Positions 1 to 33,913 of a stretch of DNA of 33,913 bases are shown piece by piece. Source of the stretch: Aquificota bacterium (GTDB lineage: Bacteria; Thermosulfidibacterota; Thermosulfidibacteria; Thermosulfidibacterales; B14-G1). The DNA is taken from positions 1-33,913 of the forward strand of contig WFSI01000101.1 in the NCBI GenBank assembly GCA_015486105.1, in the 5' to 3' direction. Position numbers and translations under genes: made by a program. The notes beneath the pieces are model-generated. The model was not told the origin of the DNA and did no database searches. It was given only the letters and a program-made list of their open reading frames with translations. Position 1 is the first letter of the stretch. Each line of letters starts with the position of its first letter.

Positions 1-831
1 CAGTGCCTCAGGCCAGGACTCCCCCTGAGAGAGGCGGTTGGCCTCTCGGGTCATGATGGCTTCTGCCTCTTGGATCTCTCTTTCCAACTCGTGGCAGACC
101 TCTTCTATATTCATGCCACAGCCCATGTGATGGCTGACAATACGCTCCAAGAGTTCCCTGTCCAGACGGAAGTCCCTGGTGGTTGAAACATGTCGAAGGT
201 GATCACCGAAGCGGCGAAGTGCCTCCAAGACAGGAGTTAGTCCAGGTCGCATGGGTTTGAGAGAAGCTATCCATGCCTCGGTTTCACATAGCATCTCAAG
301 ACCCAGGTCTCGGAACAGGGCGGGTATTTGCTTGAGGTTTGCCCGGGCGTGATCCAGGAAGGAAGGAAGGTTTTTCACCCGCTCATGCCAGACGTCCAGA
401 TCTTGATCCAGGGCCTGGGCCAGGCCTATAGAGGCTATGGTCAGGTAGTGGGTGGGTTGGGCTTCATGGAAACGGACCTGGGTGAGTTCTTCCCGAATGG
501 TACAGATGATCCGGCGGAGGATGGAGATGTCAATAGAAAGGTTGAGGGAGTTTTCACCTTTTGCGCAGCGGGTAAGCTCATCCTCCCAGTGGGAAATACT
601 GTGTACCAGGCTTTGTATAGTGCTGGCTGAGAAGTCGTCCCACTCTGACCAATGACGGTTTGGTGCTGGTACCTGGGGAAAGTAGTAGAACTCATCGCTC
701 ATGGTGCACACGGGAAACACCCGGGCCAGCGTTTCGAATATCTTCGAGGCTATGGCCTCTACTGACCGGAGAGAGCGGGAATCACTGCTATTAGAGGACG
801 TACTTGCCCTGATCTTCTTCTGAGAGGTCAT
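1..831 (-). CDS. DUF885-like putative metallopeptidase, N-terminal part (cut by left window edge)
   Basis: An open frame of 277 codons runs without a stop from an ATG at 831 to the left edge. AGGAGGTGG lies about 15 bases upstream of the start. The translated part is mainly helical. Two stretches resemble the DUF885 family, which is related to HExxH metallopeptidases: one reading ARANLKQIPALF around residue 180, and a later one with LDRELLERIVSHHMG. The catalytic HExxH region would lie beyond the window, so enzyme activity cannot be judged. There is no signal peptide; the first 25 residues are Ser/Lys/Arg rich. It reads in the same direction as the upstream redox operon but is separated from it by 308 bases holding an inverted repeat and T-tract, so it is probably its own unit. 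The family call is from memory of sequence patterns and is moderate; the ORF itself is secure. Confidence 0.65.
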   Translation of the reverse strand, partial: MTSQKKIRASTSSNSSDSRSLRSVEAIASKIFETLARVFPVCTMSDEFYYFPQVPAPNRHWSEWDDFSASTIQSLVHSISHWEDELTRCAKGENSLNLSIDISILRRIICTIREELTQVRFHEAQPTHYLTIASIGLAQALDQDLDVWHERVKNLPSFLDHARANLKQIPALFRDLGLEMLCETEAWIASLKPMRPGLTPVLEALRRFGDHLRHVSTTRDFRLDRELLERIVSHHMGCGMNIEEVCHELEREIQEAEAIMTREANRLSQGESWPEAL

Positions 832-950
832 ATTGGGTTTCAACCACCTCCTCAGGGTAGTTCAGTAGAGTATATTGTATGCAATGGGTCGTTTCTATAC
901 CCTGGGATCTAAGCCCAGGGCTGGGGAGTTGTCTCTGTCCCAAGCAGGGC

Positions 951-1124
951 AAAAAAATCTTGGCAGGACTTCCCCCGGAAACTAACCATTGCTTTAGTTG
1001 ACATATTCAAATTAAAGAAAGTCTGTCTGAAAGCAAGTAGAAATGCAGTCCATTCCTCTCTTGCCCATAAATTCGCCGCATGTCTACCACCCCTCTCCTT
1101 TCATAAAAATGGGGGAAGTCCTGC
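951..1124 (-). terminator. Long-range 14-bp inverted repeat with T-tract, possible terminator or MITE-like element
   Basis: GCAGGACTTCCCCC at 963-976 is perfectly inverted as GGGGGAAGTCCTGC at 1111-1124, with 134 bases between. On the minus strand the distal arm is followed within a few bases by seven T (951-957), so a minus-strand transcript leaving the redox operon would fold this stem just before a U-run. The rest of the 832-1139 gap holds only a small hairpin (CCCTGGG 900-906 with CCCAGGG 914-920) and AT-rich sequence; I see no gene in it. A terminator with a structured loop, a small non-coding RNA or a 162-bp MITE-like insertion are all possible. No clear target-site duplication was seen. 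Confidence 0.45.
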
Positions 1125-1139
1125 AATGAAGTCGCTTGG

Positions 1140-2669
1140 TTATTCTTTCTCCTTCATATAGACCACGCCCCGGGGGCATTCGGTGGCACAAATGCCGCAA
1201 CCTTTGCAATGGTCCCGGTCCAATTGGGGGGCGGATTCTAAGGTGATAGCCACGTCAGGGCAGAAGATCCAGCAGTTACCGCAGGCATTGCAGTAACCAC
1301 AGGAAAAGCACCTCTGGGCCTCTTTCAAAGCGCTTTCCCAATCTTTTATTTTACCTGGAGGGGCATGATCAAAGTAGAAGGGATTCAGGTCTTCAAAGGT
1401 GATAATATCCTGGTGGTCCCGCTGCCATAGTCTTTCCTTCACCTCTATGAAAGGTTCCCCTTTCAGCCTGGCCTTTAATCTCAAGGCTGCGTCTCTTCCC
1501 GAGGCTATGGCTTCTGCCACGGTAGTGGGTCCTCTGTCTATGTCCCCAGCCAGGAAGAGGTCCTCATGGGATGGCCAGGTCTCTTCGCCTTCCTGACCCA
1601 CAGCCAGCACCACCAACTGGCAGGGGATATCTTCCCTCGTCTGGTCTATCCATTCCACCTTTTTTATCCTGTCTTCTTCTCCGGTGATCCTTATCCTTCC
1701 CACCTTGGCGGCAGATACCTTTCCTTGGCTTATGAGAACCTCCTCCACACTTAAGGAGTTTCTGATCGTTATTCCTTCCTCTAAGGCCTCCTGGATCTCT
1801 TCAGAGATAGCAGGCATCTCATTCCTGGGTTCCACACATACCAAGGTCACTTCTCTTCCATTCCGGCGGAGCAACCTTGCTACATCTACTGCCACGTTAC
1901 CCCCCCCTATGACCACAGCCTTGTCCCCGGGAGGAAGTTCGCCCTTCAGGTTGTAAGCCTTCAGCAGGTCCAATCCCTTGATGACGTGTTCCCTGCCCTT
2001 TACGGGTAGCTCCCGGGCCTTGGTGAGTCCTGGAGCCACTACCGCTCCCTGATATTCGTATAAGAGTCTTCCTAAATCTTGGGAACTGACAGCAGATGAG
2101 GTGAGGATGGAGACCCCTATCTCCTCTAACCTTCGGATGTTTTCCTCCACCACCCCTCTGTCTAAGCGGAAGGAGGGGATGCCCCAGCTCAGCATGCCCC
2201 CTGGTACCTCTTCCCTTTCGAAAACCACCACCTCCATGCCTCCTAAGGCCAAGTACCAGGCCGCTGCCAAGCCTGCAGGTCCTGAGCCTATGATGGCCAC
2301 TTTGGAACCCTGGAAGACCTCTTTAGAGGGAAAGATTTTTTCTTTTAGGATCAGGTCCCCCAGGTATCTCTCCAAGGCTCGAATCTCCACTGCCCCATCT
2401 AACTCCTTTCGGTTGCACTGGTCCTGGCAGAAATGGGGGCACACTCTGCCTGTGATGGAAGGAAAGGGGTTAAAGCTTAGGATGTGAAGGGCTGCTTCCC
2501 GCTCTTTGCCTTCTAAGAGTAGCCCGTAAAGCCTGGGTATATCTATAGAGGCGGGACAGGCATCCATGCAGGGAGATACGCCGTTGAGGAAGACAGGCTG
2601 TAGTCTGCTCCACGCCCCCGTTTTTATCCTTCGGGTGGTGCTAAAGGTTCTCAGTAGTGTGATGTCCAT
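1140..2669 (-). CDS. GltD-type FAD/NAD(P)-binding oxidoreductase with C-terminal 2x[4Fe-4S] ferredoxin domain
   Basis: This 509-residue protein is built like the small subunit of glutamate synthase. It has an N-terminal Fe-S region (C34, C38, then C77, C81, C85), an FAD site GSGPAG at 128-133, and a second Rossmann site GGGNVAVDVARLL near 255. A PorD/delta-like ferredoxin region is fused at the C-terminus, with clusters CSCG/CNACGNC and CKGCGICATECPRG in the last 60 residues. Such flavoproteins pass electrons between NAD(P)H and ferredoxin or a partner oxidoreductase. It is the last gene of an operon after the 2-oxoacid oxidoreductase gamma subunit, two bases after the preceding stop, so it probably acts as the NAD(P)- and ferredoxin-linked module of that enzyme. 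It is unlikely to be a true glutamate synthase because no gltB is near. Confidence 0.85.
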   Translation of the reverse strand: MDITLLRTFSTTRRIKTGAWSRLQPVFLNGVSPCMDACPASIDIPRLYGLLLEGKEREAALHILSFNPFPSITGRVCPHFCQDQCNRKELDGAVEIRALERYLGDLILKEKIFPSKEVFQGSKVAIIGSGPAGLAAAWYLALGGMEVVVFEREEVPGGMLSWGIPSFRLDRGVVEENIRRLEEIGVSILTSSAVSSQDLGRLLYEYQGAVVAPGLTKARELPVKGREHVIKGLDLLKAYNLKGELPPGDKAVVIGGGNVAVDVARLLRRNGREVTLVCVEPRNEMPAISEEIQEALEEGITIRNSLSVEEVLISQGKVSAAKVGRIRITGEEDRIKKVEWIDQTREDIPCQLVVLAVGQEGEETWPSHEDLFLAGDIDRGPTTVAEAIASGRDAALRLKARLKGEPFIEVKERLWQRDHQDIITFEDLNPFYFDHAPPGKIKDWESALKEAQRCFSCGYCNACGNCWIFCPDVAITLESAPQLDRDHCKGCGICATECPRGVVYMKEKE

Positions 2670-2670
2670 G

Positions 2671-3102
2671 TCAGTTCGCTTTTTTCTCCTGCTCTCGGAA
2701 GTGGCTCACTATGGAGGCCATCTCATAGATGTACCGCCAGGTGCCTTTGTCCTTTGTGTATATGACCACGCCACTCTTTATGATCTCCCTGCCATATGGG
2801 TCATCTTTTTTTACCGCTTCCAGGAACTTGCTGGCTTCCATGAAGGATAGGTCCAGCACTCCAAACTCGTCTAATCTGCTCATCTTTTTTTTCCGACTTG
2901 ATGGGCATTCTCCCCTTTCTTGGATGAACAGTACCTCAGCTTCGGCCATATGGCTGGGAGATTCTTCAGTAAGGGGGCCCAAGAGGATGACTGCCAGGGG
3001 TTTGAATTTTAAAATAGCGGTTTTGATGGTTAACAAGAGTTGATCTCTGTAGATGTGCCCCTTAAGTTTCTTCTCTAAGTCTACCAGGGACATGCTCTTC
3101 AT
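2671..3102 (-). CDS. Small protein resembling a degenerate nucleotidyltransferase fold
   Basis: This 143-residue protein sits between the gamma subunit and the flavoprotein. The start is taken at the ATG at 3102, which overlaps the upstream stop as ATGA and has GGAGAAGG before it; an in-frame ATG 15 bases further up is less likely. The order of elements resembles the minimal nucleotidyltransferase (MNT) fold: a strand, then LLGPLTEES where GSxARG would be, then AEVLFI where a DxDLLV strand would be, and near the end [16 protein letters not shown]. The catalytic Gly-Ser and both aspartates are missing, so it is probably not an active transferase. Its place inside a redox operon suggests a structural or regulatory role. 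The fold assignment is inference from pattern only. Confidence 0.6.
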
Positions 3103-3632
3103 TTTAGCCTTCTCCACGCCTCTTCGGCTGCTACAATGTTTTCTTGGGTCTTTTCTTTTACGTACTCTTTTATGGCCTCTACCACTGAGTCTAAGGATAC
3201 CAGCTTTGTGGCTCCAGAGAAGGCCCCTACCATGGCCGTGTTCACTATGGGATAGGTGAGGGTACCTAGATCGTTATTCAAGGCGATAGTAGAAGCGTCT
3301 ACAGTGTAACTTGTGATTCCTTCCAGGTCTACATGGTGGGGAGAGTTGATGATGGCTTGTCCCCCTTCCTTCAGCCCCTGAGTTACGTCTGCATCCCTGA
3401 GGAGGGTGGCATCTAAGACCACCAGGATGTCGGGTTCAGTGATGCCGCATCGCAGGGTGATGGGTTCTTTATCTACTCTGGTAAAGGAGGCTACAGGCGC
3501 CCCCCTCCTTTCGGCTCCGAAGGTAGGGAAGGACTGGACCCATTTGCCTTCTTTGAAGAAGGCTAAGGCTAACAGACGGGAAGCCACCACAGCTCCCTGT
3601 CCGCCCCTGCCATGAATTCGGATCTCAAGCAA
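3099..3632 (-). CDS. porG: 2-oxoacid:acceptor oxidoreductase, gamma subunit
   Basis: This 177-residue protein matches the gamma subunit or domain of pyruvate/2-oxoacid:ferredoxin oxidoreductases. It has the N-terminal [17 protein letters not shown] motif and the following [14 protein letters not shown] segment. In these enzymes gamma helps bind CoA and completes the alpha-beta-gamma-delta complex that oxidises a 2-oxoacid to acyl-CoA with reduction of ferredoxin. The start is a TTG at 3632, five bases after the upstream stop, with GGAG seven bases before it. The next gene starts inside its last codons (ATGA). The alpha and TPP-binding beta subunits are absent from the window, so the substrate cannot be inferred. 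The porG symbol means gamma subunit in general, not proven pyruvate specificity. Confidence 0.88.
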
Positions 3633-3634
3633 AG

Positions 3635-4186
3635 CTATTCTCCGTAAACCACTACTATGGCCTTGGCGGGTTTCCCCACTCCCCTCAGGGCATGGAGAAA
3701 TCGAGATTCATAGGAGGCTGAATCCCCAGGACCCAGGAGTATGCACTTCTCCTCTATGCATAGTTCCAGTTGGCCTTCCAGGACAAAGAGGAACTCTTTT
3801 CCCTCATGCTGGAAGAAGACCCTTTCGTCTTCAGGTTTCTCTTGGAATATAATGTAAAAGGCATCTATGCCTTCTTTGGCTGCTAGGGCCTGGTAGTAGT
3901 ACCCTGCTTTACTGGGTCCGAATCTGGGACGTCTCTCTACCTCTTTTCTCTCATGGGCCCTGACCACCTCTATCATTTCTCCCCTTTCCAAACCCGTTAG
4001 GGATTTAAGGGGCACCTGAAATACCTGGGAGAGGTGGATGAGAGTGGCCACGGAAGGGACCATCTTGCCTTCCTCAATCTGGGCCAGTAGGGTTTTGGAT
4101 ATCCCCGTTTTTTCTGCCAACTCTTCTAAGGACAGGCCTATGTCCTCCCTTAGCTCCCTGATCTTTTGGTATATTTCACCTTTCAT
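3635..4186 (-). CDS. XRE-family regulator with C-terminal cupin domain
   Basis: This 183-residue one-component regulator carries an N-terminal helix-turn-helix at about residues 7-62, containing [21 protein letters not shown], and a C-terminal cupin at about 105-180 with [16 protein letters not shown] and [17 protein letters not shown]. Cupin domains of this class sense small molecules. It is the first gene of the redox operon, with the gamma subunit starting right after its stop, so it probably controls that operon and itself. Its start has AAAGGAG eight bases upstream. The effector is unknown; a 2-oxoacid or amino-acid-derived ligand is a guess from context. Confidence 0.88.
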
Positions 4187-4203
4187 GGCAGCTCCTTTCA
4201 GTT

Positions 4204-4232
4204 AGATTAAAATAACCCCTTCTCCAGTTCAA
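4204..4232 (-). promoter_or_regulatory. Candidate sigma70-type promoter for the XRE-cupin/redox operon
   Basis: On the minus strand TTGAAC (4232-4227) and TAATCT (4209-4204) are separated by 17 bases, a short distance upstream of the ATG at 4186. The -35 is a fair match and the -10 a weak one. The 149-base gap also serves the divergent exonuclease gene, so the XRE protein could control both directions. Confidence 0.35.
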
Positions 4233-4271
4233 GGTGCTATTCGCAGTTTTTCCAGAATAGAGGAGAGTTTC

Positions 4272-4300
4272 TTGCATGGGAAAGAGAAAGGGGGTAAAGT
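4272..4300 (+). promoter_or_regulatory. Candidate promoter for the exonuclease-WYL gene
   Basis: TTGCAT at 4272-4277 and TAAAGT at 4295-4300 are spaced by 17 bases and end 35 bases before the GTG start at 4336. An overlapping TAATAT at 4300-4305 could also act as a -10. The call is a consensus match only. Confidence 0.3.
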
Positions 4301-4335
4301 AATATTAAAGTTGCAGCATTCGAAAGGGGGACCCT

Positions 4336-5190
4336 GTGGAGTCCCGGTGCATAGGGTGTGTACCCATTGTGGTCTTTGATACGGAAACCACTGGGCTTTC
4401 TCCCCTCTCCCACGTGGTGGAGCTGGGGGCGGTAAAGCTGATGGGAGGAAGGCTGGTGGATACCATGGTGAGTCTGGTAAAGCCCCCTGTGCCTATTCCT
4501 CTGAAAGTGATTAGGATCCACGGCATTGATGATTCCATGGTGAGGTGTGCCCCTCCCTTTAAGGTGGTGGCTCGCCGTTTTAGTCAGTTTGTGGAGGGTT
4601 CCGTTTTGATTGCTCACAATGCACCCTTCGATTTGAGGGTCCTTTCTGTCAACCTCCAGAGGTTGGGGTTGTCCCTTCTGGATAATCCTGTGCTGGATAC
4701 CCGCCTTATTTCTCGGCGGCACTTTCCTGAGGTGGCGGATCACAGCTTGCGTCACCTTGTTCATGTGTGGAGGAGCCCTTTCAAGGGATGTCACAGGGCC
4801 TTGGCCGATGCCCGGCACACGGCCTTCATATTTTTGGGGATGATGCGGAAGGTGGGGCTTGATGAGAGGGATAGGATAAAGGACCTCTTTTCCCTCTTTG
4901 GCCCTCCAGACAGCATGCTCCGGTATCAGGCTAGATGGGAAGAGTTGGGTCGTAGGGACAGTAGGGTAGAACGCCTGCTTGTGGCTATGAAAGAGAGGAA
5001 GGTTTTGGAGATCTTTTACGACGGGGGAACCCTCCAGGGGAGTCGGTACGTTTCCCCTCTGACCCTCTTCTCTACGGGCAAGGTTCACTATCTCCGGGCC
5101 CTGTGCCCCCGGGAAGGGAAGGTTAAAACCTTCCGTATAGATCGGATTGCCTATATCCTTCCTGCTCAGGAAGAGGCAATCCAGAGGTAG
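4336..5190 (+). CDS. DEDDh 3'-5' exonuclease fused to a C-terminal WYL domain
   Basis: This 284-residue protein begins at a GTG with AAGGGGG six bases before it. Residues 10-170 are a DnaQ-type exonuclease with all catalytic residues visible: D15 and E17 in FDTETTG, D99 in HNAPFDLRVL, and H153 and D158 in HRALADARHTA. Residues about 205-280 form a WYL domain: LLVAMKERKVLEIFYDGG, then RYVSPLTLF, HYLRALCP and FRIDRIAYI. WYL domains bind ligands or nucleic acid and are usually joined to helix-turn-helix regulators or defence proteins. Stand-alone DnaQ-like exonucleases act in proofreading, repair or RNA trimming. The fusion suggests a nuclease whose activity is gated by a ligand or nucleic acid bound to WYL. 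The gene stands alone, divergent from the redox operon and convergent with the hydrolase gene. Confidence 0.85.
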   Translation: MESRCIGCVPIVVFDTETTGLSPLSHVVELGAVKLMGGRLVDTMVSLVKPPVPIPLKVIRIHGIDDSMVRCAPPFKVVARRFSQFVEGSVLIAHNAPFDLRVLSVNLQRLGLSLLDNPVLDTRLISRRHFPEVADHSLRHLVHVWRSPFKGCHRALADARHTAFIFLGMMRKVGLDERDRIKDLFSLFGPPDSMLRYQARWEELGRRDSRVERLLVAMKERKVLEIFYDGGTLQGSRYVSPLTLFSTGKVHYLRALCPREGKVKTFRIDRIAYILPAQEEAIQR

Positions 5191-5269
5191 CCTTGAGGCA
5201 TTTGTCTTTCCTGTGGGTATAAGAGAAGGGGAGATTTTTTAACCTGTTGAAGTGACTGTCAAAGGCCCC

Positions 5270-5974
5270 TTAATCTTTTAAGGGTATCTCTGTTCCTGCC
5301 CCCACTTCGAGATACCTGGGACCATAGATCCCAGCGAAGGTTTCTATGGCCTTTTCTCCTGTGCAGTGGCAGGGGGCCACTAAGTTTACCCCTAAGCTCA
5401 GGAGCTTTCGGGCTACGGCTGCTGCCTGGGAAGGGGATAGATGGGGCAGATGGAATCCCCCTATCACCAAATAAAGGGGTTCTCCCGCTAACCGGGTGGC
5501 TTCTTCTACCATGGTAACGATTCCTGGGTGGGCGCATCCCGTGAGGAGGACCCATCCTTTGGGACTACGAACCAAGAGCCCCTGCTCTGTTACGGATCCT
5601 GGAAGGGCTCCAGTGGTGATGATCCCGGGAGAGATGGTGATGGGGTCGTCTTCTATAAAGATTTTGGCTCCCAGGCTTCTTCCTTCCTGGGCGAAGGTTC
5701 GGGAGAACCCTGAGTGGAGATAGACCCTTTTCCCCCCATGGACCTGAAGGAGGTCCAAGAGACCTCCAGCATGGTCCCAGTGGAAGTGGGATAGGACAAT
5801 GGTTTCGATCTCTTTGGGGTCTATGTTCAGGGCTTTCATATTGTTGAGTAGAACAGCTCCGTGGGAGCCTGTGTCGAAGAGGAGCCTGTGCTGTGGTATG
5901 TAACAGGCGAAGCCCCACATGGGCTTGAATGTAGGATGGGACGCCTTGTTCTCAAAGACCACGTCTAAGATCAT
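5270..5974 (-). CDS. Metallo-beta-lactamase-fold hydrolase of the MJ0301/DHPS-like group
   Basis: This 234-residue protein has the zinc-binding motif SHFHWDHAGG at 62-71, an earlier FDTGSHG strand at 33-39, and later ligand motifs TGCAHPGIV and GGFHLP. This arrangement, with the C-A-H-x-G motif, is that of the MBL subgroup annotated as 7,8-dihydropterin-6-methyl-aminobenzene-phosphate synthase-like. Biochemical function in bacteria is mostly unknown. The start has GGGAGGTGG eight bases upstream and lies 12 bases after the stop of the HDOD reading frame, making it the last gene of the purL unit. Confidence 0.82.
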   Translation of the reverse strand: MILDVVFENKASHPTFKPMWGFACYIPQHRLLFDTGSHGAVLLNNMKALNIDPKEIETIVLSHFHWDHAGGLLDLLQVHGGKRVYLHSGFSRTFAQEGRSLGAKIFIEDDPITISPGIITTGALPGSVTEQGLLVRSPKGWVLLTGCAHPGIVTMVEEATRLAGEPLYLVIGGFHLPHLSPSQAAAVARKLLSLGVNLVAPCHCTGEKAIETFAGIYGPRYLEVGAGTEIPLKD

Positions 5975-5986
5975 AAGCCACCTCCC

Positions 5987-6559
5987 TTAAAAGGTGAAGA
6001 ACTTTTGGCGTTTTTCCATTTCGGCCTTGATCTCTTCAGATAGACCTTTCAGTTGACCTTCTTTCAGGCTCTCCTGTTCAAAACCCAGTCTATTTAGGCT
6101 GTATCTCCAGGTGCTACAGTAGATGTTGATCATAGCCACGAAGGCCTCCTCAGCCACGTAAACTCTTTCCTTTAGGGCCTTGGCCATGGCTTTACAGGCT
6201 GTGGTCAAGGCCACGAAGTGCTTCCATGAATATTTATTATAAGGTTCATCCTTTCCTTTGTATAGTCTTCTCATGACGCTGGTGAGGATGATATTTTGAG
6301 TGCTGCTTAACCTTAAGTAGACCAGGGCGTGGTGGGGGGGGTTGATGGGGGTAGAAGGGATGTGGAAAGCGGAGTTGGCTACCTTTAAGATTTCTATAGT
6401 TAGGGTTTGATCGTGAGAGACCAAACTTTCGAGGCCTCGGATATCGGTGTTCTTGGAGCGAACCATGCCCAGGGCCTTTAGGGCTACCTGGGGAAGGATA
6501 GAGGGGGATACTTAACTTTCCAGCTTTTCCCTTACCTGGTCAATAGTGGTCTTTTCCAT
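5987..6559 (-). pseudogene. HDOD-domain protein interrupted by an in-frame TAA
   Basis: Translation from the ATG at 6559, 18 bases after purL, gives MEKTTIDQVREKLES, then a TAA at 6514-6512, then in the same frame VSPSILPQVALKALG leading into MVRSKNTDIRGLESLVSHD and LTIEILKVANSAF. The pattern LPxxALKxL...SLVSHDQxLTxEILKxANSAF is the N-terminal half of an HDOD signalling domain, and its first helix is encoded partly upstream of the ATG at 6466. A product starting at 6466 (159 residues) would lack that part. HDOD proteins act in signalling and regulation, often with second-messenger systems. The second half (near KHFVALTTACKAMAKAL) lacks the usual AGLLHDIG-like motif. Nonsense mutation, sequencing error or a shortened start at 6466 are the options. 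Confidence 0.6.
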
Positions 6560-6576
6560 GTCCCTTGGCTGCCTCT

Positions 6577-8793
6577 TTATCCTTGGATGTGGCGGGTGAG
6601 GCCTGTGGACCACGCCTCAAAAAGGTCCCTTAAGGATACTGAAAGCCTTCCTGTGGGCCATAAGATCGTTAAGTCTTTTCCTCCTACAGTGCCCAAAACC
6701 TGGCAGGGGACATTCTTATCCTGGCACAGTTCCTCGACTTTTTGGAGATTCTGGGGGGCCAGGGAGATGAGCACCCTTCCCTGATCCTCTCCAAAGAGGA
6801 GAAGGTCGGGTCGAATTTCCTCTTGGAGCTTTACCTGGATCCCTATAAAAGATGCTTCTTGCAGGCAACACTCGGCCAATGCTACGGCTAATCCTCCATC
6901 TGAGGTGTCGTGGGCCGAAGATATGAGTCTTTGGCTCGTCAACTCTACCAGAAGCCTGTGGAGGCCCTTTTCGTACTCCAGATCTGCGGTGGGGGGACTT
7001 CCAGCCACTTTGCCATGGATCTTTTCTAAGTATTCACTGCCTCCTATGTGGCCCCTGTTTTCTCCCAGGAGGACTACCAGGTCCCCTGGTCTCTTGAAGT
7101 GTTGGGTCACTCTGGCTTTTATATCTTCCAAAATTCCCACCATCCCAATGGTAGGGGTGGGATAAACCCCTTTGCCAAGGGTCTCGTTATAAAAACTTAC
7201 GTTTCCTCCCGTCACGGGGGTTTCTAAGACCCTGCAGGCCTCAGCTATACCCTCTACGGCCTTGGCAAAGGTCCACATCACCTGGGGCTTTTCGGGATTG
7301 CCAAAGTTGAGGCAGTTGGTGATGGCCCTGGGAAGGGCCCCTGAGCAGGCCACGTTCCGAGCGGCTTCGGCCACGGCTTGCTTGGCCCCCTCCAGGGGAT
7401 CTAAGTAGCAGTAGCGGGGGTTGCAATCGGAAGAGAGGGCCACGGCCTTCCCTGTTCCCTTTATGCGGATGACCGCTGCGTCGGAGCCTGGCAGCACCAG
7501 GGTGTTGATTCTTACCATATGGTCATATTGACGGTAGATCCATTCTTTGCTGGCTATGTTAGGGCTGGCCATGAGTTCCAAAAGCGCCTTGCCCAGGTCT
7601 TCTGGACAGGGGATGGTCTGGATATCCAGCTTCTGGACTTCCTTCAGGTAAGGAGGTTCCTCTTGAGGGCGGTCATAAATAGGGGTGTCTTCTGTAAGGC
7701 AAAGGGCTGGAACCTGGGCTACCGCTTCCCCATGATGGTGGACCCTTACCAAGCCGTCGGAAGTGACGCGGCCTATGACCACGGCATCCAATCCCCACTT
7801 TTTAAAGATTTCGATCACCTTGTCTTCGGTGCCTTTTCTGGCAACCAGGAGCATCCTTTCCTGGGATTCGGAGAGCATGATCTCGTAAGCCGTCATATCC
7901 TCTTCCCTCTGAGGTACCTTGTCCAGATCTATTTCTATGCCCACGCCTCCTTTAGAGGCCATTTCGCTGGTAGAACAGGTGAGCCCTGCGGCCCCCATGT
8001 CTTGGATGCCCAGGATCCAGTCATGTTGGAAGGCTTCTAAACAAGCTTCCATAAGGAGTTTCTCCGTGAAGGGATCTCCCACTTGGACGTTGGGTTTTTT
8101 CTCTTCCGAGTCCTCACCAAACTCTTCAGAGGCCATGGTGGCACCGTGAATCCCGTCCCTACCTGTCTTGGATCCTACGTAGATAACGGGGTTTCCCACC
8201 CCTGCTGCCCGGGCCTTGAAGATCCTGTTTCTGGGCACCACTCCTAAGTTGAAGACGTTTACCAAAGGGTTCCCGTCGTAGCAGGGGGCAAAGGATGTTT
8301 CTCCTGCCACGGTAGGTACGCCTATGCAGTTTCCATACCAGGCTATTCCATAGACCACCCACTCCAGGATGTAGCGGTTTCTGGGTTTGTCCAGGGTGCC
8401 AAAACGCAAGGAGTCCATGGATGCTATGGGTCTGGCCCCCATTGTGAATATGTCCCTGAGGATGCCTCCTACTCCTGTGGCAGCACCCTGGAGGGGTTCG
8501 ATATATGACGGGTGGTTATGGCTTTCCATCTTGAAGGCCACGGCCCAGGTGTCATCCACAGCTATGATTCCTGCGTTTTCCCCTGGCCCTTGGAGGACCC
8601 AGGGTGCCTGGGTGGGCAGTTTTTCTAAATGTATCCTGGAACTTTTGTAGGAGCAGTGCTCACTCCACATAACGGATATGATGCCCAGCTCCGTTATGCT
8701 GGGCTCCCTTCCCAATAGGTGCACGATTTGGTGGTATTCTTTTATGGTGAGGTTGTGCTCCTTTATCATTTCCGGAGTTATAGACCCTTGCAT
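6577..8793 (-). CDS. purL: Phosphoribosylformylglycinamidine synthase II (PurL, small form)
   Basis: This 738-residue protein is a typical small PurL, the ATP-dependent synthetase subunit converting FGAR to FGAM in de novo purine synthesis with ammonia from PurQ. Family motifs include [12 protein letters not shown] near residue 43, [28 protein letters not shown] near 70, [18 protein letters not shown], and the second-half signature [11 protein letters not shown]. Length is normal. The small form needs PurS and PurQ, and neither is in the window. It is the first gene of a minus-strand unit with the HDOD and hydrolase genes, and is divergent from the def operon. Confidence 0.97.
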
Positions 8794-8838
8794 ATTTTGG
8801 TCCTCCAGCCGTAGATTAGGTTCATTACCTTGGCTTAC

Positions 8839-8867
8839 TTTGTAATGCGCTGATAACTGTTGTTCAA
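8839..8867 (-). promoter_or_regulatory. Candidate promoter for purL
   Basis: On the minus strand TTGAAC (8867-8862), a 17-base spacer and TACAAA (8844-8839) lie about 45 bases before the purL start. The same 95-base divergent gap must hold the plus-strand promoter of the coiled-coil/def/glgA unit, for which only a weak TTGGCT (8830-8835) with TAACTG after 18 bases is seen. I found no purine riboswitch-like structure. Confidence 0.4.
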
Positions 8868-8888
8868 GAAAAAGGAGGTAGAGAGTTT

Positions 8889-9221
8889 ATGGGTAGGGAA
8901 AAAGTTTTGAAAGACCTGGAGAGTTGGGTGAGCAAGGTGAAAGGGAAGGGGAGTGTGGCCTTGGAGTTGGCCAGATTACGCCTTAGTAAGGCCAGTTTGG
9001 AACGAAAGGCCTCCAGGATTCACACCCGTTTGGGGGAGAGGGTGGAGTATCTCCTGGATCTGGGCAGGGAGCCCTTAGAGGAAGACGAAGTGATGAAAGG
9101 TTTTATGCAGGAACTCCAGGACCTGAGGAAGGAGATAAAAGAGGCTCAGGAAAAGATGGATGCTCTCAAAATTGCGTTTCCGGAAGGGAAAGGCGAGGGA
9201 GAAGAGGTTCAGGGGGGATAG
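8889..9221 (+). CDS. Small Lys/Glu-rich coiled-coil protein of unknown function
   Basis: This 110-residue protein starts at an ATG with a strong AAGGAGGT nine bases upstream. It is almost entirely charged helix with heptad-like spacing (LARLRLSKASLERKASRI, then LQDLRKEIKEAQEKMDAL), fits a coiled coil, and has no Cys, no signal peptide and no recognised catalytic motif. Its stop codon is directly followed by the def start, so the two are co-transcribed and probably translationally coupled. I do not recognise the family. A scaffold, nucleoid or cell-division accessory role is possible but not shown. Confidence 0.75.
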   Translation: MGREKVLKDLESWVSKVKGKGSVALELARLRLSKASLERKASRIHTRLGERVEYLLDLGREPLEEDEVMKGFMQELQDLRKEIKEAQEKMDALKIAFPEGKGEGEEVQGG

Positions 9222-9728
9222 ATGGTTAGGGAAATTCTAACTTTTCCTCATCCCCTCCTTTACAAGAAGAGCCGGGAAGTAAAAGAGGTTGATAGCCGAT
9301 TAGCAAAACTTGTGGAGGAGATGCTGGAGACCATGTACAAGGCCCCGGGCATAGGCTTGGCTGCTCCCCAAATTGGGGAAAACATCCGCCTTATTGTTTT
9401 TGACCTTTCGGATTCCCAACTTCCTGAGAGGAAGCCTCATTATCTTATCAATCCTGTCATTACTGAGTGGGAAGGGACATCAGTGGGGGAGGAAGGCTGC
9501 CTCAGCGTGCCTGGGATCCGTGAAAAGGTCAAGAGGTTTGCCCGGGTGGAGGTCAAGGGGCTGGATCTGGATGGGAGGGAGAAGGTTTGGGAGGCCCAGG
9601 GGCTTATGGCTACTATGTTCCAGCACGAGATAGATCATCTGGACGGCATCCTCTTTATTGACCGTTTAGGTCCCTTGAAGAGGCGGAGGGTAAAGGGTAG
9701 GCTTTTGAGGAGAGAGGAGGAAGAATGA
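9222..9728 (+). CDS. def: Peptide deformylase
   Basis: This 168-residue enzyme removes the formyl group from the N-terminal methionine of new proteins. All three signature motifs are present: GIGLAAPQIG at 43-52, EGCLSVPG at 91-98 with the metal-binding cysteine, and QHEIDH at 134-139 with two metal-binding histidines and the catalytic glutamate. Length is normal. It starts directly after the upstream stop, and its own stop overlaps the glgA start as ATGA. No fmt gene, its frequent neighbour, is present. Confidence 0.96.
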   Translation: MVREILTFPHPLLYKKSREVKEVDSRLAKLVEEMLETMYKAPGIGLAAPQIGENIRLIVFDLSDSQLPERKPHYLINPVITEWEGTSVGEEGCLSVPGIREKVKRFARVEVKGLDLDGREKVWEAQGLMATMFQHEIDHLDGILFIDRLGPLKRRRVKGRLLRREEEE

Positions 9729-11176
9729 GAATTGCTCTGTGTTCTTCGGAGATGGCTTCTCTGGCTAAAGTGGGTGGTTTGGCCGATGTGACGGATTCCT
9801 TACCCAAAGCCTTGAAGGCTATGGGAGAGAGTGTATGGGTTTTCCTTCCTCTCTATAAACAGATACGGGAGGAAAAAGGGCAGGAACTTAGGGACACGGG
9901 GGCGGAAATCTCTGTTTGGATGGATGGTGAGAGGAGGAAGGCCAGGATCTGGGAGACCCAGGTCCATGGAGTGCATGTTTATTTGGTGGATTATCCCCCT
10001 TATTTTCACCGGGAGCATCCCTACGGTACCCCTGAGGGGGACTATCCCGATAATCCTTACCGATTTGCCTACTTTTCTAAGGCCGTTCTTGAGGCCATGG
10101 CGGCCCTTGGTTTGGAGGTGGATGTCATCCATTGCAACGATTGGGAAACGGCTTTGGTGCCTGTTTATCTTCAGCATGGTTATAGAAAGGGTTTTGGGGG
10201 AGTTGGTACTATCTTTACCATTCACAATTTGGCTTACCAGGGGGTTTTTCCTAAGGATACCCTCTCCGAGATAGGTTTGGACTGGTCCCTCTTCCATATG
10301 GAGGCCTTGGAGTATTATGGCAACATCAATTTTCTGAAAGGGGGCATCATCTTTTCCCAGGTGGTGAACACTGTGAGTCCCACCTATGCCAAAGAGGTTC
10401 AGATGGAACGCTTTGGCTATGGACTGGATGGGGTTTTGAGGAAGAAGGGAGAGCATCTCTTTGGTGTGTTGAATGGTATAGACTACGAGGAGTGGGATCC
10501 AGCCTCTGACCCCCGGATCTATGCTACTTATTGTAAGGGGAGCCTGGAAGGGAAGTACCTTAACAAGGAAGGCCTTAGGGAGGATAAGGGCTTGAGGCAT
10601 GGGAATAGCCCCTTGGCTGGCATGGTAGGACGTTTGGTGGAGCAGAAAGGGGTGGATCTGGTACATGCCGTGGTGGGGGATATGGTTTCCATGGGGATTC
10701 AGCTCATTGTTTTGGGGTCGGGGGAAAAGAGGTATCATGATATGCTTATGGAGCTTCAAGGTGAGTATGGGGATATGGTCTCTATAAATATAGGCTACAA
10801 TGATACCTTGGCAGCCCGGATCTATGCGGGATGCGATTTTTTCCTGATGCCAAGTCGTTATGAGCCCTGTGGTCTGGGCCAGATGATTGCCTTGAGGTAT
10901 GGTACTATTCCTGTGGTGAGGGCCACGGGAGGCCTGGCCGACACTGTTGTAGAATATAACAGTGATACCAAAAAGGGGAACGGTTTTCTCTTCAATGCCT
11001 TCAAACCTGGAGAGTTTTTGGCGGCCATTCGACGGGCTCAGGGCGTGTATGGGCGGAGGGAGGAATGGGGTGTTTTGGTGGAGAGGGCTATGGAGTGCGA
11101 TTTTTCTTGGGGGGCTTCGGCTAGAAGGTATTTAGAGCTTTATAGGCTGGCCCAGAACCTGGCTTCAGAGAGGTAG
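9725..11176 (+). CDS. glgA: Glycogen synthase (GT5 starch-synthase type)
   Basis: This 483-residue protein is a GT5 glycogen synthase that adds glucose from a nucleotide sugar, normally ADP-glucose, to alpha-1,4-glucan. The N-terminal substrate loop KVGGLADV is at about 15-22. [11 protein letters not shown], the acceptor-side motif, follows near 170. The C-terminal lobe carries [18 protein letters not shown] and the following GGLADTV typical of the active-site cleft. The start overlaps the def stop by four bases. No glgC, glgB or glgP lies nearby. The phosphohexomutase at 20961-22367 could supply glucose-1-phosphate, but it is not linked in an operon. Confidence 0.96.
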
Positions 11177-11227
11177 GGGAATGGAAAAGGTGCCCCCTTT
11201 GGTCTCGATTATGGGATGGCTTATCTC

Positions 11228-11256
11228 TTGAAAGTGGGAAGCTTTCCCTTTATCTT
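11228..11256 (+). promoter_or_regulatory. Candidate promoter with palindromic spacer upstream of rpmE
   Basis: TTGAAA at 11228-11233 and TATCTT at 11251-11256 are separated by 17 bases, 40 bases before the rpmE start. The spacer contains the near palindrome GGGAAGCTTTCCC (11236-11248), which could be an operator. Zur or other zinc control of L31 is known in some bacteria, but nothing here identifies the regulator. Confidence 0.4.
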
Positions 11257-11295
11257 CTTCATCCAATCCATGAAGGGCTTATAAGGAGGAGTTCG

Positions 11296-11505
11296 ATGAA
11301 AGAAGGGATTCATCCCCAGTACCATGAGGTGACCGTGGTGTGTGCCTGTGGCAATACCTTTAAGACCCGTTCCACTATCAAGGGAGATACCCTCCGAGTG
11401 GCCGTGTGTTCCCAGTGCCATCCCTTCTACACGGGGAGGCAGAGGTCCCGGGAAGTGACGGGTCGGGCAGAGAAGTTTAGGAAGAAGTACGGACTGGAAG
11501 AATAG
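11296..11505 (+). CDS. rpmE: 50S ribosomal protein L31, zinc-binding type
   Basis: This 69-residue protein is the cysteine-containing form of L31. It has [22 protein letters not shown] with CxC at 16-18 and a second pair in [13 protein letters not shown], together one zinc site. Length is typical. The start has AAGGAGG seven bases upstream. It follows glgA after 119 bases, where a promoter candidate is seen, and precedes thyX by six bases. Confidence 0.97.
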
Positions 11506-11511
11506 GTTTTC

Positions 11512-12198
11512 ATGGAGATAGAGCTTCTGGCTTACACCCCTCATCCGGAAGGGGTGGTGTATAATGCGGCCCGGTTGTGCTATTCTTCAAAGGGTATCCG
11601 GGAGCTTATAAGGGAGGAGGGGGCTTCTCCCAAAAGGCTCATTGAGCAGATCAAGGCTTCGGGTCACCATTCTGTTTTGGAGCATGCCTCTTTCACCTTT
11701 GGGGTGGAGGGTATATCCAGGGTCACCACCCATCAGTTAGTGCGCCATCGTGTTGCCTCTTACTCCCAGAAGAGCCAGAGGTACGTGGCTGAAAGGGACT
11801 TTCAATATATTACTCCCCCTTCCATAGAAAAGAAGGAGGAGGCCTGTGTTATCTTTCATAAAGTGATGGAGGTTTGTAGGGACGCCTATCACCAGTTGCT
11901 GGAGATAGGAATTTCTAAGGAAGATGCTCGGTATCTTCTGCCTTCTTGTTGCGAGACTAAGATCATCGTTACCATGAATGCCCGGGAGTTGTTGCATTTT
12001 TTCTCCCTTCGGTGCTGCCGTAGGGCCCAATGGGAGATCAGAAACGTGGCCAAGGAGATGCTCTTTTTATGTAGAAGGGTGGCCCCTGTCATTTTTTATG
12101 ACGCTGGGCCTCCCTGTCTTAAGGGTCCTTGTCCGGAGGGGCCTTTCAGCTGTGGGCAGACTGAAGAAGTGAGGGAAGAGTTTTCATGGAGCCGGTGA
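11512..12198 (+). CDS. thyX: FAD-dependent thymidylate synthase
   Basis: This 228-residue enzyme makes dTMP from dUMP with FAD and NADPH, using methylenetetrahydrofolate as carbon donor. The family signature RHRxxSxxxxSxRY is present as [14 protein letters not shown] near 77-90, with the dUMP/FAD-binding strands ARLCYSS and [14 protein letters not shown] before it. Use of ThyX in place of ThyA is common in anaerobes and thermophiles. It lies six bases after rpmE and overlaps the start of prfA by 13 bases. Confidence 0.97.
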
Positions 12199-13268
12199 TA
12201 CTGGATAGGCTGGAGGCTATAGAGGAGAAGTTTGAGGATTTAGAGAGGCGGCTTTCACAGCCCGACCTTTTTTCCGATCATGAGCGTTACCAGCGAGTGG
12301 CTAAGGAGCACAAATCCCTATCCCCTTTGGTTTCTATCTTTAGGAAGTGGAAAGAGCTGGATCGGTGTCAACGGGAGGCCCAAGATATTATGAAGGAGGG
12401 GGATGAGGAGCTGAAGGGTTTGGCCAGGGAAGAGTTGGAGGAGTTGGAGGGGCAGAAGGGGGCTTTAGAGAAACGGCTTAAGCTCCTTCTGTTGCCCAAA
12501 GATCCCAATGATGAGAAGGACATCTTTTTGGAGATTCGGGCCGGCGCAGGGGGGGAGGAGGCGGCCCTCTTTGCCGCTGATCTCCTTCGCATGTACCAGC
12601 GCTATGCAGAGCGCCAGAGATGGAGCTTTACCCCCATGGAGGTGAACATTACAGGTTTGGGAGGAGTAAAAGAGGTTATTGCTCTAATTGAGGGTAGGGG
12701 GGCCTATTCCCGTCTCAAGTTTGAGAGGGGCGTCCATCGTGTCCAAAGGGTACCTGAGACAGAGTCGGGGGGCAGGATCCATACATCCACTGTGACGGTG
12801 GCTGTTTTGCCCGAGGCGGAGGAACTGGAGGTGGAGATCAATCCTGAGGATTTGAAGGTGGATGTTTTCAGGGCCAGTGGCCCCGGGGGACAGCATGTGA
12901 ATGTCACCGACTCAGCGGTGAGGATCACTCACTTACCTACGGGCATAGTGGTCCAGTGTCAAGATGAAAGGTCCCAACACAAGAACAGAGAAAAGGCTAT
13001 GAGGATCCTGAGGGCCCGTTTGAAGGACCTTATAGAGCGGGAACAGGCGGATAGGATCTCCCAGGAAAGAAGGTCCCAGGTGGGAACGGGAGATCGGAGC
13101 GAGAGGATAAGGACTTACAACTTTCCTCAAAATAGGGTGACGGACCATAGAATAGGATTGACTCTCTATAAGTTAGAGGCCATATTGGATGGGGACTTGG
13201 ACGAGGTGATTGATGCACTTATCGCCTACCACCAGGCCAGTGAGTTTAGGAAACTGGGTATGGAGTGA
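12186..13268 (+). CDS. prfA: Peptide chain release factor 1
   Basis: This 360-residue class I release factor recognises UAA and UAG. The catalytic GGQ is in [10 protein letters not shown] near residue 235. The region before it reads [23 protein letters not shown], which is the RF1 rather than RF2 form. Length is normal. The ATG lies inside the 3' end of thyX, implying coupling. prmC, the methyltransferase gene often placed after prfA, is absent; an HU-like gene follows instead. Confidence 0.96.
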
Positions 13269-13280
13269 AGGGAGGGGATT

Positions 13281-13553
13281 ATGATCAAGTCTGACATCAT
13301 TGCCAGGGTAATGGAGGAGTTGGGTTATACCAGGGCCCAAGCGGATAAGGCCGTGAACACGGTGCTTCAGACCCTCATCGAGACCCTGAGCCAGGGGGAA
13401 GGGGTGGTGATTCGGAAGTTCGGGTCCTTCGAGGTTTACGACTCCAAGAGAAGTAAGGGAAGGAACCTGAAGACGGGGGAGGAGGTGGCTATACCTCCCC
13501 AAAAGGTAGTGAGATTCAAGGCCAGCAAGAAGCTGAAGTTCGTGGAAGATTAA
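13281..13553 (+). CDS. HU/IHF-family nucleoid DNA-binding protein
   Basis: This 90-residue protein has the family layout: N-terminal helices (IKSDIIARVMEELGYTRAQADKAV), VVIRKFGSFEVYDSKRSKGRNLKTGEEVAIPPQ through the DNA-intercalating arm, and the closing VRFKASKKLKFV. Such proteins bend DNA and work in nucleoid structure, replication and integration. The arm carries the NLKTGEEVAIPP loop typical of IHF/HU. It starts 12 bases after prfA with GGGAGGGG before it. Sequence alone does not separate HU from an IHF subunit. Confidence 0.93.
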   Translation: MIKSDIIARVMEELGYTRAQADKAVNTVLQTLIETLSQGEGVVIRKFGSFEVYDSKRSKGRNLKTGEEVAIPPQKVVRFKASKKLKFVED

Positions 13554-13582
13554 ATATCAGAAGGAGGGGCCTCTTTTTTTCT

Positions 13583-15466
13583 GTGCTTCTCCTTCTCTTT
13601 GTCCTGTCCCTCTGTAGGTCCCTGCATCACAGACGGGCACTCATCGAGTGTCGCAAATCTCATCCCAAGGGCTCCCTTGTATATCTGGAGGGGAGAATAG
13701 TTTCTCTTCCTCGAATAAAGGATGGTGCTTACTCAGCCCTTTTGGAGGGGGAAGGTCTTCTCTTTGAGGTTCATGGAAGGGGAGATATTCCCTTGCCAGG
13801 GGACCTGGTCCTTGTTCGGGGCAGGGTTATGGGGATCAAAGGCTTCAGAAATCCAGGGGGCTTTCTTAGGGAAAGGTGGTACACCACCAGGGGTGTAGCC
13901 TTCCCCCTGTATGCTTATAAAGTGGATCTCTTGAAGGCTTGCTCCCTACCCTTCTTTCGCCAGAGGACGTTGGAACTCCGGGAACGGGGTGTGGAGGTGT
14001 TTTCCCGGGATCTGGGCCGGAAGGGGGCGGTCCTTTCGTCCCTGGTTTTGGGTTTTCGCCAGGGTTTGGGTTGGGAGACTAGATCCCTTTTTACCGGTAC
14101 AGGGTTGGGCCATCTTTTGGCTGTTTCTGGATTCCACATGGGAGTGGTTTTCTTTTTTCTCTTCTCCTCCTTTTTAGTGTTCTTTAGGACCCTGGCATTG
14201 GTCTGGGAGCCTTCTCCTTTCTTTCTCCCTTCTCGTATGGCTCTTATACCTGCTCTTGCCCTGCTTTTTATTTATCTATTCCTCACAGGGGCTCATCTCT
14301 CTGCTGTTAGGGCCTTTGTGATGATTGCCTGCTGGGTGGTGGGCCGCTTTCTGGACAGGGAGAGAAGCCTGGAATGGGCCTTGGTTTTTGCTTTTATCCT
14401 TATGATTCTATGGAATCCTTTCTATATAATGGATGTAGGATTCCAACTCACTTTTGCTGCTATGTTAGGAGTGGTCTTGGTGGTGAGAATGGTGGAGGCC
14501 TGGCAGGGGTGGAGGGCCTTAGTTGGTGGATACATGGCCATGGCCTTGGTGGTTCCCCTTTTCACTCTTCCCCTTCTCCTTTTTCACTTCCATCGCTTTT
14601 CACCCTATGCCCCTTTGGCCAATCTACTTTTCATTTTTCCCGTGGGGCTTCTGGTAACCTTGGGGGTCCTTCATCTCTCAGTAGCTTTTCTCCAGCCCTT
14701 GAAGGTGGTGGTGGTTTTTTTGGAAAAGGGCCTCCTATTTCTTATTCTCAATGGGTTGGCTTATATGAAGTCTCTGCCGGCATCGCCCTATTGGGTGACC
14801 AGGAGGGAAGCCTTTTTTCTCAGTGCCTTGGTTTTTCTGATGATTTGTACCTATCTTCTCCGTTATCGTTTGGGTAAGAGGGGCCTCCTTTTGCCTCTTT
14901 TTTCCTTAGCTATCCTGTTTTTCCCTTCTCCCCAGGGTGCCTTAGTGTTGGACATGGGAAAGGGGGGCAGATCTCTCTTGGTTCAGATGGGTGAAAAGGT
15001 ATTGGTGGATGGAGGAGCCTCCTGGAGTAGGGGGGCTTGGTCCTCTTTGAGGGATGCCTTGCTCTGGAGGGATGTGAGAACCATTGATGCCTTGGTGGTG
15101 ACCAGGGTTGCTCCCTCCAGGGCCTCTTTGGTCCCCTGGCTGTTGGGCACCTTTAGGGTGAGGCGTTTGTATCTTCCTGAAAGGGGGGACAGGAGGGATC
15201 TGGAGAAGAAGATTGCCGCTGCGGCGTGGAAGAAGGACGTGGCGGTGCTTCGGGTAAAGGCCCTCATGAGGGTGGGGCCTCTAACTGTTATACCCTTGAG
15301 TAGGAAGGCCTTGAAGGTAGAGATAGAAGTCCTGGGGCTACATGAAGGGAGTGGAGGTTGGTACCAGGGGAAGAGGCTTTTGAAGCCTTGGGAGAGGGGG
15401 GCTGTTCCCCTCTCATCTCAGTTGAAAAGCGAGGCCTTCAAAAAGATCCAGCTTTGTAGTATGTAG
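13583..15466 (+). CDS. comEC: ComEC/Rec2-family DNA-uptake channel with degenerate C-terminal MBL domain
   Basis: This 627-residue membrane protein begins at a GTG preceded by AAGGAGGGG. It has an N-terminal hydrophobic segment, an OB-like periplasmic part (LVYLEGRIVSL, PLPGDLVLVRGRV), then the competence domain with GLGHLLAVSGFHMG, GAHLSAVRAFVM and DVGFQLTFAAMLG among about ten membrane helices. ComEC carries single-stranded DNA across the inner membrane. The C-terminal metallo-beta-lactamase-like domain keeps its first strands (VLDMGKGGRSLLV, KVLVDGG), but where THxHxDH should stand the sequence is TRVAPSRAS, so the metal-binding histidines are gone. The domain is also short. The N-terminus has fewer helices than usual. 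No other competence genes are present. Confidence 0.88.
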   Translation: MLLLLFVLSLCRSLHHRRALIECRKSHPKGSLVYLEGRIVSLPRIKDGAYSALLEGEGLLFEVHGRGDIPLPGDLVLVRGRVMGIKGFRNPGGFLRERWYTTRGVAFPLYAYKVDLLKACSLPFFRQRTLELRERGVEVFSRDLGRKGAVLSSLVLGFRQGLGWETRSLFTGTGLGHLLAVSGFHMGVVFFFLFSSFLVFFRTLALVWEPSPFFLPSRMALIPALALLFIYLFLTGAHLSAVRAFVMIACWVVGRFLDRERSLEWALVFAFILMILWNPFYIMDVGFQLTFAAMLGVVLVVRMVEAWQGWRALVGGYMAMALVVPLFTLPLLLFHFHRFSPYAPLANLLFIFPVGLLVTLGVLHLSVAFLQPLKVVVVFLEKGLLFLILNGLAYMKSLPASPYWVTRREAFFLSALVFLMICTYLLRYRLGKRGLLLPLFSLAILFFPSPQGALVLDMGKGGRSLLVQMGEKVLVDGGASWSRGAWSSLRDALLWRDVRTIDALVVTRVAPSRASLVPWLLGTFRVRRLYLPERGDRRDLEKKIAAAAWKKDVAVLRVKALMRVGPLTVIPLSRKALKVEIEVLGLHEGSGGWYQGKRLLKPWERGAVPLSSQLKSEAFKKIQLCSM

Positions 15467-15499
15467 CTTTTTCGTTCACAGAGATAAGGGGGTTGAAAT

Positions 15500-16489
15500 A
15501 TGGAGAGGGTATTGAGTGGCATGAGACCTACTGGACGGCTTCATTTGGGAAACTATTTAGGGGCCTTGAGGAACTGGGTGGCCCTCCAGGATAAGGGTTA
15601 CCAGTGTTTCTACTTCATCGCCGACTGGCATGCCCTCACCACAGAATACGCTGATCCAACCCGGGTGGCGGAATACTCCTATGAAGTAGCTTTAGACTGG
15701 TTGGCTGCTGGTTTAGACCCTGAAAGGAGTGTGTTGTTCCTTCAATCTAAACTTTTGGAACACGCCGAGCTCCATGTTCTTCTCTCCATGATTACCCCTG
15801 TTTCTTGGTTGGAGAGGAATCCTACTTACAAGGAGATCCGCCAGGAGTTGAAGGATAGGGATCTGGCTACCTATGGTTTCCTGGGATACCCGGTGCTTCA
15901 GGCTGCTGACATTCTTATCTACAAGGCCCATTATGTGCCGGTGGGGGTGGATCAGTTGCCCCACCTGGAGCTTACCCGGGAGATAGCCCGACGCTTCAAT
16001 TACCTCTATGGTGACCTATTCCCCGAACCCAAACCCAAGCTCACAGAGATCCCCAGGGTTCCAGGGGTAGATGGGAGGAAGATGAGTAAGAGCTATGATA
16101 ATGCCATATATTTAGCTGATTCTCCTCAGGAGGTTTGGGAGAAGATTCGACCTATGGTGACGGATGTCCAGAGGATGAGGAGGACGGATCCCGGTGATCC
16201 TGAGAAGTGTCCTGTTTTTGACCTCCATAGGGCCTTCACTCCCCAGGAGGACAGGGAGGAGATCATTCAGGGTTGCAAGACGGCGGGCATAGGATGCATA
16301 GACTGCAAAAGGGTGCTTTATGGGCATCTTATGGAGACCTTGGGGCCTATCCACGAGAGAAGGAAAGGGCTGGAGGTCCAGCCACAGAAGGTGAGAAATA
16401 TCATCCTTGACGGTTCCAGGAAGGCCCGGGACGAGGCTTCAAGGACCATGGAGTATGTGCGAAAGGCCATTAAGCTGTGGCCTCTTTGA
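15500..16489 (+). CDS. trpS: Tryptophan--tRNA ligase
   Basis: This 329-residue class I synthetase charges tRNA-Trp. The HIGH-type motif is GRLHLGNYLGAL near the N-terminus and the KMSKS motif is GRKMSKSYDNAI near residue 195. The middle has FLGYPVLQAADILIYKAHYVPVGVDQ, a TrpS signature. Length is normal. It starts 33 bases after comEC, with AAGGGGG about six bases before the ATG, and ends three bases from the convergent TonB-like gene with no visible terminator between. Confidence 0.97.
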   Translation: MERVLSGMRPTGRLHLGNYLGALRNWVALQDKGYQCFYFIADWHALTTEYADPTRVAEYSYEVALDWLAAGLDPERSVLFLQSKLLEHAELHVLLSMITPVSWLERNPTYKEIRQELKDRDLATYGFLGYPVLQAADILIYKAHYVPVGVDQLPHLELTREIARRFNYLYGDLFPEPKPKLTEIPRVPGVDGRKMSKSYDNAIYLADSPQEVWEKIRPMVTDVQRMRRTDPGDPEKCPVFDLHRAFTPQEDREEIIQGCKTAGIGCIDCKRVLYGHLMETLGPIHERRKGLEVQPQKVRNIILDGSRKARDEASRTMEYVRKAIKLWPL

Positions 16490-16492
16490 GGT

Positions 16493-17560
16493 TTATCCGA
16501 AGGGAGAACGTCCGAAGAGCCGGTATATGAATCTAGCCCGTATCCTTAGTTCCTTTTCGGCCCAATCCGAGGGAAAGGGTCCGAAGGGACCAGCGGCTCG
16601 TATGGCTCGCAGGGCTTCGTTGTCTAAGATGGTGAACCCTGAGGTCTGAATGATCCTAACTTCTTTGAGTCTTCCCGAGCGATCGATGACAAAGAGGATA
16701 TGGGCTGTTCCCTGAATGCTGTTCATCCTTGCTGTCAAGGGGTATCTCCACACCAAGTAAAGCTTATCCCGGATATGCTTGAAGTAGGAGATGTACTTAG
16801 ATTTGGTGGTATCTAAGGAGATTTCTGAGGATTCCCCTTCCCCCAATTGAGGTACTATCTTTTCGGAATGTTCCCTTATCAGGGAAGGGTCAAAGAGGGG
16901 GATTCTCCTTTTAGGCAGGGGGGGTACTATTTGGGTGCTGGGCCCTTTTTCTGGCATTATCTTGGCCAGCTTCTTTTTCTCTTTGGTCCTCTTCTTCTTT
17001 TCCTTTTTTACGCTTTTCCCGGCTTTCTTTTTTGGAAAGGTTTTCCCCTTGGCAGGGGGTGGCCGTTTTTCCCCTTTCTTGCTGGGATAGATGGGGGATG
17101 TCTCCTTTTTCCCTGTGCCCTTCTGGGCCAGCTTGGGTACTTCCATAGGCCTTCTCCCTGGCACTAAGGTTATATGAGGCCTGGGAGGGGTGATGGGTAG
17201 GCCTGGCTGGTAGTTGAGGGTGCTGGATTCTCCAGACAAGGAGGAGATTTCATGTTTTCCTTTGGGTCCTTTCTTTTTCATGGAGTACTGGGAGATAATG
17301 TGGGACTTTTTGGGTTTCTCCTCCTTCTCAGGTTTAGGGATGTCTAAGATCTTTACATAGATAGGGTGCTTCTCCTTTTGGAGTTTTTTTTCCACCTTTT
17401 TGTTTTGGATATTCTTTTCCTTAACTGATGGGAAGGCGGGGGTTCTTTCGATAGTCCAGCTCACCATGGGAAGGAGGGCCAGGTGGATGAAGAGAGAGAG
17501 GAGGAGATAGGGGAGTAGAGTCCATCTCTTGGGACCTTTTGGGGAGGCTTTCAGTATCAT
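16493..17560 (-). CDS. TonB-family energy-transducer-like protein
   Basis: This 355-residue protein is read from the ATG at 17560, which overlaps the birA stop as ATGA; a longer in-frame extension upstream is rejected because it covers the end of birA. It has a short cytoplasmic start, one membrane helix (LLPYLLLSLFIHLALL, 14-30), a long Lys/Pro/Glu-rich spacer typical of a periplasm-spanning TonB, and a C-terminal TonB fold from about 260 (YISYFKHIRDKLYLVWRYP, VLFVIDRSGRLKEVRI, LDNEALRAIRAAGPFGPFP). TonB transmits inner-membrane energy to outer-membrane transporters. No exbB, exbD or receptor gene is near, so it may instead be a TonB-like envelope protein. Confidence 0.85.
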   Translation of the reverse strand: MILKASPKGPKRWTLLPYLLLSLFIHLALLPMVSWTIERTPAFPSVKEKNIQNKKVEKKLQKEKHPIYVKILDIPKPEKEEKPKKSHIISQYSMKKKGPKGKHEISSLSGESSTLNYQPGLPITPPRPHITLVPGRRPMEVPKLAQKGTGKKETSPIYPSKKGEKRPPPAKGKTFPKKKAGKSVKKEKKKRTKEKKKLAKIMPEKGPSTQIVPPLPKRRIPLFDPSLIREHSEKIVPQLGEGESSEISLDTTKSKYISYFKHIRDKLYLVWRYPLTARMNSIQGTAHILFVIDRSGRLKEVRIIQTSGFTILDNEALRAIRAAGPFGPFPSDWAEKELRIRARFIYRLFGRSPFG

Positions 17561-18531
17561 TCTACCACTTCCACGTCCCCCGCTCCCAGAGAGATGATGG
17601 AGCCCCCCAGTCTTCTCACTAGAAGGGCACCCTGGGGTGTGACCCCTATGGCCCATCCTTCTCTTCCCCCTTGGAGTTTAACGGGTTTACCCAAGGTGAA
17701 GTTGTATTCCCTCCAATACCTCAGGATATCCTCCCGCTGACTTATCTGGAACCTTTCATACCATGTTTCTAAGGCCTCCATAATCCAGGTCAGGAGTTGG
17801 GGTCTCAGGTATCTCCGTTTCCCCTCTACCATGAGGGAGGTGGCCCTGGTGGATATCTCTAAAGGGAAGCCATTGTTAGGGGTATTAACGTTGAGGCCTA
17901 CCCCCACTACTAAAAAAAGGGGCCGTTTCTCTCTAGTCTCCATCTCCATGAGGATACCCGCTACTTTTCTTCCTTTAATATATACGTCATTGGGCCACTT
18001 TATAAGGGCATCTAACTGGAGCTTTTCTCTGATAACTTGGGTAAGGGCGACAGAGACAAGGAAGGTGAGCTGGGGCACTTCCATTATAGAAATCTCCGGT
18101 TTCAGTATGAGGGAGAAGTAAATGTTCTCTCCTTTGGGCGAGAACCAGGATCTTCCTAACCGTCCCCTGCCCCTTGTCTGGGCCTCGGCTACGACTAAGC
18201 TTCCGTGGGGGGCCCCTTGATGGGATAGCTCCTTGGCTACCCTATTGGTAGAGTCCACCTTTTCCAGGTAGTGATAGGGTTTTCCTATGTGGTGACTCTT
18301 TAATAGGGCTAAGTAGACAGGGGGGATGAGGAGATCTGGTACCCCTTCCAAGATGTATCCCTTTCTGGGGATAGAGCGAATAGGAATACCCCATGCCTTC
18401 AGGTGCTCCATTCTTTTGTGAAGGGCCACCCTGCTTATGCCCAGGGTCTGCGCCATCTCTTCTCCAGATACTGCTTCCCCCTTTCTTCCGATAAGGATGG
18501 ACATAAGGAGAGGGTCTTTGTCTGTTCCCAT
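17557..18531 (-). CDS. birA: Bifunctional biotin--[acetyl-CoA carboxylase] ligase / biotin repressor
   Basis: This 324-residue protein is read from the ATG at 18531 that overlaps the recJ stop (TGATG); an in-frame start 60 bases upstream would overlap recJ more. Residues about 8-65 are a winged helix-turn-helix (AQTLGISRVALHKRMEHLKAWGI, RKGYIL), as in the BirA repressor. The catalytic core follows with GRGRLGRSWFSPKG, the biotinyl-AMP-binding loop, and KWPNDVYIKGRKVAGILME. The C-terminal SH3-like domain ends with LGAGDVEVVE. It biotinylates carboxyl-carrier proteins and probably represses biotin genes; neither target type is in the window. Confidence 0.95.
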   Translation of the reverse strand: MGTDKDPLLMSILIGRKGEAVSGEEMAQTLGISRVALHKRMEHLKAWGIPIRSIPRKGYILEGVPDLLIPPVYLALLKSHHIGKPYHYLEKVDSTNRVAKELSHQGAPHGSLVVAEAQTRGRGRLGRSWFSPKGENIYFSLILKPEISIMEVPQLTFLVSVALTQVIREKLQLDALIKWPNDVYIKGRKVAGILMEMETREKRPLFLVVGVGLNVNTPNNGFPLEISTRATSLMVEGKRRYLRPQLLTWIMEALETWYERFQISQREDILRYWREYNFTLGKPVKLQGGREGWAIGVTPQGALLVRRLGGSIISLGAGDVEVVE

Positions 18532-20225
18532 CACTCCTGAGACCTTCTCACGGCCTTCACTTTGAGCTGGAGTGTCTTTTCTCCGTTCCATAGATTGAGT
18601 TCGGGTGTGAAGGCTATGTCCACTAACCCTTCGTGGAGGCTCTCGGCCTGGTACCCCAGGTTAAAGGCAATGGCGTCTACGCCGATGCCCCTCCTTACCG
18701 CGGTGAACTTGAGGTGCCCGTTTCCCACTACTCGTACCTGACGAGGCTGTACCCCTCTCAATAGAAAGATGGGTTCGGGGTGGCCTTCTCCGAAGGGGGC
18801 TAAAGATTGGAGCCCCCGGAGGAGGGAGGCATTCAGTTCTTCTATCTCCATGTCTCCTTCCAGCTCCAAGGGTCGGGGAGGTAAGGGATAGGGGATGATC
18901 CGGAGGGTTTCCTGCCAGAGGGTTTCTTTGAAACCCATTAGGTGTTTTTCCTCTAAGCTGAACCCGGCAGCGGCTCGGTGTCCCCCCAGATCCCGCAGAT
19001 GATCCATGCATCTGAGAAGGGGGGTATAGATATCTACTCCGCTATAGCTTCTGGCCGATCCTCTGCCCATTCCCTCTCTGTTGAAGGCTACTAAGGCGGC
19101 TGGCCGCTGGAACCTTTCGGTCAAGCGGGAGGCTACAATGCCGATGACCCCGGGATGCCAACCCCTTTTCCCCACTACAATGAAGGGACCTGGCTCTTCC
19201 CTTTCCAGTATTTCCAAGGCTTCTTGAAGGATTTCTTCCTCTACCTTTTGTCGTCTCTGGTTTTCCCGTTGGAGCTCCTGGGCCAAGGCTTTCCCTTCAT
19301 CCTTCTCTGAGGTTAAGAGGAGAAGGAAGGCTCTTTCCGCTTCCCCCATGCGTCCTGCAGCGTTAACTCGGGGAGCTAAGAGGAAAGAGACCTCCCAAGG
19401 GGTGATCTTTCTATTTTTACATCTGGTCACCTCTATTAGGGCTGCTAATCCGGGACGGGGGGATTGGTTCATCTTTTTTAGGCCAAACCTGGCGTAGAAA
19501 CGGTTTTCATCTGTGAGAAGGGCCATGTCTCCGATGGTACCAAGGGCAACCAAGTCCAGGTAGTGGTGCCACACTTCCCCTCTACCTTCCTCGCCTCTTT
19601 CCCTCATGGCCATAGCCTCCACCAGCTTGAGGGCTACACCTACACCAGCCAGGTGGGGAAATGGATAGTTTCCCAGCTTGGGATGGAGGATGGCTTGGGC
19701 CCTGGGCAAGAGAGGTGGAGGTTCGTGATGGTCGGTAATGATTACTTCCATGCCCTCTTCTTGGGCCTGAAGGACCTCTTGGTGATTGGATATGCCGCAA
19801 TCAACGGTGATGAGGAGCTGGACTCCCTTTTTTGCCAATTCTTTTATGGCTGGGGCTTTTAGGCCGTATCCCCCCTTGAGTCTGTGGGGAATGTGATAGA
19901 TAACTTTGCCCCCTTTTTCTCTAAGGTAGCTTACTAAAAGGGCCGTGGCTGTAACCCCGTCGGCGTCGTAGTCTCCATAAACGGCTGTGATTTTTCCAAC
20001 TCTGAGGGCCTTTTCCAGGATTTCCGTGGCCCTTTTCATCCCTTCCATCTCCCAGGGTAAAGGGACCATGGAAGGAGGAAGCTCCATAAACTCTTGGGCC
20101 TTTTGAGCATGGATAATTCCCCTGTTCACCAGAATTTTGGCAATGGCGAGGGGTATGCCCAGCTCCCTTACCAAGGCTGTAACGGCTTGGGAATCTGGGG
20201 CTTTTATGAGCCAGGATCTCTCCAT
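18531..20225 (-). CDS. recJ: Single-stranded-DNA-specific exonuclease RecJ
   Basis: This 564-residue protein is a DHH-superfamily 5'-3' ssDNA exonuclease used in recombination and repair. Motif I is DYDADG at 85-90, the DHH motif is ITDHHEP near 160, and the DHHA1 domain has GGHRAAAGFS near 410. The C-terminal OB-like region follows (LKFTAVRRGIGVDAIAFNLG). Length is normal. It starts two bases after the methyltransferase stop and overlaps birA. Confidence 0.96.
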   Translation of the reverse strand: MERSWLIKAPDSQAVTALVRELGIPLAIAKILVNRGIIHAQKAQEFMELPPSMVPLPWEMEGMKRATEILEKALRVGKITAVYGDYDADGVTATALLVSYLREKGGKVIYHIPHRLKGGYGLKAPAIKELAKKGVQLLITVDCGISNHQEVLQAQEEGMEVIITDHHEPPPLLPRAQAILHPKLGNYPFPHLAGVGVALKLVEAMAMRERGEEGRGEVWHHYLDLVALGTIGDMALLTDENRFYARFGLKKMNQSPRPGLAALIEVTRCKNRKITPWEVSFLLAPRVNAAGRMGEAERAFLLLLTSEKDEGKALAQELQRENQRRQKVEEEILQEALEILEREEPGPFIVVGKRGWHPGVIGIVASRLTERFQRPAALVAFNREGMGRGSARSYSGVDIYTPLLRCMDHLRDLGGHRAAAGFSLEEKHLMGFKETLWQETLRIIPYPLPPRPLELEGDMEIEELNASLLRGLQSLAPFGEGHPEPIFLLRGVQPRQVRVVGNGHLKFTAVRRGIGVDAIAFNLGYQAESLHEGLVDIAFTPELNLWNGEKTLQLKVKAVRRSQE

Positions 20226-20227
20226 AC

Positions 20228-20995
20228 TTAGCCTTCCTTGGTTCTTTCACCCAGGATTTGGGCCATCTGGAGCGAATAGAGGCCTGGAGCTGTATAGATG
20301 GTGAGGGGGGGCTCTATGCGTACTTCCCCTTCTTTTCCTCCTTTTACACCTTCTATAAAGATGCTTTGGGCTTCGTGATCGGGGTAAGGATGAATGAGTC
20401 GAATGTATTTTGGTTCAATTTTATGGGTACGGCAGAGGTAAATGACATCCACGGCCCTGGTGGCGGTGAAGATGATCCCCAATCTTCCCTTGGGCATAAG
20501 GGCGTGATGAATAGCTTTCATGAGGGCTTCTAAGCCCCCGTGGACTTCATGGCGGGCTATGGCTTTTTCCTCTAAAGGGTTGATCCTTCCTGTCCCCAGT
20601 TTCCTGTAAGGGGGATTGGTGATCACGTAGTGGAAGCTAGCTTCGGGGAGGATATTCTCTATGTGGGAGTAGGAGCCTTCCAGAATCTCTATCCTGTCTT
20701 CAAGGTTGTTTAAGGCTACGTTTCTTCGAGCCCTGGCCGCCAACTGTGGTTGAATCTCCACTCCCGTTAGGGTGATCTCTCTGTGGATCTTGGCCAGGAT
20801 GAGGCCAAGGATACCGCAACCTGCCCCTAAGTCTAATACCTTCCCCTTATGGGGGGGATGAACCAGGTTGGCCAAAAGGATGGAGTCTATAGAGAAGCGG
20901 TACCCTTTAGCGCCTTGGATCACCTTCAGGTGCCATTTTTTTAGGGTATCCACCGTCTCTTCAGGACTGAAATCTATGAACAAGCTCTTCTCCAT
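20228..20995 (-). CDS. SAM-dependent methyltransferase of the TrmN6 (YfiC) type
   Basis: This 255-residue protein is read from the ATG at 20995, which overlaps the end of the phosphohexomutase; an in-frame ATG at 21094 would overlap by 134 bases and is rejected. It has QGAKGYRFSIDSILLANLV, the N-terminal mark of tRNA1(Val) adenine-N6 methyltransferases and relatives, the SAM loop VLDLGAGCGILGLILA, and the N6-adenine motif NPPY (VITNPPYRKLGTGRINP). It most likely methylates an adenine in tRNA, but other amino-methyltransferases share this pattern. No signal or membrane segment is seen. Confidence 0.88.
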   Translation of the reverse strand: MEKSLFIDFSPEETVDTLKKWHLKVIQGAKGYRFSIDSILLANLVHPPHKGKVLDLGAGCGILGLILAKIHREITLTGVEIQPQLAARARRNVALNNLEDRIEILEGSYSHIENILPEASFHYVITNPPYRKLGTGRINPLEEKAIARHEVHGGLEALMKAIHHALMPKGRLGIIFTATRAVDVIYLCRTHKIEPKYIRLIHPYPDHEAQSIFIEGVKGGKEGEVRIEPPLTIYTAPGLYSLQMAQILGERTKEG

Positions 20996-22367
20996 AGTCC
21001 AATAGGGTGCTGACTTCCTTGAGGGATGGGGCTTCACAGTAAAGGCGGAGGAGTGGTTCCGTGCCTGATGCTCGAAAGAGGATCCATCCTCCATTTTGAA
21101 ACATGAGCTTCACCCCATCCAATATCTTCACTTCCGCTACTTCGTTTTTATTCACCCTTTCAGGCGGGGTATGGGAGAGATTGTCCACCACCTTTTGGGC
21201 TTTCCTCTGGGGAAGGTGAATGTCCCTCCTCCTGTACAAGTGGGGACCATAGCGCTTTTCTAAGTCCTCTACCATGGTGGCTAAGCCTCTTCCGTCCCAG
21301 GCCATTTTCTCCAGGATTAGTAGGGCGGAGTATATACCGTCTCTTTCTGGGATATGGCCCTTTACACCTATCCCGCCGCTTTCCTCTCCTCCTACCAGGA
21401 TATCCCTTTCCAGCATGAGGGGAAGGATATATTTGAACCCTATAGCCGTTTCGTGGACGGTAAGGCCATAATCTTGGCCCATCTTTTCTATCATGGATGT
21501 GGTGGAAAAGGTTTTGACTATATCCCCTGACATTCCTCGATTTTTGTAAAGGTGCTCCAGGACTAAAGCCAGAAGCCTATGGGGAGACACAAACTTTCCC
21601 TTTTCATCCACCATACCTAAGCGGTCTCCATCTCCGTCGTTGGCTACTCCTATGGCCTTTCCACCAAAGGCTTTCACCCTGTTCATGAGGAGATGGATGT
21701 TCTTTTCAATGGGCTCAGGGTCCCTTCCCCCGAAGAGGGGGTTTCTCTCTCCTGCTATCACTTCCACCTTCAGACTGTAGGGGCCAAGAATCCGTTGGAA
21801 GAGGTTGCCAACGGCACCGTGGATAGGGTCTGATACAAGGGTGTATGGGAGCTTTCCTATAGCTTCCAGCTCTATAGTTTTTCCTATCATGAGGATATAG
21901 GGGGATGTTAAATCTTCCTTTTCCACTTTCTGGAGAGATGCAGCAGTGGGGGGGAGATTGAGGAGAGATTCTACTTCTTTGGTCACCTGGGGTGGAGCGG
22001 ATCCCCCTTGGGGGGTTTTGATCTTGAACCCATTGAAAATATAAGGGTTATGGCTGGCAGTAACCATGATTCCCCCTCCTTTTCCCCCTTCCTTCACAGA
22101 AAAGGAGAGTAGAGGAGTGGGGATGGGTTCTGATGAAAGAACCACGGGGATGCCTTCCTGAGCCAAGGTGGAGGCCACAAGTTGTGACCCTTCGGGGGAT
22201 AAAAAACGAGTATCATAACCTACAGTGGCCCCCCTTTCTATGGCATCCCAGTGCTGGATCATGTAGAAGGCCGATGCCCGGGCTATCCTCTGAAGGTTGG
22301 AAAAGGTGAAGTCTTCGGCGATAATTCCTCTCCAGCCATCAGTTCCGAAGCGAATGTCCCCTTTCAT
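20961..22367 (-). CDS. Phosphoglucomutase/phosphomannomutase (alpha-D-phosphohexomutase)
   Basis: This 468-residue enzyme interconverts hexose-1- and hexose-6-phosphates. The N-terminus is IRFGTDGWRGIIAEDF, the phosphoserine loop is VTASHNPYIFNGFK, the metal-binding loop is DGDGDRLG, the sugar-binding loop is GGEESGGIGVKGHIPERDG, and the C-terminal phosphate loop is RASGTEPLLRLY. The start is placed at ATG 22367 with AGGGATGG upstream; in-frame ATG 22376 and GTG 22385 are alternatives. Substrate preference (glucose, mannose or glucosamine) cannot be fixed; the 468 length fits the PGM/PMM group. It is first in a unit with the methyltransferase, recJ, birA and TonB-like genes. Confidence 0.93.
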   Translation of the reverse strand: MKGDIRFGTDGWRGIIAEDFTFSNLQRIARASAFYMIQHWDAIERGATVGYDTRFLSPEGSQLVASTLAQEGIPVVLSSEPIPTPLLSFSVKEGGKGGGIMVTASHNPYIFNGFKIKTPQGGSAPPQVTKEVESLLNLPPTAASLQKVEKEDLTSPYILMIGKTIELEAIGKLPYTLVSDPIHGAVGNLFQRILGPYSLKVEVIAGERNPLFGGRDPEPIEKNIHLLMNRVKAFGGKAIGVANDGDGDRLGMVDEKGKFVSPHRLLALVLEHLYKNRGMSGDIVKTFSTTSMIEKMGQDYGLTVHETAIGFKYILPLMLERDILVGGEESGGIGVKGHIPERDGIYSALLILEKMAWDGRGLATMVEDLEKRYGPHLYRRRDIHLPQRKAQKVVDNLSHTPPERVNKNEVAEVKILDGVKLMFQNGGWILFRASGTEPLLRLYCEAPSLKEVSTLLDYGEELVHRFQS

Positions 22368-22414
22368 AATTACCATCCCTACCACAGCCCCATGGGGCCA
22401 TCAATGGTCCATAG

Positions 22415-22443
22415 TTGACTTGCTTCTTCTTCCTGGATAGCCT
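22415..22443 (+). promoter_or_regulatory. Candidate promoter for the Lon-like protease gene
   Basis: TTGACT at 22415-22420 and TAGCCT at 22438-22443 are spaced 17 bases, 26 bases before the ATG at 22470. The divergent gap also holds the palindrome CCCCATGGGG (22389-22398) and a second imperfect dyad GGCCAT/ATGGTCC just after it, either of which could bind a regulator of both directions. Confidence 0.35.
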
Positions 22444-22469
22444 TTATCTAAGGCTTGAGGAGGGAAGCT

Positions 22470-24857
22470 ATGGAGAATTTGGAGTTGAATGCCAGGGAGT
22501 TGAGATGGAACTGCCCTTTGGAAGACGTGGCTCCTGAGGAGAGAGAGGGACTTCCTTTTTTGGGGCAGGAGCGTGCTAAGGAATCCCTCATCTTTGGTCT
22601 TACCATGGACTATAGTGGTTACAATCTCTATGTGGCTGGTCCTGAGGGGTTGGGGAAGACTACCTTTGTCTTGAACCTTCTTCATCAGTGTTGCAGAGAT
22701 AGGTCTATTCCTGGAGACTGGTGTTACGTTCATCACTTTTCTAATCCCCAGAGGCCCTTGGCTTTGAGCCTATCCCCGGGGAGGGGAAAGGATCTTCAAC
22801 AGGAGATGGAAAACCTGGTGGAGACCCTGAAGATAGAGTTCCCCAAGGCCTTCGAAAGCAAAGACTTTGAGGAGAAGCTCCATGAGGTGACGGCCAGGGG
22901 GAGGAAGGAGAAAGGGGACGTGATGGCCCAGTTGGCCACCTTTGCCGAGGAGAAGGGTTTCTCTGTGAAGTTTTCCCCAGCAGGTGTGGTGGTAGTTCCC
23001 CTCATCGGTGGCAAGGTGATCCCTGAGGATGAAATTCTGAAAAACAACTATCTTAGGGAACTTATAGAGACCAGGCGAAAGGAGTTTGAGCCTATCCTTA
23101 AGGATCACCTGAGGAGGCTACGTCAAATAGACAAAGGGATTCAGAGGGAAGTGGTGAAACTGAGGGAAGAGGTGGCCCGTTTTGTGGTGGGACACCATAT
23201 GGATGATCTCTTGGAAAAGTACCACGATGTGGCTAAGGTGAGATCCTATCTGGAGGCGGTCAAAGCGGATCTGGTGAAAAATGCGGATCTCTTCCTTCAG
23301 TTTCCTGCGGCCCGGGAGAATCCCCTCCTTATGCTTCAGCTGGAGAGGAGCCTTTCCAAATACCGGGTTAATGTTATTGTGGATAATGGGGATCTTACCT
23401 GTGCTCCTGTTGTTTACGAAACCCATCCCACCTATGCCAACCTCTTTGGGAGGATCGGGCTAAGGGCCGAGCTAGGTGTTTATGTGGCTGATTTTCAGCA
23501 GATTGTTCCTGGGTCTATCCACAAAGCCAATGGGGGATATCTGGTCCTTAAGGTGCCTGAGCTTTTCGCCAATTTCGCGGTATGGAGGGCCTTGAAGAGG
23601 GCCTTGGTCCACAAAGAGATCTTTATCCAGCCCTTTATGGAGGAGCTGGGACTTTCTCATCCTGTGACTACCCTGAGGCCGGAGACTATACCTTTGGATG
23701 TGAAGGTGATCCTCATTGGCGAGCGCCTTCACTATCATCTTCTCATGGCCTTGGACACTGAGTTTGGAGAACTCTTCAAAGTGAAGGCAGATTTCGATAC
23801 GGAGACGGAGAACACACCGGAGGTGAGGAAAGGCTATAGTGGGTTTTTCTATAGCTGGGCGAAGAAGGAGGGAATCACCCCTCTAAGTCCTTCGGGGATG
23901 GCAGTTCTTATAGAGCACTCCTGCCGTTTAGCCCAAGATAGAAGGAAACTTTCTTTGAGAATGGCAAGGATGATAGATCTTTTGAGAGAGGCCCATCACT
24001 GGGCCAGGCAGGTGGGGAAAGATGAGATAGGGGCTCAGGAGGTAGGAAGGGCCTTGGAGGCAAAGGTTTACAGGGCTAATATGCTGGAGGAGAAGCTGAG
24101 GGAACTCATCCAGCGGGGTATTATTGTTGTGGAGACCTTTGGTCAGGAGGTGGGTCAGTGTAACGGTCTCAGTGTGGTGGATCTGGTGGACTACACTTTT
24201 GGTCGCCCCCAGCGTATTACCGCCCGGGCCTTTCCAGGAGAGAAGGGCATTGTCAATATTGAAAGGGAAGCGGATCTGTCGGGTAAGATCTTCAATAAAG
24301 CCATCCTCATCCTCTCCGGATACCTGGGTAATCAGTATGGAAGGGATACCCCCCTTTCCCTTTCAGCTACTTTGGCCTTTGAACAGTCTTACGGTTTGGT
24401 GGAGGGGGACAGTGCTTCAGTGGCGGAACTCGTGGCCCTTTTGTCGGCTATATCCCAGGTGCCCCTTGCCCAGAGACTGGCGGTGACAGGCTCTGTGGAT
24501 CAGAGGGGGGTTATTCAATCTGTAGGTGGGATTAATGAGAAGGTGGAGGGTTTCTTCCACTGCTGTCGGATTAAAGGCCTCACTGGGGATCAAGGTGTGA
24601 TCATTCCCCGAGCTAACCTGGAGCACCTTCAGCTATCCTTCCCGGTGGTAAAAGCAGTAGAGGAGGGGAGGTTTCATGTCTATGCCGTTTCTCATATGGA
24701 TGATGTGATCTCTCTCCTTACATCCATGGAGGCAGGGGTGAAGGGGGAGGATGGTGCCTTTGCGCCTGGGACTTTTCATGCTTTGGTGGATGCCCAACTT
24801 GGGGCTTTTAGACAGCTTTGGTCTCTCAAGGGGAAGTCTAAGGAGGTAGAGGCTTAG
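22470..24857 (+). CDS. ATP-dependent Lon-family protease, LonB-like AAA type
   Basis: This 795-residue protein is read from the ATG at 22470 with GGAGGG six bases before it; a TTG 15 bases upstream overlaps that ribosome site and is rejected. Walker A is GPEGLGKTT at 57-65 but the ATPase has a large inserted helical region (about 90-290), as in the bacterial ATP-binding Lon-like family (AAA_32), not classic LonA. The C-terminal third is a Lon protease: RAFPGEKGIVNIEREADLSGKIF, EGDSASVAELVALLSA with the catalytic serine near 649, and GGINEKVEGFF with the catalytic lysine near 690. There is no LAN (N-terminal Lon) domain and no membrane segment. It probably degrades damaged or specific proteins in the cytoplasm. 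Confidence 0.93.
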   Translation: MENLELNARELRWNCPLEDVAPEEREGLPFLGQERAKESLIFGLTMDYSGYNLYVAGPEGLGKTTFVLNLLHQCCRDRSIPGDWCYVHHFSNPQRPLALSLSPGRGKDLQQEMENLVETLKIEFPKAFESKDFEEKLHEVTARGRKEKGDVMAQLATFAEEKGFSVKFSPAGVVVVPLIGGKVIPEDEILKNNYLRELIETRRKEFEPILKDHLRRLRQIDKGIQREVVKLREEVARFVVGHHMDDLLEKYHDVAKVRSYLEAVKADLVKNADLFLQFPAARENPLLMLQLERSLSKYRVNVIVDNGDLTCAPVVYETHPTYANLFGRIGLRAELGVYVADFQQIVPGSIHKANGGYLVLKVPELFANFAVWRALKRALVHKEIFIQPFMEELGLSHPVTTLRPETIPLDVKVILIGERLHYHLLMALDTEFGELFKVKADFDTETENTPEVRKGYSGFFYSWAKKEGITPLSPSGMAVLIEHSCRLAQDRRKLSLRMARMIDLLREAHHWARQVGKDEIGAQEVGRALEAKVYRANMLEEKLRELIQRGIIVVETFGQEVGQCNGLSVVDLVDYTFGRPQRITARAFPGEKGIVNIEREADLSGKIFNKAILILSGYLGNQYGRDTPLSLSATLAFEQSYGLVEGDSASVAELVALLSAISQVPLAQRLAVTGSVDQRGVIQSVGGINEKVEGFFHCCRIKGLTGDQGVIIPRANLEHLQLSFPVVKAVEEGRFHVYAVSHMDDVISLLTSMEAGVKGEDGAFAPGTFHALVDAQLGAFRQLWSLKGKSKEVEA

Positions 24858-24868
24858 GCCTCTGTTCT

Positions 24869-25573
24869 ATGGGTGCCGGTTTGAAAAAAGGTAGGAGGAA
24901 TGGTGACCCTGTAGTGGCTATAGATGGACCTGCCGGTTCGGGAAAGAGCACTGCTGCCCGCCTTTTGGCCTGGGACTTGGGGTGGACCTATCTGGACACT
25001 GGGGCCATCTACAGGACCTTAGGCTGGCTGGCGTGGCAGGAGGGGATTTCTATGGAAGACGAAGGGGCCTTGGTGGCCTTGTGCCCAAGGCTTGAGGGAC
25101 TCTCTTTCCAATGGAATCCCCGTGGTGAGGTGGAGGTTCTGTTAGATGGGAAGAGGGTGACCCCTTACATCAGGGGAGAGGAGCCGGGCCGGTGGGCCTC
25201 TGATGTTTCCCGTCATCCTAAGGTGAGGCGGGTTCTCTTGGATCTCCAACGCGCTTTTGCTATTAAGGGTCCTTTGGTCACTGAGGGGAGGGATACGGGC
25301 ACAGTGGTCTTTCCCAAAGCAAGGTGGAAGGTGTTTCTAACAGCTTCCTTGGAAGAGCGGGCCAGGAGGCGGTTGAAGGAAATGGGGATGGGAGAGGGTA
25401 AGGAGGCTATGGAAGGGGTAGAAAGAGCCATCAAAGAGAGGGATGAGCAGGATTCCCAGAGACCTGTGGCCCCTTTGAGGAAGGCCTCGGATGCGATGGA
25501 GTTGGATACCACCCATCTCTCCCCGGAGAAGGTGGTAGAGAGGATAAAAAAACTTATGGAGGAAGTGGATTGA
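24869..25573 (+). CDS. cmk: Cytidylate kinase
   Basis: This 234-residue enzyme phosphorylates CMP and dCMP. The P-loop GPAGSGKST is at 20-28 within VAIDGPAGSGKSTAARLLA, followed by YLDTGAIYRTLGWLA, TEGRDTGTVVFP and the lid-region KERDEQDSQRPVAPL, all family signatures. Length is normal. It starts 11 bases after the protease, and its stop overlaps the start of the next gene (TGATG). The usual partner rpsA does not follow. Confidence 0.96.
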   Translation: MGAGLKKGRRNGDPVVAIDGPAGSGKSTAARLLAWDLGWTYLDTGAIYRTLGWLAWQEGISMEDEGALVALCPRLEGLSFQWNPRGEVEVLLDGKRVTPYIRGEEPGRWASDVSRHPKVRRVLLDLQRAFAIKGPLVTEGRDTGTVVFPKARWKVFLTASLEERARRRLKEMGMGEGKEAMEGVERAIKERDEQDSQRPVAPLRKASDAMELDTTHLSPEKVVERIKKLMEEVD

Positions 25574-26066
25574 TGAGGAAGATTGTGGCTACGGCGGTTT
25601 TTTTCTTTTAATGACGGGGGTGGTCCTGGCGGGGGTAGCGGGTCATCAGGATTTGCTCCCCTTCTTAAAGAATGTAGCAGGCTGGAAGGCCCAAAAACCT
25701 CAGGGTGTTACCTTGGATACCCCCCAGGGTAGAATGATCCAGGCAGGGAGACACTATACCAAGGGGAACAAGAGGTTTGATGCCTCTATTGTAACGGGCA
25801 CCCAGGCCATGGCGTCCTGGGCTCCGTTTCAGATGGGCGTCAAGATGGACACCCCGGATACTTATATGGAGTCCAGGGAGATAAAAGGGTTCAAGGGAGG
25901 CATTAGTTACAACAAGGGGGATCACGATGGGGGGATTTTGGTGGTTTTAAGGGAGTCTGCTCCCTATGCCGTTTTTGTCCTTAGCTTCCAGGGTATGGAC
26001 TATCACGAGGCCTTAGGCCTTTTGGATAATTTTGATTTGAAAGGGATGGCCTCCGCCTTGCGTTGA
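25573..26066 (+). CDS. Secreted or lipoprotein-like protein of unknown function, signal peptide split by a -1 frameshift
   Basis: The ATG at 25573 overlaps the cmk stop and encodes MRKIVATAVFFF before a TAA at 25609-25611. The main frame opens at 25611 with MTGVVLAGVAGHQDLL and runs to 26066. Joining the two by a -1 shift at T TTT TTC (25599-25605) gives MRKIVATAVFFLLMTGVV, then LAGVAG and HQ, an almost ideal signal peptide; neither piece alone has one. The ATG at 25611 has no ribosome site. The full product is about 164 residues. The mature part (LLPFLKNVAGWKAQKPQG, SYTKG-like ASRHYTKGNKRF region, APFQMGVKMDTPDTY) resembles uncharacterised periplasmic proteins. A missing T (seven instead of eight), programmed frameshifting or phase variation would all explain it. 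Its end overlaps the convergent gene by 64 bases. Confidence 0.7.
25599..25605 (+). promoter_or_regulatory. Slippery heptamer T TTT TTC in the signal-peptide region
   Basis: In the frame set by the ATG at 25573 the bases read GTT TTT TTC, the X XXY YYZ form of a -1 frameshift site, six bases before an in-frame TAA that overlaps the next ATG. The tract is also a run of seven T, prone to indels. The downstream sequence is G-rich, but I cannot show a stimulatory structure. Confidence 0.45.
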
Positions 26067-27928
26067 GGGAGTTTCTCCAGGATAAGGACCTGGTTTTTCA
26101 GGGCCTTTACCGTTAGGTTAAAGAGCTCCCTGAGTTGACCGTATAGCTCGGCAGGGATGGTGGCCCGGTCAAGGACGAGTTGGCATGTGAACTGGATGCT
26201 CCTTTCCCCTTTTCTCCAAAGGATCCTTAGGGAACCCACATCGTTGTGAAAGCGATAGTCCTCTGGGATAAGGTAGACCCTGTACCCCTCAGGTATGTGT
26301 AGAACAACACGGGCTTTCTTGGTCATCTTGTAACCTACTACGAAGGGGTACGTTCTGCTTTTAGAGGCTACTAAGGAAGCCAATCTGGTGTAAGCGGGGG
26401 CTGGTGGGTGAAGGATGAGGAGGTGGGCTGTGGGGGTGGCGTAAAGCCTATCCTTTCCTCTTATGGTTATGGAGACCTGGGGGTGATCCAGATCCTTGTA
26501 AGGGGATATGTGGTAGGATTCTACAGAGAACCCGGGGGTTATACTGGTTGCCAGTCTCTCCACATGTCTCTTTATGGCTTGGGGGGTGGCCGTGATGAGG
26601 GTATAGCGCTCTGAGTCTGCGTAGGCCCCCCTGTAGAAGAAGGTAAGGGTTCCCATCAGAGTACCTTGGGGGGTGATGTGGATCTGGCTTTGGTAACCCT
26701 CTACATTACTTGTAGGGGGGAAGAGGGGGGTACGTGTGAGGATACCCTTCTTCCCTTCTACCACCAGAACCCTCCTTCCCTGGTCTCCTGGAGGAAGGTT
26801 TTTAAAGGGGGTCACCTCTGCTGTGGTATCCATGAAGATGAAGCCTTTGTCTGTTTTTATGGCAGCGATTTCGTGATTGAAGGCCCCTGGCGTGGGAAGG
26901 GAGGGGTCTGTATCTGCTATGTCCCGGGTGGGAATGAGAACGGGATAGGCCTTCACCCCAATGACACTGAGCATGGCTATGAGGAGGGTGGCATGGTCTT
27001 TGCAGTCGCCGTAGCGGTTTTCCAGGACTTCTCCTGCCTTGTGGGGTTTATACCCGTTAATGCCAAACTCCATACCTACATAACGGATGTTCTGGGCCAC
27101 GAAGTTGTATATGCGGCTGATAGCATCACCCCTGTCCCTGTCCCCCCTGGTAATCTCCTTCACCGCTTCTCTGACCCTTTTGTCCGGCTTCAGGGCATTT
27201 AGGGCCAGGGACCGATACCACTGGGCCACCTGATCCCAGGAGGAGAGAGATGTAATGACAACCTTTTTGGCCAGCTCGTCAGTGGGGGGCATGGAAGGTT
27301 CCTCCTCCAGAGCTGGTACGTGGGTCACCTTCCACCTGTAGACTACATACCCCTTCTCTCTGGTGATCTGGGGATTCACCCCCTCCATGTGGTAAGCTTT
27401 AATGATCACCTTACGCCCCGAAGGTATTCGGACCTCCATGGAAGACTCCTTTACAGGATACCTCTCCTGGAAATAGTTGGCGGCCCAGAAATGGCCCTTC
27501 ATATAGGGCTTTACTGTTTTGAGCTCAAAGGCATAACAGATAGTAGCCCCCGGAGTAACCCCGGGCATAGAAATAGTCTGGTATTTCAAGTCCGAGTATA
27601 TGGGGGCCTGGGACTCAAAGGGTGGAGACACGATGTTGTAGGCTTCCTTTGTGGGCTTGAGCTTCTGACCATTGGGAAGGAGGGTGTGGGCATAGAGAAC
27701 CTTGAGCTTCTGGTGTTTGGTGGAAAAGGGCAACACCACCTCTCCTTGCTCTTTCACGCCCTTCATGTTCAAAACTTTGATGGCCTGCTCTTCCCTCCAC
27801 ACCTGCTTACCGTCATTGAAAAATTTGACTTCTACCCTGTCGTAGAGGACCACTCCACCCTCTCGGCTGGCCCACGCCAGGGGAGCCAAAGCCATAATTA
27901 CCAATATTGCCCCTAAAACTCTTCTCAT
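26003..27928 (-). CDS. Exported DUF3857 and transglutaminase-like protein
   Basis: This 641-residue protein has a signal peptide (MRRVLGAILVIMALAPLAWA). A DUF3857 region follows at about 25-250 (VVLYDRVEVKFFNDGKQV, ALEEEPSMPP), then a transglutaminase/protease-like core: YGDCKDHATLLIAML with Cys near 308, FNHEIAAI with His near 350 and FMDTTAE with Asp near 366, the complete catalytic triad. The C-terminal 200 residues form beta-rich repeats. Its substrate in the envelope is unknown. It reads toward the frame-split secreted protein and overlaps its tail by 64 bases. It has no operon partner on its strand. Confidence 0.9.
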   Translation of the reverse strand: MRRVLGAILVIMALAPLAWASREGGVVLYDRVEVKFFNDGKQVWREEQAIKVLNMKGVKEQGEVVLPFSTKHQKLKVLYAHTLLPNGQKLKPTKEAYNIVSPPFESQAPIYSDLKYQTISMPGVTPGATICYAFELKTVKPYMKGHFWAANYFQERYPVKESSMEVRIPSGRKVIIKAYHMEGVNPQITREKGYVVYRWKVTHVPALEEEPSMPPTDELAKKVVITSLSSWDQVAQWYRSLALNALKPDKRVREAVKEITRGDRDRGDAISRIYNFVAQNIRYVGMEFGINGYKPHKAGEVLENRYGDCKDHATLLIAMLSVIGVKAYPVLIPTRDIADTDPSLPTPGAFNHEIAAIKTDKGFIFMDTTAEVTPFKNLPPGDQGRRVLVVEGKKGILTRTPLFPPTSNVEGYQSQIHITPQGTLMGTLTFFYRGAYADSERYTLITATPQAIKRHVERLATSITPGFSVESYHISPYKDLDHPQVSITIRGKDRLYATPTAHLLILHPPAPAYTRLASLVASKSRTYPFVVGYKMTKKARVVLHIPEGYRVYLIPEDYRFHNDVGSLRILWRKGERSIQFTCQLVLDRATIPAELYGQLRELFNLTVKALKNQVLILEKLPQRKAEAIPFKSKLSKRPKAS

Positions 27929-28393
27929 CTATCCCCGCTCCTGCAAGAATTTTCCTCCAATATGTGCCTGCCCCCGAGACAAGTCAAACCCTTACCTCTT
28001 TCAGGGGACAGGAAACCCCATTTGGTAATTTTGCCCGAGTCTTTCCCTTCAGGTATCCTTGTTTTTCAAGCCAGGGAAATAAGGAAGAACATGGGGATTT
28101 CATAAACAAATGGATGGGAGAAGTGCTGGCCCGGGCGAACAAGGACAAGCTGGGCATGATTCTATTTTGCATAGGGGTGGTGAGTGAAGGAGGGTTTAGA
28201 GGGTATGTAAACTTGTGGACTTGTAGCATTCCGGAGTTCAGATCTTGATTTTTGACTCACCAGCTACCCTGTACATCTTGTCATCGGGCCTTCCCCCAGA
28301 AAGGGGTATAACGTCCCCAAGAACTGGACCATGAGGTGAGCCTCTTAGCCCCAGGCCATCCCCAAGAGACCTGAGGTAGCCCTTAACTCTTTA
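27929..28393. other. 465-base gap between the DUF3857 gene and the ORP-like operon, with no convincing intact gene
   Basis: Open frames here are short and lack ribosome sites. One plus-strand stretch at 28114-28248 encodes MGEVLARANKDKLGMILF and CIGVVSEGG, whose DKLGMIL-x3-GVV order faintly recalls the start of MoaE-like molybdopterin synthase subunits. It could be a gene remnant but is too short to call. CCCC/GGGG and GAGG/CCTC small hairpins lie at 28290-28360. Upstream of the DUF3857 start no clear promoter is seen. Confidence 0.4.
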
Positions 28394-28415
28394 GACTGCC
28401 TGGGCAGTTCTTTTT
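28394..28415 (+). terminator. Short hairpin with T-tract just before the operon promoter
   Basis: ACTGCCTGGGCAGT (5-6 bp stem with a 2-4 base loop) is followed by TCTTTTT. It sits immediately upstream of the TTGACA promoter at 28423, so it would insulate the operon from upstream transcription. The only transcript it could end is one from the apparently non-coding gap, such as a small RNA. Confidence 0.5.
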
Positions 28416-28422
28416 CCCCTAC

Positions 28423-28451
28423 TTGACAATTGGATTGTAAGGTCATATTTA
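28423..28451 (+). promoter_or_regulatory. Promoter of the ORP-like operon with a dyad over the -35 element
   Basis: A consensus TTGACA (28423-28428) and TATTTA (28446-28451) are spaced 17 bases, about 24 bases before the first start. The dyad ACAAT-TGG-ATTGT (28426-28438) overlaps the -35 and is a natural place for the MerR-type product of the first gene to bind. MerR promoters usually have 19-base spacers, so activation by DNA twisting is not implied; repression or simple autoregulation fits better. Confidence 0.55.
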
Positions 28452-28474
28452 CCTTCGGGCTTCAGGAGGTGGAG

Positions 28475-29176
28475 ATGGAGAATAAGCCTGTTTATACTAT
28501 AGGAGTGGTGAGCAGGCTATTGGGAGTCCATCCCCGGACCTTGAGGATATACGAAGAAGAGGGGCTCATCTCTCCCCAAAGGATAGGGGGTAAGCGTTTT
28601 TACTCGGATAGTGACCTTCACAGGCTCACGTGCATTAGGGCCCTTTTGGAAGAAGGTGTTAATATAGTCGGAGTCAAGAAACTCTTTTCCTTAGCCCCTT
28701 GCTGGAGAGTTCTGAGGTGTCCTGTTAGAAAAAGGGAGAAGTGTCCTTGGTATAAAGTTCATGGGAGGTGGAAGATGAAGATAGCTTTCGCAACAGAGAA
28801 CAACAAGGGGTTAAATGCTGATGTGTCCTTTCATTTCAGGCGGGCTCCTTTTTTTACCTTCGTGGACCTGGACCCTGATGGTGAGGTGGTTTCTGTGGAG
28901 GTGAAAGAGAATCCCTTTATTGACGTTCATGGTCCTGGGGTGATGCCGGGTTTTATAAGGGAGGAGGGCGCTGACATGATTGTGACAGGGGGGATGGGTA
29001 CCAGGGCTGCAGACCGTTTTCGCCAATGGGGCATAGAGGCCGTAGTGGGGGCCCAGGGAAGGGTGATGGACGTCCTTCGCTCTATTCTGGCAGGAGAAGG
29101 GTTTGAGGGGGAGTTGTGTGCTCCCCATGAGCACGAATGTGAGCATCATGAAGAGAAAGGGGAGGAAGAGCTATGA
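28475..29176 (+). CDS. MerR-family regulator fused to a NifX/NifB-type (dinitrogenase iron-molybdenum cofactor) domain
   Basis: This 233-residue protein is read from the ATG at 28475 with AGGAGGT five bases upstream; an in-frame start 45 bases earlier falls in the promoter. Residues 6-72 are a MerR winged helix (YTIGVVSRLLGVHPRTLRIYEEEGL, RFYSDSDLHRLTCIRALLEEGV). A cysteine segment with C76, C82 and C90 (CWRVLRCPVRKREKCPWY) follows. From M101 (MKIAFATENNKGLNADVSFHF) runs a complete NifX-like domain to about 212. The C-terminus CAPHEHECEHHEEKGEEEL is rich in Cys, His and Glu and could bind metal. The layout suggests a regulator that senses a metal cluster through its cofactor domain. It is translated ahead of the stand-alone NifX protein, with a four-base overlap. 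Confidence 0.92.
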   Translation: MENKPVYTIGVVSRLLGVHPRTLRIYEEEGLISPQRIGGKRFYSDSDLHRLTCIRALLEEGVNIVGVKKLFSLAPCWRVLRCPVRKREKCPWYKVHGRWKMKIAFATENNKGLNADVSFHFRRAPFFTFVDLDPDGEVVSVEVKENPFIDVHGPGVMPGFIREEGADMIVTGGMGTRAADRFRQWGIEAVVGAQGRVMDVLRSILAGEGFEGELCAPHEHECEHHEEKGEEEL

Positions 29177-29709
29177 AGATATGTGTGACTGCTGTGGGAC
29201 CAGGGATTGATGCCCAGGTGGATCCCCGTTTTGGGCGGGCGGCTTATTTTGCTTTTGTGGATACGGAGACTATGAAAGAGGATTCTATGGCTAATCCCAA
29301 TGTAGCAGCTGTGGGAGGAGCAGGTATCCAGTCGGCCCAGATGGTGGCTGAGAGGGGAGCCCAGGTGGTTATCACCGGTTATCTGGGACCTAATGCTGCT
29401 TCGGCCCTGGCGGCAGCGGGTGTACAGGTGGTGTTGGGAGTTCAAAACATGACAGTTGGGGAGGCAGTGGAGGCCTTCAAGGCTGGCCGCTTCCAGTCTA
29501 CTCTCCCCCAGGCTACAGGTCCTGCCCACATGGGGGGTATGGGGATGGGTAGAGGCATGGGTAGAATGGGCGGCTTTGGTACCATGCCTTCATCTCCTGG
29601 TTTTGAGAGAAGGGAGGATGAGGTTTCGGCTTTGAGAGAGGAGATGGAGTTTATCAAGGGGAGATTGGAGTACATAAATCGGAGGCTTCAGGAGCTGGAA
29701 AAGAAATGA
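29173..29709 (+). CDS. NifX/ORP-like cofactor-binding protein with Gly/Met-rich linker and coiled-coil tail
   Basis: This 178-residue protein has a NifX/NifB-type domain at 1-108 (MKICVTAVGPGIDAQVDPRFGRAAYF, GAGIQSAQMVAERGAQVVITG), the family of the Mo/Cu-binding orange protein of Desulfovibrio and MTH1175. A Gly/Met/Arg linker (GGMGMGRGMGRMGGFG, about 118-135) follows, then a coiled coil (EVSALREEMEFIKGRLEYI, 145-178). Linker plus coiled coil resemble DUF5320 proteins, so this looks like a NifX-DUF5320 fusion. It starts inside the stop of the MerR fusion gene (ATGA) and overlaps the next ATPase gene in the same way. Confidence 0.9.
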   Translation: MKICVTAVGPGIDAQVDPRFGRAAYFAFVDTETMKEDSMANPNVAAVGGAGIQSAQMVAERGAQVVITGYLGPNAASALAAAGVQVVLGVQNMTVGEAVEAFKAGRFQSTLPQATGPAHMGGMGMGRGMGRMGGFGTMPSSPGFERREDEVSALREEMEFIKGRLEYINRRLQELEKK

Positions 29710-30539
29710 GGATTACCGTTGCCAGCGGAAAAGGAGGAGCGGGGAAAACCAGTGTGGCGGTTAGTCTGGCTCTGGCAGCAGGTCAGGCCCTCTATGTGGA
29801 TTGTGATGTGGAGGAGCCTGATGGGGCCCTCCTCCTCCATCCCCATTTGACGTGGGAGGAGGAGGCTACCCTTTCCATGCCTGTGGTGGATGAAGGGAGG
29901 TGTGATTTTTGCAAGGCCTGTTCCGAGGCATGCCAATTTCACGCCATAATGGTTTTGCCCCACAAGGTTTTGGTCTTTGATAAGATGTGTCACGGCTGTG
30001 GCACTTGTGCCTTTGTATGTCCCCAGAGGGCTATCAGTGAGATTGATAGATCCATTGGACTTATTCAGGGTGGAGACAGGGATGACGTGGGTTATATAGG
30101 GGGGCGGCTCAACGTGGGGGAGCCTATGGCCACGCCCCTCATCCGCCAGGTGAAGGCCAAGATACCCCAAGATGCCCCTTTGGTTGTCCTGGATGCTCCT
30201 CCGGGGGTGGCTTGTCCCTTTGTGGAAACCCTGAGAGGTTCTGACTTCTGTCTGGTAGTGGCTGAGTCCACCCCCTTTGGGTTTCATGATTATCTTTTGG
30301 TGGAGGAGTATCTTCGGGAGCTCTCTGTTCCCTTTGGCGTGGTGCAAAACAAAGGGGGTCTTGGTGATGACAGGCTTCTTTGCCATCTGGAGAAGGAGGG
30401 CATTCCTCTCCTCCTGTCCCTTCCCTATCAGCGGGAGTGGTCCCGGGCTTATTCCTTAGGGGTCCCTTTGGTGGAGGCTGAGCCTTCCCTTTCCGAAGGC
30501 TTTCTGGAGCTATTGGGTACGGTGGAGGCCAGATTATGA
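29706..30539 (+). CDS. MinD/ParA-type ATPase with inserted 2x[4Fe-4S] ferredoxin domain (first copy)
   Basis: This 277-residue P-loop ATPase begins MRITVASGKGGAGKTSVAVSLA, the deviant Walker A of MinD/Mrp proteins. A ferredoxin insert at about 60-115 has two complete clusters: C66, C69, C72, C76 and C95, C98, C101, C105. VVLDAPPGVACPFVE is the Walker B/switch region near 160. It corresponds to the paired Fe-S ATPases of Desulfovibrio ORP operons (the DVU2103/DVU2104 type, as I recall the family). It overlaps both neighbours by four bases. Role is inferred: ATP-driven cofactor or cluster handling, or protein positioning. Confidence 0.93.
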   Translation: MRITVASGKGGAGKTSVAVSLALAAGQALYVDCDVEEPDGALLLHPHLTWEEEATLSMPVVDEGRCDFCKACSEACQFHAIMVLPHKVLVFDKMCHGCGTCAFVCPQRAISEIDRSIGLIQGGDRDDVGYIGGRLNVGEPMATPLIRQVKAKIPQDAPLVVLDAPPGVACPFVETLRGSDFCLVVAESTPFGFHDYLLVEEYLRELSVPFGVVQNKGGLGDDRLLCHLEKEGIPLLLSLPYQREWSRAYSLGVPLVEAEPSLSEGFLELLGTVEARL

Positions 30540-31399
30540 AAGGCTTTAAGGAGATCCTGGTGATAAGCGGCAAAGGGGGTACGGGCAAAACTACCCTTAC
30601 TTCATCCTTTGCCCTTCTGCCTCCAGAGAAAGTGGTGGTGGATGCTGACGTGGATGCTCCCGATCTCCACATACTCCTGAAGCCCAGGGTGGTGGAAGCC
30701 CAGGTTTTTATGGGCGGAAAGGCAGCTAAGATAGATGGGGATAAATGCACTCAGTGCGGTATCTGCAGGGAGTTATGCCGGTATGAGGCTATAGGAGAGA
30801 ACTATCGTGTGGACACTGCGGCCTGTGATGGTTGTGCCCTATGCTACTTTGCCTGTCCCCAGGAAGCTGTGACCCTGAAGGAGGAAGAGGCAGGTGTATG
30901 GTTCTTGTCCCAGGCCAGAAGCGGCCCCATGACCCATGCCCGTTTGCATCCTGGGCAGGAGAACTCAGGTAAGTTGGTGACTGTTGTTAGAAACCGGGCC
31001 AAAGAGCTGGCCCAGGAAGATGGTTACAGCCTTGTTCTTATCGATGGTCCCCCGGGCATAGGGTGTCCCGTCATCTCTTCCATGACAGGGGTTGATCAGG
31101 TCTTAGTGGTGACAGAGCCTACTCCTTCTGGTCAGCACGATCTGGGGAGGGTAGTGGACTTGGCTCGCCACTTTCAGGCGAGGCTCCAGGTTTGCATAAA
31201 CCAATATGACATAAATCCCCAGCGGGCCGGGGATATAGAGGAGTGGTGTAGTTCTCAGGGGTTGGAAGTAATAGGAAAGATACCATTCTCCCCGGATGTA
31301 CCCTTTCTGCAGGCTCGGGAGAAGGCACCTGTGGAAGGGGATGGGGAAGTGGGCAGATTGATAAAGGATCTGTGGGAAAAAGTGTTGGAGGGAGAATAA
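30536..31399 (+). CDS. MinD/ParA-type ATPase with inserted 2x[4Fe-4S] ferredoxin domain (second copy)
   Basis: This 287-residue paralogue of the preceding protein has Walker [10 protein letters not shown] at 12-20, clusters C71, C74, C77, C81 and C97, C100, C103, C107, and [15 protein letters not shown] as switch region. The two copies share layout but differ in most positions, which fits an obligate heterodimer rather than a recent duplication. It starts in the stop of the first copy, and its stop overlaps the Mrp start (TAATG). Confidence 0.93.
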
Positions 31400-32274
31400 T
31401 GGCTGAGTGTAAAGAAAACAGAGGCTGCTCTACCTGCCAACAGGCTTCAACGTGTAGCGTTGAGGAGCAGCGTCGTCATCAGGAAGAAGAGTTAAGGCGC
31501 CGGTTGACCACGATAAGACATCGGCTGATGATTATGAGTGGCAAAGGGGGAGTTGGCAAGTCTACCGTGGCGGCCAATCTGGCCTGGGCCTTGGCCGATA
31601 GAGGATACAAGGTGGGTCTTTTGGATGCCGATATTCACGGCCCCAATATCCCTCTTATGCTGGGTGTAGAGGGAAGGCGCCTGGCCATGAGCCCTGAGGG
31701 CATTGAACCTTTGGAGGTGACTCCGGGGCTTAAAGTGGTTTCCATGAGTTTCCTCCTCCGTGACTCTGATACCCCAGTCATTTGGAGAGGCCCTCTAAAG
31801 ATGGGTGCCCTGCGCCAGTTCTTGGGTGAGGTGAACTGGGGAGATTTGGACTTTCTCATAGTGGATCTGCCTCCCGGTACAGGAGATGAGCCCCTTTCCA
31901 TAGCCCAGCTTCTTAAAGAGGTGGATGGTTCTATAGTGGTGACTACTCCTCAGGATGTGGCCCTTTTGGACTCCAGGAAGAGCGTGAACTTTAGCAGGAA
32001 GGTGCAGGTCCCCGTGTTGGGCATTATTGAGAACATGAGCGGTTTTGTCTGCCCCCATTGTGGTAAAAAGGTGAATCTCCTTAAGAGTGGAGGAGGGGAA
32101 AAAGCTGCCCAGGAATTGAATGTACCCTTCTTGGGAAGGATTCCTATAGATACCCAGGTGGTAGAATTAGGCGACGAGGGCAGGCCATTGTTGGAGGATG
32201 CTCCGGATAGCTTTGCTGCCCGTGCTTTTCGGGAGGTAGTGGAAAGCATTCTGGAGAGGGTGGGGGAGCTATGA
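31399..32274 (+). CDS. Mrp/NBP35-family Fe-S carrier ATPase
   Basis: This 291-residue protein is read from the ATG at 31399, which overlaps the previous stop; a GTG 27 bases upstream is less likely because GGAGGGAG precedes the ATG. The N-terminus carries C4, C10, C13 and C19, like the NBP35 N-terminal cluster site. Walker A is [19 protein letters not shown], and a C-terminal CxxC is in [11 protein letters not shown], the site for the bridging cluster of the Mrp/ApbC dimer. It probably carries [4Fe-4S] clusters to target apoproteins. Unlike some ORP-operon Mrp proteins it has no fused NifX domain. Confidence 0.95.
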
Positions 32275-32852
32275 AGTGTGCCTATTGTCACGAGAAGGTT
32301 TGTTACCAAGGTAAGGACTGCTTTGATATGAAGGAGGAGAGCCTTCAGGCTTACAAAAAGGATCCTGAGTCTGCCCATCTCTCCCGGGTGGCCACCTCCA
32401 TTGAAAGCGATGGTTACATGAGATGGTGCAGGGTGGAAGAGGTGATAGAGTTTGCCAAGAGGATGGGCTATCACCATTTGGGCATCGCCTTCTGTGTGGG
32501 TATGGGCCGAGAGGCAGAGATTCTTCAAAGGATATCAGAAAAGGCAGGGTTTAAGGTAAGCTCTGTGTGTTGCAAGATGGGGGGCATAGAAAAGTCCGAG
32601 TTGGACTTTAAACATATCAAACCCCAGCGCTATGAGGCTATCTGTAACTCTATTGGTCAGGCCAAGGTCCTCAATGAAGCAGGCACAGAACTCAACCTTA
32701 TAGTGGGGCTATGTATAGGTCATGATATTCTGTTTACCCGGTATTCGAAGGCCCCTGTCACCACAGTAGTGGTGAAGGACAGGGTAATGGCCCATAATCC
32801 TGTGGGCGCTCTCTATTCGGGATACTATCACAGAAACAGGTTCGGCATTTAG
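32271..32852 (+). CDS. DUF1847 cysteine-rich protein
   Basis: This 193-residue protein starts at an ATG inside the mrp stop. Its N-terminus is [17 protein letters not shown] (C3, C6, C11, C17), a metal-site signature, and the body has the DUF1847 pattern [39 protein letters not shown] and [19 protein letters not shown]. Several further cysteines suggest a second metal or Fe-S site. Function of the family is unknown; it recurs beside Mrp and ferredoxin genes in anaerobes. Confidence 0.92.
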
Positions 32853-32862
32853 AGGAGGGGTT

Positions 32863-33243
32863 ATGTACAGGGTAGATAAAGACAAGTGCGTTGGATGTGG
32901 GAAGTGCGTAGAGGCTTGCAACTTTGGAGCTATAACCCTTCAGGGGGAGGGGAAGGACAAGAAGGCCTTTATAGAACCTCCCCTTTGCCAGGACTGTGGC
33001 ACCTGTGCTGAAGTTTGCCCTGTAGGTGCCATATCTAAGGTTCCCTTTAGGGAGGCTATAGCCGTGGCACATGCATGGGATACAGGGGGTATGGGGCCCC
33101 TACCCGCTTGGGGACCAGGTAGAGGTAAAGGTGTGGGACGGGGCCCCGGAGCTGGTATGGGTCGAGGCAGAGGGAGAGGCATGGGCCGAGGCAGAGGCAT
33201 GGGCCGGGGTAGAGGACCGGGGAGCGGTAGGGGCATGAGGTAA
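32863..33243 (+). CDS. 2x[4Fe-4S] ferredoxin with a Gly/Arg/Met-rich C-terminal tail
   Basis: This 126-residue protein has a bacterial ferredoxin at 1-60 with clusters C9, C12, C15, C19 and C42, C45, C48, C52, followed by a short linker (AIAVAHAWDTGG) and about 45 residues made almost only of Gly, Arg and Met. The tail is encoded by an 18-base degenerate tandem repeat. The tail may bind RNA, membrane phosphates or partner proteins, and it resembles the Gly/Arg-rich part of DUF5320 proteins. It is the last gene of the operon, ten bases after the DUF1847 gene. No clear terminator follows. Confidence 0.9.
   Translation: MYRVDKDKCVGCGKCVEACNFGAITLQGEGKDKKAFIEPPLCQDCGTCAEVCPVGAISKVPFREAIAVAHAWDTGGMGPLPAWGPGRGKGVGRGPGAGMGRGRGRGMGRGRGMGRGRGPGSGRGMR
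33154..33213 (+). repeat. Degenerate 18-bp tandem repeat coding for the ferredoxin tail
   Basis: Units of the form GGCATGGGCCGAGGCAGA begin at 33154, 33178 and 33196, with a six-base GGGAGA insertion between the first two. They are in frame and encode Gly-Met-Gly-Arg-Gly-Arg. Unit number may vary between strains. Confidence 0.7.
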
Positions 33244-33306
33244 AGCACTGTCTTGAGAGAGGCCTTGCTTAGTGAGAGATGATTTTTGTAACTCCTTCAA
33301 AAAATT

Positions 33307-33343
33307 TGGCGGTCCCAAGGGGATTTGAACCCCTGTCGCCGAC
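33307..33343 (-). tRNA. 3'-terminal tRNA fragment, probable attachment-site core
   Basis: On the minus strand the sequence ends with a T-arm (AGGGG stem, loop TTCAAAT, CCCCT), an acceptor strand TGGGACC, discriminator G and CCA. The preceding bases GTCGGCGAC could be the end of a long variable arm, as in class II tRNAs such as Ser. The matching 5' acceptor half (GGTCCCA) is not found to the right, so the gene is incomplete. It is followed on its 3' side by six T. Displaced tRNA 3' ends of this kind mark one end of integrated elements. Confidence 0.7.
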
Positions 33344-33378
33344 GTGAGAGTTCTATCAGGGCCACTTTTACCACAATT

Positions 33379-33501
33379 CACCAATTGTCACCAAGCGACA
33401 TATAATGACAATTGTCAAGGGGTTAGGCCCAATTTGAACGTCACCAAGTGACACCAAGGATCACCCTTGGATACTCTCACTTGGCACCTATTTGGCACCA
33501 A
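33379..33501. repeat. Paired CACCAA repeats, probable integrase arm-type sites
   Basis: CACCAA occurs at 33379, 33389, 33442, 33452 and 33496, with the variant CACCTA at 33485. They form three pairs spaced 10, 10 and 11 bases, one helical turn, with the context TTGTCACCAAG or TTGGCACCAAA. A 12-bp palindrome TGACAATTGTCA lies at 33406-33417 between the first two pairs. Paired direct repeats of this size beside a tRNA-derived core are typical of tyrosine-integrase arm sites. The rest of the 33244-33608 gap shows no gene. Confidence 0.6.
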
Positions 33502-33608
33502 ACCACCCTCATATTTATCCCCTGTTTAGTTTTTCGGCTTTGGATGAGCTTCTTCTATACCCTAACCCCAAATCTCCGCATACAGGGCAAAATATGAAGC
33601 GATAGGAG

Positions 33609-33806
33609 GTGTGTTATAGGCTGAAGGATAAGAAAGGCAGGGAATTGGAGCTTGTTGGCAAAAGGGGGAGGGTGGAGACCCCCGGAGAGGCTTTCAGGCT
33701 AATCAATACTCCCATCACGAATTTCTGGCTGAATTTAAGTCTGGATGATAGAGAGTCTTGTGTTTGGACCGAGGGCTGGAATAAGGTAGGACTCAGATCA
33801 CGTTAA
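33609..33806 (+). CDS. Small hypothetical protein, probably part of an integrated element
   Basis: This 65-residue ORF (KGRELELVGKRGRVETPGEA, FWLNLSLDDRESCVWTEGW) is charged and not recognised. AGGAGGT at 33604-33610 overlaps the GTG annotated as the start, so the true start may be the CTG at 33621, which is ten bases after that site. Its stop lies 24 bases before the next start, suggesting a two-gene unit. It lies on the element side of the tRNA fragment. Confidence 0.5.
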   Translation: MCYRLKDKKGRELELVGKRGRVETPGEAFRLINTPITNFWLNLSLDDRESCVWTEGWNKVGLRSR

Positions 33807-33830
33807 TCTTCTGGTGATAGGGGGGTTTCT

Positions 33831-33913
33831 TTGAAATTCTCCTTCCATGCTAAGGAGAAAATGGAGGTATATGGGCTCTCTCCGGATAAGGTGGCCATAG
33901 CTCTCTCCAACCC
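33831..33913 (+). CDS. DUF4258/toxin-like small protein, N-terminal part (cut by right window edge)
   Basis: From a TTG at 33831 with AGGGGGG upstream, 27 codons are visible: FSFHAKEKMEVYGLSPDKV followed by AIALSNP. The pattern FxxHAxEKMxxxGLSxxxVxxALxxP is that of DUF4258 and related small HA-x-R proteins, some of which are toxins of toxin-antitoxin pairs. The upstream 65-residue gene could be its partner. Only the beginning is seen, so the call is tentative. Confidence 0.5.
   Translation, partial: MKFSFHAKEKMEVYGLSPDKVAIALSN

What the first reader, a model, noticed from the sequence alone, without database searches (positions are those of the whole stretch)
4336..5190. DnaQ-type exonuclease fused to a WYL domain
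All five DEDDh catalytic residues and a well-formed WYL domain lie in one protein. WYL domains are sensors often linked to CRISPR, phage defence and DNA damage. A ligand-gated nuclease could be a defence effector or an RNA/DNA repair enzyme. No helix-turn-helix is present, so it is not a usual WYL regulator.
Basis: partly seen in the sequence, partly recalled or inferred. Interest (0 to 1): 0.55.

Follow-up and report, generated by a model that had tools for sequence, protein, structure and literature searches.

The report
DNA-chewing enzyme with ssDNA-binding tail
A bacterial enzyme predicted to trim nucleic acid from the 3' end carries a small add-on domain of a kind that grips single-stranded DNA; the pairing is real, old and widespread, and looks like ordinary DNA upkeep rather than virus defence.

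Summary
Window 4336-5190 (+) encodes 284 aa: a DEDDh exonuclease (RNase_T, E 5.9e-31, all five catalytic residues) followed by a WYL domain (E 4.1e-9, above cut-off), with no HTH. Selection keeps both halves. All 9 of 9 held genomes of its phylum carry it (8 intact, one cut by an assembly gap), as do 27 of the 377 other genomes searched. In the phylum it is the only RNase_T protein (9 of 9).

The defence reading is not supported. The window is housekeeping, no defence gene was seen to recur beside the fusion, and 0 of 80 viral exonuclease loci carry the WYL.

The WYL half models as a true WYL: all 27 PDB matches at E<=0.001 are WYL proteins. It keeps the residues that PafB needs to bind ssDNA (R237, Y252, R267, R270; K264 for one Arg). 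It lacks HTH and WCX domains. Best reading: a 3'-5' exonuclease with a C-terminal ssDNA grip, like the WYL of thermophilic Pif1 helicases. WYL plus 3'->5' exoRNase was named in print in 2014 (PMC4012209), so this is a new member of a known kind. Substrate and gating are untested.

The parts
4336..5190 (+). Gene for the DnaQ-type exonuclease-WYL fusion, 284 aa, GTG start, stop included
   Evidence: 8 intact orthologues plus one cut by an assembly gap in 9 of 9 phylum genomes; purifying selection on both halves
4369..4833 (+). DEDDh 3'-5' exonuclease domain, residues 12-166; catalytic residues D15, E17, D99, H153, D158
   Evidence: Pfam RNase_T E 5.9e-31; five residues identical in 40 of 40 fusions; AF2 model matches PolC exonuclease, epsilon, ExoX, DinG
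4834..4968 (+). Helical linker, residues 167-211 (lower model confidence around 190-210)
   Evidence: AF2 model
4969..5151 (+). WYL domain, residues 212-272, Sm-like barrel; basic and aromatic residues R237, Y252, K264, R267, R270, and C257
   Evidence: Pfam WYL E 4.1e-9; all 27 Foldseek PDB matches at E<=0.001 are WYL proteins; profile match to PafBC 1.1e-23; conservation counts
4323..4330 (+). Shine-Dalgarno-like AAAGGGGG, 5 bases before the GTG start
   Evidence: Read from the sequence; not tested

Best explanation
It is a chromosomal housekeeping 3'-5' exonuclease of the DnaQ (DEDDh) superfamily with a C-terminal WYL domain acting as an accessory single-strand-binding module. The WYL barrel holds the single strand through its conserved arginines and Tyr252, raising affinity, processivity or substrate choice, while the N-terminal domain removes nucleotides from the 3' end with two metal ions. 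The likely setting is trimming of ssDNA ends in repair and recombination, alongside RecJ and exonuclease VII. Shown by sequence and model: both domains, intact catalytic and ssDNA-contact residues, conservation, being the only RNase_T protein of the lineage, housekeeping setting in the window. Inferred: ssDNA as ligand, effect on processivity, role in repair.
For: Domains and catalytic set. The WYL-only AF2 model (pLDDT 91.2) matches PafBC, CapW, BrxR and DriD, several solved with ssDNA; all 27 matches at E<=0.001 are WYL proteins. The profile of the WYL part matches PafBC (1.1e-23), an AAA ATPase with a C-terminal WYL (8bnv, 2.2e-14), PafC and DriD. By residue counting on the PafC alignment, window R237, Y252, R267 and R270 fall on PafC R171, Y186, R201, R204; by spacing these equal PafB R181, Y196, R211, R214, whose alanine changes abolish ssDNA binding (PMC11804915, passages); K264 stands at PafB R208. 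R/K at all three of 237/267/270 in 30 of 40 fusions. Precedent: the WYL of Thermotoga elfii Pif1 is an accessory ssDNA-binding module that couples ATPase and helicase (passages of PMC6628001 and PMC9964779). The only RNase_T protein in 9 of 9 phylum genomes; exonuclease VII in 9 of 9; RecJ in the window; DnaE PHP motifs intact in 6 of 6 DnaE read.
Against: No activity or binding data exist. Ten of 40 fusions lack a basic residue at one or more of 237/267/270; in G005 of the same phylum R237, C257 and R270 are gone and the WYL is degenerate. PafB R204 corresponds to E260 here. In PafBC the ssDNA path also uses the WCX domain, which this protein lacks. The substrate could be RNA: the 2014 authors called the partner an exoRNase, and RNase T, ERI1 and ERI3 are also among the fold matches. 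The interdomain arrangement is only moderately fixed (pTM 0.76). The exonuclease tree suggests that the fusion was gained or lost more than once, which suits a modular add-on but weakens any one-role claim.
Confidence: 0.5

Rival explanations
1. Allosteric switch: the exonuclease is held inactive until short ssDNA (or another oligonucleotide) binds the WYL groove, making it a DNA-damage-triggered nuclease.
For: ssDNA binding to WYL is an allosteric signal in DriD and PafBC (passages); the same residues are kept here; separate, well-folded domain behind a helical linker.
Against: No WCX or HTH through which those switches act; C-terminal tails after the WYL core are 0-47 aa in 40 of 40 rows. 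The Pif1 precedent describes an accessory binding module. No apo/bound comparison is possible here.
Confidence: 0.2
2. RNA enzyme: a 3'-5' exoribonuclease that uses the Sm-like WYL to hold RNA, in RNA turnover or rRNA/tRNA processing.
For: Makarova 2014 name a WYL-3'->5' exoRNase fusion; RNase T, ERI1 and ERI3 among the fold matches; in G005 the gene follows a DHH-family gene and precedes a SpoU rRNA methylase gene, with an upstream ORF that I recognise as rbfA-like by eye only.
Against: Best sequence and fold matches are DNA enzymes: PolC exonuclease, epsilon, DinG, ExoX. The nucleic-acid ligands named in the WYL structure matches are DNA. Only one locus has the RNA-processing setting, and its WYL is the degenerate one.
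Confidence: 0.2
3. Ligand-gated anti-phage effector.
For: PADLOC holds CRISPR-associated models that match both domains; in 3 genomes of family f3 an ARPP-1 gene and a kinase-UvrD helicase gene follow the fusion, and ARPP was proposed to work in conflict systems (PMC9503650 passages).
Against: Present in 9 of 9 phylum genomes; housekeeping neighbours; no recurrent defence neighbour seen; the most frequent PADLOC hits among 103 neighbours are PD-T4-6 models, in 4 of 103 at most, which I recall to be protein kinases; ARPP-1 not found in the window's genome.
Confidence: 0.07
4. Replicative proofreading subunit (epsilon) of DNA polymerase III for this lineage.
For: Only RNase_T protein of 9 of 9 phylum genomes; epsilon is a close fold match.
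Against: DnaE PHP domains keep the motifs of an active proofreading PHP in 6 of 6 read (the link of these motifs to proofreading is recalled). A WYL domain stands where epsilon has its polymerase-binding tail (recalled).
Confidence: 0.08

Closest known systems
Pif1 helicase with C-terminal WYL (Thermotoga elfii, Deferribacter desulfuricans)
   Same: DNA-processing enzyme with a C-terminal WYL; the WYL of T. elfii Pif1 is an accessory ssDNA-binding module (PMC6628001, PMC9964779 passages); profile match 2.2e-14 to 8bnv, an AAA ATPase with a C-terminal WYL
   Different: Helicase core instead of a DEDDh exonuclease
PafBC and DriD, ssDNA-sensing WYL transcription factors
   Same: WYL fold and ssDNA-contact residues
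   Different: They have HTH and WCX domains and act on transcription; this protein has neither and is a predicted nuclease
WYL-3'->5' exoRNase fusion of Makarova et al. 2014
   Same: Same domain pair as far as the main text says (PMC4012209, passages); probably the same family
   Different: Their supplementary list was not read, so identity of the proteins could not be checked
PolC exonuclease domain, Pol III epsilon, ExoX, DinG exonuclease domain
   Same: DEDDh fold and catalytic set
   Different: No WYL domain is reported for them in the matches
E. coli exonuclease I (SbcB)
   Same: DnaQ-type exonuclease matched at Z 19.6 over 178 residues; its following SH3-like ssDNA-binding domain is recalled, not from a call
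   Different: Foldseek alignments beyond the exonuclease have rmsd near 14 A, so the second domains do not superpose; only an analogy

Membership tests
DnaQ-superfamily DEDDh exonuclease (PF00929) | Profile score above the curated cut-off and fold | tested here: met
   108.7 bits vs 24; PolC 9qrn Z 24.2, rmsd 2.0 over 188 residues
DnaQ-superfamily DEDDh exonuclease (PF00929) | Five catalytic residues D, E, D, H, D | tested here: met
   D15, E17, D99, H153, D158, 40 of 40 fusions
DnaQ-superfamily DEDDh exonuclease (PF00929) | Metal-dependent 3'-5' exonuclease activity | not testable with these tools
   Needs an enzyme assay
WYL domain (PF13280) | Profile score above the curated cut-off | tested here: met
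   36.7 bits vs 21.8; 39 of 40 fusions match at E<=0.01
WYL domain (PF13280) | Sm-like barrel fold matching solved WYL domains | tested here: met
   27 of 27 PDB matches at E<=0.001 are WYL proteins
WYL domain (PF13280) | Basic groove residues | tested here: met
   Window R237, K264, R267, R270; PafC R201/R204 counterparts by the alignment
WYL transcription factor (PafBC/DriD/BrxR/CapW type) | N-terminal helix-turn-helix | tested here: not met
   No HTH family in the window protein nor among the 9 families matched by 40 fusions
WYL transcription factor (PafBC/DriD/BrxR/CapW type) | C-terminal WCX dimer domain | tested here: not met
   Only 0-47 residues follow the WYL core in 40 of 40 rows
Pif1-type accessory WYL module | WYL at the C-terminus of a DNA-processing enzyme with ssDNA-contact arginines | tested here: met
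   the function itself is untested
Anti-phage defence system | Recurrent defence neighbours across lineages | tested here: not met
   44 loci, genes within 8 of the fusion: no family in more than 3 lineages, and by eye none of those is a defence gene
DNA polymerase III epsilon subunit | Binding to the polymerase alpha subunit and clamp | not tested
   DnaE PHP motifs intact in 6 of 6 make it unnecessary but do not exclude it

The most novel reading that the evidence does not exclude
The protein is a damage-gated exonuclease: its WYL domain reads ssDNA fragments by the PafBC/DriD rule and switches on the only DnaQ-type exonuclease of a whole phylum-level lineage, so DNA damage controls end resection directly and without transcription.
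Probability: 0.15. Interest if true: 0.55.

Novelty: new member of a known kind. Interest (0 to 1): 0.3.

Why it matters
WYL domains are mostly discussed as sensors of transcription factors in defence and DNA damage. Here the same domain, with the residues shown to bind ssDNA, sits on a predicted end-trimming enzyme in at least 36 of 386 genomes searched (39 of 40 aligned rows pass the WYL model), and in one lineage that enzyme is the only one of its family. It adds to the view of WYL as a general single-strand-binding module of DNA enzymes, as in Pif1, and gives a simple two-domain protein in which 'grip' and 'switch' can be told apart.

Tried and rejected
Defence islands: neighbours of 44 loci clustered and 103 neighbour proteins scanned with PADLOC and Pfam; the most frequent PADLOC hits are PD-T4-6 models in 4 of 103 at most. 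Only the first 25 families of each list were shown, and no control set of neighbours was scanned.

A CinA-like neighbour (beside the fusion in L082, read by eye) looked promising, but recurred only once, seven genes away, in L075; dropped.

Phage or plasmid origin: the one phage record covering 89% of the query (a Listeria phage record) has an exonuclease in a 592-aa open frame and no WYL. 0 of 665 matching plasmid records cover 80% of the query.

Split gene in G006: the break is a run of 9 N in the assembly, not biology.

One origin of the fusion: on a quick tree of 40 fused and 40 other exonuclease domains the fused rows need 13 changes, at least 3 forced by starred branches, and one clade is weakly rejected (p-AU 0.028). 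The careful tree was not finished. 'Other' rows were labelled by match length and open-frame length, not each scanned for WYL. The tree is too poorly resolved to say more.

Exonuclease I likeness: tested only through fold lists; the second domains do not superpose.

Full report
What is there. Window 4336-5190 (+) encodes a 284-aa protein starting with GTG. Pfam finds an RNase_T (DnaQ-type) exonuclease at residues 12-166, E 5.9e-31, and a WYL domain at 212-272, E 4.1e-9, both above the curated cut-offs, and no HTH. PADLOC WYL models agree. A WYL profile built from fusions outside the window's phylum still scores the window's domain at 49.0 bits.

It is a real, conserved gene. In the 9 genomes held for its phylum the fusion is present in 9 of 9: identity 74-77% within the family, 44-52% elsewhere in the order. 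The apparent split in G006 is a 9-N assembly gap. In pairwise comparisons third codon positions change most in both domains; for example the exonuclease part of window against G001 differs 35/19/84 and the WYL part 14/12/40.

It is widespread. Searching 386 genomes with the profile of ten fusions gave 206 genomes with some match at E <= 1e-20, mostly exonuclease only. I took the listed matches that ran through the WYL part: 31 loci in 27 of the 377 genomes outside the phylum, two genomes having three copies each. The list was cut, so this is a lower bound. With the phylum's 8 intact genes and one named deltaproteobacterial MAG (L019) I aligned 40 fusions: 40 of 40 match RNase_T and 39 of 40 match WYL at E <= 0.01. 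D15, E17, D99, H153, D158 and Y228 are invariant. A quick tree of 40 fused and 40 other exonuclease domains suggests the fusion was gained or lost more than once (13 changes, at least 3 forced; p-AU 0.028 for one clade).

It is the only enzyme of its kind in its lineage. A family search for RNase_T found exactly one protein in each of the 9 phylum genomes, this one. WYL was also found only here in 7 of 9; G005 and G006 have one more. So no separate epsilon, exonuclease I, ExoX, RNase T or Orn was found in these genomes, which are 71-96% complete. Proofreading does not require this gene: 6 of 6 DnaE proteins read keep the PHP motifs HLH..S, LDG, TDH, GCE, NDCH (that these mark an active proofreading PHP is recalled). 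Exonuclease VII is present in 9 of 9, and RecJ lies in the window at 18531-20225.

Surroundings. The window is housekeeping throughout: 2-oxoacid oxidoreductase genes, an XRE-cupin regulator, a metallo-beta-lactamase-fold hydrolase, an HDOD fragment, purL, deformylase, glycogen synthase, thyX, a release factor, a ComEC-like gene, a class I tRNA synthetase, recJ, a LonB-type protease, cmk, and Fe-S/NUBPL genes (some gene names are my reading of the family hits). Across 44 loci (39 full-length fusions, the gapped one and four exonuclease-only loci) no neighbour family within 8 genes recurs in more than 3 lineages, and by eye none of those is a defence gene. Among 103 neighbour proteins from 29 loci, no Pfam family is matched by more than 4. 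In family f3 the gene lies in a same-strand run of CheR, HAD hydrolase, fusion, ARPP-1 and kinase-UvrD helicase genes. The ARPP-1/kinase-UvrD pair also occurs elsewhere in genomes G002 and G004, and ARPP-1 was not found in the other four genomes, the window's included. ARPP was proposed as part of conflict systems (PMC9503650, passages), so this is the one hint in favour of a defence link.

Structure. The full model (40 sequences) has mean pLDDT 92.7 and pTM 0.76. The exonuclease half matches the PolC exonuclease, epsilon, DinG, ExoX and TREX enzymes. The WYL half modelled alone (pLDDT 91.2, pTM 0.80) matches only WYL proteins at E <= 0.001: PafBC, CapW, BrxR and DriD, several with ssDNA (27 of 27). 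By sequence profile the best PDB relatives are PafBC (1.1e-23), an AAA ATPase with a C-terminal WYL (8bnv, 2.2e-14) and PafC. I link 8bnv to a Pif1 of PMC9964779 by inference; that paper (passages) describes two thermophile Pif1 proteins with a C-terminal WYL.

Ligand site. Counting along the PafC alignment, window R237, Y252, R267, R270 fall on PafC R171, Y186, R201, R204, by spacing the counterparts of PafB R181, Y196, R211, R214. Alanine changes of these in PafB (R181A; Y196A; R211A/R214A) abolished ssDNA binding (PMC11804915, passages). K264 stands at PafB R208; E260 at PafB R204, while 21 of 40 fusions have Arg at 260. R or K stands at all three of 237, 267 and 270 in 30 of 40 fusions; the ten exceptions include the phylum member G005 (L078), whose WYL is degenerate. 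A WCX domain has no room: 0-47 residues follow the WYL core in 40 of 40 rows.

How it probably works. A DEDDh exonuclease with a C-terminal ssDNA grip is the simplest reading (confidence 0.5). The closest experimental parallel is the T. elfii Pif1 helicase, whose C-terminal WYL is an accessory ssDNA-binding module (passages in PMC6628001 and PMC9964779; the primary paper of 2018 was not read). A true allosteric switch (0.2), an RNA substrate (0.2), an epsilon role (0.08) and defence (0.07) remain as rivals. Substrate, gating and biological role are inferred, not shown.

Is it new? Makarova et al. 2014 write that WYL domains combine with a 3'->5' exoRNase among other enzymes (PMC4012209, passages), so the architecture is in print. 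Text searches with WYL plus exonuclease, DnaQ, exoribonuclease or DEDDh (1, 17, 6 and 9 papers listed) showed me no experimental study of it. Across the session I read passages of nine papers (PMC4012209, PMC12340889, PMC9122588, PMC6628001, PMC9964779, PMC11804915, PMC6789036, PMC9503650, PMC7159879) and only search listings of the rest. The library lacks most subscription journals. I therefore call it a new member of a known kind, with modest interest.

Noticed in passing
L080 9626-12229 (G007), L081 110-2713 (G008); also G002 C32 and G004 C33: An 867-869 aa protein joins a Ser/Thr protein kinase (residues 9-260) to a UvrD-type helicase (276-845) and is paired with an ARPP-1 gene; in family f3 this pair directly follows the exonuclease-WYL gene.
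   Followed up: partly
L078 766-3783 (G005): In this genome the fusion lies between a DHH-family gene and a SpoU rRNA methylase gene, and its WYL domain has lost R237, C257 and R270, as if the domain were decaying.
   Followed up: partly
L086-L091 (genomes G105 and G371): Two related genomes carry three paralogous exonuclease-WYL fusions each, in different neighbourhoods.
   Followed up: no
window 5987-6466 (-): A 159-aa HDOD-domain ORF matches profile positions 15-124 of 196 only, so it may be a decayed or truncated gene; the G001 region (L074) shows no such ORF between the hydrolase and purL.
   Followed up: no
window 28430-33240 (+): A run of MerR-plus-dinitrogenase-cofactor-domain, second cofactor-domain, three ParA/NUBPL-type P-loop genes (two with Fe-S motifs), DUF1847 and a ferredoxin-like gene, resembling an Fe-S or Mo cofactor island.
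   Followed up: no
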